Under the pieces are notes generated by a model that worked only from the letters and a program-made list of their open reading frames with translations, did no database searches and had not been told where the DNA came from. 64,000 bases of DNA from a bacterium (GTDB lineage Bacteria > UBA8248): contig JAJDYR010000037.1 in NCBI GenBank assembly GCA_022825065.1, positions 429,742-493,741 of the forward strand, given 5' to 3'. Both the position numbers and the translations under genes were made by a program. This document shows positions 1 to 64,000 of the stretch, piece after piece. Positions within the stretch are counted from its first letter, which is position 1, and every line of letters begins with the position of its first letter.

Positions 1-159
1 CTCGATCCCGAGGGTTATCTTCAAGTCTTCACGATTCTCGGCGTCGTTCACGTCGCGCTCCCTGGGAATGGACAGGTCTACCCCTTGTTCGTGCGCTTTG
101 TGCTCACGAACGGTGGTTATCGGCCGAACCTCTCGCAACAGGCGCGACGACTCTACCAT
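1..159 (-). CDS. Partial CDS of unknown function, cut by window edge
   Basis: An open minus-strand frame starts with ATG at 159 and runs off the left edge, giving 53 residues beginning MVESSRLLREVRP. It is hydrophilic and charged, with a stretch EHKAHEQGVDLSIPRERD that reads like real protein. I do not recognise the family. No clear Shine-Dalgarno site precedes the ATG, and the plus-strand frame is also open here, so the call is weak. It would be transcribed in the same direction as the MFS gene upstream of it (205-1437), 45 bases away. Confidence 0.3.
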   Translation of the reverse strand, partial: MVESSRLLREVRPITTVREHKAHEQGVDLSIPRERDVNDAENREDLKITLGIE

Positions 160-204
160 TTCATTACATGTGAATCCAAGTATTCGTGCGGATTTGTCGT
201 CTGT

Positions 205-1437
205 CTAGGGCTGATGCACCGCTCTTTCGCGTGTGCCGCCCAGGCTCGTGAGGGCGAAGGGCAGCGTGAGAAGCGCTGCGACGACGCCCATCCCCACCAG
301 GCCGAAAGCGTCCACGCAAAGGCCGATGAGAGGAGCGAGCACCATGGCGAGGATCGATTTGGCCTGCGTCTCGACGGAGAGTATCGTCGCCCCCGCCTCG
401 GGCGTGCTGTGGGCGTCGATGCGGCTGATGAGCACGGGACGCCAGAAGTTCTGCAGCACGGCCAGGGCGACGAACCCCGCGATGACGACCGATTCCCAGC
501 CCGTCCAGAGCCCCCAGGCGAGAGCCGTATAGATGAGGGCGGTGGCGCCCCAGAGCGATTTCGCGGCGGCTTCCTCCGAACCCGTAGCGGCGACGAGGCG
601 GTGCCCCCCGCGCGAGGCGAAGCTCGAGAGCAGGTGCAGGACGAAGTAGACCACCCCCATCAGAATGGCCACTCGCTGGTTCTGCTGCCAGGTGGCGAGC
701 AGGGCAAGGCCCAGGGCGGCCTGCTTGATGACGGGCTGAATGTAGTCCTTGGCGACCTTGTAGGTGCCCTCGTAGCTCATGGATTCCACCAGGATGCCGC
801 GCAGCGGCTTGTCGGTGAACGCCATGCGCATGGAATCTTTCAGGTGTTCCCACACGCTCGGGATTTTCGTATCCGCCGCTCGTGCGCCTTCGAGTTCTCT
901 GGGATATCCCATGAAGTTCACGATGTTCAGGGCGTAGGGGATGACGGCGAGCAGGAAGATGTCGCTGTAGCGCGCGCCCGTGAAGATGAACGCGCTCGCG
1001 ACCACGACCGAGACGGCCGAGCCTATCTTCGACCACGAGCGCGTGAACCCGTAGACACGGGTGCGCTCTTTCTCGCGGCCCTGGATTCTCAACCACTCGA
1101 ATATCATCGCCTTGTGCGTGCCGGTGCGGAACGAATCGCCCAGGGCGAAGGCGAACATGGCGAGGAACAGGGCGGCGAAAGACGCCGAAAGGCCGAAGAC
1201 CAGGAACGAGGCGATGTAGGCGAGGAACGAGAAGATCATCGAGCGCCTTCTGCCGTAGAGATCGGCCACCGCTCCACTCGGGATCTCGAAGATGTTGATG
1301 CACACCTCGCGAAAGCCGATGAGAATCCCGATCTGGAAGAAGGATAAGTCTTTTTCCAGAAAGGCGAGGATGAGGAAGGGCTCGAAATAGGTCTGGTTCT
1401 TGAGGAAGCCGTACAGCGAGAATCGAAACATCATCAT
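205..1437 (-). CDS. MFS transporter
   Basis: A 410-residue integral membrane protein of major facilitator type. About twelve hydrophobic segments are visible, with the family loop signature after TM2 (GAVADLYGRRRS, residues about 56-67). The start is the first of three consecutive ATG codons, preceded by AGGAGG at 8 bases spacing. Substrate cannot be read from sequence; drug or metabolite efflux is typical of this length. The long reading frames opposite it (85-1347 plus, 164-1528 minus) are shadows of its GC-rich third positions. It is followed downstream only by a possible partial gene at the window edge. Confidence 0.85.
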   Translation of the reverse strand: MMMFRFSLYGFLKNQTYFEPFLILAFLEKDLSFFQIGILIGFREVCINIFEIPSGAVADLYGRRRSMIFSFLAYIASFLVFGLSASFAALFLAMFAFALGDSFRTGTHKAMIFEWLRIQGREKERTRVYGFTRSWSKIGSAVSVVVASAFIFTGARYSDIFLLAVIPYALNIVNFMGYPRELEGARAADTKIPSVWEHLKDSMRMAFTDKPLRGILVESMSYEGTYKVAKDYIQPVIKQAALGLALLATWQQNQRVAILMGVVYFVLHLLSSFASRGGHRLVAATGSEEAAAKSLWGATALIYTALAWGLWTGWESVVIAGFVALAVLQNFWRPVLISRIDAHSTPEAGATILSVETQAKSILAMVLAPLIGLCVDAFGLVGMGVVAALLTLPFALTSLGGTRERAVHQP

Positions 1438-1666
1438 CGGCCGAACCTCCTCCTTTCAATTTCGCTCCCGCGCCTTTCTCGCGCAAGGCAGGGGGATTAG
1501 AGGCGGCCAGCGCGCGCCCGAACTTCATCCCCCACGGCGCGCATGAACTATTCTAGCTGAAATTTTCCCGCTTGCGGGATGTTTTTTCGCGCCCGGCGCG
1601 GGGGAGGGTTCTTCCCTGCGCCGACCGGGTTTTTTTCTCCGAGGCGCTTCCCCGGCGTCTTGATTC

Positions 1667-2551
1667 TCAGCGGATGCGCCAGCCGATGAGGGCCGCGCCG
1701 ACCACCATGCAGGCGGTGCCGACGAGGATGGCGGGCGTGATGCGCTCCACGCTTCTGAGCAGGAAGTAGCTCATGATCAGGCTGAATACGGGGGCGGTTG
1801 AGGTGAGCGGGGAGACGACCGAGAGGTCGCCGATGTTCAGGGCGGTGAAGTGCAGGAAGAACCCGAGCGCGTTCAGCAGTCCGCACAGCCCGAAGATGTA
1901 CCAGGCCTTGGGGCGGTCGAACTGGTTCGGTTTCTGGTCTTTTGGAAACAGCGGGATGAAGGTGACGAGGAAGAGAAACCCCGCCAGGGTCGTGAGGGTC
2001 GCGCCCATGATCGGGGCCTCGGCGTGGGCGAAGGCGAGTTTTCTGAAGAGAAACGAGAACGCGGCGGCGACGGCGCTGAAAAACGCCAGCCAGAGGTGTT
2101 TCCTCTGCCAGGAGGTGTCGTCTGGTTTCTTGTAGCTGAGCGCGACGCTGCCCAGGACGATGAAGAGCGTGCCCGAGAGGATGAGCGCGCCGGGCCGCTC
2201 GCCCAGGAAGGCGATGGCGAGCGAGGTGGAGAACAGGGGCGTCAGCGAGACGAACGGCATGGCCCGCGCGACGCCCAGGTAGGAGATACTGAGATACAGG
2301 AACACGCGCGACATCGCCGGTCCCGTGAGGCCCGCCAGCGAGAAGAAGAAAAACGCGGGCGGATTCCACCACTCGGGCTGCCAGTAGTACCAGGTGACGG
2401 CGAGCATCACGGGGAGCGATGTGAACAGGCCGATGAAGACGCCCGTGAGCGCGTTGGCGTGCTCGCCGCCCTTCCTGATGCACACGCTGAAGGTGGCGAA
2501 CACCACGGCGGTGGACATGGCGTAGGATGCGGCGACGAGTTGGGGGTTCAT
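1667..2551 (-). CDS. EamA/DMT-family transporter
   Basis: A drug/metabolite transporter of about 294 residues with ten predicted membrane helices arranged as two EamA repeats, the second starting near the segment WLAFFSAVAAAFSFLFRK. The ORF track extends 57 residues further upstream, but that extension is Arg-rich and hydrophilic (RRIGFHRKPRLRFPTKR) and does not look like protein; I start at MNPQLVAASYAM, directly before the first membrane helix. The Shine-Dalgarno site is weak. It lies in the same orientation as the MFS gene with about 230 bases between them. Exported or imported substrate is unknown. Confidence 0.82.
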   Translation of the reverse strand: MNPQLVAASYAMSTAVVFATFSVCIRKGGEHANALTGVFIGLFTSLPVMLAVTWYYWQPEWWNPPAFFFFSLAGLTGPAMSRVFLYLSISYLGVARAMPFVSLTPLFSTSLAIAFLGERPGALILSGTLFIVLGSVALSYKKPDDTSWQRKHLWLAFFSAVAAAFSFLFRKLAFAHAEAPIMGATLTTLAGFLFLVTFIPLFPKDQKPNQFDRPKAWYIFGLCGLLNALGFFLHFTALNIGDLSVVSPLTSTAPVFSLIMSYFLLRSVERITPAILVGTACMVVGAALIGWRIR

Positions 2552-2717
2552 CCGGTTCCCGGGGTTTAAGGCGTTCTCGCGGCGTTGTGCGCGGCAATTT
2601 TCGGCGAGACCCAATCTACAGCCTGCGCGCTTTGTTGGGAAGCGTAGCCGGGGTTTTCGGTGAAAACCGATTCTCCGGATCGGGTGCCCCCGCTGCCGTT
2701 CGTTATCAGGGGATAAA

Positions 2718-2912
2718 GGCAACCCCCCCTACCCCCCCCTTGTCAGGGGGGTAAGAAAAGGCAACACCCCCACTGCTGGAAGACCTGATCGACCAGCTGG
2801 CGCACTTGTCAGGGGGTAAAAAAAGCAACCCCTCCACCGGCGAGGGGTTTGGTTCTTTTTCCCCCCTGACAAGGGGGGGTAGGGAGGGTTGCTCTTTCCC
2901 TGACGAGGAGGG
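2718..2912. repeat. Family A palindromic MITE-like element, copy 1 (long form)
   Basis: The two ends are inverted copies of each other: a left arm GGCAACCCCCCCTACCCCCC followed by TTGTCAGGGGGG, and a right arm CCCCCCTGACAAGGGGGGG ending TAGGGAGGGTTGC. Inside lie a second partial left end (about 2802-2816) and a small hairpin (AACCCCTCC...GAGGGGTTT). The same architecture appears at 10769-10887 and 15279-15381. The length of about 195 bases with no ORF fits a non-autonomous mobile element or REP-type repeat. Confidence 0.75.
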
Positions 2913-3055
2913 GCTTTTATGGGGTATCCCTTTCAGGGGGATGGTTTTCAAGGAGAGAGCCTACGCCGCCCGGGTTCGGGTTTCGGCCGTCATTCCAGCG
3001 GCTTGGAGGACCCCGGCACATGCGAGAAGGTAAACCCCTCGTTTCTTACGCCGGT

Positions 3056-3083
3056 TTGACTTCCGGGGCCGGCGTTCTATATT
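3056..3083 (+). promoter_or_regulatory. Sigma70-like promoter
   Basis: TTGACT at 3056-3061, a 16-base spacer and TATATT at 3078-3083, about 58 bases upstream of the binding-protein start. Inferred from consensus match only. Confidence 0.4.
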
Positions 3084-3141
3084 TTGATGGTCAAAACCAC
3101 GTATCGTCCCGTCCTGAATACTTAAACCTTGGAGACAGGTC

Positions 3142-4179
3142 ATGAATCGCAAGACATTGATTATATTCGTATTCGTTTCCATCATCGCTGTGGCGACGCT
3201 CGCCTCCCTCCCGAGCCGGGCCGAAGCCGCCTGCAGGGTCCGCATCGGCGATTTGAACTGGGACAGCGCCAATTTTCACGGCCAGGTTGCCGCCTTCATC
3301 CTGACGCACGGCTACGGCTGCCGGGTGCGGCTCATCTACGGCGGCACGCTGCCGACCATGGCGGCGCACTATCAGGGCAAGAACGACCTGATCATGGAAC
3401 TCTGGTACGACAGCACGAAGGATCAATACGACCTCGCGGAGAAGGAGGGCAAGGTCAAGAAGCTGAGCGTGAACACGCCCGACAGCATACAGGGCTGGTT
3501 CATCCCGCGCTTCGTCCAGGAGGCGAACCCGGGCCTAAAGACGGTCTACGACCTGGCGAAGTACAAACATCTCTTCAAGGATCCCGAAGAACCCTCAAAG
3601 GGCAGGTTCGTGAACTGCATCCCCGGATGGGCGTGCGAGGTCATCAACACGGTGAAGCTGCGCGCCTACGGGCTGGAAAAACATTTCACGAATTTCCGGC
3701 CCGGCTCGGGCGGCGCGCTCGCGGCGGCCATCAAGGGCGCATACCTCAAGAAAAAGCCGGTCGTGGCTTATTACTGGGCGCCCACGCCGCTTCTCGGCCA
3801 GCTCGATCTGGTTCAGCTCGAAGAGCCTGCGTGGAACGAGGCCGATTGGGACGCGATGATGAAGCACGTGAACGCGCTCAAGAAGGGCGGGTTGGAGGCG
3901 ATGGGCAAACCCGGGAAGGCCGTCGCCTACCGGACGATGGAGTTGCCCAAAACGGTCACGACGAAGTTCGCGGCCAGGCATCCGGAGATCGTCGCTTTCC
4001 TCGAGAATTACTCGCTCCCCTCTAAAGTCGTCTCGGAGGTGCTCTCCTATCTCGAGAAAGATGCCGGCGGCGACGCGAAGGTCACCGCGCTCCATTTCCT
4101 GAAGACGAACAAGGTCTGGAAGAAATGGGTTCCGGCCGACGTCGCGAAAAAAGTGGAGGCGGCGCTCGCCTCGAATTGA
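3142..4179 (+). CDS. Glycine betaine/quaternary amine-type ABC substrate-binding protein (ProX/OpuAC)
   Basis: A secreted periplasmic protein of 345 residues. A signal peptide spans about residues 1-30 (MNRKTLIIFVFVSIIAVATL...SRAEA), followed by an OpuAC-type domain opening with VRIGDLNWDSANFHGQVAAF and containing the GWAC and YYWAPTPLLG segments expected in ligand-binding loops of this family. A strong GGAGA precedes the ATG. Family members bind glycine betaine, choline or related compounds. No permease (ProW) or ATPase (ProV) lies nearby, so it is an orphan that must share a transporter encoded elsewhere or act otherwise. Ligand identity is inferred from the family only. Confidence 0.85.
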   Translation: MNRKTLIIFVFVSIIAVATLASLPSRAEAACRVRIGDLNWDSANFHGQVAAFILTHGYGCRVRLIYGGTLPTMAAHYQGKNDLIMELWYDSTKDQYDLAEKEGKVKKLSVNTPDSIQGWFIPRFVQEANPGLKTVYDLAKYKHLFKDPEEPSKGRFVNCIPGWACEVINTVKLRAYGLEKHFTNFRPGSGGALAAAIKGAYLKKKPVVAYYWAPTPLLGQLDLVQLEEPAWNEADWDAMMKHVNALKKGGLEAMGKPGKAVAYRTMELPKTVTTKFAARHPEIVAFLENYSLPSKVVSEVLSYLEKDAGGDAKVTALHFLKTNKVWKKWVPADVAKKVEAALASN

Positions 4180-4270
4180 GCCGTTGCGGCAGGGCTGTAA
4201 ATTTCGCTATCCTGCACTGGTTTCTCGCCTCATCTTTGCCTGCCATTTTCGCCAGAGGTCATGGAAAGCC

Positions 4271-5320
4271 ATGTTGACCAGATTGGAGCGCAGCTTTTTC
4301 CGCGTTTTCCCGCCAAAATATAGAAACAGGCATTGGAAGAAAAATCTGCCGATTCGACGATTTCAGCCCTCGAAAATCAGGGGAAAAGTTATCATATGCG
4401 CCTTGAGCGCTTATGGATATGGGATGAAGACCCGCGGAAAGGTGCAACTGAACCTGTTTTTTCCGCCCTTTTGCCGAATATTGGGACAATGCGGGATTGC
4501 AACGTCGTGCGTAACCGACTTCGAGGGCTTGAGGCATGAACTCGGGATTTCCGAAGGGGTGCCGACCGTTCTGATTAACCTCATCAATGAAATATACGAC
4601 GAGCTTGATGAATATGACATTCCGGAAGATTTGATGCGGAAAGCAAGCGCAGTTTTCAATTCTCATCAAACCGCCGGTATCATCAAAGACAAGCGGAAGG
4701 CAAACGAAACATTGTCCGGCCAAGGCATCATGATGCCGAGCCTGAAGTTGGATGAAGGGAAGAAGATTTTCAGCAACGCAAGAGTCGGTTCCGGAGAGAA
4801 CGTCTTTGTCCTCGAAAAAAACCAGGAAATCGATGACGGCCGTTACAATGCGGAATTTATCGACACCAGGGTCCCGTTTGAAAACTCCGTCTATTATACG
4901 TGTGTGAGGCTGGTCTGTATCGGTACACGCACGCTGCAGATATATGTTCGCGCCCGGGATGTCGAAGAAAACAACCCGTCGGTGCACAGCAAGGATACTC
5001 CGAAAAACCCCGAACTTCTGGAATACCTGTATCGAAACCTGGTTGAGCCGCGCCTGGATCAACTTCATGCGCTGGGTCGCTGTATCGGTAGCGCCCTGGG
5101 GCCGGGATTCTACGGGCATGACGTGTTGGTGGACAACGAATCCGGGCATATATTCTTGTGCGAGGCAGGATTTAAGTTCTATGACCATACTTACTGTAAC
5201 CGGATGATGAACGTAATTTGCGACGGGAGCCTGCAACGCACGATGCTCGACCAGGAAACTTATGCGGGATACGCAGGTTCCGTTTTCCTGGCGTACTGCT
5301 CGGAAATGGGTTTCTTGTAG
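4271..5320 (+). CDS. ATP-grasp-like protein of unknown substrate
   Basis: About 349 residues. The N-terminal 120 residues form an alpha/beta region with the segment KVIICALSAYGYGMKTRGKVQLN. From residue about 128 the pattern NSHQTAGIIKDKRKANETL, then GIMMP, resembles the entry to an ATP-grasp domain, and the C-terminal GHDVLVDNESGHIFLCEAGF resembles the metal-binding strand pair of that fold (acidic and Glu ligands). The track start at 4184 is a TTG without a ribosome site; the ATG at 4271 is preferred. Base composition is clearly AT-richer than both neighbours, suggesting transfer or an insert from a different genomic context. Substrate unknown; peptide or amino-acid ligation is typical of the superfamily. 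Confidence 0.6.
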   Translation: MLTRLERSFFRVFPPKYRNRHWKKNLPIRRFQPSKIRGKVIICALSAYGYGMKTRGKVQLNLFFPPFCRILGQCGIATSCVTDFEGLRHELGISEGVPTVLINLINEIYDELDEYDIPEDLMRKASAVFNSHQTAGIIKDKRKANETLSGQGIMMPSLKLDEGKKIFSNARVGSGENVFVLEKNQEIDDGRYNAEFIDTRVPFENSVYYTCVRLVCIGTRTLQIYVRARDVEENNPSVHSKDTPKNPELLEYLYRNLVEPRLDQLHALGRCIGSALGPGFYGHDVLVDNESGHIFLCEAGFKFYDHTYCNRMMNVICDGSLQRTMLDQETYAGYAGSVFLAYCSEMGFL

Positions 5321-5384
5321 CGTCATCAACTCGCCATTCAAAACAACTCCGCTGATCGGTCGCGGCAAACTTTGTTCATCAACG

Positions 5385-5411
5385 CTTTTTCAACAGCCCC
5401 TTTGAGGGGGT
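5385..5411. repeat. Family D repeat fragment (CTTTTTCAACA...CCCC)
   Basis: The motif CTTTTTCAACAGCCCC followed by a TTTGAGGGG complement recurs at 8920-8936, 9411-9430, 9483-9500, 28735-28750 and 28918-28933, always outside genes. Short dispersed repeat. Confidence 0.55.
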
Positions 5412-5568
5412 AGTTGGAAACCGCTGCTACTGTCTTTTGGTGTTTGGATATTTTGCACCCGATATGGGAGGGTATCGAGAAGTCGGGGCGCCGGAACCGC
5501 GCCCGCAGATGTAGCTTGTCCGCTCCCTGTATTTGATTTTTGGCTCCAAAATAATGGGAAGGGAAATC

Positions 5569-6591
5569 ATGAAAAGAATTTTCGTGCCTCAGCCGATTCC
5601 CGAGGTCGCCGCCGCCAAACTCGATATGCTGGGCGAGGTGACCACGTATCCGCACGTCGACCGCATGATCCCGGAAGCCGAGCTGCTGGAAGCCGTGCGC
5701 GACAAACACATCCTGTTCGGCATCGGGGAGATCCCCTTCGACGAACAAGTGTTCGAGGCGGCGAAGGAGTTGGAGTTCGTCTCCGTCATGCACGCGTCGG
5801 CGAGGTTCATCGATTTCGCCGCGGCCACGCGCCGCAACGTTCCGGTCTCGGGGCAAAAAAGCATGACCCAGAAGACAACGGCGGAATTTACGTTCGCTCT
5901 CTTGATGGCGACGGCGTGGCGATTGCCGGAGGCGGATACGTTCCTCAGAGAAGACCGCTGGCGGCAGAACCAGTCGATGGCTTTCCTGGGCACGCGCCTG
6001 TTCGGCAAGACGCTCGGCATCGTCGGGATGGGCCGAATCGGGCAACTGGTGGCGCGCAAGGCCGCCGCTTGCGATATGCGCATCATCTACAACAAGCGCA
6101 CCCCCCTGAGCCCGGCGGAGGAATTCGCTCTCGGGTGCGCCGAATTCCGCACCCTGGACGATTTGTTCAGAGAAGCGGATTTCGTCGCATTGACCCCGGC
6201 GCTCACCAAAGACACCGTGGGACTCATCACGGGAGAACTCATCTCTCTCATGAAGCCGAGCGCCATCCTGATCAACACTTCGCGCGGCCTCGTTCTGGAC
6301 GAGGCGGCGCTGGAGAAGGCCCTGAGAGAAAAGCGGATTCGGGGCGCCGGGCTGGACGTCTACCAGACCGAGGTTCCCGAGCCCAACCCGGGGCCGATAG
6401 CGGGGCTCAAGGAGCTGCCGAACGTCGTGCTCACCCCGCACATGGGCAGCGCGGGCCGCGAGACGCGCGAGGAGATGGCCTTGCGTACGGTGATGAACAT
6501 CGAGCGCTTCATCGCAGGCGAGCGGCCGTATGACGTCTTCAACCCCGAAGTTTACGGCGAGGCGCCCATCACGGACGAGGTCATCGGATAG
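5569..6591 (+). CDS. D-isomer-specific 2-hydroxyacid dehydrogenase (NAD-dependent)
   Basis: A cytoplasmic oxidoreductase of 340 residues related to phosphoglycerate, glyoxylate and hydroxypyruvate reductases. The NAD-binding motif GIVGMGRIGQL lies near residue 144. The family signature with the substrate-binding Arg is INTSRGLVLDEAAL, the Glu is in YQTEVPEP and the catalytic His in LTPHMGSAG. The track start at 5533 adds twelve residues; the internal ATG giving MKRIFVPQP has an excellent GGGAAGGGA site and matches the family start. No ACT or regulatory domain is present, so serine synthesis (SerA) is less likely than glyoxylate or hydroxypyruvate reduction. Confidence 0.87.
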   Translation: MKRIFVPQPIPEVAAAKLDMLGEVTTYPHVDRMIPEAELLEAVRDKHILFGIGEIPFDEQVFEAAKELEFVSVMHASARFIDFAAATRRNVPVSGQKSMTQKTTAEFTFALLMATAWRLPEADTFLREDRWRQNQSMAFLGTRLFGKTLGIVGMGRIGQLVARKAAACDMRIIYNKRTPLSPAEEFALGCAEFRTLDDLFREADFVALTPALTKDTVGLITGELISLMKPSAILINTSRGLVLDEAALEKALREKRIRGAGLDVYQTEVPEPNPGPIAGLKELPNVVLTPHMGSAGRETREEMALRTVMNIERFIAGERPYDVFNPEVYGEAPITDEVIG

Positions 6592-6935
6592 CCGAGGAGA
6601 CGACGGTTTCACTTCCGGGAACCCTTGCTTCTCGAAGTAATTGTCCCACCGCCGTGCCTGAAACCCTTGGATGGCGAATTGGTTATTCCGCATGCCATCA
6701 ATCGCTTCTTCGTCTCGCCAGAGAAGGAGCGATGTTTTCTCGCCATTTCGCGCAACGGAGTTGCGCCGCCGGCCGCCTCCCTTTTTTCATGAATTTTCCA
6801 CGATTTTGTAACGCGCGCGTGACGGCGGGCCATTATAATCGGCCCTGATGACACGACCGTTCGTTATGTTGGCTATGGCTGTGCTTGTTCACGCTGCGGT
6901 GAATGAGCCTGAATCCACAACGTGGGGGATGAGAA
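6592..6935. other. 344-base intergenic region with a candidate -10 box
   Basis: No coding signal beyond shadows. A perfect TATAAT sits at 6834-6839, about 97 bases before the phosphatase start, without a good -35 at 16-18 bases. Otherwise nothing recognised; no dispersed repeat is present. Confidence 0.45.
6834..6839 (+). promoter_or_regulatory. Candidate -10 element upstream of phoX
   Basis: Perfect TATAAT hexamer in a GC-rich context. The nearest TTGTAA is 22 bases upstream, too far for a standard sigma70 -35. A pho box could not be read with confidence. Confidence 0.3.
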
Positions 6936-8849
6936 ATGCAAGAAGGGCGCATACGCGACGCACAGGAAGAGATATCACCCGATGAGTTCGACGATATCCA
7001 CCATCCGCGTCACGGGGAGACGGATTTCGAAAAGCTGGTGGAGAAGATGATGTCCCGCCGCGGCTTCCTGGGCCGCGGGGCGGCGTTTGCCGCGGCGGCG
7101 TTCGTCATGAGCGCGGGCGGCGTCGACCCGCTCTCCGCCTTCGCGAACGCGAACCGCTTCGGCTTCGAGGCCGTGCCCGCAGGTACGCGAGACACCATCA
7201 CCGTGCCCAAGGGCTACAGCTGGCACGTCGTCGCCCGGTGGGGAGACCCGATGTGGTCGAAGGGGCCCGAGTTCGACCACGCGACGCGCGGCACGGGCGC
7301 GAGCCAGGAACTCGCCTTCGGCGACAACAACGACGGCATGTCGCTCTTTCACACCGGGGACAGGAACGTCCTCGCCGTCAACAACGAGTACACGAACATC
7401 GGCATCATCCACGGCGGGGTGGGAGGCGGGAAGCCCGCGACGGCCGACGACGTGCGAAAGAACAAGGCGGCGCACGGGGTGTCCGTGGTGGAGATCGACC
7501 AGAAGAACGGTAAGTGGTCGATCGTCAAGGACTCGCCCTACAACCGCAAGATCACCCCCGACACGCCGATGGAGATCACCGGACCCGCCCGGGGGCACGC
7601 CCTCATGAAGACGGCGGCCGACCCGGAAGGCGTCCGCAGCCTCGGCACCTGGAACAACTGCGGCAACGGCGCGACGCCGTGGGGCACGTATCTCACGTGC
7701 GAGGAGAATTTTCACGGCTATTTCTCATCGAGTGACCCCGAGGTGAAGGTTTCTCCCGAGTTCAGGCGCTACGGCGTGGGCCCCAAGAATTGGGGATACC
7801 GCTGGGAGATGACGGATGAGCGTTTCGACATCGCAAAACACCCCAACGAACCCAACCGCGCGGGCTACATCGTCGAGATCGACCCGCTCGACCCCGAATC
7901 CACGCCCAAAAAACGCACCGCGCTGGGACGTTTCAAGCACGAGAACGCGGAAGTCGTCCTCGCCGCGAACGGCCAGGTGGTCGTCTACATGGGAGATGAT
8001 GAGCGCGGCGAGTTCATCTACAGGTTCGTGAGCGAGGGCCGCTACGCCGAGGGGGGCGACAACTCGAACCTCCTGGAGACGGGAAAACTCTACGCGGCGA
8101 AATTCGCGGATAACGGCCGGGGCGAGTGGGTGGAGCTCACGCCCGAATCCACGGGTCTGGCCTCGCAGGCGGAAGTCTGCGTCCACACGCGGGTCGCGGC
8201 CTCGGCCGTCAAGGCCACCACGATGGACCGCGCCGAGTGGGTGGCGGCGAACCCGAAGAAGGCGGAGGTCTACTGCTGCCTCACCAATAATAAAAATCGC
8301 GGCGTCAAGCCCAACAAGGGCGGCGACCCCACCCCCGTCGGCGGGCCGAACCCCCGGGCGAACAACCGCTACGGGCAGATCGTCCGCTGGGCGCCGGATG
8401 GGGGCGACCATCTCTCGAACGCCTTCTCGTGGGATTTATACGTCGTCGCGGGCAACCCCGCCGTCCACAAGGGCGCGAATGCGGGATCCGCGAACGTGAC
8501 GCCGGACAACATGTTCAACTCGCCCGACGGCCTCGCGTTCGACAGGAACGGGATGCTGTGGATTCAGACCGACGGCAACTACAAGAACGCCAAGGGCTTC
8601 GCGGGGCAGGGCAACAACCAGATGCTCGTGGGCGACCCCGTGACGGGCGAGATCCGCCGCTTCATGGTCGGGCCCAGGCAATGCGAGGTCACCGGGCTCG
8701 AATGGAGCGCGGACGGCAGAACCATGTTCGTGGGGATCCAGCACCCCGGCGAGCGGGGAGGCGACAGCCACTTCCCGGGCGGCGGTGACACCACGCCTCG
8801 CTCGGCAGTTATCGCCGTAACGCGCGACGACGGCGGGGTTATCGGCTGA
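6936..8849 (+). CDS. PhoX-family alkaline phosphatase (DUF839), Tat-exported
   Basis: A 637-residue periplasmic phosphatase. The N-terminus has a 35-residue acidic leader and then a twin-arginine motif SRRGFLGRG (residues 40-48), followed by a hydrophobic Ala-rich stretch, so it is folded in the cytoplasm and exported by Tat. The body has PhoX/DUF839 hallmarks: PKGYSWHVVARWGDP, a VNNEYTN segment, NNCGNGATPWGTYLTCEE and a C-terminal DGLAFDRNGMLWIQTDG. Known PhoX enzymes use Ca and Fe cofactors and release phosphate from organophosphates. It appears monocistronic. The start is supported by GGGGGA upstream. The long ORF opposite (6975-7715) is a shadow. Confidence 0.9.
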   Translation: MQEGRIRDAQEEISPDEFDDIHHPRHGETDFEKLVEKMMSRRGFLGRGAAFAAAAFVMSAGGVDPLSAFANANRFGFEAVPAGTRDTITVPKGYSWHVVARWGDPMWSKGPEFDHATRGTGASQELAFGDNNDGMSLFHTGDRNVLAVNNEYTNIGIIHGGVGGGKPATADDVRKNKAAHGVSVVEIDQKNGKWSIVKDSPYNRKITPDTPMEITGPARGHALMKTAADPEGVRSLGTWNNCGNGATPWGTYLTCEENFHGYFSSSDPEVKVSPEFRRYGVGPKNWGYRWEMTDERFDIAKHPNEPNRAGYIVEIDPLDPESTPKKRTALGRFKHENAEVVLAANGQVVVYMGDDERGEFIYRFVSEGRYAEGGDNSNLLETGKLYAAKFADNGRGEWVELTPESTGLASQAEVCVHTRVAASAVKATTMDRAEWVAANPKKAEVYCCLTNNKNRGVKPNKGGDPTPVGGPNPRANNRYGQIVRWAPDGGDHLSNAFSWDLYVVAGNPAVHKGANAGSANVTPDNMFNSPDGLAFDRNGMLWIQTDGNYKNAKGFAGQGNNQMLVGDPVTGEIRRFMVGPRQCEVTGLEWSADGRTMFVGIQHPGERGGDSHFPGGGDTTPRSAVIAVTRDDGGVIG

Positions 8850-8922
8850 ACGGCCTTCGGGGGATTGTTGAAGAAGGCCACAGAAGGAGCGCGCTAAATT
8901 TCACTCCCCCCTTGAGGGGCTT

Positions 8923-9031
8923 GTTGAAAAAGCCTGGTCTGCATCTCCGCAAACCGCCAACGCCTCTTTCCTCACCCTGAGTAGCCGCCGAAGGTAAAAC
9001 GCGACTGAGAAAGGAGCGTTTGTATCGAAGG
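8923..9031 (+). repeat. Family E repeat, copy 1
   Basis: About 110 bases, starting GTTGAAAAAGCCTGGTCTGC and including CGCCAACGCCTC and CACCCTGAGTAGCCGCCGAA. The reverse complement of 28812-28935 is the same sequence with a few differences, estimated by eye at close to 90 percent identity. Confidence 0.7.
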
Positions 9032-9166
9032 GCGAGGAGCTCGCGTCGGGCGAGAGCAAACGCTCATTCATCAATCACGTTTGACCTTCGATACGCGGCT
9101 TCGCCGCTACTCAGGATGAGGCGGATGGGAAGACTGCCGCACAGGATGAGGCGGTGCGGGCTTGTT

Positions 9167-9382
9167 CGTCATTCCGGCGAAAGCCGGAATCCATTTTGAC
9201 TTTTCAACGGGCGGGGCGGCCACGACCTTGTTGTTGAGAGGCGTCCGGATGCGGAATTCAGAAAATTCGCCTTTCGTTTTTGTGTTCGATTCCGATACTC
9301 CCCGCCCGGGAGTAAAGACGTCCGAGCGAGGAGGCGAAAAAGCAAAGGCGAAAATGGATTCCGGCTTTCGCCGGAATGACGG
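9167..9382. repeat. Family B inverted-repeat element, copy 1 (MITE-like)
   Basis: A 216-base unit bounded by about 32-base inverted repeats: CGTCATTCCGGCGAAAGCCG at the left and its complement CGGCTTTCGCCGGAATGACG at the right, each extended by AATCCATTTT / AAAATGGATT. A shorter 138-base copy with the same ends lies at 28575-28712, and a degenerate half-end at 15246-15277. Each end is itself a small hairpin (CCGGCGAAAGCCGG). Confidence 0.75.
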
Positions 9383-9410
9383 CGATGGACAATTCTGCGC
9401 GAGGAAGGGT

Positions 9411-9510
9411 TTTTCAACAGCCCCCTCAAGGGGGGAGTGAACTTCAAAAACGTGCGCTCAACCACAATCGCTCCACGGAATTTTTTCAACAACCCCCTTG
9501 CGGGCGGGGC
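9411..9510. repeat. Family D repeat, composite copy
   Basis: Contains TTTTTCAACAGCCCCCTCAA, then GGGGGGAGTGAA, about 50 bases of spacer and a second TTTTTTCAACAACCCCCTT. The reverse complement of 8864-8936 shares the same order of blocks, so the two flank the family B element as inverted copies. Confidence 0.6.
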
Positions 9511-9593
9511 GTTTTTTTTCGCACACTTGTCCGCCGGAAGAAGAATCGCTCCGTTTCGAGATGATGTGACAGGAAATAAAGGACGCGCGCGCA

Positions 9594-10685
9594 ATGGACA
9601 ACGGCCAGAACCCCATCGAATACGCCTGGTATCTGCCCTCGAACAAGCGAGGCGACGCGACCCGTCTCGGCACGGGCGAGGTGGAGATACCGCCCGAGAT
9701 AGACTATCTCGTCCACGTGGCGCAGACGGCGGAGGCGAGCGGCCTCACGAACATGCTCATTCCGTGCAACACCTCGTGTTCGGACGGCTGGCTTTTGGCT
9801 TCCGCGATCGCCCGCGAAACGAGCAGCATCAAATTCTGCGTCGCCATACGGCCCGGCCTCACCACGCCGACCTTCGCCGTGCAGCAGGCGAACACGCTCG
9901 ATTTCATCTCGGGCGGGAGGCTGACGGTGAACGTCGTGCCCGGCGGCTCCTCGGTGGACGCGCGCCGCTACGGGGACTGGGCGGATCACGACGGACGCTA
10001 CGAGCGGGCGGATGAGTTTCTGGACATCGTGCGCGCGTTCTGGACGGACGGCGAGGGGAGGGTGAACTACGAGGGCGCGCATTACCAGGTGGAGGACGGC
10101 TTCGTCTTCCCCGGACCCGCGCGTCCGGGCGGGCCTCCGCTTTATTTCGGGGGAAGCTCGACGGCGGCGAAAAAGGTCATCTCCAAGCACGCCGACGTTT
10201 TCCTCAAGTGGGGGGAGCCCCCCTGGCAGATCGCCGAGGAATATGAAGAAGTGAAAAAAATGGCGCGCGAGGAGCATGGCCGCGAGTTGAGATTGGGCGT
10301 GCGCTTCCACATCCTGGTGCGCGAGGACGACGCGCAGGCCAAGGAAGAGGCCGAGTCCATCATCGCGGGCACGGCGTCCTACGGGGAGAGTTCCTCCGTC
10401 ACCGGCGAGGTGGCCGGGCAGGTGGAATCCGTCTCCCAGCAGCGGATGAACGCCATGACGGCGGAGGGAAAGCTCTGGCACGGGCCTGCGCTGTTTTCGG
10501 GCATCAACCTCGTGCGCCAGGGGGCGGGCACCATGCTCGTGGGAAGCCCCGAAGTGGTGGCCGACGCCATGCGCGAATACATCGAGGTGGGCGCCACCAC
10601 GTTCATCCTCTCCGGCTGGCCGCATGACGAAGAGGCGCGCAATTTCGGAAAATACCTTTTGCCGCTCTTGCCCGAGGCGGTGTGA
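9594..10685 (+). CDS. LLM-class flavin-dependent monooxygenase (SsuD-like)
   Basis: A 363-residue bacterial-luciferase-like TIM barrel. Family features include the N-terminal strand EYAWYLPSNKRGD, FCVAIRPGLTTPTFAVQQA for the FMN-phosphate side, DFISGGRLTVNVVPGG, a conserved RYERADEFLDIVRAFW helix, and GPPLYFGGSS. The overall order matches alkanesulfonate monooxygenase SsuD, which uses FMNH2 supplied by a reductase to cleave C-S bonds, but neither the reductase nor sulfonate transport genes are adjacent. Substrate therefore is not established. The ATG is preceded by AAAGGA at slightly long spacing, and the gene sits between two repeat clusters. Confidence 0.85.
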   Translation: MDNGQNPIEYAWYLPSNKRGDATRLGTGEVEIPPEIDYLVHVAQTAEASGLTNMLIPCNTSCSDGWLLASAIARETSSIKFCVAIRPGLTTPTFAVQQANTLDFISGGRLTVNVVPGGSSVDARRYGDWADHDGRYERADEFLDIVRAFWTDGEGRVNYEGAHYQVEDGFVFPGPARPGGPPLYFGGSSTAAKKVISKHADVFLKWGEPPWQIAEEYEEVKKMAREEHGRELRLGVRFHILVREDDAQAKEEAESIIAGTASYGESSSVTGEVAGQVESVSQQRMNAMTAEGKLWHGPALFSGINLVRQGAGTMLVGSPEVVADAMREYIEVGATTFILSGWPHDEEARNFGKYLLPLLPEAV

Positions 10686-10703
10686 GGGGGTGTAAGGGTT
10701 TTG

Positions 10704-10731
10704 TAGGGACAGGTCACGACCTGTCCTTTTG
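10704..10731. repeat. Family C palindrome, copy 1
   Basis: GGACAGGTCACGACCTGTCC, one central mismatch from the perfect palindromes at 12408-12433 and 15170-15197. Lies 19 bases after the stop of the LLM gene, so in RNA it would form a 3-prime hairpin followed by TTTT. Confidence 0.6.
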
Positions 10732-10768
10732 TGGTAATGGCAACTCCCTTGAAAGAGAAATCCCATAA

Positions 10769-10887
10769 AGGCAACCCCCCCTACCCCCCCCTTGTCAGGG
10801 GGGTATAAAAAGACGATGCGCCCCCGGCGGGCAGAGGGGGTTTTGCTTTTTCTTGCCCCCCTGACAAGGGGGGGTAGGGGGGGTTGG
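10769..10887. repeat. Family A palindromic MITE-like element, copy 2
   Basis: Left arm GGCAACCCCCCCTACCCCCC plus TTGTCAGGGGGG, then TATAAAAAG, an inner hairpin of C- and G-runs around CGGCGGGCAG, and TTTTTCTTG joined to the inverted right arm. The same block order is present at 15279-15381, including the TATAAAAAG and TTTTCTTGCCCCC boundaries, which shows these are copies of one element rather than chance GC runs. Confidence 0.75.
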
Positions 10888-10926
10888 TTTTCGACGAGGG
10901 AGGTCGGCGGTTCGCGCGAAATTGTC

Positions 10927-11874
10927 CTACCTCTCAATCAGGATATCCCCCGAAATCGAGGCCAAATCCTTACAACCCGCCAGCACCATGGATTTTTCGA
11001 GTTCCGCCTGCATGAGTTCGAGCATCTCCGCCACGCCGGCGGGGCCGTTCGCGAACAGGCCGAGGACGAGCGCCCGTCCCGAAGTCACGCCCTTCGCACC
11101 CCGCGCGAGCAGTTTCAAAACGTCGTCGCCTCTGCGGACGCCGCTTTCGGCCAGCACGAGCACGTCGTCCCCCACGGCGTCCACGACTTCGGGGAGGATT
11201 TCCATGGGATGAGCCCAGGAGGGCCCGTGCGCGCCCCCGTGCGTGGTGACGATGATGGAAGCGGCGCCGGCGTCGCGCGCGATGCGCGCCGTATCGGCCG
11301 AGCCCACCGCCTTGAATACGAAGGGAAGATTCGTCGCCTTTATGTAGCCTTCCAGAGCTTCCGACCGCTGGGGTTCGCATTCGGGGTTATAGAAGCCCGA
11401 TTCGAAATCCATGCCCACGGCGAAGGCGCCGGTGTCTTCGGCGAGTTTTAACGACGTGAGCGTGCGCTGTTTGTCGCGCCAGGGCTTCACGATGCGGATC
11501 GCGGAGGGATATGCGGCGGCCGCTTCGCGCCATACGTCGTCCGAACAGTCGCCTATCCAGTACTGCGTCCCGAAGCGCGCGGCGCCCCTGGCGACTTGTA
11601 AGAACCCGTCCGCCCAGTGGGCGGCCAGCGTGTTCGCGCTCATCGAACCCGTCATGATGGGGCTTTTGAGCTTCTTGCCGAGAAAATCGAACCCGGTGTC
11701 GGCGGAATCGGTGAGCATCAGGCGCATTTTCAGGCCGAAGCGCGTGAATCCCGCGAGCGCCGTCTGCGTGCCGGGGAGATCCGGCCCCAGGATGTCGTAG
11801 GGGTTTCCCCCGCCCGATTTTTCGATGTTCACCCGCGCCCTCTCGTACATCTCCCGATACGCCGCCTCCGTCAT
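10927..11874 (-). CDS. FMN-dependent alpha-hydroxyacid oxidase-like protein
   Basis: About 315 residues, TIM-barrel family of lactate/glycolate oxidases. Visible features: SPIMTGSMSANTLA at the FMN side, FVFKAVGSADTARIARDAGA, the active-site His in IIVTTHGGAHGPSW and the phosphate-binding segment LAESGVRRGDDVLKLLARGA followed by SGRALVLGLFANGPAGV. In active oxidases the His is followed two residues later by Arg (HGGR) that binds the substrate carboxylate; here it is HGGA, so substrate or activity probably differs. The start is uncertain: the track begins at a GTG (11967), but the ATG at 11874 has a perfect AAGGAG at 9 bases and removes a low-complexity N-terminus. Confidence 0.75.
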   Translation of the reverse strand: MTEAAYREMYERARVNIEKSGGGNPYDILGPDLPGTQTALAGFTRFGLKMRLMLTDSADTGFDFLGKKLKSPIMTGSMSANTLAAHWADGFLQVARGAARFGTQYWIGDCSDDVWREAAAAYPSAIRIVKPWRDKQRTLTSLKLAEDTGAFAVGMDFESGFYNPECEPQRSEALEGYIKATNLPFVFKAVGSADTARIARDAGAASIIVTTHGGAHGPSWAHPMEILPEVVDAVGDDVLVLAESGVRRGDDVLKLLARGAKGVTSGRALVLGLFANGPAGVAEMLELMQAELEKSMVLAGCKDLASISGDILIER

Positions 11875-12046
11875 CTGTTCATACTCCTTCTCGCTTGAGG
11901 TTTCCCCGCTTGCCGGGACTTCCGGCTCCCGCGCGCCCGCTCCGCCTGCGTTTGGCGGATTCGCCACCCTGGGCTATCATTTCACACAAAATAAACGCAA
12001 GAGATAACCCGTTTCGGTTTTCAGACATCCTGAGGAGGACGCCACC

Positions 12047-12355
12047 ATGATGATGGTCATTCTACACTATCCCGCCGTTGCGCCCACGCTCGCCGAGGTC
12101 CGCGCGGACAAGGAGCAGGCCGCCGCCTTTTTCGAGAACGAGGTGCCCGGCCTCATCGACAAGACCTGGGGCATGAACGAGGAGACGGGGCGCATGGCGT
12201 CGGTCTACCACTTCGAGGACAAGGCCACCGCCGACGCCTGGTTCAACTCCGAGAAGCAGCGCAGCTTCCGCCGGGCGAACAACGCGAGCCTCGAATACTT
12301 CGACGTGGCGGCCATCGCGTACACGAAGCCGCTCAGGGAAGAGGCGACGGCGTAG
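12047..12355 (+). CDS. YdhR-like dimeric alpha-beta barrel protein
   Basis: A 102-residue small cytosolic protein. It has the ferredoxin-like pattern of YdhR and antibiotic-biosynthesis-monooxygenase relatives: VPGLIDKTWGMNEETGRMASVYHFEDKAT, where the Trp and the GxxxSVYxF strand are characteristic. Such proteins are suspected monooxygenases or heme/ligand-binding dimers; none of the function is proven here. It begins with three Met codons after an AGGAGG at 8 bases. It is divergent from the FMN oxidase-like gene, with 172 bases between the two chosen starts. Confidence 0.7.
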   Translation: MMMVILHYPAVAPTLAEVRADKEQAAAFFENEVPGLIDKTWGMNEETGRMASVYHFEDKATADAWFNSEKQRSFRRANNASLEYFDVAAIAYTKPLREEATA

Positions 12356-12407
12356 GATTCATAGGGGCGGGGAAGACGGCGTAACGAGTTTTTCGTAGCC
12401 GTGATGG

Positions 12408-12433
12408 GTAGGGACAGGTCGCGACCTGTCCCT
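12408..12433. repeat. Family C palindrome, copy 2
   Basis: GGGACAGGTCGCGACCTGTC followed by CC: a perfect 22-base palindrome, 55 bases after the YdhR-like gene. Confidence 0.65.
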
Positions 12434-12557
12434 GCGCGAGAATTGCGCCATGCCTACGCACTCCGAGAGTAATGTCCGAGAAATATGACGCCTTGCCCGG
12501 AGCCTTTAAGACGGGAACTGAACGCCGCGTCCAAATAATTAAAAATGGATCGGATGG

Positions 12558-13817
12558 ATGATTACACTGGTTGAAGCTCTGAACTATCGATGTTTGCGGT
12601 ATGTTTCAAGACCCCTCTATCCGTTTCACGTTCTTGTAGGCCCGAACGCAAGTGGCAAGACCACTTTTCTCGACGTCGTTGGTTTTCTTCGGGACCTTGT
12701 ATCCGAGGGATTGGATGAGGCGTTATCCAGTCGCACCACGAACCCGGAAGAACTCCTCTTTAGGCGTGAGGGCGACAAGCTAGAACTGGCCATCGAGGCC
12801 CGTGTTCCGGAAGAATTGCGCAAACGGACTGCGAAGCCAGAGATGGACAAGGCGAGGTACGAAGTGGCTATCGGTTTCGACGAAACCAAGCGCCAGTTCG
12901 AATTCAAGGCCGAGAAGTTCTTGCTCAAGAAATCTCAGGCCATAGAATCACCTCAGTATTCACTGTTCCCCATGCCTCCCGAGGCGCCGGCATCGCTGTT
13001 GACAACTAAAGGTAGTCGTAATTACAAAACCGTGGTCAACAAAGTACAGGATGGAAATGACAATTTTTACAGCGAGACCTACCCTCAAGGGGGAAAGGGC
13101 TGGGCCCCCTCTTTCAAACTTGGGCCGCAAAAGTCGGCCCTCGGCAATCTTCCAGCGGATGAAAAATCCCTCCCGGTAGCTTCGTGGTTTCGAGAATATC
13201 TGAGTACTGGCGTACAACAGTTTGTTCTTAACAGCCTCGCGATCAGGCAACCTAGCCCGCCAACCCGAGTTGCGGGTTTCTTGCCCGACGGATCGAATTT
13301 GCCCTGGGTGGTTGCCCGCCTGCGGCAAGAAAACAAAGAAAGGCATGGTGACTGGATTGCACACCTTCGGACGGCGCTAGACGATCTCGTAGATATCACG
13401 ACTGTTGAGCGTCCGGAGGATAAACATTGCTATATGGTCTATGAATATAAGGGTGGTTTGAAAGTGCCTTCATGGATGGTGTCCGATGGCACGCTCCGGC
13501 TTACTGCGCTAACCTTGCCTGCTTATCTCGACGAGCTAAAAGGGATCTATCTGATCGAAGAGCCGGAGAACGGCATCCACCCACGCGCCGTGGCGACCGT
13601 TTATGATTCTCTCTCCTCGGTGTATGCAGCCCAGGTTCTACTGGCGACTCATTCACCGGTGGTCTTAAGCGAAGCTAAAATTGACGATGTGCTGTGTTTC
13701 GCCAAGGATGATTCGGGAGCGACGGATATTGTTCTTGGTTCCAAGCATCCCAAACTACAGCAGTGGCACGGAGAAGCCGATCTTGGGACGTTACTCGCCT
13801 CAGGGGTTTTGGGTTGA
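12558..13817 (+). CDS. AAA-family ATPase of an OLD/ABC-like type (candidate defence ATPase)
   Basis: A 419-residue SMC/OLD-like ATPase. The Walker A motif GPNASGKTT is at residues 28-36, with an insertion of charged helical sequence (about 60-270) before the signature region VSDGTLRLTALTL. Walker B is YLIEEPENGIHP (about 330) and the switch His follows in LLATHSPVV. This arrangement (AAA_15/AAA_21) is common in ATPases of anti-phage systems and toxin modules. It overlaps the next gene at TTGA, so the two are translationally coupled. Base composition is AT-richer than flanking genes and it is enclosed by family C and A repeats, consistent with transfer. It acts in the cytoplasm; its trigger is unknown. 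Confidence 0.8.
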   Translation: MITLVEALNYRCLRYVSRPLYPFHVLVGPNASGKTTFLDVVGFLRDLVSEGLDEALSSRTTNPEELLFRREGDKLELAIEARVPEELRKRTAKPEMDKARYEVAIGFDETKRQFEFKAEKFLLKKSQAIESPQYSLFPMPPEAPASLLTTKGSRNYKTVVNKVQDGNDNFYSETYPQGGKGWAPSFKLGPQKSALGNLPADEKSLPVASWFREYLSTGVQQFVLNSLAIRQPSPPTRVAGFLPDGSNLPWVVARLRQENKERHGDWIAHLRTALDDLVDITTVERPEDKHCYMVYEYKGGLKVPSWMVSDGTLRLTALTLPAYLDELKGIYLIEEPENGIHPRAVATVYDSLSSVYAAQVLLATHSPVVLSEAKIDDVLCFAKDDSGATDIVLGSKHPKLQQWHGEADLGTLLASGVLG

Positions 13818-14440
13818 AAGACCTTGTTATTGTCGTTGCCGACAAAAACTTGGAACACACTCTGAACGGGTTGCTTTCCAGGCCTGAGGCATTAGGCACC
13901 CGAGCCATAGAGACGGATATCTACCGCCATCCGCAACACGATCCAGGCTGTGCAGTACACGGTGTTGAATTCATTTCCAATTTTGCCAACCAATATCGCC
14001 ACGGTTTGCTCATGTTCGATCATGAAGGAAGCGGAAAAGAGACGGCGACTTCGCCTAAAGCGTTGCAAGAAAGCCTCAATGAGAGTTTCGCTATATCAGC
14101 TTGGGGCGAACAAGCCAAGGCCATTGTGCTTGCCCCTGAACTGGAGGTTTGGATTTGGGGCGATTCTCCGCACGTCGACGAGGTGACGGGATGGAGGAAC
14201 AGGGAGCCCGGTCTTCGTCAGTGGCTGGTCGGGCTAGGCTATTTGCAGGAAGGCGAAGCCAAACCCTCGCGACCGAAAGAGGCTTTCGAAGCAGCCCTGC
14301 GGGAAGCGCAGAAACCTCGCAGTGCATCCCTGTATCTGCAGATTGCGAAAAAGGTTTCCCTTCGCCGATGCAAGGATACGGCTTTTCTGGAATTCAAGAG
14401 TATATTGGTTAATTGGTTCCCACCCCAGGAATCAATCTGA
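13814..14440 (+). CDS. TOPRIM-like partner of the AAA ATPase, unknown function
   Basis: About 208 residues, starting at TTG within TTGA overlapping the ATPase stop; the 17 extra residues in the track are in the ATPase reading region and are probably not translated. The N-terminal strand LKDLVIVVADKN, an acidic FDHEGSGKE motif near residue 70 and the later APELEVWIWGD segment recall TOPRIM-type or DUF4276/RloB-like effector nucleases that accompany such ATPases. MAD3/MAD4 of methylation-associated defence and PARIS-type pairs have a comparable gene order; homology to any of these is a guess from pattern. No membrane segment or signal peptide. Confidence 0.6.
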   Translation: MKDLVIVVADKNLEHTLNGLLSRPEALGTRAIETDIYRHPQHDPGCAVHGVEFISNFANQYRHGLLMFDHEGSGKETATSPKALQESLNESFAISAWGEQAKAIVLAPELEVWIWGDSPHVDEVTGWRNREPGLRQWLVGLGYLQEGEAKPSRPKEAFEAALREAQKPRSASLYLQIAKKVSLRRCKDTAFLEFKSILVNWFPPQESI

Positions 14441-14488
14441 AAAGAGATCGATACTGCGACATAATCTTCCCTGGAGGTCTGACGTGGC

Positions 14489-14660
14489 GCCGGGAGAGAG
14501 CGCATGAAACCTTTCTGAAAGAACAAAAGCTTGTTCGGGGTTCAGGAGGCGTCCGGCGGTCTCGATCTGGCTTCTTGCTTTGCTGCTCCTCGTGCTTTCC
14601 GCCGCGTCTGGTGGGTGGCGGTGCGACAGATTGCAAGCCCCCGGTCGAAAATGATGCCGC
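14489..14660 (+). pseudogene. Decayed 5-prime fragment of a PQQ-type sugar dehydrogenase gene
   Basis: This stretch aligns with the start of the intact gene at 16489, beginning upstream of the ATG: GCCGGGAG...CATGAAA is shared, including the ribosome site. Then GGAGGCGT, TTTGCTGCTC, CCGCCGCGTC and GGCGGTGCG recur in the same order and spacing with one-base gaps. The copy has a stop at codon 5 (ATGAAACCTTTCTGA) and frameshifts, and similarity ends after about 170 bases. It is therefore a truncated, inactive paralogous fragment encoding only the former signal peptide region. Confidence 0.6.
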
Positions 14661-14698
14661 TATAACGATGAAAAGTGAAACGCTTGATAACTCCCCGT

Positions 14699-14989
14699 CT
14701 ACGCCCGCTTCGAGGCCCTCGCGGCGTGTTCGCGGAGTACGCGGTTCATTTCGGTCTGGTATCCCCGTCCGTTCGGGGCGTTCGCCCGGAACCAGGCCAC
14801 CACGTCGGCGTCGAGCCTGAGCGTAATCTGCCGCTTCACGGGCCGGTAGAGGAGGCCGCGCCTGGCGTCCGACCAATCCAGAATTTCGGGGATGTCGCTC
14901 GTATCGATCGCCTCATCGGGTAGGGCCGCGAGTGCCTCGATTTCCGCCCTCTGCTCCCCGGTGAGTTTTTTAGAAATCGCTTTCTCCAT
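14699..14989 (-). CDS. brnA: BrnA-family antitoxin
   Basis: A 96-residue antitoxin with the full BrnA pattern: DIPEILDWSDARRGLLYRP, then the ribbon-helix-helix DNA-binding part ITLRLDADVVAWFRANAPNG and GYQTEMNRVLREH. In intact systems BrnA neutralises the RNase BrnT and represses the brnTA operon. Its ATG lies inside the 3-prime end of the brnT remnant, the usual coupled arrangement. Since the toxin is broken here (see next entry) the antitoxin is either a relic, an anti-toxin for another copy, or a plain repressor. Confidence 0.85.
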   Translation of the reverse strand: MEKAISKKLTGEQRAEIEALAALPDEAIDTSDIPEILDWSDARRGLLYRPVKRQITLRLDADVVAWFRANAPNGRGYQTEMNRVLREHAARASKRA

Positions 14990-15090
14990 AGGCTTTCCTC
15001 TCTTGCGCCGTGGCCTTTCTGGCGGTGATGATGCGGCCCGTCTCGACGCCTGTTCGCGCGATTCTTGTCGTCATCCCATTCCCAGCGCAA
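14970..15090 (-). pseudogene. brnT: brnT toxin gene with large internal deletion
   Basis: A TTG start with a perfect AAGGAG at 8 bases begins MRWEWDDDKNRANRR, the canonical BrnT N-terminus. Immediately after, in another frame, comes ETGRIITARKATAQERKAYG and a stop, the canonical BrnT C-terminus, which overlaps the brnA start. About 50 central residues are missing and the junction is out of frame, so the encoded product would be nonsense after residue 16. Normal BrnT is about 90 residues. The toxin is certainly inactive if the sequence is correct. Confidence 0.75.
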
Positions 15091-15169
15091 CGAACCGGCT
15101 CCTTTGTAGCTTCTGTAATGTAGCTACATAAATGTATTGTGTCAAGCAAGCGAATTTCGGCATGAATCT

Positions 15170-15197
15170 GTAGGGACAGGTCGCGACCTGTCCCTAC
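15170..15197. repeat. Family C palindrome, copy 3
   Basis: A perfect 28-base palindrome: GTAGGGACAGGTCG followed by its complement CGACCTGTCCCTAC. It is the most complete copy in the window. A divergent form (GGACAGGC...GCCTGTCC) is at 28531-28552. Confidence 0.7.
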
Positions 15198-15278
15198 GAA
15201 ATCACAACTCTTCCTTAACTCACCGGACGAGAATGACCAACAAAGCCGTCATTCCGGCGCAGGCTCTCGCCTTGAAAA

Positions 15279-15381
15279 CCAACCCCCCCTTAACAGGGGG
15301 GTATAAAAAGGCGACGCCCGCCGCCGGTAGAGGGGTTTTTGTTTTTTCTTGCCCCCTGACAAGGGGGGTAGGGGGGGTGCC
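15279..15381. repeat. Family A palindromic MITE-like element, copy 3
   Basis: AACCCCCCCTTAACAGGGGG, then GTATAAAAAG, an inner hairpin and TTTTTTCTTG, then CCCCCTGACAAGGGGGG. The left arm carries TTAACAGG where other copies have TTGTCAGG. It abuts the degenerate family B half-end, so elements have inserted side by side. Confidence 0.7.
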
Positions 15382-15449
15382 TTTATCCTCTGAGGAGGAT
15401 GACTTTTTCAAGAACCCCTCACTGGTCGCGTTTGTCCGAGAACCCACCG

Positions 15450-16184
15450 TCAATAACCCAAAACGCCGTAATCGCCGTCCAGGATCAGGCGGACCGAGAC
15501 GTAGAGCCCCAGCAGCGGGCATAGTATCCAGGGGGCATTCATCGTGAGGATGTAGATATACAGTTCGCCCCGGCTGATCCGGGCTTGCCGGTCGGCTACG
15601 AAGAAGCTGACCAGGTAGACCGACGTCATGTACGTCAATTGCCAGAACAGCATCACCCCGATAACCCCCGCGACGAGGGCGGGCAGTATATCGAACGTAT
15701 AGGCGGCGTAGAGGAGGAGTGTCGGGAGCGGCGTTGCAAAGCCGTTCGCGATATCCACGTTGAAACCGTAAGTGCGCCGGTCCGCGTAGGAGCCGTCGAA
15801 CTGTGCGTACGTCGCCCAGATGTCCGCCCACACCGTCGGCGACAGCGTCTTCGCAAGCGGAACTTTCGTGAGGAGGAATTGGACGGCCGGTGTTACGCCC
15901 GTCTCGTCCCGATGCTCGCGCCAGTACTCAGTGCGCGCCTCGATGTAGTCGCGTCTTAAGAACAGGCACGCCTCGAAATAGCAGATCAGCAGGTTGATCG
16001 AAAAGAACAGGCTCAAAACGGCATGGATGACGTCGAAATCCCCGCGAGCGCAGTAGCGACCGCCGACCCCGGCGAATGCCAGGACAGCGACGACCAGCGC
16101 GGCGAGCAGTCCCGCCGGCATCCCCAGGCGGCCCAGGCGTGCGCCGCGTTCGGGATGCGCTCGATCGGTTCGGTGTTCGGGCAT
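15450..16184 (-). CDS. Hypothetical multi-pass membrane protein
   Basis: About 244 residues with roughly six hydrophobic segments: AGLLAALVVAVLAFAG near residue 25, AVLSLFFSINLLICYFEACL, a central polar part (DYIEARTEYWREHRDETGV), and three C-terminal helices including ILTMNAPWILCPLLGLYVSV. I do not recognise the family. Conserved-looking acidic and Trp/Tyr residues in the loops suggest an enzyme or sensor rather than a transporter, but that is only impression. The start chosen is MPEHRTDRA at 16184, fifteen residues inside the track ORF, because an AGGATCAGGA sits just upstream. Confidence 0.6.
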   Translation of the reverse strand: MPEHRTDRAHPERGARLGRLGMPAGLLAALVVAVLAFAGVGGRYCARGDFDVIHAVLSLFFSINLLICYFEACLFLRRDYIEARTEYWREHRDETGVTPAVQFLLTKVPLAKTLSPTVWADIWATYAQFDGSYADRRTYGFNVDIANGFATPLPTLLLYAAYTFDILPALVAGVIGVMLFWQLTYMTSVYLVSFFVADRQARISRGELYIYILTMNAPWILCPLLGLYVSVRLILDGDYGVLGY

Positions 16185-16488
16185 GTATCCTGATCCTCGC
16201 AGATATTCTAGCGTCACAACTCCCTGCATTGTAATCGATCGATGCCCGCCCGCAATCCATGACGAATCGTTGCAACAGGTCGAACCATAATCGCAGTCAA
16301 GTCGTTATGGAGCGGGTTTTGGGGATGAGTCACGCGACACGCACACCCGCTCCTGCGAAACTATTGCGCTTGGGATTCACTACCCCTCAAGGGGGGAGTG
16401 AATCCCTTCTTCCTCGCTCGCCTTTATTCACTGGCGCCCATCCTTTGTCTCGCGATAAAATCCGCCCGAAGCCGCCGGGAGGAAGATC
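16185..16488. other. 304-base divergent intergenic region with a repeat hairpin
   Basis: Separates the membrane protein gene from the sugar dehydrogenase gene. Contains a hairpin at 16372-16406 made of GGATTCACT and AGTGAATCC around CCCCTCAAGGGGGG, the latter shared with family D repeats. No other feature seen. Confidence 0.55.
16372..16406. repeat. Hairpin related to family D (CCCCTCAAGGGG)
   Basis: Perfect 9-base arms GGATTCACT / AGTGAATCC enclosing CCCCTCAAGGGGGG. The core and the AGTGAA flank match 8905-8925 (complement) and 9419-9440. Confidence 0.55.
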
Positions 16489-17652
16489 ATGAAAATTTTA
16501 TTGATGAATGCAATGCTTGCCCTCGGATGGAGGAGGCGTTTGGCGGCTTTGTCCTGCCTCGTCGTTTTGCTGCTCTTGGTGCTCACCGCCGCGTCGGGAT
16601 GGGCGGCGGTGCGGCAGACGGCGGCAGGCCCGATTTCTGTCGAGAAGATGGCGGGAAATCTCGACACCCCCTGGGGGATTGCGTTCCTGCCGGGCGGGGC
16701 GTTTCTCGTCACCGAGCGCGGCGGTTCACTTTTTCATTTTGACGCCGCGCGCCGCAGAATGAAAGTTTCGGGCGTCCCGAAAGTCTACGCCTGGGGGCAG
16801 GGCGGGCTGATGGACGTCGCCGCAGCACAAGATTTCTCGAAAACGCGCGAGATTTTCCTCACCTACTCGAAACCCCGCCGAGGCGGCGGAGGCACGGCGC
16901 TGGCCGTCGCCGCCCTTTCAGCCGACAACCGGAAGCTCGAGAACCTGCGCGTCATATTCGAGATGGCGTCGCCTTCCCCCGGAGGCCGGCATTTCGGCTC
17001 GCGGGTCATCGAGGCGCCCGACGGCACGCTCTTTCTCACTTTGGGCGAGAGGGGAATCCCCGAAACGGCGCAGGACCTCTCGCTGCACCACGGCAAGATA
17101 ATCCGCATCCGCCGCGACGGGAGCATTCCGCCGGACAACCCATTCGCGGGGCGGGCGGGGGCGCGTCCCGAGATATGGTCGTGGGGCCACAGGAACCCGC
17201 AGGGCGCCGCGCTCGACGCGGCGGGCGCTCTCTGGGCCGTCGAGCACGGCGCGCGGGGCGGCGACGAGATAAACCGGGTCAGAAAAGGGCGCAACTACGG
17301 GTGGCCCGTCATCGCCTACGGGCGGCACTACTGGGGCGGTAAGATCGGCGTTGGCGCCGCGAAAGAGGGGATGGAGCAGCCCGATTTCTACTGGGACCCC
17401 TCTATCGCGCCCTGCGGGATGGCGATCTACTCAGGAAAGCTGTGGCCGGCCTGGCGCGGGCATTTTTTCGTGAGTTCCCTCAAGTTCGATTACATCTCCC
17501 GCCTCGATCCCAAAGGCGGCCTCAGGGAAGTGGAGCGGCTCGCGTTCCCCGAGACGGGCCGCGTGCGTGACGTCCAGGAAGCGCCCGACGGCTCGATCTG
17601 GTTCCTGTCCGAGGAGAGGGAGGCGGTCTACAGGATCAGGCCCGTTCGGTAG
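16489..17652 (+). CDS. PQQ-dependent sugar dehydrogenase family protein (glucose/sorbosone dehydrogenase fold)
   Basis: A 387-residue secreted six-bladed beta-propeller. A signal peptide with a long hydrophobic core (LSCLVVLLLLVLTAASGWAA) spans about residues 20-40. The first blade reads LDTPWGIAFLPGGAFLVTERGG, and later segments SWGHRNPQGAALDAAGALWAVEHGARGGDEINRV and YGWPVIAYGRHYWG carry the Arg, Asn and His expected around PQQ and Ca. Known members oxidise aldose sugars in the periplasm. A strong GGGAGGA precedes the ATG. A decayed fragment of a second copy lies 2 kb upstream (14489-14660). The gene converges with the YtkA-like gene, nine bases apart. Confidence 0.85.
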   Translation: MKILLMNAMLALGWRRRLAALSCLVVLLLLVLTAASGWAAVRQTAAGPISVEKMAGNLDTPWGIAFLPGGAFLVTERGGSLFHFDAARRRMKVSGVPKVYAWGQGGLMDVAAAQDFSKTREIFLTYSKPRRGGGGTALAVAALSADNRKLENLRVIFEMASPSPGGRHFGSRVIEAPDGTLFLTLGERGIPETAQDLSLHHGKIIRIRRDGSIPPDNPFAGRAGARPEIWSWGHRNPQGAALDAAGALWAVEHGARGGDEINRVRKGRNYGWPVIAYGRHYWGGKIGVGAAKEGMEQPDFYWDPSIAPCGMAIYSGKLWPAWRGHFFVSSLKFDYISRLDPKGGLREVERLAFPETGRVRDVQEAPDGSIWFLSEEREAVYRIRPVR

Positions 17653-17661
17653 ATTTCTGCT

Positions 17662-18132
17662 TCATTTCTTCGGTTTCATACCGTGGCCCCCATGTTTCAT
17701 CGCCTTGCCTTTGTCGCCATGGGACACCCCGGATTTATGCCCGCCGCGCCCTTTCATTCCGCCGAAATGGAGCTTCTTGATCAGGCGGTCCCGGCCCGGC
17801 TTGGTGAAGTCCAGCTTGAGCGCCCACTCTCCCGTCATTTCCAGGTGAACCCGCGCCCGGTAGGTTCCGGGGGTTCCGCCCGGCTCCGCGGGCGCCGGAC
17901 GCACGTTGTGGGCGCCGGGCATGGACGGCATATCGGCGCCGACCGTGAACTCGGCGCCTGCGACCGGCGTGCCGCTCTTCTTGCCCTTGAGGGAGATCAT
18001 GCAGTCGTAGACCAGCTTCTTCTCCGCCGGCTTGCATTCCACCTCGGCCACCTTTCGCTCGCCCGCCGCCGGCATCGGCGACAGCACCAATCCGCCAACA
18101 GCGAAAACGGTGAATAAAAGGGTTTTCAGCAT
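17662..18132 (-). CDS. YtkA/FixH-like secreted protein with His/Lys/Met-rich tail
   Basis: A 156-residue exported protein. A signal peptide (LLFTVFAVGGLVLSPMPAAG) is followed by an immunoglobulin-like YtkA domain with GTPVAGAEFTVGADMPSMPG, then TYRARVHLEMTGEWALKLDF. The last 35 residues are rich in Gly, His, Lys and Met (HKSGVSHGDKGKAMKHGGHG), suggesting metal binding, perhaps copper. Relatives occur near cytochrome oxidase and copper-handling genes. Here it is the last gene of the liv array, overlapping the livF stop by a few bases, so it would be co-transcribed with that operon; why is unclear. Confidence 0.7.
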   Translation of the reverse strand: MLKTLLFTVFAVGGLVLSPMPAAGERKVAEVECKPAEKKLVYDCMISLKGKKSGTPVAGAEFTVGADMPSMPGAHNVRPAPAEPGGTPGTYRARVHLEMTGEWALKLDFTKPGRDRLIKKLHFGGMKGRGGHKSGVSHGDKGKAMKHGGHGMKPKK

Positions 18133-18878
18133 GGTTGCGCCTCCTCTGAGGATGGATTGAGTGATTCGGGCGCGGGTATGCCCAGGTAATTCGACACGAG
18201 CCGCTCGTCCGACATCAGTTCCGCCGCAGACCCGTGGAGCGTAATCCGTCCGCTTTCGAGAACGTAAGCCCGGTCGGCGAGCGCCATGGTCCGCCGGACG
18301 TTCTGTTCGACGAGGAGGATGGTGATCCCCTCCTCGCGCAGCCGGGAGATCAGCCCGAAAACCTCCTCCGCCAGCCTGGGCGACAGGCCGAGCGAGGGTT
18401 CGTCCAGCAGCAGCATCCGGGGCCTGGACTCGAGCCCGCGGGCGAGCGCCAGCATCTGCGCTTCGCCGCCGCTCAGGCCGGCGGCCGGACTGTCCAGTTT
18501 GTCCGCAAGGGCGGGGAACAGGCGCTGCAGGTCCGGGCGGCTGCGGCGCCGCAACACGAACCGGCCGCTCTGATGGGCGGCGGCCTGGAGGTTTTCCTCC
18601 ACGCTCAAGGTTCCGAAGATCATCCGCCCCTCCGGAACCTGCACGATGCCGCGGGCGACGACGGCGTGCGACGGGAGGCCGCCAATCGACTCACCCTCGA
18701 AGCGGATCTCGCCTTTATCTGGCGGCACGATGCCCGAGATCGCATTGAGGACCGACGTCTTGCCGGCGCCGTTTGCGCCGATGATGGAAACGATCTCTCC
18801 GGGCCGGACTTCCAACGACACCGCATCGACCGCGCGAATGCCGCCGTAAGAGACGCCCAGCCCGCGCACTTCAAGCAT
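18126..18878 (-). CDS. livF: Branched-chain amino acid-type ABC transporter ATPase LivF (second core)
   Basis: About 250 residues. Walker A GANGAGKTS, signature LSGGEAQMLALARGL and Walker B MLLLDEPSLGLSP are intact, with the LivF-type ending ELMSDERLVSNYLG. It would energise uptake with LivG as partner. The start MLEVRGLGVSYGG overlaps the end of livG by eight bases; the track start is 15 residues upstream, inside livG, and is less likely. It belongs to the downstream of the two LivHMGF cores. Confidence 0.9.
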   Translation of the reverse strand: MLEVRGLGVSYGGIRAVDAVSLEVRPGEIVSIIGANGAGKTSVLNAISGIVPPDKGEIRFEGESIGGLPSHAVVARGIVQVPEGRMIFGTLSVEENLQAAAHQSGRFVLRRRSRPDLQRLFPALADKLDSPAAGLSGGEAQMLALARGLESRPRMLLLDEPSLGLSPRLAEEVFGLISRLREEGITILLVEQNVRRTMALADRAYVLESGRITLHGSAAELMSDERLVSNYLGIPAPESLNPSSEEAQPC

Positions 18879-19629
18879 CGGGCGCATCGTCCCTGCCCAG
18901 ATAGGCTTCACGGACCTTCGCATCGGCGAGCACGTCGCCCGGGAGGCCTTCCGCTATCTTGCGGCCGAAATCGAGCACGCAAATACGGGTGCACACGCCG
19001 GTGATGAGCGCCATCTTGTGCTCGATCACCACACAGGTGCGGTTCGGAGCGACGACCTCGTGGATGAGCCGGGCCATGTCCGCGGTCTCGGCCGGAGTCA
19101 TGCCGCCTGCCGGTTCGTCGAGGAACACCAGCGGCGGATCGGTCGTGAGCGCACGGGCGACCTCCAGGCGCCGGCGCGCCGGCAAGGGGAGGTTTTTCGC
19201 CAGCACTTCCCGATCTTTCAGGAGTCCAAACAGCTCCAGTATTTCATCGACTCTTCCGGTATCGCCGCATCTGCGCGACGGGCTGCTCCGCAACAGGCCG
19301 AGCAGCCCGCCCGAAACCCGGCTGTGCTGCGAGGCCCACACGTTCTGGAAGACGGTCATGGTCGGAAACAGGCGGATGTTCTGAAACGTGCGCGCGATTC
19401 CCAGGCGTGCAATCCGGTGCCCTCGCCATCCGGTGATGTCCGCGCCCTGAAAGGAAATGCGCCCGCCGCTCGGCGGGTACACGCCGGTCACGGTGTTCAG
19501 AAGCGTCGTCTTGCCCGATCCGTTGGGCCCGATGAGGCCCAGAACCTCTCCGGCCGCGACCTCGAGGTCGATCCGGTCGAGCGCCGCCAGAGCGCCGAAG
19601 CGCTTTTCGACTTTCCTAAGCGCGAGCAT
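18871..19629 (-). CDS. livG: ABC transporter ATPase LivG (second core)
   Basis: 252 residues, starting MLALRKVEKRFGALAALD. Walker A GPNGSGKTT and Walker B LVFLDEPAGGMTP are present, and the LivG-specific insertion between them has the FQNIRLFPTMTVFQNVW motif. The signature region reads NLPLPARRRLEVARAL, where the usual LivG has a YGQQRRLE-like sequence, a deviation not seen in the other copy (FGEQRRLE at 22176-22952). Overlaps livM by 14 bases and livF by 8 bases. Confidence 0.9.
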   Translation of the reverse strand: MLALRKVEKRFGALAALDRIDLEVAAGEVLGLIGPNGSGKTTLLNTVTGVYPPSGGRISFQGADITGWRGHRIARLGIARTFQNIRLFPTMTVFQNVWASQHSRVSGGLLGLLRSSPSRRCGDTGRVDEILELFGLLKDREVLAKNLPLPARRRLEVARALTTDPPLVFLDEPAGGMTPAETADMARLIHEVVAPNRTCVVIEHKMALITGVCTRICVLDFGRKIAEGLPGDVLADAKVREAYLGRDDAPDA

Positions 19630-20524
19630 GGTTCCGCCTCGAGAACACGGCCTTCAACCGATGCACCCGCTCCTCGTCGAGGATGCCGCGCGGCATGAAA
19701 ATCAACAGTATCGCCACCAGGCCGCCGAACACGATCATCCGATAGCCCTGGATGAAGCGAATCGCCTCCAGAAAACCGACATCGATGGCGACGCCGATGA
19801 GCGGTCCGAACGCCGTGCCGAGCCCTCCGATCAGACCGTAGGCGAGGGCATGCACGCCCAGCATGACGTTGAAGAACTGCGGCTCCACATAGGTGGTGAA
19901 GTGGGCGTAGAGCGCCCCGCCCACGCCTGCGATCACACCGGCCGCCCCCACCGCCAGAATGCGATAGCGCACGGTGTTCAGACCCTGCATCTCGGCCAGC
20001 AGATCGTCCGAGCCGAGCATTCTGAGAACCGAACCCAGCCGGGAGCGCTCCACGAGCAGCAAGAAAATCACCGTCAGCGCGAGCAATCCGTAGATGAGGA
20101 GCATGAACTCGGTCAGGCTGATGTCGCGCTCGAACATCCAGCGGATGCCGTGGAATCCGTTTGCGCCCTCCGGACCCACCATCTCTCCATCGACCTCGAC
20201 CTGAATCTCGACGATCAACAGGATCAGGCGCGCCATCTCCGCAAAAGCCAGGGTCGCTACCGAAAAGTAGAGACCGCTCAGCTGAAGCGTCAGAGCCCCC
20301 ACGACCATCGCGATGATTCCGGCCACGCACGCGCCGACGAGAATTCCCGCCCAGATCGGCAGCTGGAACATGGCGGTCGCAGCGCCGGCCGCGTACGCGC
20401 TCAGGCCGAAGTAGGCCTGCTGGCCGAAGGAGATCTCCCCCGTCAGCAACAGCAGGTAGGCCGACAGCGCGATGAACGAGATCATGCCGATGTTCGACAG
20501 CACCGTGATGACGTAATCGTCCAT
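19616..20524 (-). CDS. livM: ABC transporter permease LivM (second core)
   Basis: 302 residues, about eight to ten membrane helices. Features: SAYLLLLTGEISFGQQAYFGLSAY near the N-terminus, the LivM-type FSVATLAFAEMARL, and the conserved coupling segment GSVLRMLGSDDLLAEMQGLN. The C-terminus (IFMPRGILDEERVHRL) is typical. It pairs with LivH to form the membrane pore. Start is ATG; it begins three bases after the livH stop. Confidence 0.9.
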   Translation of the reverse strand: MDDYVITVLSNIGMISFIALSAYLLLLTGEISFGQQAYFGLSAYAAGAATAMFQLPIWAGILVGACVAGIIAMVVGALTLQLSGLYFSVATLAFAEMARLILLIVEIQVEVDGEMVGPEGANGFHGIRWMFERDISLTEFMLLIYGLLALTVIFLLLVERSRLGSVLRMLGSDDLLAEMQGLNTVRYRILAVGAAGVIAGVGGALYAHFTTYVEPQFFNVMLGVHALAYGLIGGLGTAFGPLIGVAIDVGFLEAIRFIQGYRMIVFGGLVAILLIFMPRGILDEERVHRLKAVFSRRNHARA

Positions 20525-20527
20525 CCC

Positions 20528-21427
20528 TCAAACCCGCCGGAAAGCGAGAGCCTCGCGGCTCAGAATGCGTTGACCCATGAGGCCGCCGGGCCGCAGCACC
20601 AGCATCCCGAAAAGCAGCAGATATGCGCTGAGATCCTTGTATTCGTTGCCCAGATACCAAAGAGCGTGGGCTTCGACAACGCCCAGCAGCAAGCCGCCCA
20701 GAATCGCACCCGGCAGCGACCCCATCCCGCCCAGCATCATCGCAATGAGACCCTTGAAAGTGGCCCACAGGCCGAAGAAGGGGGTAATCTGCGCATCCGT
20801 GGACAAGATGGCGTAGCCTGCCACCCCGCCCATCAGGGACACCAGCGCGAATGCGCACAGCGTGACCCAGGCCGCATTGATGCCCATATAGGCGGCGGCC
20901 AGAGAGTTTTCGGAGACCGCCCGCAACGCCAGGCCAAAACGGGTGCGATACAACAGGACGTGCAAAACGCCGACTATGATCATCGCCAGGATCAGCATTG
21001 AGGTCTGTTCCGCCCGGAACAGAAAGGGCCCGAGCTCGAAGGAACCGGCTGCTAGCAAAGCGGGGAAGGCGTAGGTGCGCTCGGGCAGCAGATGAATGGC
21101 GGCTTCCTCCAACTGCATCCAGATCACGAAGCTCGAGACCATCGACGCGAGCACGGCGCTGCGGCGGATGGCGTGAAAGCACAAGCGTTCGACATAGATG
21201 CCGACGAGGACGGTGCTCGCCAGTGTCGTCAAGGCGACGATCCACACACTGACCTGATGATGCACATGCAGCCACGTGCCGATGTAGGCGCCGAGCATGA
21301 TGGTGGCGCCGAAGGAGAGGTTGATCCGGCGCATCACGCCGAAGATGATCGTGAATCCAATCGCCAGAAGCGCGTAGGACGAACCGAACATCATGCCGTC
21401 GACCGTATTCTGGACAAAATCGATCAA
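20528..21427 (-). CDS. livH: ABC transporter permease LivH (second core)
   Basis: 299 residues with the LivH N-terminus GMMFGSSYALLAIGFTIIFG, the coupling helix TRFGLALRAVSENSLAAAYM and the gly-rich LGGMGSLPGAILGGLLLGVV. Begins the downstream core, 27 bases after the stop of the first livF, with no promoter or terminator visible between, so it probably belongs to the same transcript. Confidence 0.9.
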   Translation of the reverse strand: MIDFVQNTVDGMMFGSSYALLAIGFTIIFGVMRRINLSFGATIMLGAYIGTWLHVHHQVSVWIVALTTLASTVLVGIYVERLCFHAIRRSAVLASMVSSFVIWMQLEEAAIHLLPERTYAFPALLAAGSFELGPFLFRAEQTSMLILAMIIVGVLHVLLYRTRFGLALRAVSENSLAAAYMGINAAWVTLCAFALVSLMGGVAGYAILSTDAQITPFFGLWATFKGLIAMMLGGMGSLPGAILGGLLLGVVEAHALWYLGNEYKDLSAYLLLFGMLVLRPGGLMGQRILSREALAFRRV

Positions 21428-21454
21428 GACGCGCTCCCACGACTCCGGTATTCG

Positions 21455-22171
21455 TTAATCCTTCTGCGACCCGAGGTAGGCCCGGTGAATGACCTCGTCT
21501 TCCGCGAGTTCACCGGGCGATCCCGAGAATGTGATTTCTCCGTTTTCGATGAGGTAGAACTTGTGGGCCACGGTCAGCGCCATGTGGGCGTTTTGCTCGA
21601 CCAGGAAAATCGTGACGCCTTCCGCATTCAACTCGCGGATGATGCTGAAAATCTCCCTGACGATCAACGGCGCCAGCCCGATGGATGGTTCGTCCATGAG
21701 CAGAATCTTGGGGCGATTCATCAGGCCCCTGGCGATCGCCAGCATCTGCTGCTCGCCTCCCGACAGGGTGCCGGCCAGCTGACCCTTGCGTTCTTCCAGG
21801 CGAGGAAAGCGCCGGTACATGTCCGCGACATCGGCCGCGACCTCCGCCTCGGAAGCCCGCCGGGAGTAGGCGCCGGCATGGAGGTTCTCCTCGACGTTCA
21901 TGTAGGGAAAGACAAGACGGTTCTCGGGCACCAGAGCGAGGCCTCTTGAGACCACCTTGCTGGCCGGCAACCGCGTTATGTCGTCGCCGCTCAAAACGAC
22001 GGAGCCGGATTCGGGGGAAAGGATGCCTGCAATGGTGAACATGGTCGTCGTTTTGCCCGCGCCGTTGGGACCGAGCAGACACGTGATTTCGCCCTCGGCC
22101 GCATCGAGGCAGATGCCTCGCAGCGCCTGAACTTTTCCGTAGGAGGTGACGAGATCCCGAACGCTCAGCAT
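21455..22171 (-). CDS. livF: ABC transporter ATPase LivF (first core)
   Basis: 238 residues from MLSVRDLVTSYGKVQALRG; the fifty extra residues in the track lie in livG and are rejected. Walker A GPNGAGKTTT, signature TLSGGEQQMLAIARGL and Walker B ILLMDEPSIGLAP are all canonical, with HMALTVAHKFYLIENGEITF near the end. Starts four bases after the livG stop, completing the first HMGF core. Confidence 0.9.
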   Translation of the reverse strand: MLSVRDLVTSYGKVQALRGICLDAAEGEITCLLGPNGAGKTTTMFTIAGILSPESGSVVLSGDDITRLPASKVVSRGLALVPENRLVFPYMNVEENLHAGAYSRRASEAEVAADVADMYRRFPRLEERKGQLAGTLSGGEQQMLAIARGLMNRPKILLMDEPSIGLAPLIVREIFSIIRELNAEGVTIFLVEQNAHMALTVAHKFYLIENGEITFSGSPGELAEDEVIHRAYLGSQKD

Positions 22172-22175
22172 GTTC

Positions 22176-22952
22176 TCAATCGCCCGTATCGAGAGAGGGG
22201 GCATCCGAGTCGGACGTTCCCAGGTAAGCCTCCTGCACGGCCTTGTTCCGCTGCACGTCGCCTGGAGTCCCGGATGCGATCTTCTGCCCGAAATTGAGAA
22301 CGGCGATTTGCTCCGCCACACCCATGACGAGTTCCATCACGTGCTCGACGAGCAGGATCGTTACGCCGGAATCACGGATACGCCGAATGCGCAGGCTCAA
22401 ATCATGAATCTCCTGGCGGTTCATGCCGGCGGCGGGCTCGTCCAGCAGCAACAGCTTCGGGCGGGCAGCCGCGGCGCGGGCAAACTCCAGCCGCCGTTGT
22501 TCCCCGAATGCGAGGTTGGATGCGAGTTCATCGCTTTTGTGTTCCAAATCGGCGAGTTCGAGCAGGGTGGCGATCTCCCGCCGCGTCCGGCGGGTGGCGC
22601 CGAACCAGCGCGACAGAAAGCCCTGCGTGGCGAGATCCTCGGGTGAGTTCTGCGCCACCCACAGGTTCTGCCACACGGTGAGATTCGGAAACAGGCGGAT
22701 ATTCTGGAACGTCCGGGCGATTCCCGCCCGCAGGCGCTGGTGCGGCGGCTTGCCGTTCATCAGTTCCTCGTGGAACCGAACCGTACCGGCCGTTTCCTGA
22801 TACACGCCGCAGATCAGGTTGATGGTCGTGCTCTTGCCCGATCCGTTGGGGCCGATCAACCCGAAGATCTCGCCCTCTTGAACCGTGATGTCCAGCTCAT
22901 CGACGGCCCTGACTCCACCGAAGTGCTTCGACAGCCCGCGCAGCTCAAGCAT
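22176..22952 (-). CDS. livG: ABC transporter ATPase LivG (first core)
   Basis: 258 residues. Walker A GPNGSGKSTT, the FQNIRLFPNLTVWQNLW insertion, signature AFGEQRRLEFARAAA and Walker B LLLLDEPAAGMN. The canonical LivG DEPAAGMN is intact here and slightly altered in the second core. Overlaps the livM stop by eight bases. Confidence 0.9.
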   Translation of the reverse strand: MLELRGLSKHFGGVRAVDELDITVQEGEIFGLIGPNGSGKSTTINLICGVYQETAGTVRFHEELMNGKPPHQRLRAGIARTFQNIRLFPNLTVWQNLWVAQNSPEDLATQGFLSRWFGATRRTRREIATLLELADLEHKSDELASNLAFGEQRRLEFARAAAARPKLLLLDEPAAGMNRQEIHDLSLRIRRIRDSGVTILLVEHVMELVMGVAEQIAVLNFGQKIASGTPGDVQRNKAVQEAYLGTSDSDAPSLDTGD

Positions 22953-23859
22953 CGGACTTCTCCTGAGCGCCGAGACCGACTGCGCGTTTCAAGACCTGGG
23001 CGGTGCGCGCATCGAACAGGCCGGAGGGCTTCAGGTTCATCGCCATGATGATCAGCAACCCGAACACGATGTTGCGCCAATCCCCCATGAATCGAAGCCC
23101 TTCCACGAGTACGCCCTGAATGAAAACGACCGCCACCAGGGTGCCGAACACGCTCGAGAGGCCGCCGAGGATCGGATAGGAGACCGCGAAGGTCGCGAGC
23201 AGCACGGTAAAGGTGAGGTGATCGACGTAGGTCGCCGTGTGCGCGTAGAGGGCTCCGCCGATGCCGGCGATGAAGCCGCCGGCGGTCATGGCCGTCACCT
23301 TTACCGCGGTGAGGTTGACGCCGACGCTTTGCGTCGCGAGTTCATCTTCGCCGACGGCCCGCAACACTGCGCCTGCGCGCGAACGGTCCATCCACCACAG
23401 CGCCGCCATGATCAGGATGACGAACGTCCAGACGAAGGCCGTGATCTCCCACGGCGACCATCCGTTCGCCACGAAGTAGCGGATCTCGCGGAAGCCGTTG
23501 GTGCTGTCCGGCCCGACTACGATGTCGCCGCGCGGCACGCGCCAGCTCAGGTTGAAGAAGAACAGACGAACGAACTCGCCGAACGCGATGGTCGCGACCA
23601 CCAGCATCAGTCCCTTTACCCTCAGGGCGGGAAAACCGACGAGGAACGCGAAGAACGCGGCGATGACCGCGGCCGCGAGCAGTGCGGGAAGAATGGGCAA
23701 CTCGAAGATGACGGTGAGAATGCCTGCGGAGTAGGCTCCGATCGCAAAGAAGCCGGCCTGACCCAATGAGAGTTGTCCGGTCAGCATCAGGACATACGCG
23801 GACAAGCCGAGAAGAGTGTGAATCCCGATGAGTTGGGCGAGGCCGAGGTAGTACGACAT
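22945..23859 (-). CDS. livM: ABC transporter permease LivM (first core)
   Basis: 304 residues, with LSAYVLMLTGQLSLGQAGFFAIGAYSAG, LVVATIAFGEFVRLFFFN and the coupling segment AGAVLRAVGEDELATQSVGVN. Ends with a Leu-Lys-rich cytoplasmic tail. Sequence similarity to the second LivM is clear but not close, so the two cores are not a recent duplication. Confidence 0.9.
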   Translation of the reverse strand: MSYYLGLAQLIGIHTLLGLSAYVLMLTGQLSLGQAGFFAIGAYSAGILTVIFELPILPALLAAAVIAAFFAFLVGFPALRVKGLMLVVATIAFGEFVRLFFFNLSWRVPRGDIVVGPDSTNGFREIRYFVANGWSPWEITAFVWTFVILIMAALWWMDRSRAGAVLRAVGEDELATQSVGVNLTAVKVTAMTAGGFIAGIGGALYAHTATYVDHLTFTVLLATFAVSYPILGGLSSVFGTLVAVVFIQGVLVEGLRFMGDWRNIVFGLLIIMAMNLKPSGLFDARTAQVLKRAVGLGAQEKSDA

Positions 23860-23865
23860 CGGTGG

Positions 23866-24762
23866 CTAGTCCCGGTCTATCGCTGAGCCGAAGAGGCCGT
23901 CGGGTCTGAAAATCAGGAAAACGAACAGCAGCAGAAGCACGTACATATCGCGTTCGTTGACGCCCCGGAAGTACAGGAACGCATTTTCCAGCCCGCCGAC
24001 CAGCAACCCGGCCGCAATGGCTCCCGGGATCGAGCCCAAGCCCCCGATAACGCTGACGATCAGACCTTTGACCGTGAGCGGCACGGTGATCAGCGGCGAC
24101 AGCACTCCGACCGCGGACGCCGTCATCGAACCGGCGATGCCGCCGAGCAAGCCCGCGAGCACGAAGGTGATGGCGTTGGTCCGATGGACGTCGATGCCGC
24201 AGAGCTGAGCCGCCACGTCCTGTTGGGACACCGCTCGCGTCGCCAGGCCCAGCCGGGTTCTGTAGAGCACGTAGAGCAGTCCGATGGTGCTGACGATGTT
24301 CACCGCCAACACGAACAACAAATCGCCGCGCACCCCGTAAGGGCCCATTTCGAACATCACGTCGTCGAACAGCGCCGGAAAAGTGAGCGGTGAACCATCG
24401 GTCGTATGCACGACGATCTCGTCGATGAAGAACAGCGCCCCGATGGAAGCCATCAAGGCGGCAAGGTGGTTGTTGATGGGGATGAACCTGAAGCAGGTGA
24501 TATACACGGCGCCGCCGATCAGCCCCGAGGCGAGCGCGGAGATCAGGAACACTACCGGGGCCGGGGCGTTGATGAAGGTGAACGCGGCCAGGCCGACGTA
24601 CGCCCCGGCCAGAGCCGCCGCGGCGTAGGTCATGTTGAGTTTTCTCATGGCGCCGAAAATCAGGGAAAAGCCGATACCGATCAGCGCATAGGTCGTGCCG
24701 AAGAACAGGCCGTCGCCGATGGTCTGGGTGATCTCTACGAACTCGAGCAAAAAATCACTCAT
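23866..24762 (-). CDS. livH: ABC transporter permease LivH (first core)
   Basis: 298 residues: DGLFFGTTYALIGIGFSLIFGAMRKLN at the N-terminus, coupling helix TRLGLATRAVSQQDVAAQLCGID and GGLGSIPGAIAAGLLVGGLE. First gene after the binding protein, separated from it by 222 bases that hold a strong hairpin. Six bases before livM. Confidence 0.9.
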   Translation of the reverse strand: MSDFLLEFVEITQTIGDGLFFGTTYALIGIGFSLIFGAMRKLNMTYAAAALAGAYVGLAAFTFINAPAPVVFLISALASGLIGGAVYITCFRFIPINNHLAALMASIGALFFIDEIVVHTTDGSPLTFPALFDDVMFEMGPYGVRGDLLFVLAVNIVSTIGLLYVLYRTRLGLATRAVSQQDVAAQLCGIDVHRTNAITFVLAGLLGGIAGSMTASAVGVLSPLITVPLTVKGLIVSVIGGLGSIPGAIAAGLLVGGLENAFLYFRGVNERDMYVLLLLFVFLIFRPDGLFGSAIDRD

Positions 24763-24892
24763 GGTCTGATCTCATTTGTACCCTCAGCGACCAGGGACAC
24801 TCAGCGTCGCGCGAGACTAATACCGGATACGTGATCGGACCTTCCTAGTCATGCTTTCTCGCACTTTCTTTTGGAAGACGCCAGTCCCGGCC

Positions 24893-24943
24893 CGGCGACA
24901 TGGTGAACAACATCTACCCGAACTCCCGTTCACCATGTCGCCG
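24893..24943 (-). promoter_or_regulatory. 16-base-pair perfect stem between livK and livH
   Basis: CGGCGACATGGTGAAC (24893-24908) and GTTCACCATGTCGCCG (24928-24943) are perfect complements with a 19-base loop. It has no T-run, so it is not a standard terminator. Such a stem after a binding-protein gene usually stabilises the upstream mRNA or partly stops transcription, raising binding protein over membrane parts; that role is inferred. Confidence 0.6.
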
Positions 24944-24984
24944 CATCAAGGATCCACCAGTCGCGATCCTGGTCGGAGACTGCG

Positions 24985-26262
24985 TTAGCGTGGATCGTGG
25001 ACGACTTTCCACGCACCCTTTTGGGCTTGCACGAAGACGTAGGGTTTGATGGATTCGCCCTCGTTCTGGACCCGACCGATCTCGCCCATCAGCCCATTGA
25101 CCTTGACCAGGGCTTCAAGGCCGTCGCGGACCTTGCGCCTGTCGGCCTTCAGTGTCTCGGGCTTGGCCATAACGCCGGTCGCCTCGACCACCTGCTTGAT
25201 GATGTGCGCGTTCTCCCAGGCGGCCGCGCTGTGCAGATCGGCGGCCCCGCCGTTGGCTTCGGCGGCGGCGGCGACCTTCGCGGCAGCCTTCGTGATCGGA
25301 GCGAAGCCGGTCGGGATGTAGATGCCCTCCGCGGCAGCGGAGCAACCCTTGAGGGTTTCCGCGCTGGACGAACTGGTGAGTCCCACGAGCACCTTCGGCC
25401 TGATTCGCTGGCGTCTCATTTCCTTGAGCATGCCGCAGGTGGTGAAGGGGTGCGAGGAGATGATCATCATGTCGGCGCCCGATCTCTTGAAGGCGCGGGC
25501 CTGGACCGAGAAGTTCGTGTCGGCAAGCAGCCAGTTGGACGATTTCGAGACTTTGAGCACATTCTTCATGCCCGCTATAATCTTGCCGGTCACCCCTTCA
25601 ATGCCGCCGCCGACCCACTCGAAGCCGTATTTCCTGGCCTTTTGGACGATGACGGCGGCGAAGGTGATTCTGGAGTGGGCCTGGTCGGTCTCGGTTCCGC
25701 CATAGATCGTCTTGACGTCGGGATACTTGGAGCGCAGCCATTTGAACAACGCGTCATACATGGTGATCTCGTTGGGCACGTTGCGGAACGTCCATTGGGA
25801 CTTTTTGGCAAGACCGGGACGAATCGCGGTGTCGGTGAGAATGGGAAACTGAAGCCCGCTGTCGGACTTGTCGTCCACCTTTTTCTGGAAGATGCCGTAC
25901 ATGGCCGCCGCGGCGCCGGAGCACGTCGGACCGATGCCGGCCAAAGCTGCGGTTTGCGATTCGACCTTGCGCGCAATCGAGATGGCCTGATCGGCGTTGC
26001 AGGCGGAGTCGTAATAAGTGAATTCCATCTTGGCCATGGTGCCGTCGCCCAGTTTCACGCCGCCCGAATCGTTGATGGCCTTTATCGCTCCTTTGAGTAC
26101 GGCCTCGGAGTTGACGCCGAAAGAGCGCAAGGGCCCCGACTTAGCGCCCCAGGCTGCAATCTTGACGGTGCGCTCGGCCGCGACCACCGGATGCGCGAGC
26201 ATGAAGAATGATGCGGCGATGACGAACATAGCTGCTGCCGTGAGTTTTGTTGTAGCAGACAT
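24985..26262 (-). CDS. Branched-chain amino acid/amide-type ABC substrate-binding protein (LivK-like)
   Basis: About 425 residues, periplasmic binding protein of the Leu/Ile/Val or amide family. The signal peptide MFVIAASFFMLAHPVVAAE ends near residue 29; then VKIAAWGAKSGPLRSFGVNSEAVLKGAIKAINDSGG and YDSACNADQAISIARK give the Peripla_BP_6 pattern. The track ORF adds 67 residues, but ATG at 26262 has GGGAGGA at 6 bases and is followed directly by the signal peptide. It is the only binding protein of the array and is first in transcription order, facing the LysR gene. The ligand is not fixed by sequence; aromatic acids or amides are also handled by this family. Confidence 0.88.
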   Translation of the reverse strand: MSATTKLTAAAMFVIAASFFMLAHPVVAAERTVKIAAWGAKSGPLRSFGVNSEAVLKGAIKAINDSGGVKLGDGTMAKMEFTYYDSACNADQAISIARKVESQTAALAGIGPTCSGAAAAMYGIFQKKVDDKSDSGLQFPILTDTAIRPGLAKKSQWTFRNVPNEITMYDALFKWLRSKYPDVKTIYGGTETDQAHSRITFAAVIVQKARKYGFEWVGGGIEGVTGKIIAGMKNVLKVSKSSNWLLADTNFSVQARAFKRSGADMMIISSHPFTTCGMLKEMRRQRIRPKVLVGLTSSSSAETLKGCSAAAEGIYIPTGFAPITKAAAKVAAAAEANGGAADLHSAAAWENAHIIKQVVEATGVMAKPETLKADRRKVRDGLEALVKVNGLMGEIGRVQNEGESIKPYVFVQAQKGAWKVVHDPR

Positions 26263-27198
26263 TTCGAGTCCTCCCGTTTGAGTTCCCCAGTGGGCTTGAT
26301 CGCCATTGGTCAAGTGTTCGACTTTTGGGCGCCCCCCCATCTTGTCGTCAGTACTTATGGCCACCGAATTCCTGCGTCGAAGCGCTGGACACGGTTGATC
26401 CTCTGCATTGTTACAAGAAACCGAACGCCAAACCATGCCCAATATAAGATTTATATATCTCAATTTTGATAACAGTTTAGCGCCATATCATCTCAAAACG
26501 CGCCGCTCTGAGGATCGTCAGGCCTCCGTGGTCCTCGGCAATCGAGATGCGAGTATTGCCACAACCGAACATAATAAGACTGTGGTCGATATTATCGGAC
26601 GCAAGGTCTTCCGCCATGGCGCCCCGCCATTGCGGATGCGCGCCGGCCTGCGTTCACGTATTGCCGGATTCGGGTCCGGGAGTTGCCGGCATTCCGTTCG
26701 GGTGTACCGGATTCAGCGGCAAACGAACCATTGATATCCAAATGGATTGCCTGGTTATCGAGTTTGGCGGGCGAGTGCGGCCCCGTGCAGAACGGCGTTC
26801 GCAACTCGCGACTATCGCGGTTGGGAAAAATTTATTGTTCAGAGGCGATCGTTGTTTTATTATTGGAATTGAGAACAACCAATAGCACAAATGATATTGG
26901 TTGGTGGTTGTCCCGCTTGTTTTATCGAGCACTTCCGGAAACCCCGCCGGGAGTTCAAAAACGGCGTCGCCCACGGCTAGCGCCGGCCGGGAGGCACGCA
27001 ACCGCGAAAGAGAGGTTCGGTGACGATGTATGTTCGCCAGTCCGGTCAGATATCACGTTTCTTTCTGCCCGGGCGGCCCGGACAGGGAGGACACGCGGGC
27101 GTCCATGCGGTCGCATGGTCATGGTCCGGCGAGGGCTCGACGGAAAGCCCTCGTCTTCCCGCCCCGGCGCATTCTCAGGCGGACATCGGAGGCCGGTC
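26263..27198. other. 936-base divergent control region between liv array and LysR gene
   Basis: No convincing gene, although several small frames are open. AT-rich patches at about 26440-26475 (ATATAAGATTTATATATCTC) and 26830-26900 stand out of the GC-rich surroundings and are the likely promoter zones. A 9-base inverted repeat lies at 26876-26903. The length is unusual for a LysR-controlled divergent promoter and leaves room for a small RNA or a leader peptide, which I cannot demonstrate. Confidence 0.5.
26876..26903. promoter_or_regulatory. Candidate operator: perfect 9-base dyad, 10-base spacer
   Basis: CAACCAATA and TATTGGTTG separated by GCACAAATGA, centre-to-centre distance 19 bases, about two helical turns. 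It sits in an AT-rich patch about 300 bases before the LysR start. Binding by that LysR protein is an inference from position. Confidence 0.45.
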
Positions 27199-28140
27199 AT
27201 GAGCGGCCCCCGGTTCAAGATTCCCTCCATCAACACGCTGCTCGCCTTCGAGGCGGTCGCCCGGCTCGGCAGCGTCGGCCGCGCCGCTGAGGAGCGCAGC
27301 ACGTCGCAATCGGCGATCAGCCGTCACTTGAGCAATCTGGAGGACGCGCTCGGCGTGATGCTGTTCGAGCGTTCGGGCCGCGGAATCGCGCTGAACCGGA
27401 GCGGCGAAAAGTATTTTCTCGCCGTCCAGTCGGCGATGGGCAGCCTGCAAGACACCGCTCACGGGCTTCACAGCCGCAAAACCGGCCTGACCATCGGGTG
27501 CACCCTGGAGATATCGGGTCTGTTGCTGCTGCCGATCTTTTCCAGGCTGAAGCGGTCTCTGGGCGATGGCGTCGCGGCCCGGATTGTGGTCTACGACTTC
27601 GACATACTGTCCATGCTGATACCTGTGGGCCTCGACATTATCTTCGAGTCTTCAGTTGGTGCGCCGCACCCTAACGAAAATGCGATCAAGGTCCTGGATG
27701 AGGAAATCGTTCCGGTGGCCTCGCCCTCCTTCCTGGAACGGTTCGGGCCGGTGCTGGCCGGGCCGCCGCAATGCTGGTCGGGGGTGCCGCGCCTGGACAT
27801 CGGTCTACGCAGCCCGGGCTGGGCGACCTGGGATACCTGGTTCGACGAACACGGCTGCGCGCCCCCGGACGCACCGGTCGAAACTTTCGAGAACTACATC
27901 CATCTGCTGCGGGCGGCGGCCGACGGCGACGGCATCGCTATCGGCTGGAACGGATTCCTGACCGATTACACCGAAGCGGGGCAACTTGCGGCCGTCCGGG
28001 ACGAGTGGCTGCGAACCGGGTTCAGCATGTACGGCGTTCCCACGCCGAATGGCAGGCGCAACCCTGCTTCGAAGGACTGCCTGCGAGAGCTTGGCCGGCT
28101 GATCGGGGAGCTATGCAGCCGCCGGCCCGTGACGAAATGA
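27199..28140 (+). CDS. LysR-family transcriptional regulator (GcvA-like)
   Basis: 313 residues. The helix-turn-helix spans about residues 9-65 (INTLLAFEAVARLGSVGRAA, then TSQSAISRHLSNLEDALGV and LFERSGRGIALNRSGE), followed by a LysR substrate domain with TIGCTLEISGLLLLPIF, VGLDIIFESSV and GIAIGWNGFLTDYTEAGQL, an arrangement seen in GcvA-type regulators. The ATG has a perfect GGAGG at 6 bases; the 172 extra residues in the track are upstream non-coding DNA. Divergent from the liv array, so it probably controls it in response to the transported ligand. Confidence 0.88.
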   Translation: MSGPRFKIPSINTLLAFEAVARLGSVGRAAEERSTSQSAISRHLSNLEDALGVMLFERSGRGIALNRSGEKYFLAVQSAMGSLQDTAHGLHSRKTGLTIGCTLEISGLLLLPIFSRLKRSLGDGVAARIVVYDFDILSMLIPVGLDIIFESSVGAPHPNENAIKVLDEEIVPVASPSFLERFGPVLAGPPQCWSGVPRLDIGLRSPGWATWDTWFDEHGCAPPDAPVETFENYIHLLRAAADGDGIAIGWNGFLTDYTEAGQLAAVRDEWLRTGFSMYGVPTPNGRRNPASKDCLRELGRLIGELCSRRPVTK

Positions 28141-28530
28141 TTCGCGGGCGGCTGTACATTCCGGCGCAGCGGCGGCGGAATGGAACGGGATGATGCTTCG
28201 AATACCGGCATCGCGTGTCTGTCGCGCTCAGACGGGCGAGGAACGTGAATTCGGGAACTGTCCTCAGCCTTGCCGTGGTAACGGCAAGCCAATCCGGCAA
28301 AATAGCGCAATTCCCCGCATTTGGCGTCACGGCGCGCCACGGGCGTTACGCTAGAGTCGATTCCGGTTGATGAGGGACTGCCCCAAAAGTCCTGATGAAT
28401 GAGGAATGGCGAATTATGGCCGCGCTCGCCGGAGATGAAAATTTCAACCGTAGGGGCGTCGAACTTCCCGAAGAGGGAAGTTCGACTGTGCCCGCCCGTA
28501 TCGGGAATGTCTATGCCCGCAAGAGGTTTC

Positions 28531-28552
28531 GGACAGGCACGGAGGCCTGTCC
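28531..28552. repeat. Family C palindrome, divergent copy 4
   Basis: GGACAGGC, ACGGAG loop, GCCTGTCC, followed by CTAC as in the other copies. Imperfect but same outer words. Confidence 0.45.
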
Positions 28553-28574
28553 CTACGGCTCTTTCGGCTTTGTT

Positions 28575-28712
28575 CGTCATTCTGGCGAAAGCCGGAATCC
28601 ATTTGCAGGTGAGGGTGAATGAACTGCGGCATTTCATTCCCCGCCAATGTGCGGGAACCCTGACGAAAGGCAAAAGGCGAAAAATGGATTCCGGCTTTCG
28701 CCGGAATGACGG
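28575..28712. repeat. Family B inverted-repeat element, copy 2
   Basis: Ends CGTCATTCTGGCGAAAGCCG and CGGCTTTCGCCGGAATGACG with the AATCCATTT / AAAATGGATT extension, 138 bases in all. Internal part is shorter than and mostly different from copy 1, apart from the GGCAAAAGGCGAAAAATGG side. Also shares the GTTCGTCATTC flank. Confidence 0.7.
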
Positions 28713-28811
28713 TGAACACTTTCGATGTGAGGACTTTTTCAACAACCCCGATGAATGAGAGTTTGACGCAGCGGCCCGACCTCTCGCCCGGCGCGAGGCG
28801 TTCGCCCCATC

Positions 28812-28935
28812 GCCCTTCGATATAAACACTCCTTTCTCAGTCCCGTTTGACCTTCGGCGGCTACTCAGGGTGAGGAGAGAGGCGTTGGCGGTTTACGGAG
28901 GTCGCAGACGAGGCTTTTTCAACAACCCCGGTCGG
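28812..28935 (-). repeat. Family E repeat, copy 2 (inverted)
   Basis: Reverse complement matches 8923-9031 through CGCCAACGCCTC, CACCCTGAGTAGCCGCCGAA and ACTGAGAAAGGAG. Ends at the family D word CTTTTTCAACAACCCC, as does copy 1. Confidence 0.7.
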
Positions 28936-29359
28936 AACCGTGCGGGTTTCACGAGGAAGGTTTGATGGAAAAGGCAATCTCAGGCGTTGTTCTGGTTCAT
29001 GCGAAGCGGGAAGGGCGGGTCAATCCTTCCCGGCGGGCGAACACGCGAACTCCCCCGAAGCGGTCGAACCCCTCGCGCTGCAAGCAACCCGGCGAACAGG
29101 GCGAGGCGATGAAGCCCTCAGTTCCCTTCGGTGACGCGCAAACGCCAATCGCTCCTTCGTCAGTCGCGATTAACCGGTAAAATACGATAAATATAGATAA
29201 ATATCGGTAAATTACCGAAAATGTTTTTGGATTGAATGAACGTTATATTTTGCTATAATTTAACTGTTTGTTGGATGATATTAAAGTAACACATTATATA
29301 ATTATCGAAATGTATCGAATTAAAAACTTTTTTCCGGACCCCGCAGTTCCCCGCATTTG

Positions 29360-30463
29360 CTACGCGAAGCGCATCGGGTCATAAGGCGCCGGGTCGATCG
29401 GGGGGGCGTCTCCCAGATAGAGCGCGGTGGCCAACCTCACGCTCGCGGGCGCAGGCCCGATGCCCGAGGGCCCGTGCCCGGTGCAGAAGTAGAGGCCATC
29501 GAGAGCGCCCTGGCCGATGAGGGGCAGGTAGTCCGATGAGGTGGGCCGGAAGCCGCTCCAGGTCTCCTCGATGGCGCAAGCGGCGATATCCGGGGCGATG
29601 CGGGTTCCCTCGCTCAGCAGCCATGAGAGGCCGCCCACGGTGAGCCTCGGGTCCTCGCCGGCGAACTCCCTCGTCGCGCCCAAAAGAACGCGGCCGTCTG
29701 CGCGGGGTACGAGGTAGGGGTCGTTCACGGTCATCACCACGCGCTCAAGCCCCAGCGCACGGGCGTCCATGGCGATCATCTGCCCGCGCTGGGGGGTGAT
29801 GGGCGGCCGCGGGACGGCGCCGGGAACGCTGCGGCTGCCGATGCCCGCGCAGATAAAGACGGCGGTCGCCTCGTGAACGCCCGCATCCGTGCGGACGCCG
29901 GTGACTTTCGCGTCGACGCTCAGGATTTCCTCCACCGCGCATCCGGTGATGATCTCCACCCCCAGCCGCCTGCAGGCAATCTCGAGCGCAGGCCCCAGCT
30001 TTCTGACTTCGAGGTTTCCGCCCATGACCTGGAGCGCTCCCGCCAAATCATCCGAGAGGCAAGGCTCCTCGCTCCTCAGAACTTCGGGCGGCATCCACTC
30101 CGCCTCCCCCCACTCGCGCGCGCGGGCTTTTTCCTGTATGGACTCGGCTTCGGCCTCATCGAGGGCGATCAGCAAAACGCCGTTGAGGCGGTATTCGATG
30201 TCCGTTCCGCTTTCCTCGGCGATAGCTTCTGCGAGTTGGGTCCAATCTTCATCCGAGGCGGTCCGGAGCCTCAAGCCCGGCAGACCGGCGATATCGGCGG
30301 AGCCGCTCGTCCCGTGGGCGGAGATGATGCCGGCGGAAGCCCAGGTGGTGCCCGCTCCGGGTCGGCCTTTTTCGATGATAGTGACGCTCCTGCCCGTTTT
30401 GCGGAGTTCTCTCGCTGTGAGGAGACCCATGATGCCGCCACCGATGATAATGACGTCGCGCAT
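29360..30463 (-). CDS. FAD-dependent glycine/D-amino-acid oxidase family protein (ThiO-like)
   Basis: 367 residues. FAD-binding motif VIIIGGGIMGLLTARELRKTG at the N-terminus with the following acidic IIEKG, then the DAO-type substrate domain: TTWASAGII, a PITPQRGQMIAM strand and the C-terminal CTGHGPSGIGPAPA that contacts FAD. The size fits glycine oxidase ThiO, which makes the thiazole precursor, but no thi genes are adjacent, so sarcosine or other amine oxidation is equally possible. The start MRDVIIIGGG has AAAGG at 6 bases and is preferred over the track start eight residues upstream. Follows the csp terminator. Confidence 0.82.
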   Translation of the reverse strand: MRDVIIIGGGIMGLLTARELRKTGRSVTIIEKGRPGAGTTWASAGIISAHGTSGSADIAGLPGLRLRTASDEDWTQLAEAIAEESGTDIEYRLNGVLLIALDEAEAESIQEKARAREWGEAEWMPPEVLRSEEPCLSDDLAGALQVMGGNLEVRKLGPALEIACRRLGVEIITGCAVEEILSVDAKVTGVRTDAGVHEATAVFICAGIGSRSVPGAVPRPPITPQRGQMIAMDARALGLERVVMTVNDPYLVPRADGRVLLGATREFAGEDPRLTVGGLSWLLSEGTRIAPDIAACAIEETWSGFRPTSSDYLPLIGQGALDGLYFCTGHGPSGIGPAPASVRLATALYLGDAPPIDPAPYDPMRFA

Positions 30464-30574
30464 GAAATGCCTTTCTATATGTTCCATCTGTTGGATGGTC
30501 TGAGTGGCCTTGCTGATGAGGTTATATCATGGAGATTCGGCCCTGCCGCAAGCGGGGGAGATCCATATCAGCAG

Positions 30575-30618
30575 ACAAAAAAACGACGGCCCGGGTGAGC
30601 CGTCGTTTTGATTTTTTT
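30575..30618 (-). terminator. Rho-independent terminator after csp (possibly bidirectional)
   Basis: ACGACGGC...GCCGTCGT stem at about 30580-30607 with a T-run on the minus strand (TTTTTTTGTC) and another T-run on the plus strand (TTTTGATTTTTTT). Confidence 0.75.
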
Positions 30619-30626
30619 GATGAGGG

Positions 30627-30842
30627 TTATTCTTCGGAGTCACCCCCTTTTGTGACGTTGGCCGCCTGAAGCCCTTTCGGGCCTTGGACAATTTCGAAGT
30701 TCACGTTCTGTCCTTCCTCCAGGGTTTTGAAGCCCTCTCCCTGGATGGCGGAGAAGTGAACGAAAACGTCGTCACCATCCGTCTGCGAAATGAAACCATA
30801 GCCCTTCGCGTCATTGAACCACTTTACTGTTCCTTCTGGCAC
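30627..30842 (-). CDS. Cold-shock domain protein
   Basis: 71 residues, a single cold-shock domain. RNA-binding motifs KGYGFI (RNP1) and VFVHFS (RNP2) are perfect, preceded by GTVKWFND. Function: single-stranded nucleic acid binding and RNA chaperone. Start is GTG with AGGAG at 8 bases. Ends in GGDSEE, a slightly acidic tail. A strong terminator follows, so it is transcribed alone. It marks the left edge of the AT-richer half of the window. Confidence 0.95.
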
Positions 30843-31058
30843 TTGCTGATCTCCTGCATGTTTTGGAAATGGGTAGAGATGAATCTAGGGGGGCTTTCAC
30901 TCCAAGTACATTTCCAGAAGTTCAAGTTAGCCGCGCCAGCCGCAGCCTTACTAAATGCTTATCAAACTAAGCATCGCCTTGCAACCTGTGAAATTCTTAT
31001 GTAGCAGGTGGAAGGCGAATGTTCACGCACATTTTAGCCAATAGGAGAACTCTTACCG

Positions 31059-31607
31059 ATGACACGTTTGACCGAGACACCAATGGAACAGATGACGGAT
31101 GCGCAAAGAAAACTCCATGAAAAAATCGCTTCCGGTCCCAGAGGAGGTGTGCGAGGCCCGTTTCTGGCGTGGCTCAAAAGCCCGGCATATCTCGAAAAGC
31201 TGGAAGAGACGGGGCGCTACCTGCGCTATGACACCCTTTTTGAACCCAGGCTGAGCGAGTTTGCGATTTTGATTACCGCCCGGTTCTGGAGTTCGCAATA
31301 CGAATGGTACGCCCATGAGCCTTTGGCCCGAAAGGGAGGTTTATCCCCCGAGATCATCAAGGCGGTTCAGGAGAACAGGCGACCCGAAGAAATGGCCGCC
31401 GATGAGGAAGCAATCTATGATTTTTGCACTGCATTGCACGAAAACCACTTCGTGAGCGATGACGTTTACCAGAATGCACTCGAGCATTTCGGAGAGCGTG
31501 GGTTGGTCGAGTTAATCGGTCTTATTGGACATTATACGACTGTCTCGATGACGCTCAACGCATTTGAACTGCAAGTGCCGGAAGGAACAGAGCCTCCGTT
31601 AAAGTAA
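31059..31607 (+). CDS. Carboxymuconolactone decarboxylase-family protein
   Basis: 182 residues, all-helical AhpD-like fold. The signature part is RLSEFAILITARFWSSQYEWYAHEPLARKGGLS, with the EWxxH typical of this subgroup in place of the CxxC of true AhpD. It starts a run of same-strand genes for an SDR enzyme, an LLM flavoenzyme, an MFS carrier and a binding protein. It may act as lyase or hydrolase on a pathway intermediate, but the reaction is unknown. Confidence 0.8.
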   Translation: MTRLTETPMEQMTDAQRKLHEKIASGPRGGVRGPFLAWLKSPAYLEKLEETGRYLRYDTLFEPRLSEFAILITARFWSSQYEWYAHEPLARKGGLSPEIIKAVQENRRPEEMAADEEAIYDFCTALHENHFVSDDVYQNALEHFGERGLVELIGLIGHYTTVSMTLNAFELQVPEGTEPPLK

Positions 31608-31621
31608 AGGAACTATTCGAT

Positions 31622-32383
31622 ATGCGATTGCAGCTAGAAGGAAAGACGGCCTTGATTACTGGAGCCTCGGTGGGAATCGGCTCCGCCATCGCAAGACGTT
31701 TCGCCGAGGAAGGATGTTCACTATATTTGGCGGGTGGCAGGAACCAAAGAGCTTTGGGGGCGACCCTCGATTATTGCAAGTCCCAAGGAATATCGGCGGC
31801 CGGCGAGGGGATGGATTTGTCGAACCTGGCGAACGCCGCTCCTTTAATGGGTCGCGCACTAAGACACCTGAGGCGTCTCGATGTTTTGGTGAACTGCGCT
31901 GGAATCCGCTGCAATAAGCCTGTAGAAGAAGTCACATATGATGATGTGGTCGCACTCTTTCAAGTCAATGCGATGGCCTCGTTTCTTCTGAGTGGATTGG
32001 CAGCCAAGCACATGATCTCCAGGAAAAATGGTCAGATCATCAACATTGGTTCGACATCCGGCGAGGCGGGAGTACCAGATAATTCCCTCTATTGCGCCAC
32101 GAAAGGGGCCATGCACCTGATGACGAAGGCGCATGCCGCCGAACTCGGGCCCAAAGGGATTCGGGTGAATGCGATAGCTCCGGGAACGACTTTGAGTGAG
32201 GGGACGAAACATCGCGTGGAAACGCAAGCGGATAGACGAGAGAAACTGATGAGTAATATACCTTTGGGACGATTTGCTACTCCGGAAGAGATCGCCGATT
32301 GCGCTGTTTTCTTGGCTTCTGATGAAGCGTCATACATGAATGGGTCGATCATTCTGGTTGATGGAGGCCGATTGTGCCAATGA
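31622..32383 (+). CDS. Short-chain dehydrogenase/reductase (SDR)
   Basis: 253 residues, classical SDR. NAD(P)-binding TGASVGIGSAIA near residue 14, NCAGI near 91, catalytic Ser in GSTSGEAG, and YCATKGA for the Tyr and Lys. The C-terminal EGTKHRVETQAD and LASDEASYMNGSIILVDGGR are typical of the 3-oxoacyl-ACP-reductase-like group. It follows the CMD gene by 14 bases and precedes the LLM gene by 37 bases (32383 to 32421), so they should form one operon. Confidence 0.9.
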   Translation: MRLQLEGKTALITGASVGIGSAIARRFAEEGCSLYLAGGRNQRALGATLDYCKSQGISAAGEGMDLSNLANAAPLMGRALRHLRRLDVLVNCAGIRCNKPVEEVTYDDVVALFQVNAMASFLLSGLAAKHMISRKNGQIINIGSTSGEAGVPDNSLYCATKGAMHLMTKAHAAELGPKGIRVNAIAPGTTLSEGTKHRVETQADRREKLMSNIPLGRFATPEEIADCAVFLASDEASYMNGSIILVDGGRLCQ

Positions 32384-32420
32384 TCGTGCTCCAGGGCTTG
32401 GTTTTCGGGAAAGGTTTGTT

Positions 32421-33419
32421 ATGACGAATCGCCTCGGGTTTTGGCTCCTCACGTTTGCGGACATTTCCTTTAAGGGGCTGGGAGAGGTTTCCAGGCTTGG
32501 TGAGGAATTGGGATATGCTCGTGTTTATACGACAGAATCTTTGACGGACACCCTGGCCATCAATCAGTTGATGGCGTCATACACATCCAAAATTGAGATA
32601 GGAAGTTCGGTCGCCATCATTTATTTGCGCCATGCCTCTATGGCGGCTCAAGGCGCAGTGGCGATCAACGAAATCTCCGGCGGCCGCTATATTTTGGGTC
32701 TCGGACTTGGGCACCCGCCCCGGATTAAGGCGATGGGGATACAACCCGGAAACCCTCTCGATGATATGCGAAAATATGTGAGCGAAGTTAAAGGTGTATT
32801 GGAAGGTGAGCCGGTGTATCCTCTTCCTGTTCAGACTTACCAGGGAGAGGAGTTGAAATTCAGGCGCTCAAACTATCCCGTCCGTATTTACATAGCAGCC
32901 GTCGGTCCCAAGATGACAGAACTTGGCGGAGAAATAGCCGATGGGTTGTTGCCGTATATGGTTCCACTTTCAAGAATGAGTGCTTATTTGGAAGCGAGAG
33001 ATGCAGGAGCGAAACGAGCGGGCAGAAATCCCCGTGATGTAGAAATTGATCTTGGAATACATACTTTTTTGTGTGATGACCTCGCCTTCGCGAGAGAAAC
33101 CGCCCGCCAAACGTTGACATATTGGCTTGGGCTTCCCGCGTACAACAAATCAATTCGGGAAAGCGGCTATGAACAAGAGGCGGAATCCATAAAACGAGCC
33201 TTCGAACAAGGGGACCAAAAAGCTTTGAGAGATGGGATAACTGACGCCATCATCGATGAGTTTTGCCTTGTCGGCCCGCCTGAGAGGTGCCGGGAACGCT
33301 TGGCCGCATTCCGGGATGCCGGGGTGGATATGCCAGCATTGATGATAGACCCGGTGTTAGCTGGAGAGAGTTATCAAGAAGCAGTCGAACGCACGCTAAA
33401 AGCCCTGGCCCCAAGGTAG
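32421..33419 (+). CDS. LLM-class flavin/F420-dependent oxidoreductase
   Basis: 332 residues with the luciferase-like barrel: LGFWLLTFADISFKGLGEV, IEIGSSVAIIYLRHASMAAQGAVAINEIS, GRYILGLGLGHPPRI, RIYIAAVGPKMTELGGEIADG and the C-terminal VGPPERCRERLAAFRDAGVD. Resembles methylene-tetrahydromethanopterin-reductase-like LLM enzymes more than SsuD. Cofactor (FMN or F420) cannot be told from sequence. The internal ATG at 32421 has AAAGG at 6 bases, so the 27-residue extension in the track is rejected. It lies before an MFS gene starting two bases after its stop. Confidence 0.85.
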   Translation: MTNRLGFWLLTFADISFKGLGEVSRLGEELGYARVYTTESLTDTLAINQLMASYTSKIEIGSSVAIIYLRHASMAAQGAVAINEISGGRYILGLGLGHPPRIKAMGIQPGNPLDDMRKYVSEVKGVLEGEPVYPLPVQTYQGEELKFRRSNYPVRIYIAAVGPKMTELGGEIADGLLPYMVPLSRMSAYLEARDAGAKRAGRNPRDVEIDLGIHTFLCDDLAFARETARQTLTYWLGLPAYNKSIRESGYEQEAESIKRAFEQGDQKALRDGITDAIIDEFCLVGPPERCRERLAAFRDAGVDMPALMIDPVLAGESYQEAVERTLKALAPR

Positions 33420-33421
33420 AT

Positions 33422-34645
33422 ATGAATAACAACCCCAAGAATTCAGAAAAACCATCCTTGCGCACTTTACCTTGGACCGGAACAGGCCTCATTTTCTTTG
33501 CGCATTTCGTGGTGGATAGCCAGGCGAATTTTTTTGCTCCTCTGGTCCCGTTGTTAAGAGAAAAATTGGGACTCAGCATTACGACGATCGGATTTTTAAT
33601 TTCATGCCAGGCAGTGAGTGGCTCTATCACACAACCGATTACCGGTGTAGTCATCGACAAGTGGCCCTGGTTGCCATGGCTTGCCGTAGGTTTGATTGGT
33701 AGTTCCATTGCTTTCACGGCAATTGGATGGGTGACAAGCGTATATGGTTTAGCTGCTGCAGTTATCATTGGGGGGATTCTTTTCGGATTATGCCACCCGG
33801 ATATGGCTGCGCGTGCGGGCCGGCTGAGTTCCGAGCATGCCGGATTTATTGTCAGCTTATTCGTTACAGCGGGAAGGCTGGGTTTTGCCATTGGTCCGTT
33901 GGTCGCCATTTTTATCGCAGAAACGATGGGGATGGAGTATTTGTGGGTGTTCATCCTAGTGGCGGTGCTCGCCATGGCGGGTGTGAAATTAGGGATGCCG
34001 GCTCCACCTCAGAGAAAGAAGAAAGGCGAAGACGCGAACGATAAAGGTGGGTTGTTGGCGTCGCTGAAACATGTCCGTGGACCGATGCTTCTTTTGTTTG
34101 GGATCGCCATTGTAAGAGGGACGACATTAGCGAATTTGGGAGGGTTTTTGCCCACGATATTCGTCGAGAAGGGTTTGGGGCTTTGGCGAGGCGGCATGGC
34201 CAATACGGTCATTTTCTTCTCGGGAGCCATTGGCGTATTGCTCGGCGGAATCTTGGGCGATAGATACGGAAAACCCAAGGTGATCACTATCGGCGTTGGA
34301 TGCGCCTTGGCCGGTATGTTGGCGTTTCAATTATCGTCTTTGGAGTGGGCTTACATATCTCTTGCAATCATTGGCGCGGGAGTTTTTGTGCCGATGGGGG
34401 TTTCCGTCGCGCTGGCCCAAGAGTATCTGCCCGAGCACCGTGGATTCGCGAGTTCCTTGATCTTAGGCGGCGGCTGGTTATTGGCTGGACTAACGGCGCT
34501 TCCTCTCTCTTTGCTTGGAGAAAGAATCGGGATGTTGAATGCTTTTTGGACGCTTTCCGTCGTTTTGTTTGTGGGATTTGTTTTAGCTTTGTTATTGCTT
34601 AAACGACATCCTGAGCAGGAATCCATAACCCAACAAGAAAACTAG
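33422..34645 (+). CDS. MFS transporter
   Basis: 407 residues, about twelve helices. N-terminal motif after TM1 is DSQANFFAPLVPLLREKLGL, a pattern found in sugar-phosphate- and oxalate-type carriers; the loop motif ITGVVIDKWPWL and the inner repeat LLGGILGDRYGKPKVI are clear. The start, two bases after the LLM stop, is ATGAATAAC with AAGGT upstream; the 45 residues before it in the track are in the LLM gene. It is the transporter of the CMD-SDR-LLM operon. Confidence 0.88.
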   Translation: MNNNPKNSEKPSLRTLPWTGTGLIFFAHFVVDSQANFFAPLVPLLREKLGLSITTIGFLISCQAVSGSITQPITGVVIDKWPWLPWLAVGLIGSSIAFTAIGWVTSVYGLAAAVIIGGILFGLCHPDMAARAGRLSSEHAGFIVSLFVTAGRLGFAIGPLVAIFIAETMGMEYLWVFILVAVLAMAGVKLGMPAPPQRKKKGEDANDKGGLLASLKHVRGPMLLLFGIAIVRGTTLANLGGFLPTIFVEKGLGLWRGGMANTVIFFSGAIGVLLGGILGDRYGKPKVITIGVGCALAGMLAFQLSSLEWAYISLAIIGAGVFVPMGVSVALAQEYLPEHRGFASSLILGGGWLLAGLTALPLSLLGERIGMLNAFWTLSVVLFVGFVLALLLLKRHPEQESITQQEN

Positions 34646-34854
34646 AATATTTCGTGGCTTCCTGACCTTGCACAACTAAATGGCAAGGATTTCAGGCGAA
34701 GCGAGATGTACAGATATTGGATATATGGTACTGTTTTTGTATTTAATGAAATGTTGACAATATGTGATTATCAGGCGTTGCTTTCGCCGGCGGATTCCCC
34801 GCTTTTTATTTTGCTGAAGCCTTCGGGCTGGTGGAACTCATGGAGGATTATGTA

Positions 34855-35850
34855 ATGAATCGAAGAGGTATATGTCTTGTTGTTGCAATGGCCGTCGCAG
34901 GTGTTTTACTGACTGCATATACAGCGAGTGCGGCGCCGTTCCGCATCGGCCACCATCGCTCTGTTATGGGAGCGGTCACCATCGTTGCTCATAAGATGGG
35001 CTACTATGATCAAACCATCGGCAAGGGAAAATACACCATTAAACAATTTCCGCAGGGCAAATTAATGCGTCAGGCGATTCTGGCGAACTCTCTTGACATT
35101 GGTGGCGCCGCCGACCGGGCTTTTTATTCAGCCATATCGAAAAGAGCAAATGCACCCGGAGTCGGAAATGCAAATTATTGGTGCAAAGCAAATAAAATTC
35201 TCACATCCCCAAATTCACCTGTTAAAACCTTGCATGACTTGAAGGGAAAAAGACTTGGAGTAGGTAAAGCTACGGGTACATATTTCACGCTGACAACCTT
35301 CATTCTGCCGGAATATGGTTTATCCGTGAAAGACTTCACGACCGTGAACATGAACAATGATACCCGCATGGCGGCGCTTAAATCCCGGACGGTGGATATG
35401 ATAGCTTTGAATAACCCGCAAGCTGCCATTGCCATCGACAGGGGATATGCCCGCACAGTGGAAACTTTTTGCAAATATGCAAACAACCTGTGGATTTTAA
35501 TGGCCAATGGAAAAACCCTCAAAAAAGACAGAGATGTGTATACGAAGTTTTTGAGAGGATTCATTCGTGGCATGAAATTGCACAGAGACAATCGCGATAA
35601 GTTTGCGCGTGTTTACCTGAATCATTTGCAATCGAAGGGTTCGAAGATCAAGCTTAAAATAGTAAAAGCCTCTGTAAACGATCTGACATTTGGTCTTCTC
35701 CCATCAGAGGCGGATTACAAATGGTTTGATCACATGGGTAAAGTTCTTCTGCAAAAACGCAAAGCGAAACGAACAGTGGATCTTCGTAAGGAAGGCATGG
35801 ATCTGAGCATGGTGAAAGAGGCCATGGCAGCAGAGGGTTGGAAAAACTAA
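34855..35850 (+). CDS. NMT1/THI5-like ABC substrate-binding protein
   Basis: About 331 residues. A signal peptide (GICLVVAMAVAGVLLTAYTASAA) precedes the TauA/SsuA-type domain: RIGHHRSVMGAVTIVAHKMGYY, GKLMRQAILANSLDIGGAADR, LHDLKGKRLGVGKATGTY and AALKSRTVDMIALNNPQAAIA. Relatives bind sulfonates, nitrate, riboflavin or pyrimidine precursors. The ATG at 34855 has GGAGGA at 7 bases. No permease or ATPase is adjacent, so it depends on a transporter elsewhere or assists the MFS gene just upstream. Gap of 209 bases from the MFS gene, hence probably its own promoter, and a strong terminator follows. Confidence 0.82.
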   Translation: MNRRGICLVVAMAVAGVLLTAYTASAAPFRIGHHRSVMGAVTIVAHKMGYYDQTIGKGKYTIKQFPQGKLMRQAILANSLDIGGAADRAFYSAISKRANAPGVGNANYWCKANKILTSPNSPVKTLHDLKGKRLGVGKATGTYFTLTTFILPEYGLSVKDFTTVNMNNDTRMAALKSRTVDMIALNNPQAAIAIDRGYARTVETFCKYANNLWILMANGKTLKKDRDVYTKFLRGFIRGMKLHRDNRDKFARVYLNHLQSKGSKIKLKIVKASVNDLTFGLLPSEADYKWFDHMGKVLLQKRKAKRTVDLRKEGMDLSMVKEAMAAEGWKN

Positions 35851-35871
35851 GCCTCTTCATTAAAAAGCATA

Positions 35872-35910
35872 AAGAGCCGCGGCCAGAGTATCGGCCGCGG
35901 CTCTTTTTTC
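35872..35910 (+). terminator. Rho-independent terminator after the binding-protein gene
   Basis: AGAGCCGCGGCC and GGCCGCGGCTCT separated by a short loop, followed by TTTTTTC. Confidence 0.85.
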
Positions 35911-35969
35911 TGCAGAAGCCGGTAGGGCGCCTTTTAAGTAGTGACCATCGGAAGATGCGGTCTCTGTAT

Positions 35970-36626
35970 TTATGGTTGTTTTACGACCCGAATATATGGA
36001 AGCGGCGATTCCCAACCCTCCGGGTATTTCTTCTTCGCATCCTCATCGGAAACGGCTGGTAAAATAATCACGTCTTCACCCTGCTGCCAGTTCGCCGGAG
36101 TCGCCACCTGTTCACTGGCCGTCAACTGGCAGGAGTCAAGCAGTCTCAGGATTTCGCTGAAATTCCGGCCTGTGCTCATCGGATAGGTGAGCGTCGCCTT
36201 GATTCTCTTGTCCGGGCCGATGACGAAAACCGAGCGTGCCGTCGCATTATCAATGGCCGTCCGACCCTCCGAAGTGTCGCCCGCATCGGCGGGCAGCATG
36301 TCGTAGGCCTTGACGATCGAAAGCTCGGGGTCGCCAATCAGGGGATAATTCACGGCATGGCCTTGAGAACTTTCGATGTCTTTCGACCATTTTTCGTGAT
36401 CGGAAACCCCGTCGACGCTGATACCAATCACCTTGCAGTTTCTTTTGTCGAATTCCGGCTTGAGCCCGGCCATTGTCCCGAGTTCTGTGGTGCAGACGGG
36501 TGTAAAGTCCTTCGGGTGTGAAAATACAACGGCCCAACCTTCTCCAATCCATTCATGAAAATTGATGGAGCCTTGCGTCGTGTCAGCTGTAAAATCTGGT
36601 GCTTCATCATTGATTCTTAGAGTCAT
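35970..36626 (-). CDS. 1-Cys peroxiredoxin (Prx6-like)
   Basis: 218 residues. The peroxidatic Cys is in HPKDFTPVCTTELG near residue 45, with the Arg in ATARSVFVIGPD; the length and the C-terminal domain (RLLDSCQLTASEQVATPANWQQGEDVIILP) are those of the Prx6 class. Reduces hydroperoxides in the cytosol. The second ATG (36626) has AAGGAG at the ideal 6 bases, whereas the first (track) overlaps the ribosome site. Lies downstream of tRNA-Gln and gltX on the same strand. Confidence 0.9.
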   Translation of the reverse strand: MTLRINDEAPDFTADTTQGSINFHEWIGEGWAVVFSHPKDFTPVCTTELGTMAGLKPEFDKRNCKVIGISVDGVSDHEKWSKDIESSQGHAVNYPLIGDPELSIVKAYDMLPADAGDTSEGRTAIDNATARSVFVIGPDKRIKATLTYPMSTGRNFSEILRLLDSCQLTASEQVATPANWQQGEDVIILPAVSDEDAKKKYPEGWESPLPYIRVVKQP

Positions 36627-36701
36627 TTTCATCTCCTTGCATTAAGGATAAAAGAAATCTACGAATTCCTCTGCACTAGATTTAAACTCGTAAGAATGAA
36701 G

Positions 36702-36775
36702 TGGCTGGGGGAGGAGGATTCGAACCTCCGTACCCAGATCCAGAGTCTGGTGTCCTGCCGCTAGACGATCCCCCA
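36702..36775 (-). tRNA. tRNA-Gln (anticodon CUG)
   Basis: 74 nucleotides with encoded CCA. Acceptor stem TGGGGGA/TCCCCCA, D arm ATCGTCTAGCGGCAGGAC, anticodon stem CCAGA/TCTGG with loop CTCTGGA, giving CUG, and T-loop GGTTCGAATCC. The gene is 61 bases after gltX and 75 bases before the peroxiredoxin gene, all on the minus strand. Confidence 0.95.
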
Positions 36776-36836
36776 AAAAGACCTAGATGTTTATATGTAT
36801 GAGTTCTTTATTCGTCAAGGACGATGTGGAAGTGAT

Positions 36837-38246
36837 TTATTGATTGACTCTGCCCAGAGCCGCGTCGAGACGGTATAGACTCCTGTCTCTTCCGAGAAGG
36901 CTGAGGGTTTCAAAGATACCGGGACTGATAGTGCCGCCCGTGATAGCAACGCGCACGGGTTGCGCCAGTTTACCGAGCTTTACAGCTTCTTCGTCCATAA
37001 CGCGATGAAAAGCCGATTTGACGTTTTCGGACGAAAACGCATCGATTTTATTCAATTCGTTGCGTAGTTTCAGCATCAACTCCGAGCTCTCCGAGGTCAG
37101 GAATTTCGAAGCCGCCTTCTCGTCCAATTCGATATCATCTTCGAAGAAAAAACGAGCGCCTTCTATCATATCCACCAAGGTGCTCGAGCGCGTTCTGAGT
37201 TCATCCACAATGCCTTCACGAGTTTTGCGGGAGAGGACATCAGGCGGTAACCCCTGTTTTCTGAGGCCCGCATCAAGCGAGTCGACGAGAAAACCACCAT
37301 CGGCCGATTTGATGTATTCCTGATTCAGCCACAATAATTTTTCCGGGTTGAAGATGGCGGCAGATCTATTCAAATTCTCCAAGGCAAAATTGGCGATAAT
37401 CTCGTCTTTGGAGAAAATCTCCTGGTCTCCGTGGCTCCATCCCAGACGAACAAGATAGTTGATCAACGCTTCAGGGAGAAAACCGCGCTCTTTATATTCC
37501 AGTACCGAATCTGCGCCATGACGTTTTGATAGTCTTTTCTTATCGGATCCTAATATCATCGATATGTGCGCGAATTTTGGCGTCGCTTCTTGTAGGGCCT
37601 GATAGACAAGGACTTGCTTGGGGGTATTGGATAGGTGGTCGTTACCTCGAATCACGTGGGAGATTCTCATGTCGATATCGTCGACGGCCACGCAAAAGTT
37701 GTATGTAGGCATTCCATCGGTGCGGACGATGACCATGTCGTCGAGTTGTGAGTTTTCAAACACGACCTCCCCGGCGAGGATGTCGTCGACAATCGTTTCC
37801 CCGGTATCAGCTGCCCGGAGGCGAAGGCAAAACGGGACATTCGGCTCTTTTTCGTATCGATCCCGACAAGTGCCGTCGTATTTCGGCGTTTTCCCCTTGG
37901 CACGAGCCCGCTCACGCATTGCGTTTACTTCCTCCGGCGTGCAAGTGCACCGAAAGGCAGCACCGGAGGATAAGAGTTTTTCGGCTGCTTCTTGATATAA
38001 ATCCATCCGATTGGATTGGCGATATGGGCCTTCATCCCATTCGAGACCGAGCCACTCGAACGCCTCCAGGATTGCGTCGTAGTATTCTTCCGTAGAGCGT
38101 TGGCGGTCGGTGTCTTCGATTCTTAAAATGGCTGTGCCTGCGTGATGCTTCGCAAAGAACCAGTTAAACAGGGCTGTTCGCGCGCCGCCGATATGGAGGT
38201 GGCCCGTGTTGGATGGAGCAAAGCGAACTCGGATATCTGAAGTCAT
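36837..38246 (-). CDS. gltX: Glutamyl-tRNA synthetase
   Basis: 469 residues, class I synthetase. The HIGH-type motif is NTGHLHIGGART, the KMSKS-type motif is KKRLSKRHG, and the segment RIEDTDRQRSTEEY is the standard glutamate site. The C-terminal half is the helical anticodon-binding bundle of bacterial GluRS. Charges tRNA-Glu, and possibly tRNA-Gln if this is a non-discriminating enzyme followed by GatCAB amidation; that cannot be decided here. A TTG start seven codons upstream is possible, but ATG at 38246 has AAAGGA and is preferred. Confidence 0.93.
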   Translation of the reverse strand: MTSDIRVRFAPSNTGHLHIGGARTALFNWFFAKHHAGTAILRIEDTDRQRSTEEYYDAILEAFEWLGLEWDEGPYRQSNRMDLYQEAAEKLLSSGAAFRCTCTPEEVNAMRERARAKGKTPKYDGTCRDRYEKEPNVPFCLRLRAADTGETIVDDILAGEVVFENSQLDDMVIVRTDGMPTYNFCVAVDDIDMRISHVIRGNDHLSNTPKQVLVYQALQEATPKFAHISMILGSDKKRLSKRHGADSVLEYKERGFLPEALINYLVRLGWSHGDQEIFSKDEIIANFALENLNRSAAIFNPEKLLWLNQEYIKSADGGFLVDSLDAGLRKQGLPPDVLSRKTREGIVDELRTRSSTLVDMIEGARFFFEDDIELDEKAASKFLTSESSELMLKLRNELNKIDAFSSENVKSAFHRVMDEEAVKLGKLAQPVRVAITGGTISPGIFETLSLLGRDRSLYRLDAALGRVNQ

Positions 38247-38416
38247 CAAAAATTTGTCCTTTATCAAACCATGGAGGAGTAGCCACAGTAGGAGAGGATT
38301 CTAGAGATGATAGGTGTATGATTGCAAGACGGAAATTGTAATGGCCTTGCGAGCGATATCAGTAAAATCAACAATCGGAAAATTAACTCGATACGTAGAC
38401 CAAGAGGAGAGATCGG

Positions 38417-38746
38417 ATGCAGTATTTCTACGATTTAGCGGAAATTGAACCGCAAAAGATGCCGGGCAGGGAGCGCAGGCTCGTCGTCGGTGAGCAGGTG
38501 ATGATGTTGTATATCGAAAGAGAGGGAGGAACGGAACAGGACCATACTCATGATGTAGAGCAACTTGTATATCTCATGAAAGGCGAGGCTAGGTTTACAG
38601 TCGCCGGTGAAACGCGCGAGGTCAAAGCGGGTCAGGTGGTACACATACCCAAGGGGGTGCCTCATCGGTTGGATGCCCCAACACCCATCACATATATTGG
38701 CATATATTCTCCATTGCGTGAGGAGGCAATTCGGGCAGAAGCGTGA
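38417..38746 (+). CDS. Cupin-domain protein
   Basis: 109 residues, single beta-barrel cupin. Motif 1 is QDHTHDVEQLVYLMKGEARFTVAGE, carrying the expected His/Glu metal ligands, and motif 2 is KAGQVVHIPKGVPHRLDA with the last His. Ends by 109 residues without extra domain. Small cupins of this sort are isomerases, dioxygenases or sensors; specific role unknown. A GAGGAG lies just upstream. Divergent from gltX. Confidence 0.85.
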   Translation: MQYFYDLAEIEPQKMPGRERRLVVGEQVMMLYIEREGGTEQDHTHDVEQLVYLMKGEARFTVAGETREVKAGQVVHIPKGVPHRLDAPTPITYIGIYSPLREEAIRAEA

Positions 38747-38780
38747 GCATCGCTACTATGAACTGACGGAAAATTGCTGT

Positions 38781-39176
38781 TTATTCGGGATATGTCCAGC
38801 CCTCGTCTTTAAGTTCGTCCATTGCTTCCAGCATGCAGGTGACGCCATAAGTTAACACCTTGGAGCCCGCCGGATTAACGCAGACCATGAGCGCCTCTGC
38901 AATTTCTTCCGGGTGTAAACCCAGCTTGAGTCCTTTTTTCAAATGCTGTTTGAGGTGCGGCTGGTTATGCGGGTTCGAGCCCTCAACTGCAAGGGCTAAA
39001 ATATGAAACAGTTCATGCATTCTTTCATCGAATCTTCTCTCTTTCGCACGGATGATCTCGTCGAGATGCAAAAGCGCTTCCATGTAGTCTGGAAATTTCT
39101 CGGCAATGAACTCATGAGCTGGATACCTACGTCCTCTGCGTTTTGCAATTTCTTCTGCTAAATTTTTTTCTGGCAT
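38781..39176 (-). CDS. AhpD/CMD-like helical protein
   Basis: 131 residues with the CMD-type order: IIRAKERRFDERMHELFHILALAVEGSNPHNQPHLKQHLKKGLKLGLHPEEIAEAL, then VNPAGSKVLTYGV. The HxxH-containing central helix could bind metal, but no CxxC is present. Converges with the cupin gene. Probably decarboxylase-like or peroxidase-like by family; actual reaction unknown. Confidence 0.68.
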   Translation of the reverse strand: MPEKNLAEEIAKRRGRRYPAHEFIAEKFPDYMEALLHLDEIIRAKERRFDERMHELFHILALAVEGSNPHNQPHLKQHLKKGLKLGLHPEEIAEALMVCVNPAGSKVLTYGVTCMLEAMDELKDEGWTYPE

Positions 39177-39197
39177 AACGAACCCCTATTATCGGAA

Positions 39198-39599
39198 TCA
39201 TTCGATTTCGTCAAAAAAATCCAGATCGTCCAAAGGTTTTTTTTGATTTTGTAGCGTGTCTAGCAGGACTTTCCTGAGTGCGCGGATTGCGCGGTTTCTA
39301 GCCTGACGATCAATCATTTCGTAAACGATTTCCGTTGCCTCGTCATTTTGGGAATCTAAAATTCTACGAGAAGATTGCTCCGCCCATTCATTGGCGTAAC
39401 GCTGGAGGATCTGGCGTAAGCTCGCCTCGTATATTCTGTCTTGCGTAATACGGTCAAGAATGTGAACGATGTCAGACGAAAAGGCATCGACGGTTTCTCT
39501 CGAAACATCGACATCATCAAGATGAAACATCAGTCTTTGGTAGATCTGTTCACGAAAATCCAAGTCTGCTCCGAGAGATGGCCACAGAAGACGAAACAA
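39198..39599 (-). CDS. Hypothetical protein, acidic and helical
   Basis: 133 residues by the track (TTG start), or about 110 from the ATG at 39530 (MFHLDDVDVSRETVDAF). I do not recognise it. It is highly helical with many charged residues (LDRITQDRIYEASLRQILQRYANEWAEQSS) and ends in an acidic tail DDLDFFDEIE, suggesting a small protein-protein or adaptor role. Neither start has a good ribosome site; the gene follows the MFS stop by 37 bases and precedes the CMD-like gene on the same strand, so it may be translated as part of that transcript. Confidence 0.5.
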   Translation of the reverse strand: MFRLLWPSLGADLDFREQIYQRLMFHLDDVDVSRETVDAFSSDIVHILDRITQDRIYEASLRQILQRYANEWAEQSSRRILDSQNDEATEIVYEMIDRQARNRAIRALRKVLLDTLQNQKKPLDDLDFFDEIE

Positions 39600-39636
39600 T
39601 CAATATGTTGCGCTTTCAGTGGAAGCAGGCGAACAC

Positions 39637-40932
39637 TTATTTTCCCTGGCCATACTGGGCCGATTTCCTGGTTTCCGGTGTCAGCCATAATAAGGTGCCC
39701 CCCGCAAGGAAAAAAACGAGCACGGATAAAATCGCAGTTCTCTGGTCTCCAGTCAGTGCTGACACACCTCCAAAAACCAGTGGACCGAGAACCGAGCTCA
39801 TTTTGCCGCAAATACCATAAAACGAAAATAATTGCGCTGAACTTTTTTCAGGAATGTAGCTAGCCATCAGGGCGCGGCTTGCTGATTGGCTGGACCCGAG
39901 GGAAAGCCCCGCCAACAACGAGACACCCAGGAAAACATATTTCGTTTCGGTGAAATAGGCCACAATGACGACCACGCACCAATTCGACAGTGTCAGCAGA
40001 ATCGTTTTTCGCGGTCCCCATGCATCTGTGAGATACCCGAGTGCAAATGCGCCGACACCGGCCGAGACCTGAACCATAATGAAAAGACTCAAAACTTCGC
40101 CCATGCTGAATTTCAGCGTAGAAACCGCGTAGATTGAACTGAAAGAGATGACGGTCACAATTCCGTCGTTATAGAGGAAAAAGGCGATAAGAAACCTGAT
40201 TGCGCCCGGAGTATTTCTCGTGTCCTGTAGCGTTTTCCATAGTTCGGTGAAAGCGTTTTTTTCGCTTAGTTGAGAGTAATTTATTTTTGTTTCCCGAAGC
40301 CAAAAAATCAACGGAAGCGTAAATAGGCCATAAAATCCGGCGACCGCAACAAAGCTCATACGGAACAAGGGAAGATTTTCCTGCGAGAACCCTCCCGCCA
40401 AAAAAGGTTTGACCAAAAAAAGACAAAGCAGACCGCCCAGATACCCAAGTCCCCAGCCCCAGCCACTAATTTTCCCGACATTTTTCGGTGTCGAGACGTC
40501 GGGCAAAAAGGAGTTGTAAAAGATAAGAGAGCTTTCAAATGCAGCGGTAGCGATGATGAAAAACGCCATTCCGGCAAAGATCATGCCGGCGGTTACATTT
40601 GCGAGAAGGGCGGTGGCCAATACGCAAATATAGGCATAAAGGATTAAGAAAAGTTTACGGCTGCCCCTTCTGTCAGCTATCGCGCTCAAAGGAGGGGTGA
40701 TGGTCACGCTTAAGATCATGGCTGCCGAGAGCGCTATCCCCCATAGGAAATCTCCTTTCCCCCCGCCGCCGGTGACGATTGTCTTGAAATAGACGCTATA
40801 CGCAACCGTGATGATTAGTGTCGGAAAAGCGGAGTTTGCAAAATCGTACATGCACCAAGCGAAAACTTCTCGGCCTTGATTTGGTTTTAGACTGTGAGGA
40901 TTTAAAATTGAGTTTTCGTTATTTTTCTTCAT
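39637..40932 (-). CDS. MFS transporter, UMF1/Atg22 type
   Basis: 431 residues, about twelve helices. The hallmark VFAWCMYDFANSAFPTLIITVAYSVYF at the N-terminus identifies the UMF1 (Atg22-like) group, known from eukaryotic vacuolar amino-acid effluxers and many bacteria. Further motifs: SAIADRRGSRKL and the mid-protein FYNSFLPDVSTPKNVGKISGWGWGLGYLGG. Likely amino-acid or small-metabolite export. The gene reads away from the AsmA-like gene, with 156 bases between starts. Confidence 0.87.
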   Translation of the reverse strand: MKKNNENSILNPHSLKPNQGREVFAWCMYDFANSAFPTLIITVAYSVYFKTIVTGGGGKGDFLWGIALSAAMILSVTITPPLSAIADRRGSRKLFLILYAYICVLATALLANVTAGMIFAGMAFFIIATAAFESSLIFYNSFLPDVSTPKNVGKISGWGWGLGYLGGLLCLFLVKPFLAGGFSQENLPLFRMSFVAVAGFYGLFTLPLIFWLRETKINYSQLSEKNAFTELWKTLQDTRNTPGAIRFLIAFFLYNDGIVTVISFSSIYAVSTLKFSMGEVLSLFIMVQVSAGVGAFALGYLTDAWGPRKTILLTLSNWCVVVIVAYFTETKYVFLGVSLLAGLSLGSSQSASRALMASYIPEKSSAQLFSFYGICGKMSSVLGPLVFGGVSALTGDQRTAILSVLVFFLAGGTLLWLTPETRKSAQYGQGK

Positions 40933-41088
40933 GTGAGTGCTTTATCAGTAGGGATGGATTCCATTGTGAACATCAGAAGAAACAAAAAATTTTACATTTT
41001 GCTAATATATAACATCAGGTAGTGGTATGAAATCTGAATTGTTTTATGATCCGTGGGCCGCCTTCTCGTTTTCCGCGATGGATCCTCT

Positions 41089-44000
41089 ATGTATCGATTC
41101 CTGAAATGGTTGGTTTGGATTGCCGGCGTTTGTTTCGTTCTCATCATCGTTGCGATCTTCGTCGTACAAATTTTTCTTTCCTCCGATGAAATAATCAGAA
41201 TCGCGGAGAGAGAAGGGCAAAAAATCCTGGGCCGAAAAGTATCAATCGAGCGGTTGGAACTGGGACTATTCAAGATCGAGGCGAGTGGAATCGTCATCGA
41301 CGGGCAAGCAGAAAAAGGTGGGGTAAAGAGCGATAAACCCTTCGTTCGATTCGACGATGTTGAAATACTTCTGAATCCATCGACTCTGATTTACAAACGT
41401 ATCAGCATTCTCCAGCTTACCATCAAAAGCGCCACCGCTCGCGTGTACCGGGATGGACAGGGCAGGTTCAATTTCCAGGACATTATCGACAATCTGGATC
41501 GGGAATCAAGCAATGCGATTTCGACGAGTTTTTGGAAAAAGTTTTCGTTCATCAAATCCGCCGAGGCGGCGGAGAGCGTCCCGCAAAATTCTGAACAAGG
41601 ATTCAGTTTTACCATTCACGAATTCGACCTTTATGACGCAAAAACCGAATTGCGATTCGATGCCAGCAACGCCTCGCCGGCTTTTGATGGTTCATGTTCT
41701 TTTGCTCACATCGAAGTCGACGACATTACGCCTGGCAAGCCCTTGGACGTTGTTCTCGAAGGGAAATGTAAGAGGCCGGACGGGCAACCACTCATTGAAC
41801 TGAAAGGCAACGCGTACGTCGACATGACAGGCCCGAGTTATCGCGCGTCTTTCGAGATGCCTCTTTTGGATTCGTCTTTCCTGCCTGTGGTGGTGCCTAC
41901 GGTGCCGGGCTCTCGTTTCAGGAAAGGAATTTTCGCCGGGAACTTGAAGTTCGGCTATGTCGCCGAAAAACCGGTAACCTGGGATATTGATTTGAACGGC
42001 CAAAACATTCTCGCGGATTTCCAAATGGATCGAAGAGCAAAATGGCGAAAACTGGCGTTGCCCAGATTCAAACTGAAGACGAAGGGCCGATTCAATCTGT
42101 TATATGGTTCCGCGCACATCGACACTCTCTTCGTCGAAACGCCTTTTCTGGATGCGAAATTGACGAAACCTTCGTTCTGGAACGTCTCGGCGCAAGATGA
42201 AGTTCATTTTGAAGCGAACATCCGTGATATGCGTGAAACGGGCGACTGGATTTCGCGAGTCGCGGGCATCGCGCTACGAGGCTTCCAGAAAAGAGCAACG
42301 GCCCGGGTTCTGGTATCAGCGAAGCGGGATCGCAAGATATCGGATGACATCGTACAACTAGAGGTGGATTCCCGCTTCGACCCGGTGGACCTGTCCCGGT
42401 TCGTTGAATTTATTCCCTCTGTTGACCATGTCTCGAAAATCAAGGGGAAAGTGGGCGGAAGAGCACGCTTGGTTTTTGTTTCAGGCGAGCGTGTAGGGTG
42501 GGATGTGGCTTTGGAAACCCGGGACTTCGGCGCAAAAGTCAGGATAGACAAGAGAAAACAATGGAAAGCGCTGACGTTGGGGAGAACCGTTCTTCATTCG
42601 ACGGGGAACTACGACGAGAAGAATGCATCCGCGAGTATCAATACCCTAGATATCAAGTTGCCGTTCGCCACGGCGAAACTCCAGAAGCCCGCGAAATGGA
42701 ACGTAGATGGTAATGATGAAGCCGCGATTTACGTCGAGGTGAGTGATTTCTCATCTACGAATGATTTCATGCAGAGACTCGGGATAGTATCGCTTGGAGA
42801 CGTTCCCCTAGATGCGAAGCTCCGTTTTAACGTCGCCGTGTCTCGAAATCGGAAAAATTCCTCGGCCTACATGGTAGATACGAGCGCGCGTTTCGATTCT
42901 TTGCCGGTCGCTCCACTCGTGGATTTTGTCCCTTTGCCAGCCTACCTGCAAAAAGCCACTGGCTGGCTCAGCGGTGAGTTGCAAGTGTCTTCGGCCTTGG
43001 ATGGTGCCCTCCGGTGGAAGGCAGATATCGTCGGGAAGAACCTCGGTGCACATACCAAAATGATTTCAAAAGAAAAGTGGCGCGATTTATCCCTGGCATC
43101 TCTAGCAATTCAATCGGACGGTTTTTATCTCGCTTCAAAAGGCTCTGCCGAAATCAAGAGGTTGGATTTGAGGTTTCCCTTTGCGAGGGCATATCTGAAT
43201 CGCATGGTTTTGTGGAATCAAAATGGCAGGGATGAATTTTCGTTTACGCTTGACATCACGGATTTGAGTGCCGCCGAAGTTTGGCTGGGCGAATTGATAA
43301 AGCATCCCGTTCAATCGGGGCCAAAGAATGAAAAATTGAAAATTTCACTCTCAGGAACGAGAAACAGGAAAGATGGGGCTGTGTTTTCCTATAAGGGATA
43401 CGCGCTCTTTGATCCTGTTCATATATCACCTTGGGTGAATTTTGTTAGCGATACTCCTATGATTCGAAATCTAGCTGGAGAGATCGCCGGCAAAATAGAA
43501 TTTTCATACGTCCCCAAGGAAAAGGCAAAATGGAACCTGGGGCTCACGAGCGAAAATTTAAGCGGGGAATTCCTTGCGCCGATGAGCCGCGATTGGAGAC
43601 TGCTGCAGACGAGTAAATTCAGCCTTGAAACAACGGGTTCTTATGATTTCCAAAATCAATCTGGAAGGTTACAGAGCCTGAACCTGAACATGCCATTCGG
43701 AGATCTTCGGGCATCGAGGCCCGCCGATTGGAGCATGAACGGAGTGGATTCAGGTCGATTCCAATGGACGGTATCGAGCCTGAAACACGCGGCCCGATTG
43801 GCCGGGAGTATTTTGGGAGCACCGGTATCAGAATTTTCTGTGACTGGTGCAGCCAATGGCTGGATGGAAATTTCAAGAAAAAGAAAGAAAACGCAGTCGA
43901 TTTCCACCAAATGGTCATTCGCGGCGAATCTCTCATCGCTTGCGCATGTTGCATACCCGAATTTGAATGTAACGGGAAGTTTTTCAGGGCAGGTTGATGA

Positions 44001-45207
44001 CGATGCGATAAAAATTCGGATTCCGGAACTGAAGACATTTGACTTTAACAAACCAAATGCGGAACCAGATATTATTCTTCAAGATTTGAAAGCATCTCTA
44101 GAGCGTTCATCCATCTTGCGAGGAGAGATACGATCGCCAAGCGTTCGGATCAAAAAGTTGAACATTCGATATGTGTTTCATGAAAAAGGAAAAACTAATT
44201 TTGACTCATTGTTCGAGACAACGAAAGCTGGTGAAAAACAAACCCAGCGATTAAGAAACCAAGAAAAAACGGTACCTGCAGATAAAGATAAAAAGACCAC
44301 ATTAGGGCAACGCCGAAAGATCGCGAAAAAAGGGGGTGGGCCTCTTTTCCCGGCGATTAAAATTGGGAAATTCGAAGTTGCAAGAATGGCCTTTTATTAT
44401 CAGGATTTTATTGCGGCGGATAAACCGCCGGTAGTTTTGCAGGTTCCGGATGCCAAGCTTTTAGTTACGAATTTGGATACGCTGATGGTTCCCAGCCTGC
44501 GGGAAACGCGCTTGGAGTTCAGGACGCTCGGAGAATCGCCCTCCATCCTGGTGAAGGCGAACCTGAACCCTGGTTCGGTGCCTCCGGATGTAGATGGAAT
44601 TTTCAACCTATCGCGTTTCGACCTGCGAAAAATATCTCCTTATCTCCGTGACAGTAAGGGAGAGAGTGCCAGCGCCTTGTTGATGCGAGGGACCGAGATC
44701 ACAAGGGGCGTGCTGGATTTTAAATCCACTTATTCGTTGAGAAAGAGCCGCTTGAATTTGGATGGGACCGCGCAGATTACCGGATTGCGTTTGAAACCCG
44801 ACGAGAAGTTTCCCCTGGTCGACCTCGTGGTGAAATTGCTCCGTGAGTCTGTGTTCCGCCTGTTCGAGAGACCGGACGATACCATTAAGCTGAATGTTCG
44901 GGTAACAGGGCGTTTGGATGATCCGGAGTTTCATTTTCTGGACGCGATTGCGGAGCCGATGTTTTTGGGTCTGTTTGAGAAGGCGCAGAACTTGGGAGGC
45001 AATGTGAAGGATATCGTAACTGGAATTCTCGGCACTGCCATAGAAGGGGTGCAAAAAATCGTGCCGACACCGAAGAATAATCGAACAACGCCCGATAAAG
45101 ATTCCGCGAAAGAATTGAAAAGAGGGAAAAGTCAACTTGAGCAATTGGGGAAAAACCTCGAAAAATCTTTGCGAGAAGGTCTCCGCGACTTATTCGGTGC
45201 TAAGTAA
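41089..45207 (+). CDS. Giant AsmA/DUF748-like envelope protein with four internal repeats
   Basis: 1372 residues. One N-terminal membrane helix (LVWIAGVCFVLIIVAIFVVQIF) anchors it in the inner membrane, and the rest is predicted periplasmic. The first 120 residues (SIERLELGLFKIEASGIVIDG, then FVRFDDVEILLNPSTLIYKRISI) and the C-terminus (LRETRLEFRTLGESPSILVKANLNPGSV) match AsmA/DUF748 proteins, recently viewed as bridge-like lipid carriers between membranes. In between, a unit with pattern W..L.L..F.L.T.G, then PF..A.L..P..WN....DE, repeats four times at about residues 314, 487, 660 and 832: a spacing of 172-173 residues. Start chosen at ATG 41089, though its ribosome site is weak. Confidence 0.85.
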   Translation: MYRFLKWLVWIAGVCFVLIIVAIFVVQIFLSSDEIIRIAEREGQKILGRKVSIERLELGLFKIEASGIVIDGQAEKGGVKSDKPFVRFDDVEILLNPSTLIYKRISILQLTIKSATARVYRDGQGRFNFQDIIDNLDRESSNAISTSFWKKFSFIKSAEAAESVPQNSEQGFSFTIHEFDLYDAKTELRFDASNASPAFDGSCSFAHIEVDDITPGKPLDVVLEGKCKRPDGQPLIELKGNAYVDMTGPSYRASFEMPLLDSSFLPVVVPTVPGSRFRKGIFAGNLKFGYVAEKPVTWDIDLNGQNILADFQMDRRAKWRKLALPRFKLKTKGRFNLLYGSAHIDTLFVETPFLDAKLTKPSFWNVSAQDEVHFEANIRDMRETGDWISRVAGIALRGFQKRATARVLVSAKRDRKISDDIVQLEVDSRFDPVDLSRFVEFIPSVDHVSKIKGKVGGRARLVFVSGERVGWDVALETRDFGAKVRIDKRKQWKALTLGRTVLHSTGNYDEKNASASINTLDIKLPFATAKLQKPAKWNVDGNDEAAIYVEVSDFSSTNDFMQRLGIVSLGDVPLDAKLRFNVAVSRNRKNSSAYMVDTSARFDSLPVAPLVDFVPLPAYLQKATGWLSGELQVSSALDGALRWKADIVGKNLGAHTKMISKEKWRDLSLASLAIQSDGFYLASKGSAEIKRLDLRFPFARAYLNRMVLWNQNGRDEFSFTLDITDLSAAEVWLGELIKHPVQSGPKNEKLKISLSGTRNRKDGAVFSYKGYALFDPVHISPWVNFVSDTPMIRNLAGEIAGKIEFSYVPKEKAKWNLGLTSENLSGEFLAPMSRDWRLLQTSKFSLETTGSYDFQNQSGRLQSLNLNMPFGDLRASRPADWSMNGVDSGRFQWTVSSLKHAARLAGSILGAPVSEFSVTGAANGWMEISRKRKKTQSISTKWSFAANLSSLAHVAYPNLNVTGSFSGQVDDDAIKIRIPELKTFDFNKPNAEPDIILQDLKASLERSSILRGEIRSPSVRIKKLNIRYVFHEKGKTNFDSLFETTKAGEKQTQRLRNQEKTVPADKDKKTTLGQRRKIAKKGGGPLFPAIKIGKFEVARMAFYYQDFIAADKPPVVLQVPDAKLLVTNLDTLMVPSLRETRLEFRTLGESPSILVKANLNPGSVPPDVDGIFNLSRFDLRKISPYLRDSKGESASALLMRGTEITRGVLDFKSTYSLRKSRLNLDGTAQITGLRLKPDEKFPLVDLVVKLLRESVFRLFERPDDTIKLNVRVTGRLDDPEFHFLDAIAEPMFLGLFEKAQNLGGNVKDIVTGILGTAIEGVQKIVPTPKNNRTTPDKDSAKELKRGKSQLEQLGKNLEKSLREGLRDLFGAK

Positions 45208-45606
45208 TCAAATGAAGATTTCCTGTTTCTGAGACGCGGTGTCTTGGTAGTAAGCCCTTATCATCAATGTTATGAAGAACAGTTGATTCGACAGGCGCCG
45301 CGTTTTTTCGGACCGCTCGTAGCAGACGAAAAACATAAATATGAATCCCCCACATTTCAGGATTGATTCCAGACTATATTCCAAGGGGATGTCGTATTTC
45401 TGTCGAAAACCATAAAAATCGCATGAACGGACTACTTCTTAAAGATGTGATAGATTAAATACTCGGCACTGATTTCCACGACTGAATTCATTAACCTCAA
45501 ACTTTTCTTGCATTTCCCACTTAAATTTGATAGCGTTTCTAGGTTTTCCTCTGCCCGAGGACGCATATCCCATCCTGTTTGTGGGTGGGAACATAGGATC
45601 CAGTGT
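45208..45606. other. 399-base intergenic region
   Basis: Between the AsmA-like gene and ftsK. Open frames of 72-77 residues on the minus strand are not convincing. No repeat, terminator or clear promoter is visible. Confidence 0.45.
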
Positions 45607-48585
45607 ATGCCTACTCGTCGCTCGGGTATCCGGTTCGGACCATCTCCGGTTTCCCAAAGGACCAATGAGATCGTAGGTTTATCCTTGGTTGGTTTCGCTG
45701 TTTTTCTGGCGATTTCGCTTTGGAGTTTCGATTCTGGTGATCCGTCTTGGGGCGCTTACGTCAATCAAAAATGGCGCATTCGAAATTACGGCGGAGCTGT
45801 AGGCGCATATGCGGCAGGCGCTATGGTCCAGGCGGTGGGCGCATTCTCGATTTTGATGCCCATCGGATTCCTTATTTGGGGCGTAACCGCTTTTGCAGGT
45901 TTGCGCTCATGGCGGCCTGGTTGGCGTGAACTGGTTGGCTTGTTCTTTCTTTTGAGCGCATCGGGGTTATTTTTCAAAGCTTTTGAAACCGATCCTCTTT
46001 TTGGGACGACGACATTAGCCGGTGGAATTGTCGGCTATAGTGTCGTGATGTTGCTGAACGCATATTTGGGCAGTGCGGGCAGTTGGGTGTTGCTTGGCTC
46101 CGTGTTGCTTGCCTCGTTTGTCGGCATAACCGGTTTTTCATTCAAAAAAATGATTTCAGGACTGGCAATTGCGCATTGGTGGTTTTTTTCTCGCATTTTT
46201 ATGGTTTTTAAAAGGGTATTGCTCGGGGCAGTAAGGGGCGTTGTATTCGCGACCCGAAAACTCTTTTCCACAGTTGTAGGTATTCCGTCATCTCTACCTG
46301 AAAAAGAATCCTGTACTGAATATGCCGAAACGATAGCCAGCACTGAAGACGCAGCGCATGGATATTTTGAGCAAGACAGCTTGAGCAGCGAGGAACCGAG
46401 GCTGAACCACTCGAAAAAAGATGTCGACAAATTAATTTTGGAACCGAATAGCTCCTACTTGTCAAACCAAAAGAATGGCAGGCTTGTTCTTCGGCCATCG
46501 GCGCAAAACGGCCCTTCGCTGTTTGGAGGAGAGAAATTTCCGGGCCCGGACTTGCCTGCGCTGCGCGGTCCGGCGGCCAGCGATGAGGAAATCGAACCCA
46601 TAAAAACCCCCAAGGGTCTTTATGATGAAGCAATGCCCGGCTCGGTGTTAGAAACGCTTCTTGAGAATGATGATGACGAGTTGCGATTGGCCAACGATGG
46701 AACGCGCAAAGACTTGCCGCTGAGTGTGGTGGACGAACTGTCACCAAAGGCGAGTGAAGAAATCGATGATGAAGCAAAGAAGATGAAAGCAGAGAGAAAA
46801 TCTGTAACCGGCGGACTGCGGATTAAGCTGAAGAAAAATCTTGCTGGCAATAGCGATATGTTGCCAGCGTCGCAGGAGGAGGCTCCTGTTCCTGGGAGAT
46901 CACTTGACGAGCTTCCCGAATCACCTTCGGCTCATGTTGAAGATTCGACAAGAAGTAGAGAATCGGAAGAGCATTTGAAAGTTCGACACGCGGGAACTAG
47001 TGGCGAGTCGGACGCTGTCCAGATTCAAGACAATTCTCTGGTCCACTCCAGTGCGCAAACAGATAACCGGCACAAGGAGCAAAGAGGCTCTGGACCAAAG
47101 AAAGAATATGTTCTTCCTTCTTTGGATATTTTCGCAACTCCTCCTTCTGGCGGACTTATAGTAGACGAAGCAGGCATACGCGAAAAATCCTTGCTTCTTG
47201 AACAAACGCTGAAAGAATTTGGTGTCGTCGGAACAGTCAAGGAAGTAAAGACAGGACCTGTCATTACTAGTTTCGAGTATGACCCGGCCCCAGGAATCAA
47301 GGTTTCCAAGATTACCGGCCTGGCAGACGACCTGGCCCGAGCTCTATCCGCGCTAAGTGTTCGCATTGTCGCCCCGATACCCGGAAAATCGGTTGTAGGC
47401 ATCGAGGTTCCCAACATCAAGCGTGACGCCGTATTTGCAAAAGAAGTGCTCTCTTCAAGGGAATTCATGCAGGCCGAAGATAAACTTACGATGGGCCTAG
47501 GCAAGGATATTCTAGGAAGAACGGCATTTACGGATTTGACCAAAATTCCGCATCTGTTGATTGCAGGCACGACCGGCGCAGGAAAAAGTGTTGCCTTGAA
47601 CATGATGATTTGTAGTCTCCTGGCCAGGTGTACGCCAAGAGAGGTTCGTTTTTTAATGATCGACCCCAAAATGCTGGAACTGTCGATATATGAAGGCATC
47701 CCTCATCAACTCGTGCCTGTTGTGACTGAACCCAAGAAAGCCTCGGCGGGCTTAAGGGGTGTCCTGGTGGAAATGGAAAGACGCTATCAGGTAATGAGCG
47801 AGGCAGGGGTGCGGAACATCCAGGGCTACAATGCTTCCGTAGCGCGGCAATTGGGTGAGCGAGAGGCGAATAGAAGATGGAAACAACCTCTGGCCGAAGA
47901 GGATACATCCCTTGATTTCCTTCCTTATATTGTGGTGGTGATTGACGAATTGGCTGATCTCATGATGGTCGCGCCACGTGAGGTGGAAGAGTCAATGACG
48001 CGCCTGGCCCAGATGGCTCGAGCATCTGGAATCCATTTATTGGTGGCGACCCAGCGTCCATCAGTGGATGTTCTCACGGGTCTCATCAAAGCGAATTTCC
48101 CGTCAAGGATGGCACTCCGCGTTGCTACACGAACAGACTCGCGGACAATCTTGGACTCGAATGGGGCGGAACGCTTATTAGGAAAAGGGGATATGCTATT
48201 TGTGCCACCCGGTTCTAGCACTCCTGTTCGCATTCATGGAGCGTATGTTTCAGATAGCGAGATTTCTCAACTCGTTGCGCACTGGAAATCCCAAGGAGAA
48301 GCGGTATTCAGGGAGGATTGGTTTGTAGAGGAGGAAAACGCCTCTCAGAATGAACCAAGTAGCGATGACGAGTATGATGAGAGATATGATGATGCGATTG
48401 CGCTCGTCTCCAGGACGCGCGAGGCATCCATTTCTCTCATCCAGAGACATTTGAGGATTGGGTACAATAGGGCAGCACGCATGATTGAGCGTATGGAGCA
48501 AGAGGGAGTCATCGGCCCGGCGGATGGTGTGAAGAGAAGACAAGTTCTAGTCAGTGAGATTCCAGACGAAGAACCAGTAGAGTAG
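45607..48585 (+). CDS. ftsK: DNA translocase FtsK/SpoIIIE
   Basis: About 992 residues. Four membrane helices within the first 200 residues, a long charged linker (about 210-530), and the motor: Walker A AGTTGAGKSVALN near residue 652, Walker B YIVVVIDELADLM near 774, and the DNA-reading gamma winged helix at the end (ALVSRTREASISLIQRHLRIGYNRAARMIERME). It pumps the terminus region of the chromosome through the septum at division. The track start adds 33 residues; ATG 45607 (MPTRRSGIRFGP) sits just before the first membrane helix and has AGGAT upstream. The linker is highly acidic, as usual. Confidence 0.93.
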   Translation: MPTRRSGIRFGPSPVSQRTNEIVGLSLVGFAVFLAISLWSFDSGDPSWGAYVNQKWRIRNYGGAVGAYAAGAMVQAVGAFSILMPIGFLIWGVTAFAGLRSWRPGWRELVGLFFLLSASGLFFKAFETDPLFGTTTLAGGIVGYSVVMLLNAYLGSAGSWVLLGSVLLASFVGITGFSFKKMISGLAIAHWWFFSRIFMVFKRVLLGAVRGVVFATRKLFSTVVGIPSSLPEKESCTEYAETIASTEDAAHGYFEQDSLSSEEPRLNHSKKDVDKLILEPNSSYLSNQKNGRLVLRPSAQNGPSLFGGEKFPGPDLPALRGPAASDEEIEPIKTPKGLYDEAMPGSVLETLLENDDDELRLANDGTRKDLPLSVVDELSPKASEEIDDEAKKMKAERKSVTGGLRIKLKKNLAGNSDMLPASQEEAPVPGRSLDELPESPSAHVEDSTRSRESEEHLKVRHAGTSGESDAVQIQDNSLVHSSAQTDNRHKEQRGSGPKKEYVLPSLDIFATPPSGGLIVDEAGIREKSLLLEQTLKEFGVVGTVKEVKTGPVITSFEYDPAPGIKVSKITGLADDLARALSALSVRIVAPIPGKSVVGIEVPNIKRDAVFAKEVLSSREFMQAEDKLTMGLGKDILGRTAFTDLTKIPHLLIAGTTGAGKSVALNMMICSLLARCTPREVRFLMIDPKMLELSIYEGIPHQLVPVVTEPKKASAGLRGVLVEMERRYQVMSEAGVRNIQGYNASVARQLGEREANRRWKQPLAEEDTSLDFLPYIVVVIDELADLMMVAPREVEESMTRLAQMARASGIHLLVATQRPSVDVLTGLIKANFPSRMALRVATRTDSRTILDSNGAERLLGKGDMLFVPPGSSTPVRIHGAYVSDSEISQLVAHWKSQGEAVFREDWFVEEENASQNEPSSDDEYDERYDDAIALVSRTREASISLIQRHLRIGYNRAARMIERMEQEGVIGPADGVKRRQVLVSEIPDEEPVE

Positions 48586-48811
48586 AATTGCCTGAAAATT
48601 TTGGTGTTCCTCCTTTTGTTCATTGTCTTATCGAAAATCCGGATATGTAGTTGGAAAAGTGGAGTTGACGCCTTTTGGCCAATAGGGAATGATGCTCCAG
48701 GTTTCGTTGGTCGAAACGGCGCCATATCCAATTGCGGTTAAGACTTTTGACACGTTTTAGACACGAATCGTTTTTTCCAGCCCGATGGATTCTGCTCCCG
48801 GAGGACATGTA

Positions 48812-49138
48812 ATGGCGGAAGGTGTTATCGAGTTTACGGACCAGAACTTCGAGACGGATGTTATCGGCTCAGATACGCCCACGTTAGTTGATTTCTGGGC
48901 AGAATGGTGTGCTCCTTGCAAAATGATTGCGCCCACGGTTGAGGCACTTGCCCAGGAATACGCAGGGAAGGTGCGAGTCGGAAAGTTGAATATAGATGAG
49001 AATCCATCAGTTCCGACGAAATTCGGGATTCGTGGTATCCCAACATTGATGTTGTTTAAGGGAGGCGAGGTTGTGGAGCAGGTCGTGGGAGTGAAATCCA
49101 AGGCCGATTTGAAAGCCGCCATTGACCGTGCCCTTTAG
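48812..49138 (+). CDS. trxA: Thioredoxin
   Basis: 108 residues. The active site is WAEWCAPCK (Cys33, Cys36), in place of the WCGPC usual in Trx1; the rest is standard: cis-Pro in GIRGIPTLMLFKGGE and the KADLKAAI helix. The WCAPC site is known in thioredoxins of several phyla. Cytosolic disulfide reduction. ATG with GGAGG at 7 bases; nine extra residues in the track rejected. Lies 227 bases after ftsK. Confidence 0.9.
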   Translation: MAEGVIEFTDQNFETDVIGSDTPTLVDFWAEWCAPCKMIAPTVEALAQEYAGKVRVGKLNIDENPSVPTKFGIRGIPTLMLFKGGEVVEQVVGVKSKADLKAAIDRAL

Positions 49139-49181
49139 GCCTCAAATCTATAGTTTACCAACACTTTAGGAAACCCTCCAC

Positions 49182-49964
49182 TTGTCTTGGTTGCGTCCAG
49201 GTTTTCTGAGTTTATCTGGTCATAGAATCGCTTATTGCGAAGCAGGTCCCCAGGCATTCAGTAGCGTCGCAGTGTGCATTCATGGAGCGGGAGGGAATCG
49301 AGATAGCTGGATTCCCTTGGTGCGCAATCTGGCGAAACAGGGCGTGAGCAGTTTGGTTCTGGAATTGCCCGGTCATGGCGAGTCTGGTCTAGCCCAAATC
49401 TCGGATGTAAAAGAATATAGTCGATTTGTTGTTCAATTCTTAGAAGCCAAGAAATTGAAATCAGTTTATCTAGCTGGCCATTCAATGGGGGGTGCCGTAA
49501 CTCTTGCCACCGTTATGTCTCATGCTGAGTTATTGAAAGGTGTCATTCTCATTGGCTCAGGCGCAAGGCTTAGAGTGAAAGATTCCATTTTAGAAGGTGC
49601 AAAAAGCGATTTTGTAAAGACTGTGGATGAAATTATCAGTTATGCTTTTTCCCCGGCAACGGCTACATCCCTAATCCGAGAGAGCACCAGGGGTTTATTG
49701 CGATGCAATGCGGATACCCTGCACCATGATTTTATTGCATGTGATCGATTTGATGTCCTTTCCGAATTGGAATCTATATCTACGCCCGCCTTGATCCTGT
49801 GTGGAGAAGACGACCTTTTAACTCCCCCAAAGTATTCACAGTTTATGTCCGAGAAGATTCCAAATGCGAAATTATTCATTATCCCGCAATCTGGTCACAT
49901 GGTGATGCTAGAGCAACCGGAGGTGGTCGGGGGTTTGATCACGCAGTTCATGAATGATTTTTAG
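49182..49964 (+). CDS. Alpha/beta-fold hydrolase
   Basis: 260 residues. Oxyanion-hole motif VCIHGAGGNRDSW, nucleophile elbow LAGHSMGGAVTLA, acid ALILCGEDDLLTP and His in PQSGHMVMLEQPE form a complete triad. Esterase, C-C hydrolase and haloperoxidase relatives share this layout, so substrate is open. The start is TTG and has no strong ribosome site, which makes low expression or translational coupling to trxA (44 bases) plausible. Confidence 0.83.
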   Translation: MSWLRPGFLSLSGHRIAYCEAGPQAFSSVAVCIHGAGGNRDSWIPLVRNLAKQGVSSLVLELPGHGESGLAQISDVKEYSRFVVQFLEAKKLKSVYLAGHSMGGAVTLATVMSHAELLKGVILIGSGARLRVKDSILEGAKSDFVKTVDEIISYAFSPATATSLIRESTRGLLRCNADTLHHDFIACDRFDVLSELESISTPALILCGEDDLLTPPKYSQFMSEKIPNAKLFIIPQSGHMVMLEQPEVVGGLITQFMNDF

Positions 49965-50015
49965 GAATCTCCCAAGTCCAAAGAATCACTGCATCTCCTT
50001 CTGGTATTGAGAAGC

Positions 50016-50876
50016 ATGAAATTTCCCGTGTACTTCTATTTGTTTGTAGGGGTCATTGCACTTGGCTGCTCCGCCATACTCATACGATTGGCGGATGTCG
50101 AACCTTTGGCGATTGCTGCATATCGTATGGGCGGCGGCGCTTTATTGCTGCTGCCGTTTACAAGCAAGAACGTCATGTATATATGGGGTGCCTTGTCGCT
50201 CAAAGAGAAGATAATTTGGGCGGGTTCCGGTATATTCTTGGCGTTTCATTTTGCGTTTTGGATAGAGTCGCTGTCGCATACGTCCGTAGCAAGTTCCGTC
50301 GTGCTTGCGACGACCAACCCCATATTCGCGGGCATTGGCGGAATCGTTCTACTGGGAGAAAGGGAAGGGCGAAATTTTTGGCTGGGTGTGGTGTTGGCTA
50401 TCGGTGGCAGTGCGATTTTAGCTTACTCTGACTTTGTGGGATGGGAAGGCAGCTTCTGGGGAAATTTTCTTGCCTTATCTGCGGCTGTAATGGCTTCCGC
50501 CTACATGTTATGTGGCCGAAAGCTGAGAATGAAAATTCCTGTTGGGGCATATGTGACGGGGTGCTATGGATTCAGTGGGATTTTACTTTTCGGCGCAGCT
50601 TTAATTCTGGAACAGCCTCTCGGCGGATATTCTTATAATTCTTGGCTGCTTTTAGCCGCTATGATACTCGTCCCGACATTAGTCGGCCATACCTCCATAA
50701 ATTATGCGTTAGGGCATTTGCACCCGGGAAAAGTGGCGCTTGCCGTTGTAGGAGAGCCATTAGTGGCTACGGGATTGGCTTGGTGGCTGCTTCAGGAGGT
50801 TCCTACGTCCAGTCGACTCTTCGCATGTTCTATCATATTGATGGGTATCGTATTGGGGGGAAGATCAAATCGTTAG
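50016..50876 (+). CDS. EamA/DMT-family transporter
   Basis: 286 residues with ten helices as two EamA halves: IALGCSAILIRLADVEPLAIAAYRM and the second from NFLALSAAVMASAYMLCGRKLR. Contains the glycine-rich VLGTTNP-like AS SVVLATTNPIFAGIGG. It is the second DMT gene of the window and not close in sequence to the one at 1667-2551. Start chosen at ATG 50016, three codons inside the track ORF (TTG). Downstream of the hydrolase by 51 bases. Confidence 0.83.
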   Translation: MKFPVYFYLFVGVIALGCSAILIRLADVEPLAIAAYRMGGGALLLLPFTSKNVMYIWGALSLKEKIIWAGSGIFLAFHFAFWIESLSHTSVASSVVLATTNPIFAGIGGIVLLGEREGRNFWLGVVLAIGGSAILAYSDFVGWEGSFWGNFLALSAAVMASAYMLCGRKLRMKIPVGAYVTGCYGFSGILLFGAALILEQPLGGYSYNSWLLLAAMILVPTLVGHTSINYALGHLHPGKVALAVVGEPLVATGLAWWLLQEVPTSSRLFACSIILMGIVLGGRSNR

Positions 50877-51070
50877 CATTTTCCTGTCTTTCCGTACGTC
50901 TTGAATGCCTTTTCAAGTAGTGGAGTGTGATATGTGGGTTATGAGGGATTTAGGAGTAAGAGCACATATTGAGATGTCCTCTTTGAGGGGTATGCACCTT
51001 TAATTCATCATGTGAAAGCGGGGGCTCTATTTCACCTCTTGTACTGAAGAGCCGTGAGGGGCGATAAATA

Positions 51071-51616
51071 ATGACTTCGAGCGTCAGATTATGTGTGCTG
51101 TCTGATACACATGGTCGTCTTACGAAAGATGTGCTCGAGTTTTGCCAGAATGCAGACCATATCCTTCATGCCGGTGATGTGGGTTCTGATGTTATCTTGC
51201 CGGAACTCCAGAGCATTGCACCTGTCAGTTGTGTTTTGGGAAACGTAGATGCGCCCGGCCTGGCGCCCATGCGCTCAAAGGCCGTTATAGCAGGCTGGCG
51301 GATTATGATTCAGCATATCGTCTGGGCCAGGGGAGGACCATCTCGGGAATTGCAGATGTTTCTTCAAGATGAGACGATGGATTTGGTGGTTTTCGGTCAT
51401 ACGCATCAACCGCTTTGCCGAAGGATAGGCAAGACCGTATTTTTTAATCCCGGCAGTTGCGGACCGAAGCGATTCAATCTCCCGAGAGCTATCGGCGAGG
51501 TCATTTTGGATGCTTCGGGAGGTTGGTTTCGAATCTCTGACCTCGTGCATATTAAAAATGCGCCGCCCATCATTGAATTGCGATTTGAGCGCCCCCGCGT
51601 TTCGGATGAAGGTTGA
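51071..51616 (+). CDS. YfcE/MJ0936-family metallophosphoesterase
   Basis: 181 residues. Metal-binding motifs in order: LSDTHG (DxH), HAGDVG (GD), GNVDAPG (GN with an extra Asp), a central variable part, and HTHQPL (GHTHxx). Cytosolic phosphodiesterase of YfcE type. The ATG has GAGGGG at 9 bases. Follows the EamA gene at a distance of about 195 bases. Confidence 0.87.
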   Translation: MTSSVRLCVLSDTHGRLTKDVLEFCQNADHILHAGDVGSDVILPELQSIAPVSCVLGNVDAPGLAPMRSKAVIAGWRIMIQHIVWARGGPSRELQMFLQDETMDLVVFGHTHQPLCRRIGKTVFFNPGSCGPKRFNLPRAIGEVILDASGGWFRISDLVHIKNAPPIIELRFERPRVSDEG

Positions 51617-51628
51617 TTTACATTTTTA

Positions 51629-51658
51629 TTGCATATGAATTGAGAGTAGGGCTATAGT
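51629..51658 (+). promoter_or_regulatory. Sigma70-like promoter before ispH-ubiA
   Basis: TTGCAT at 51629-51634, 18-base spacer, TATAGT at 51653-51658. The fusion gene starts 59 bases later. Confidence 0.4.
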
Positions 51659-51716
51659 GCGAAAGCGTAAATGTGGTGATAGCCAACATTTTACATTTCG
51701 CTGAGGAGGAGTGTAA

Positions 51717-53435
51717 TTGAGAGTCAAACTGGCTAAGACGGCTGGTTTTTGCTGGGGAGTGGAAAGAGCGCTCGATATAGCCTTGGACACGGTTAACGAT
51801 GCATCCAGCGAAGTTTTGACGCATGGGCCACTAATTCATAACCCGCAAACGGTGGAATTGCTGGAAGATAAAAGTGTTTTTGTGTCTGATCCTCAGGAGA
51901 CGCCAAGTAGTACGAGCTTGGTTGTCATTCGGGCGCATGGTATTTCTCCGCAGGTTCGCGACCGTTTAAGAAGTTCGGGAGCAGGCATTCGAGATGCAAC
52001 ATGCCCGCTGGTCGCCAAGGTTCACGGGGTTATTAGAAAACATTCCCGTATGGGCGCTTTCACGGTGATCATCGGTGAGGAAGGACATCCGGAGGTGGAT
52101 GGTCACAAGGGCTACGCTGAGGCTGGCAGCCATCTGATAACCTGCATGGAAGATGTGGCCGAACTCCCGGAGATTGGTGAACGCCCCGTCGTGGTGGTCG
52201 CACAGACGACAATCAATATGCGGGAATGGAAAGATGTCGAAGAAGCTATTTTGAGGAAATACCCCCAGGCCCAGATGTTTAATACGATATGTGATGCAAC
52301 TGAGGTTCGTCAGGAAGAGGTAAAGAAACTAGCACCCGATGTTGACCTGATGGTCGTTGTAGGTGGTCGCAACAGCGGCAATACGAATCGCTTGGTAGAA
52401 GTGGCGAAAGAGGGGGGAGCGGATTCGATTCTCATTGAAACTGAAGATGAGATAAATGAGGAATTTTTACAACAATACAAGAATATCGCTGTTACAGCGG
52501 GTGCATCTACACCGGATTGGATGATTAGGCGTGTTGTGAATCGAATAGAGGCGATTCCAGATCCGAATCCAAATTTCGTTGACAAGATATTTGATGTCGT
52601 CAAGATGCTGTCGAGAGCAAATGTTCTTCTTTTTCTGTCTGCGCTATTGGGTAGTACCGCCATTACGGTCTTAGGTGGTTTCCCCTTTTCGATGAAACTT
52701 GCCATAACTGCAGGTCTTTTTCTTTTCGCTGCTCATACGATAAATCGTTGTGTTAGTTATGAAGCAGATAGGTACAATGAGCCTAATCGCGCTCAGTTTT
52801 ATGAAAGGCACAAGACCACATTATTATCCTTTGCTGTAGTTGCTGCTTTTATATCGATCCTGTTCGGTGTCAGTGTCTCCTATTTGACCGGGGGCATTAT
52901 GATCGTTGGATTGATTTGGGCTATTTTCTGCAGCCTTAAGCTCGAACCTCGGGCCCTCGTTAGCAGGGTAATGAATTTCCCGACCCTGAAAATTTTGGTT
53001 CTTGCAACGGGATGGACCTTTGGCATGGCATTTTTACCTGCATTGGCGAATTCACAGTTGATTTCCGCTGGTTGGGGAGTATCTATATTCGTCGCCTTCG
53101 GTTTGATTTTCTTCAAGACTGGCTTGATGGAATTGAGAGATATTCAGGGCGACCGAATCGTGGGCAAAAGAACCTTGCCGATCGTTCTGGGCAAAGAGCA
53201 GACAGAAGCACTTTTAGGAGTAATTTGTGCTGCATTGGCTGTAGTTCTTGTTAGTGCTTCTATCAATGGGTGGGTGGCCCCATTGTTTGGTTATGCGATG
53301 CTCATTCCGGTTATTTATGCAGGTGCATGTCTCTACTGGTATACAAAAAAGATATTGGGACATAGCGGACTCATGGAAGCAGCCACCGATCAAATATTTA
53401 TAATTGCTGGTGTTTTAGTCTTATTAGTAGTCTAG
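51717..53435 (+). CDS. ispH: IspH-UbiA fusion protein (HMBPP reductase plus prenyltransferase domain)
   Basis: 572 residues. Residues 1-285 are a complete IspH (4-hydroxy-3-methylbut-2-enyl diphosphate reductase, last step of the MEP pathway): the three Fe-S Cys sit at 12, 96 and 192 (GFCWGV, DATCPLV, TICDATEVR), with the AHG and GGRNSGNTNRL motifs. Residues about 290-572 are a membrane domain with seven to nine helices and UbiA-type sequence: the second aspartate motif ELRDIQGDRIVGKRTLP is clear, while the first is degenerate (NRCVSYEADRYNEPNR instead of ND..D...D). Start is TTG with AGGAGG at 7 bases. No stop or frameshift lies between domains. UbiA enzymes attach prenyl chains to aromatic rings. 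Confidence 0.9.
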   Translation: MRVKLAKTAGFCWGVERALDIALDTVNDASSEVLTHGPLIHNPQTVELLEDKSVFVSDPQETPSSTSLVVIRAHGISPQVRDRLRSSGAGIRDATCPLVAKVHGVIRKHSRMGAFTVIIGEEGHPEVDGHKGYAEAGSHLITCMEDVAELPEIGERPVVVVAQTTINMREWKDVEEAILRKYPQAQMFNTICDATEVRQEEVKKLAPDVDLMVVVGGRNSGNTNRLVEVAKEGGADSILIETEDEINEEFLQQYKNIAVTAGASTPDWMIRRVVNRIEAIPDPNPNFVDKIFDVVKMLSRANVLLFLSALLGSTAITVLGGFPFSMKLAITAGLFLFAAHTINRCVSYEADRYNEPNRAQFYERHKTTLLSFAVVAAFISILFGVSVSYLTGGIMIVGLIWAIFCSLKLEPRALVSRVMNFPTLKILVLATGWTFGMAFLPALANSQLISAGWGVSIFVAFGLIFFKTGLMELRDIQGDRIVGKRTLPIVLGKEQTEALLGVICAALAVVLVSASINGWVAPLFGYAMLIPVIYAGACLYWYTKKILGHSGLMEAATDQIFIIAGVLVLLVV

Positions 53436-53444
53436 TTTTTACCT

Positions 53445-53490
53445 CCCATTAAAAAAGCCGCGCTTCGTGATGCGCGGCTTTTTTAATGGG
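53445..53490. terminator. Bidirectional Rho-independent terminator
   Basis: CCCATTAAAAAAGCCGCGC and its exact complement GCGCGGCTTTTTTAATGGG around a TTCGTGAT loop; T-runs on both strands, serving the fusion gene and the converging PxxKW gene. Confidence 0.85.
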
Positions 53491-53515
53491 AGCGAATGTA
53501 ATAACGATCTTGGTT

Positions 53516-53836
53516 TTAGATTCCTCTCGCGGCTCGTTTTGAGGCCTTGAGAGGGTTCAGTTTTTTCTCTAGCGGCGCTTCAAAATCTAATTTAATGTGT
53601 GTCGCGAGAGGGCATCTGCCCCGCTCCCAGCGGTTTTCCGGATTAGGGAATTTTGCGCAATACTTTCCTTTTGGAAACTCTATGATGTGCTCGCATGCTT
53701 TCTCATCATCACCCGAAAGGCATTCCTCCACGACAGGGAAGCAGGAACTTCCATTGTACGAACATGTATTTTGGCCATTAGAGCCTTTCGATGCAAAATG
53801 ACATTCTACAGGCGCTTCTAAAACCGTACACTCCAT
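53516..53836 (-). CDS. PxxKW-family cysteine-rich protein
   Basis: 106 residues. Cysteine spacing (MECTVLEAPVECHF, NTCSYNGSSCFPVVEECL, CEHIIEFPKGKYCAKFPNPENRW, GRCPLATHIK) and the C-terminal KLNPLKASKRAARG match this small family, described mainly from deltaproteobacteria. The name-giving PxxKW appears here as PENRW, a Lys to Arg change. No signal peptide; the Cys could bind metal or a cluster, but function is unknown in the family. Start ATG with GGGGGA at 7 bases; five residues of the track rejected. Confidence 0.8.
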   Translation of the reverse strand: MECTVLEAPVECHFASKGSNGQNTCSYNGSSCFPVVEECLSGDDEKACEHIIEFPKGKYCAKFPNPENRWERGRCPLATHIKLDFEAPLEKKLNPLKASKRAARGI

Positions 53837-54499
<663 letters not shown>

Positions 54500-54511
54500 C
54501 GATATCTTCCC

Positions 54512-57253
54512 ATGACGCCATCTCTCAATAATTTATCAAAACTTCAAAACGACATTCGGGAAACAACCCTTGCTGCTTGTGGTTGGGAACGAAGCGTTTT
54601 TCTCCGCTATATCAAGGACGCTTATGCGCAGGCCGGAGAGTGTATAAGCAATGCGCAGTCTGAGGGCGCGGGCGGATATGAGTTATGTGAAGCGCATGCG
54701 AATTTTATGGATGCGTATATAGCTCAGGTTTATGTGTACGCTTTAGAAGGAGAAAAGAGGAAATCCGGCAATATTAATCAGTCGTTTCCATGCGCTTTGG
54801 TTGCTATTGGTGGATATGGCCGGGGGGAATTGTCTCCCAACTCAGATATCGACCTGTTGTTTTTGTTTTCAGGACATGAGGGGCAAATCAGCGAATTGAT
54901 TCGCTCTGTCTTGTATCTGATGTGGGATGCGGGTCTTACGATTGGCCATAGCGCCAGAACTATTTCTAATTGTCTGAAAATTGCCAAGGAAGATTACCAA
55001 AGCGAAACCGCCATGTTGGAAAATCGATTGTTGGCGGGTAGCGAAGAAGTGTTTCTGGAATTCAATAAGAAATTCGATGGTTACATACAGCGTGTAGCGA
55101 AAAGTTCTCACCTTCGGAATCGGCTTGAAGAACGAATGAGACGATACCGATCATGGGATCCCTCGGTTTATGTTCTCGAGCCAAACGTGAAAGAAAGTGC
55201 AGGGGGGTTGCGGGATTTTCATGCCGTTTGCTGGTTGGCCAAGACTTTCGGCATGAAGGAAATGGATGAGATGTGGCGCAAGGGTTGGGTGCCACAAGCG
55301 GAGTTTGAAAAAGCGATGCAGGCTTATGATTTTCTTCTTCGTATACGGGCTCAGCTGCATATCCGCGCAAAAGCTAAGAACGATATGCTTAATTTTTCGG
55401 CACAGGCAGAAGTTGCTCCTGAATTAGGTTATGAAGACGAAGAAAGCGCGTTGGCCAGTGAGTGTTTGATGCGTGATTATTTCTTGCATGCAAGAAACTT
55501 GCATATTTTTTGCCGTGATTTTTTTGAAACTCTCGAAGATCATTTAAAGAGCAGAAGGTGGGTCAATAGAAAACCGAAGCTCCAACCTCTTGAAGATGGG
55601 CTGGCTTTGCAGGATTACCATACGCTTGTGTTGGATGAGTCTAACCCTCGAGCAATCCTGGAAAATCCTACGGGCTTGATGAAGATATTCGAGTGTCAAT
55701 ATCGTTTTGGATGTCGCTTATCGCCGAATGTAAGAAACTTCGTTCGAGCTCATCTGGATACCGTTGATGACAATTTTCGCGCTTCGCCTGATGTAAGGGA
55801 CAGCTTTTTACGGATATTGAATGGCAAAGCCGGCGTAACGTCCACGATGCACGAAATGCACGGTCTCGGTTTACTGGGGTGTTATATCCCCGAATTTGAA
55901 CCACTGACTTGTTTTGTTCAGTACGATCATTACCATCGATATACAGCGGATGAACATACTTTGCTCACGTTAGCGGCATTGGATGAGCTTACATATACGA
56001 AAGATGTGTCTTTGCAGCATGTAGCCCATATTCATAGAGAGATGGAACGTACGAATATATTGAGGCTTGCGCTATTATTTCATGATATTGGCAAAGCGAG
56101 AGGGCCGAGGCATGTGCATAAAAGCGCATCTGCACTTCCCGATATTATTATGCGCATGGGTCTACCGGCAGACCAGGGGAGCACTATCGAATTTTTGGTG
56201 GCCTGCCATATTGAAATGAGCATCACGGCCGAAAGGCGTGATATCGATGATCCCGTCTTGATCAGCAATTTCGCCGATAAAATAGGGACGGTGGAAAGGC
56301 TCCAAATGCTTTATCTCTTGACGTACGCAGATATATCCGCCGTTGCCCCCGGTATGTGGAATGAGTGGCGAAGCGCCTTGATTTATGAATTGTACAAACG
56401 AGTGCTGAGGGTGATGGAGACAGGAGAGGATTTATACAGGAAAAAGCGCAGGGAAGATATTGTAGAACAAGTTAGTTTAGAAGCCAGGGCGGGAGGAAGT
56501 CGAATAGGGCGTGAGGAAATCGCAAAGCATATGGAATCCATGCCGGACAGATATCGTACCGGGACTCCACCTCAAGACATCCTGCGCCACATCGAGCTTG
56601 GGGCTCGTCTTTCAGATGAAACGATATGCGAGATCGATATCACGCATCGCAGGAGACGGGGAAATACGCTCTTGACACTGTTGTGCAAGGACCAACTCGG
56701 TTTGTTCGCACTTATCGCAGGCGCGTTTGCTGTGTACGAACTAAACATTTTGGACGCGAAAGTATATACACGCGAAGATGGTTTGGTGATAGATACTTTT
56801 GAAGTTGTAGATTCCGAGGGAAAAGCCGTCGTCGATGAAGGTCTTTGGAATAAATTTCGCAAATCGCTGGAACGGTTGCTGTCGGGCGAACTTGAATTGT
56901 TGGAATTTCTGGGCAGGAGCAAAAAATATTTACGATTAAAGAAACGAATGTCGTTCGATTTACCGATCTTGGTAGAATTTGATCAGAATGCAAGTGGAGA
57001 TGCAACGGTTCTCGAGGTTGTTGCACCGGATAGACACGGCCTTCTGGCCCAGATTGCGCAATTCTTCGTACATGAGGGGATTTCTATCTCTCGGGCCAAA
57101 ATCACAACGGAAGGCCAATGTGCTGTGGATGCTTTCTATATCACGGACAATAACGGTGAAAAAATAAAGGATACAACCAGACTCGAGGAGTTGTGCGTGC
57201 ATCTGAGCGAAATTCTTGAAGAAGGGCGCCCAATCGGCGCCATAGTGTCATGA
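54512..57253 (+). CDS. glnD: Bifunctional uridylyltransferase/uridylyl-removing enzyme
   Basis: 913 residues. The nucleotidyltransferase motif GGYGRGELSPNSDIDLLFLF is at about residues 98-117, the HD domain LLFHDIGKARGPRHVHKSA near 522, and two ACT domains at the end (LCKDQLGLFALIAGAF near 723, and EVVAPDRHGLLAQIAQFF near 835). It is the glutamine sensor that adds UMP to PII at low glutamine and removes it at high glutamine. It forms an operon with glnB and, 82 bases on, glnA. Confidence 0.95.
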   Translation: MTPSLNNLSKLQNDIRETTLAACGWERSVFLRYIKDAYAQAGECISNAQSEGAGGYELCEAHANFMDAYIAQVYVYALEGEKRKSGNINQSFPCALVAIGGYGRGELSPNSDIDLLFLFSGHEGQISELIRSVLYLMWDAGLTIGHSARTISNCLKIAKEDYQSETAMLENRLLAGSEEVFLEFNKKFDGYIQRVAKSSHLRNRLEERMRRYRSWDPSVYVLEPNVKESAGGLRDFHAVCWLAKTFGMKEMDEMWRKGWVPQAEFEKAMQAYDFLLRIRAQLHIRAKAKNDMLNFSAQAEVAPELGYEDEESALASECLMRDYFLHARNLHIFCRDFFETLEDHLKSRRWVNRKPKLQPLEDGLALQDYHTLVLDESNPRAILENPTGLMKIFECQYRFGCRLSPNVRNFVRAHLDTVDDNFRASPDVRDSFLRILNGKAGVTSTMHEMHGLGLLGCYIPEFEPLTCFVQYDHYHRYTADEHTLLTLAALDELTYTKDVSLQHVAHIHREMERTNILRLALLFHDIGKARGPRHVHKSASALPDIIMRMGLPADQGSTIEFLVACHIEMSITAERRDIDDPVLISNFADKIGTVERLQMLYLLTYADISAVAPGMWNEWRSALIYELYKRVLRVMETGEDLYRKKRREDIVEQVSLEARAGGSRIGREEIAKHMESMPDRYRTGTPPQDILRHIELGARLSDETICEIDITHRRRRGNTLLTLLCKDQLGLFALIAGAFAVYELNILDAKVYTREDGLVIDTFEVVDSEGKAVVDEGLWNKFRKSLERLLSGELELLEFLGRSKKYLRLKKRMSFDLPILVEFDQNASGDATVLEVVAPDRHGLLAQIAQFFVHEGISISRAKITTEGQCAVDAFYITDNNGEKIKDTTRLEELCVHLSEILEEGRPIGAIVS

Positions 57254-57335
57254 CAAAGCCGAAGGGGCTGAACAATTCCTGGTTTTGTGCCGATGATTTC
57301 TCGCAAAACCGCAATTCTGCATGGAGGTGTAACAG

Positions 57336-58748
57336 ATGGTTGAAGATGTCTTGAAGTTGGCTAAGGAAAGCGGCGCCCAAATGGTTGACTATCGTTTCAT
57401 AGATATGCCCGGTATGTGGCAGCACTTCTCGGCGCACATCGGTACTCTTGAGGAAGATACCTTCGAAGAAGGTGTCGGTTTTGACGGCTCGAGTATCCGG
57501 GGGTTTCAAAGCATCGATCAGAGCGACATGCTTCTCATTCCGGACCCGACGACTGCGTTCATGGATCCATTCCTGAAAATTCCGACCTTGGTTCTTATCT
57601 GTGACATCAAGGATCCGGTTACGCTCGAACTCTACGATCGGGACCCCCGTCACATTGCCATCAAGGCGGAACAGTACATGAAGTCTACAGGTATCGGGGA
57701 CGTCGCTTATTTTGGCCCCGAAGCTGAGTTTTTCGTGTTCGACGACGTGCGCTATTCCGGTTCGGAAAATCATGCTTTCTACGAGGTTGATTCATCTGAG
57801 GCCGCCTGGAACACGGGCGCCAACGAAGATCCGAACCTCGGCCACAAGAACCGTTACAAAGAAGGCTATTTCCCCGTGCCGCCCAACGATACGCTACAGG
57901 ACGTCCGCTCGGAGATGATGTTGACGATGCTCGAATCTGGCGTCGAGTGTGAAGTGCACCACCATGAAGTGGCCTCGGCCGGGCAGTGTGAAATCGATAT
58001 TCGATTCGACACTCTGGTGACCACAGCGGATAAGCTGATGAAGTACAAATACATCGTCAAGAACGTGGCGAGAAAACATGGAAAGACGGCGACCTTTATG
58101 CCGAAACCCGTTTTTCTGGACAACGGCACCGGAATGCACTGCCACCAGAGCATTTGGAAAGACGGCAAGAATATCATGTATCGTGCGGGAACCTATGGCG
58201 ATTTGAGTCCTGACGCGCTTTACTACATCGGTGGTTTGTTGAAGCATGCGCCCGCATTGTTGGCTTTCACGAACCCGACGACGAACAGCTACCGCCGCTT
58301 GGTGCCGGGTTATGAGGCGCCTATCAACTTGATCTACAGCTGCCGCAACAGAAGCGCATGCGTGCGCATTCCGATGTATTCTTCAAGCGAGAAGGCCAAG
58401 AGGGTCGAATTCCGCTGCCCTGACCCTTCATGCAACCCCTATATGGCCTTCGCCGCGATGCTGATGGCGGGTCTGGACGGCATTCAGAATAAAATCATGC
58501 CGCCAGAGCCTATTGACAAGAATCTCTACGATCTCGGTCCCGAGGAAAAGGGCAGCGTTGAGCAGACGCCTGGAAGTCTCCCTGAGGCTCTGGATGCGCT
58601 CGAGGCGGACTACGAATTCTTGCTGAAAGGCGACGTGTTTACGAAGGATGTCATTGACAACTGGATCGAATACAAGCGTGTAGAGGAAGTGGATGCGGTT
58701 CGACTGCGTCCGCATCCCCACGAATTCCATCTCTACTATGACATTTAA
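57336..58748 (+). CDS. glnA: Glutamine synthetase, type I
   Basis: 470 residues, GSI-beta length. The N-terminal [17 protein letters not shown] and [12 protein letters not shown], the ATP site [16 protein letters not shown], and [12 protein letters not shown] with the glutamate-binding region are all intact. Near the end [13 protein letters not shown] holds the Tyr that is adenylylated in enterics, so control by a GlnE-type enzyme is expected; no glnE is in the window. Assimilates ammonium into glutamine. The start has GGAGG at 8 bases. Codon use is richer in GC than in glnD. Confidence 0.96.
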
Positions 58749-58785
58749 ATTTTAGCTTCACCGATTCTGAAAAGCGGAAAACAGT

Positions 58786-58826
58786 AATAAACCCCTCGGG
58801 TAGACCATTCACTCGAGGGGTTTATT
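58786..58826. terminator. Hairpin terminator after glnA
   Basis: AATAAACCCCTCG and CGAGGGGTTTATT, 13-base perfect arms, 15-base loop, moderate T-run. Lies between converging glnA and lutBC. Confidence 0.65.
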
Positions 58827-58873
58827 CATAGAGTCGTGCAAAATACTTCATTTTAGCTTCGGCAGGTGACTGA

Positions 58874-60994
58874 TCACGAGTCTCCCGCGATGAGCGCGTC
58901 AGGAACGATAATCGCAAAAACATCTCGAGGGCCATGTACGCCTTTGATGAGCGTCAGGGCGATGTCGGCCGAACGGCTGGGTCCCGTGATGATGTTGACA
59001 CAACTGGGCGAGGCTCCCTCTCCTTGCTTGAGGGTTCTTTCGAGTTCAGGTCCCAGCGAGGATATATGGGGCAGGATGTTCTTTTCAGGAATGAGGGCCA
59101 GGTGAGTTTCCGGTAGCAGGGAGTGAAGGCGCGGATGGCCGGGCCCGCTCCGCAAGACGATACTGCCTGTTTCTGCAATCGCCCAGTCGCAGCCTGTGAT
59201 TCCGATTCCACACCGGGCGATGTCGTCTCGGTTATCTCCGTCATTCGATGGAAAAATCACGTCAAAACCTTCTTCGACAAGCCAATTGACTACATCGATT
59301 GGCAAGCCGTCGCTGATGGCAACGGGGTATTCTTTCCATTTGGCCGCCAAGCTGAGGACATATTCTCGAATTTCGCCAATGGAATTCGGGTGATGAACAG
59401 GATTCGCAATCGCTTCAAACTCCGTGGAAAAGCGAGCGGCAGTGTCCGGAACAATAATTTCCGGCAATGGACCCTCGGGGGCTTCAAAGCTTCCGTGCGA
59501 TATTCCGTGGGCCGAGTCCAGGGCATGATGCGTTTTTTCGATAATTGCGTCCGGGCTGTCCATTCGCGATGTGTCAGGAAGTGTTGAAGACGAATCGCTG
59601 ATCCGTCGCTTCTGCTCTCGCCAGCGCGCTCGAAAACTTTTTTTTGCAATTTTGGGAAGATCCCGCCCCTGGGCCCATGCGCCGAGGGGCCCAGGTAGCC
59701 TTGCGGCCGCTTTTGCATTCAGGAATCTTGAAAAAACGGACCCCAACTTGAAACCCGTCTCCCAAATGAAGGGTTTGCGCATGGCCATACCCAGCAAGCG
59801 AAATGAGAACCTTTCCATCAGTGCATTATTTTTCTTGGCCGTTCTCGCTTCTCTCATTTCCAGTAACATGCGGGGAATGTCTACAAATACGGGGCAGGCG
59901 TCCATGCAGGCGCCGCATAGACTCGATGCCGCGGGAAGTTCTCCGGAAACGTCGAGACCGCGAAGCATGGGACTTAGGATAGACCCGATTGGTCCACCGT
60001 ATACGGAGTCGTATGTATGGCCGCCGACTGTCTGGAAAACAGGGCAAGCATTTTGACAAGCCCCGCAGCGGATACAATGAAATGCCTCCTGAAATGGTGT
60101 CCCCAGATGCCTGGAGCGTCCTCCGTCGAGCAGCAAGAGATGAACTTCATCGGGGCCGTCAGACTCGTTTTCTCTTCTTGGCCCGGTTAACATGGTGAAA
60201 TAACTGGTGAGTTTCTGACCCGTTGCGCTTCGCGGAAGTACTGAGAGGAGCGTAAGCGTATCTCGCAGCGTGGGCACTACTTTTTCGAATCCCATAATAG
60301 CGACGTGAACCTTGGGTAGGGTGGTGACGAGTCGCCCGTTCCCCTCGTTCGTAACGAGGCAGAGTGTTCCGGTTTCCGCCACGGCGAAATTCACACCGCT
60401 GATTCCCATCCCCGCGCGCAGGAATTCCGTTCTCAGTTTCTCCCGCGCGATTGACGTGAGCTCCTGGGGGTCAGAACCGGCGTTTGGGTCTACTTTTTCG
60501 CGGAAAAGGTCTTGCACCTGTTGCAACGTCTTATGGATGGCGGGCGCAACGAGGTGGCTCGGCGTCTCGTTGGCCAGTTGTAGTATCCATTCGCCCAGGT
60601 CGGTTTCATAGGGGGTGATCCCCGCCGCCTCCAATGCTTGATTCAGATGGATCTCCTCGGACGCCATGGATTTGCTCTTGACGACCGTTTCGACCCTGTG
60701 TTTGTGGGCGATTTCGAGGACGATTCGCTTTGCGGAATCCGCATCGGGCGCAGAATGAATATGCACGCCGAGATTCTGGAGGCTCCCGAACAGGGTTTCG
60801 AGATGCTTGTCGATCTCGTCGAATGTTTTTCTGCGAATTTCCCTTGCCTTTGCCCGCAAGGCGAGCGGCGCCGCCGTCGATTCGAAAGCCTGAGCGCGCT
60901 GGTTGGCGAATTTGCCCGTAGCCGCGTGAAGGGCTTCCTGCAAAGGGATGTTGATCAATGCGGAAGTCGCGCGCTCGTTGAAAGGCGAATTCAA
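58874..60994 (-). CDS. LutB-LutC-type iron-sulfur/LUD-domain fusion protein
   Basis: About 706 residues. The first 470 residues match LutB: LUD domain (VVKSKSMASEEIHLNQALEAAG, FAVAETGTLCLVTNEGNGR), then two [4Fe-4S] motifs, CIRCGACQNACPVF at about 304 and SLCGACMDACPVFVDIP at about 356. The last 200 residues (CDWAIAETGSIVLRSGPGHPRL, SLLPETHLALIPEKNILP) are a LutC-type LUD domain. In most bacteria lutB and lutC are separate genes. The complex oxidises lactate in the cytosol with LutA. Start at TTG 60994 is chosen because it overlaps the lutA stop (TTGA) and has GAGGA at 9 bases; the track start lies seven codons upstream. Confidence 0.85.
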   Translation of the reverse strand: MNSPFNERATSALINIPLQEALHAATGKFANQRAQAFESTAAPLALRAKAREIRRKTFDEIDKHLETLFGSLQNLGVHIHSAPDADSAKRIVLEIAHKHRVETVVKSKSMASEEIHLNQALEAAGITPYETDLGEWILQLANETPSHLVAPAIHKTLQQVQDLFREKVDPNAGSDPQELTSIAREKLRTEFLRAGMGISGVNFAVAETGTLCLVTNEGNGRLVTTLPKVHVAIMGFEKVVPTLRDTLTLLSVLPRSATGQKLTSYFTMLTGPRRENESDGPDEVHLLLLDGGRSRHLGTPFQEAFHCIRCGACQNACPVFQTVGGHTYDSVYGGPIGSILSPMLRGLDVSGELPAASSLCGACMDACPVFVDIPRMLLEMREARTAKKNNALMERFSFRLLGMAMRKPFIWETGFKLGSVFSRFLNAKAAARLPGPLGAWAQGRDLPKIAKKSFRARWREQKRRISDSSSTLPDTSRMDSPDAIIEKTHHALDSAHGISHGSFEAPEGPLPEIIVPDTAARFSTEFEAIANPVHHPNSIGEIREYVLSLAAKWKEYPVAISDGLPIDVVNWLVEEGFDVIFPSNDGDNRDDIARCGIGITGCDWAIAETGSIVLRSGPGHPRLHSLLPETHLALIPEKNILPHISSLGPELERTLKQGEGASPSCVNIITGPSRSADIALTLIKGVHGPRDVFAIIVPDALIAGDS

Positions 60995-61770
60995 GCCTGG
61001 TCTTCCTCGGGCCAACCCGGATTATTTGGTCCGGAGAGGGCCTGCGCAAGATGGAGAAGTTTGATTTTCGAGTTTCGCTTCGATAATCCACCCGAGATGT
61101 GCAGCATGCAGCCGGCGTCTGCCGCCACGAGCCAGGTTGCATCGACTTTCTCGGCGGATTTGATCTTCTCGTCAAGCATGGCGCATGAGACTTCCGGGAA
61201 TTTAACGGCGAACGAGCCGCCGAACCCGCAGCAGCGGTCGCAATCGGGCAATTCCTCCCGGTTCTCGGCCACCACATCGAGGCACTGGCGGGGCGTTTGG
61301 TTTTCTCCCATGCCGCGCAGCAGGTGGCACGAATCGTGATACACGGTTTTCCCGGGGAGCGTAGCACCGAAATCGTCCACTTTTATCTTGCACAGGAATT
61401 GGGACAATTCGATGACGCGCCCGGAGATTTGCGCGGCTTTTTCCCGCTCCCATGGGTCGTCCGGGAACAAGGTGGGTAAAACACTTTTGAGCATCCAGCC
61501 GCAAGACCCCGAGGGTACGATGATCGGAATGTCTCCCTCCAGCAGGCGCAATTGGGGTTCGAGGATTTTCCTCGCCTCCGCCCTGAAACCGTTGTTGAAG
61601 TGGGGGAGTCCGCAACAGGTGAGACCTTCCGGGAAAATCACCTCGATGTCCGCGCTCTGAATCAAATGGACGGTCGCCTCGCCGACTTCGGGGAAAAACT
61701 GATCTACCAGACACGTGGCGAAGAGGAAGACACGCTTGGGTCGGTTCTCATGCGTTTCAGAAGACATCAT
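60991..61770 (-). CDS. lutA: LutA-type CCG-domain iron-sulfur oxidoreductase subunit
   Basis: 259 residues. Two cysteine-rich CCG blocks, TCCGLPHFNNG near residue 52 and DRCCGFGGSFAVKF near 188, plus the Cys in LFATCLVDQFFPEVG and PSGSCGWML, define the LutA/GlpC-C-terminal type that binds a cubane or heterodisulfide-like cluster. Partner of the lutBC fusion. GGGGAT precedes the ATG. A LutR-type regulator is not seen nearby. Confidence 0.9.
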   Translation of the reverse strand: MMSSETHENRPKRVFLFATCLVDQFFPEVGEATVHLIQSADIEVIFPEGLTCCGLPHFNNGFRAEARKILEPQLRLLEGDIPIIVPSGSCGWMLKSVLPTLFPDDPWEREKAAQISGRVIELSQFLCKIKVDDFGATLPGKTVYHDSCHLLRGMGENQTPRQCLDVVAENREELPDCDRCCGFGGSFAVKFPEVSCAMLDEKIKSAEKVDATWLVAADAGCMLHISGGLSKRNSKIKLLHLAQALSGPNNPGWPEEDQA

Positions 61771-61980
61771 CCGCTATCCCCAGAGAATGCGCAGTCCGAT
61801 ATCGACATATTATGCCGTTTTCCATCTTCAATACAAACAAAGGAAAAGAAGATTCCCATTGAACGGAGGTTGCATAAATGTTAGCTTCCATACGGCTCTG
61901 AAAGGAAGTGAAGAGCACTATTCGTGCTGGCATGGGAAATGCCGGATACCCGTCTCATCATCAACCCCCGAGGTGGAAGA

Positions 61981-62322
61981 ATGTTCAGGGACAAGCGCTA
62001 CGTTTTGGTGTGTACGAACGAACGGGCGGCGGATCATCCCAAGGGAAGTTGCACAAACTGCGGTTCCCTGGAGGTCCGCGAGCGAATGAAGTCCCTTCTG
62101 GAAGAGAAAAACCTGAAAAGCAGGGCGCGCATACTCGCGACGAGTTGCATGGATGTTTGCGAGAATGGCGCAGTTGTTTGCGTGATGCCCGATAATGTCT
62201 GGTATGGCGGCGTGAGGCCGGAGGATGCCGAGGAGATCGTGGAAAAACATTTGGAAAACGGCGAGCCCGTGGAGCGGCTCTTGATACCCGAAGAGATGAG
62301 CGGGCTTTCGTTGTTCGGTTGA
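61981..62322 (+). CDS. Thioredoxin-like [2Fe-2S] ferredoxin
   Basis: 113 residues. Cluster Cys in LVCTNERAADHPKGSC and TSCMDVCENGAVVCV, followed by VWYGGVRPEDAEEIVEKHLENGEPVERLL, the standard ending of the thioredoxin-like 2Fe-2S family (as in Aquifex Fd and NuoE). An electron carrier for the lut or acyl-CoA dehydrogenase genes is plausible. The start MFRDKRYVLVCTN (61981) has GAGGTGG upstream; the 19-residue extension in the track is Arg-rich and not family-like. Confidence 0.85.
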   Translation: MFRDKRYVLVCTNERAADHPKGSCTNCGSLEVRERMKSLLEEKNLKSRARILATSCMDVCENGAVVCVMPDNVWYGGVRPEDAEEIVEKHLENGEPVERLLIPEEMSGLSLFG

Positions 62323-62364
62323 ATACGGAAAGCTGTTGTCGCGTGTAATCCCGGGAGCGAAGAA

Positions 62365-63519
62365 ATGGATGTTCAGTTGAACGAGTTCCAGGCCGCGCTG
62401 CAGAGCAGTGTCCGGCAATTCGTGAACCAGGAAGTCATACCCGTCGCCAGCGAGTATGAGCATAAAGACGAGTATCCTCACCCTTTGGTCGATCGGATGA
62501 AGGCGCTGGGGTATTTCGGCGCACTGGTACCGGAGTGTTACGGCGGCAGCGAGATGGACGCGATGAGCTTCACGGTCTTGACCGAGGAGTTGGCGCGGGG
62601 CTGGATGAGCTTGACGGGCGTACTCGGCGCACATTCGATGGTGGGGTGGATGATCAACGAATTCGGCAGCGACGAGCAGCGCCGGGAATGGCTGCCGAAT
62701 GTGGCTGCGGGGAGCATGCGCTTCGGCATCGGCATCACGGAGGCGGATGGGGGTTCCGACGTCGCCGCCTTGAGAACGTCCGCCCGCCGCGAAGGGCAGG
62801 ACTACGTCGTCAACGGCTCGAAAATGTTTATTACCAACAGCGAGAACGCCACGCATTTCGCCATCATGGCCCGTACGAACCCCAAAGCGGAAAAACCCAC
62901 TCGCGGGATAAGCTGCATCCTCATGGACAGGAATCTGCCCGGTTTCAGCGCCAGCCGTCATCTGGACAAGATGGGCTATAAAGGCCTCCGGACGGGAGAG
63001 CTGGTCTTTGACGATTGCCCGGTTCCGGCTTCGTACCTGATCGGCGAGGAGAACAGAGGATTCCACCAACTCATGGCGGCCCTGGAGCTGGGCCGTATCC
63101 AGGTGGCCGCCCGGGCGGTGGGGCTTCATGCCGCCTGTTTCGAGGATTCCATCAAATACGCCCAGCAGAGAAAGAGCATGGGCAAGCCCATCGCCGAGCA
63201 TCAGGCCATCCAGATCAAGCTCGCCGACATGGCCACCTCCCTCGAAGCGGCCCGCCAGCTCACCTACCGCGCGGCGCGCATGAAGGACCGGGGCGTGCGC
63301 TGCGATCTCGAAGCCGGCATGGCGAAGCTCTTCGCGTCTGACGCCTGCCAGAGGGCGTCCGAGGCCGCCGTGCACATCCATGGGGGCTACGGCTACATCA
63401 AGGAGTTGCCGGTCGAGCGCTACTACCGCGACTCCATTCTCTTACAAGTGGGCGAGGGCACGAACGACATCCAGCGGATCGTGATTGCCAAGCGCCTGGT
63501 GGAGAAATACCCCGCCTGA
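62365..63519 (+). CDS. Acyl-CoA dehydrogenase
   Basis: 384 residues, FAD flavoprotein. The FAD/substrate motif GIGITEADGGSDVAALRTSA, the mid-domain MFITNSENATHFAIMAR, and the C-terminal ACAD signature QVGEGTNDIQRIVIAKRL with the catalytic Glu (in GEGT) are intact. The N-terminal segment FGALVPECYGGSEMDAMSF is typical of butyryl- or glutaryl-type members. Substrate not determined. It follows the ferredoxin by 42 bases, probably one transcript, but no ETF genes are in sight. Confidence 0.92.
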   Translation: MDVQLNEFQAALQSSVRQFVNQEVIPVASEYEHKDEYPHPLVDRMKALGYFGALVPECYGGSEMDAMSFTVLTEELARGWMSLTGVLGAHSMVGWMINEFGSDEQRREWLPNVAAGSMRFGIGITEADGGSDVAALRTSARREGQDYVVNGSKMFITNSENATHFAIMARTNPKAEKPTRGISCILMDRNLPGFSASRHLDKMGYKGLRTGELVFDDCPVPASYLIGEENRGFHQLMAALELGRIQVAARAVGLHAACFEDSIKYAQQRKSMGKPIAEHQAIQIKLADMATSLEAARQLTYRAARMKDRGVRCDLEAGMAKLFASDACQRASEAAVHIHGGYGYIKELPVERYYRDSILLQVGEGTNDIQRIVIAKRLVEKYPA

Positions 63520-64000
63520 ATTTTACATAACTCCTGAAATTTTCTGCCTTAAAATACCCTGGAAAACGGCCCCTGAAATCCGTAACCCATTGATATAACT
63601 ATCGATAATTCCCCAAAAAATTTCCGCTTTTTTATCGAAAAACCCCGTGAATTTATCTGAATTTATCGAATTATCCAGGAGTTCGGGGGGATCGAGCCAT
63701 TTTTCACACCTGCAAAATCTCCCTAACCTGTTGAAATTATTTTCATGTTTTTGATTTCTCGAACCGATGGCAAATTCGCCTTCCTGAACCTGTAATCAAG
63801 CCGCAAGCGGGTTCATTATAACTCCAGAGCATCCCGGCGCGCGTGAGTCGTCGGACCCCAGTAAACGTTTATCCGAGCCGTGATGGGCACGGAGCCGGGA
63901 GCATCGCTTCCATCGGATAGAATCCTCCCTTGCGACTGGTAACGCGATCCGACATGTGGTAATCATGTCGGCATGAAGATTTGCACGGAAGATGTTCAGG
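63520..64000. other. 481-base gene-free stretch to window end, AT-rich with TATCGA words
   Basis: The part at about 63590-63680 is AT-rich with ATAACTATCGATAATTCC, TTTATCGAAAAA and AATTTATCGAATTATCC words, resembling the AT-rich tail at about 29160-29340. Further right the DNA becomes GC-balanced without repeats. A possible ATG at 63973 (MKICTEDVQ) opens a frame that leaves the window; it has no ribosome site and is not called as a gene. Confidence 0.5.

Follow-up and report, generated by a model that had tools for sequence, protein, structure and literature searches.

Fusions of IspH to a UbiA-type domain were described by Rao et al. (2015, Chem Sci 6:6813; PMC4746011), who reported 47 such proteins with a UbiA part of the PT_UbiA_5 type. 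Their hosts were primarily Desulfobacterales, together with Desulfobacca and Thermodesulfatator, and all were stated to be sulfate-reducing anaerobes. The fusions carried two DXXXD repeats, were predicted to be membrane bound and occurred in genomes with a separate UbiA/MenA; the authors put forward a Rosetta-stone proposal in which IPP/DMAPP is supplied locally, and active full-length protein was not obtained (PMC4746011). A full-text literature search for IspH–UbiA hybrids returned nothing beyond this paper and a citation of it. The initial annotation of the locus studied here had taken the combination for an undescribed class, a view overtaken by that publication: the fusion is real, well conserved and belongs to a class already described.

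The catalytic site of standalone UbiA enzymes provides the reference for the second half of the protein. In AfUbiA, N68, D72, D198 and D202 hold Mg2+ and diphosphate, D76 may work via water and Y139 is positioned where the reaction takes place (PMC4106721). Binding of GPP to AfUbiA was abolished by changing N68 or D72 and weakened by D198A and D202A, and EcMenA lost function when the equivalents of N68, D72, D198, D202 or Y139 were changed (PMC4106721).

The window, by which we mean the whole 64,000-nucleotide stretch analysed, contains the fusion gene at positions 51717..53435 on the forward strand. The gene is a single open frame of 572 codons plus stop, with no interruption and a TTG start that is kept in relatives and preceded immediately by a stop codon in the window. 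Six further genomes of the genus encode the same protein with identical architecture (572 aa from the common start; 80–96% identity in the UbiA part), and the fusion is found in further genera of the window's family too. We considered a frameshift or an assembly chimera at the junction; since six same-genus assemblies carry the matching 572-aa fusion, an assembly artefact is excluded, as is a chance origin of the observation. Named records label the host's lineage Nitrospinota or Candidatus Tectomicrobia. Separately, a contig labelled Gammaproteobacteria (L034, JAPOVV010000048.1) bears the tail of the fusion with 96% identity to the window and is probably misbinned.

The IspH (LytB) domain spans residues 1–280 (51717..52556, forward strand), as delimited by the Pfam LYTB and TIGR00216 profiles, phmmer matches to solved IspH structures (from residue 1 or 4 to 280) and invariant alignment columns. 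LYTB matches residues 3–278 (E 8.6e-90, 301 bits), covering profile positions 1–267 of 267, and the NCBIfam profile TIGR00216 (ispH_lytB) scores 302 bits against a cut-off of 187.85 as a full-length IspH over residues 3–280. In the alignment of fused proteins, the cluster cysteines C12, C96 and C192 and the substrate residues H41, H74, H124 and E126 are invariant. C12 and C96 share their numbering with the E. coli enzyme, and C192 lies five residues before E. coli C197. The AlphaFold2 model matches the IspH structures 3szu, 3ke8 and 3f7t with a TMt of ~0.81. A search of the window's genome for a second IspH found none, and in 29 of 29 fused genomes checked no IspH besides the fusion is present. 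The IspH part is thus predicted, from its intact cluster and substrate residues and its sole-copy status, to be an ordinary active HMBPP reductase. Two of the initial annotation's readings, an uninterrupted frame and a complete IspH with all three cluster cysteines, are upheld by the six same-genus genomes and the full-length profile matches, respectively.

The UbiA-fold membrane domain occupies residues 287–571 (52575..53429, forward strand). Pfam UbiA matches residues 307–539 (E 8.3e-16, 58.5 bits against a cut-off of 34.2), and the model of this region is nearly all helix. The full-length AlphaFold2 model (pLDDT 74.6, pTM 0.54) matches the UbiA homologue 4od4 with a TMt of 0.71; at this pTM, the placement of IspH relative to the membrane domain is unreliable. 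When folded alone, the UbiA part reached a pLDDT of 75.4 and a pTM of 0.77, and Foldseek again matched it to 4od4, 4od5 and 4tq3, as well as to the UBIAD1 chain of the HMGCR–UBIAD1 complex (8djk_B). A UbiA-domain sequence profile searched against solved structures gave only weak matches to chlorophyll synthase. The C-terminal UbiA-type domain proposed from the bare sequence is confirmed by the Pfam score and the match to 4od4, and from this fold we infer that the protein resides at the membrane.

The distribution was surveyed by searching 386 genomes, 18 from the window's family and 368 from others, with a profile built from fused UbiA domains. Outside the family, fusions were present in 26 of the 368 genomes, in 22 family-level groups; the surveyed frames measured 558–637 aa, with IspH upstream of UbiA. 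In an extra set of 17 genomes around one fusion-bearing genome, most carried the fusion. Standalone members of the fused UbiA subfamily amounted, across the 386 genomes, to three weak matches (42–47 bits) at most, with a fused-protein profile that favours fusions. Among 30 fused genomes, dsrA was above cut-off in only 5 and COX1 in 12; the fusion is therefore not limited to sulfate-reducing anaerobes. The window's genome belongs to the COX1-bearing group (513 bits, just upstream of ctaB, encoding haem O synthase), and its best dsrA match, at 22 bits, is below cut-off.

Both halves of the fusion form coherent groups in trees built from a limited sample with midpoint roots. In the IspH-domain tree (71 domains), all 45 fused domains fall on one side of a branch with support of 91/99, recovered in 93% of bootstrap trees; in the UbiA-domain tree (65 domains), all 43 fused domains fall on one side of a branch with support of 100/100. 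The sampled fusions, those from five dsrA-bearing genomes included, cluster together; the sequences of Rao et al. are not in the trees by name. These two groupings are best explained by a single ancient fusion, one event being the simplest reading of these sequences. Two members of the window's family, L113 (G009) and L120 (G010), have an unfused IspH of a distinct type instead of the fusion. In the tree, it groups with another IspH type, and the fusion appears to have been replaced in these genomes by the other IspH rather than to have lost its tail.

Alignment of the 43 fused UbiA domains, the window's and 42 others, with 22 standalone UbiAs drawn from the same genome set revealed an altered active site in the window. 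The first Asp motif, canonically NDxxDxxxD, is degenerate (NRCVSYEAD, residues 343–351, 52743..52769, forward strand), with Ser347 at the place of AfUbiA D72; in every aligned member of the window's family, this place holds Ser or Gly. Cys405 (52929..52931, forward strand) aligns with the conserved Tyr (Y139 in AfUbiA); other genera of the family have Tyr or Phe here. The second Asp motif, DIQGD, is intact (residues 475–479, 53139..53153, forward strand). The window's domain thereby keeps N343, D351, D475 and D479.

Across the fused class, N68 together with D/E72 is present in 15 of 43 domains, compared with 21 of 22 standalone UbiAs, and D76 in 11 of 43 compared with 22 of 22. The Y139 counts, 31 of 43 against 22 of 22, come from a less certain part of an alignment that is firm at both Asp motifs. 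The D202 position, the final Asp of the second motif, is invariant (43/43). All six canonical residues are kept in four fused domains (L086, L087, L091 and L094), which may be true prenyltransferases. The ancestral UbiA partner probably worked as an ordinary Mg2+-dependent prenyltransferase, and its site then eroded in several directions. In one phylum, that of G020, the first Asp motif of L043 and L046–L050 is swapped for the strongly conserved YExREWQGLALMDPSKVQF, and related groups have YNLVDWQGLALVDPSK in this region; conserved replacement of this kind suggests a changed function over decay.

These residues bear directly on the Rosetta-stone channel of Rao et al., an idea shared by the initial annotation, in which the UbiA part would be catalytically active in prenyl transfer, using an atypical donor or acceptor, and would be fed IPP/DMAPP at the membrane by IspH. 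In its favour, isoprenoid metabolism is common to the two domains, more than 20 family-level lineages have retained this old fusion, motif 2 is well conserved and all six catalytic positions are intact in four relatives. In the window's genus, however, D72 and Y139 are gone, and motif 1 is changed in most fused domains. With Ser347 and Cys405 in these places, channelling into prenyl transfer is doubtful in this lineage and the earlier proposal finds no support there, though an altered metal site might accommodate a Ser in the D72 position. UbiA enzymes, moreover, usually take longer prenyl diphosphates, not the products of IspH.

Other genes also weigh against a channel. The separate ubiA/menA that the initial annotation had suggested looking for is represented in the window's genome by two further UbiA-family genes, one for haem O synthase and one for an MqnP/UbiA-like enzyme. 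The latter adjoins a gene for a TIGR03701 menaquinone decarboxylase, and an MqnC-like protein that scores under the curated cut-off is encoded elsewhere. Haem and quinone prenylation, the known prenylation jobs, are so covered, and at least one further UbiA-family gene is present in all fused genomes checked. No acceptor is indicated by any conserved neighbour. Comparison of the window with three distant fusion loci revealed no shared neighbours, and synteny was confined to the family level (P-II and glnD downstream); we accordingly rejected assigning a function from gene neighbourhood. Downstream of the fusion and before the P-II gene, a small DUF6811 (PF20657) protein is encoded on the reverse strand (53516–53851). 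Taken together, we regard the channel as possible but doubtful.

As the known prenylation needs are met by other genes, we favour an IspH tethered to the membrane, with a UbiA fold that acts as an anchor or binds a ligand but carries out no canonical transfer, and give this reading, over the three alternatives considered here, a probability of roughly 55%. The cell's sole IspH would be tethered to the cytoplasmic membrane via the C-terminal UbiA-fold domain. It would descend from one old fusion to a once ordinary Mg2+-dependent prenyltransferase, and selection would have retained the UbiA part after its canonical diphosphate/metal site had been partly lost. The domain would now serve as a membrane anchor or as an isoprenoid- or quinone-binding module that places or tunes IspH. 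Canonical transferase activity has, we infer from the replaced residues, been lost in the window's UbiA domain. Retention of N343, D351, D475 and D479, and the invariance of the last motif-2 Asp across the fused family, argue against a pure anchor.

Selection on the two parts was compared within the genus. The median dN/dS is 0.076 for the UbiA part and 0.023 for the IspH part, values that are rough because pairwise dS is close to saturation in most pairs. The UbiA part is under purifying selection and is not freely decaying. This makes it highly improbable that a functionless UbiA domain has simply been carried along as a passenger after a chance fusion. The partial loss of catalytic residues and the faster evolution of the UbiA part relative to the IspH part would fit such a history; a dN/dS of about 0.08, a frame intact in all lineages examined, long persistence and the invariant motif-2 Asp contradict it. 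Synonymous divergence from the closest relative of the window's genome (L006) differs between the two parts, at 0.58 for IspH and 0.19 for UbiA, which hints at recombination within the gene.

In a further alternative, the UbiA fold would act as a sensor, binding a prenyl diphosphate or other isoprenoid without transferring it and adjusting IspH activity or stability, much as UBIAD1 acts on HMG-CoA reductase. A partly dismantled active site that is nonetheless conserved and under purifying selection would suit this role, and the UbiA-part model matches UBIAD1 in its complex with HMGCR. Human UBIAD1 binding blocks HMGCR degradation (PMC9314443), which supplies a precedent for control of this kind. 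The argument is one of analogy, however, and AfUbiA no longer bound GPP once D72 was changed (PMC4106721), leaving a sensor unlikely in our view. A broader form of the idea, which we hold to be quite improbable, would make the fusion a bacterial counterpart of UBIAD1–HMGCR, in which a prenyltransferase fold with a dismantled donor site, linked covalently to the last enzyme of the MEP pathway, would sense membrane isoprenoids and exert feedback on IspH in more than 20 bacterial lineages.

Because the fusion is the sole IspH in many distant bacteria, the role of its UbiA domain is bound to an essential step. Relative to Rao et al., the new elements are the wider distribution, a probable single origin, sole-copy status and an eroded donor site. 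Given the distribution, the apparent single origin and the erosion of the transferase site in most lineages, the working hypothesis shifts from substrate channelling towards anchoring or sensing, of which we prefer the tethered IspH.

The fusions of Rao et al. resemble the window's protein in domain order, the three cysteines, the membrane UbiA domain and the presence of a separate UbiA/MenA in the genome. Their hosts were stated to be sulfate-reducing anaerobes, whereas the window's genome lacks dsrA above cut-off and has a cytochrome oxidase, and its host thus does not resemble such an organism; they carry two DXXXD repeats, whereas the window has DIQGD only, the first repeat being missing (Ser347). 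Both are traits reported for the class, which is itself defined by its architecture. The IspH–RPS1 fusion of Clostridia and others (NF000907) likewise joins a C-terminal partner to IspH in a single chain, but that partner is ribosomal protein S1, and the window scores 286 bits against the NF000907 cut-off of 624, through its IspH part only. With the standalone UbiAs (AfUbiA, ApUbiA, MenA, MqnP and CtaB), the window's protein has the fold and the second Asp motif in common; it differs from them in the replaced D72 and Y139 positions, and the fused domains form a tree group of their own.
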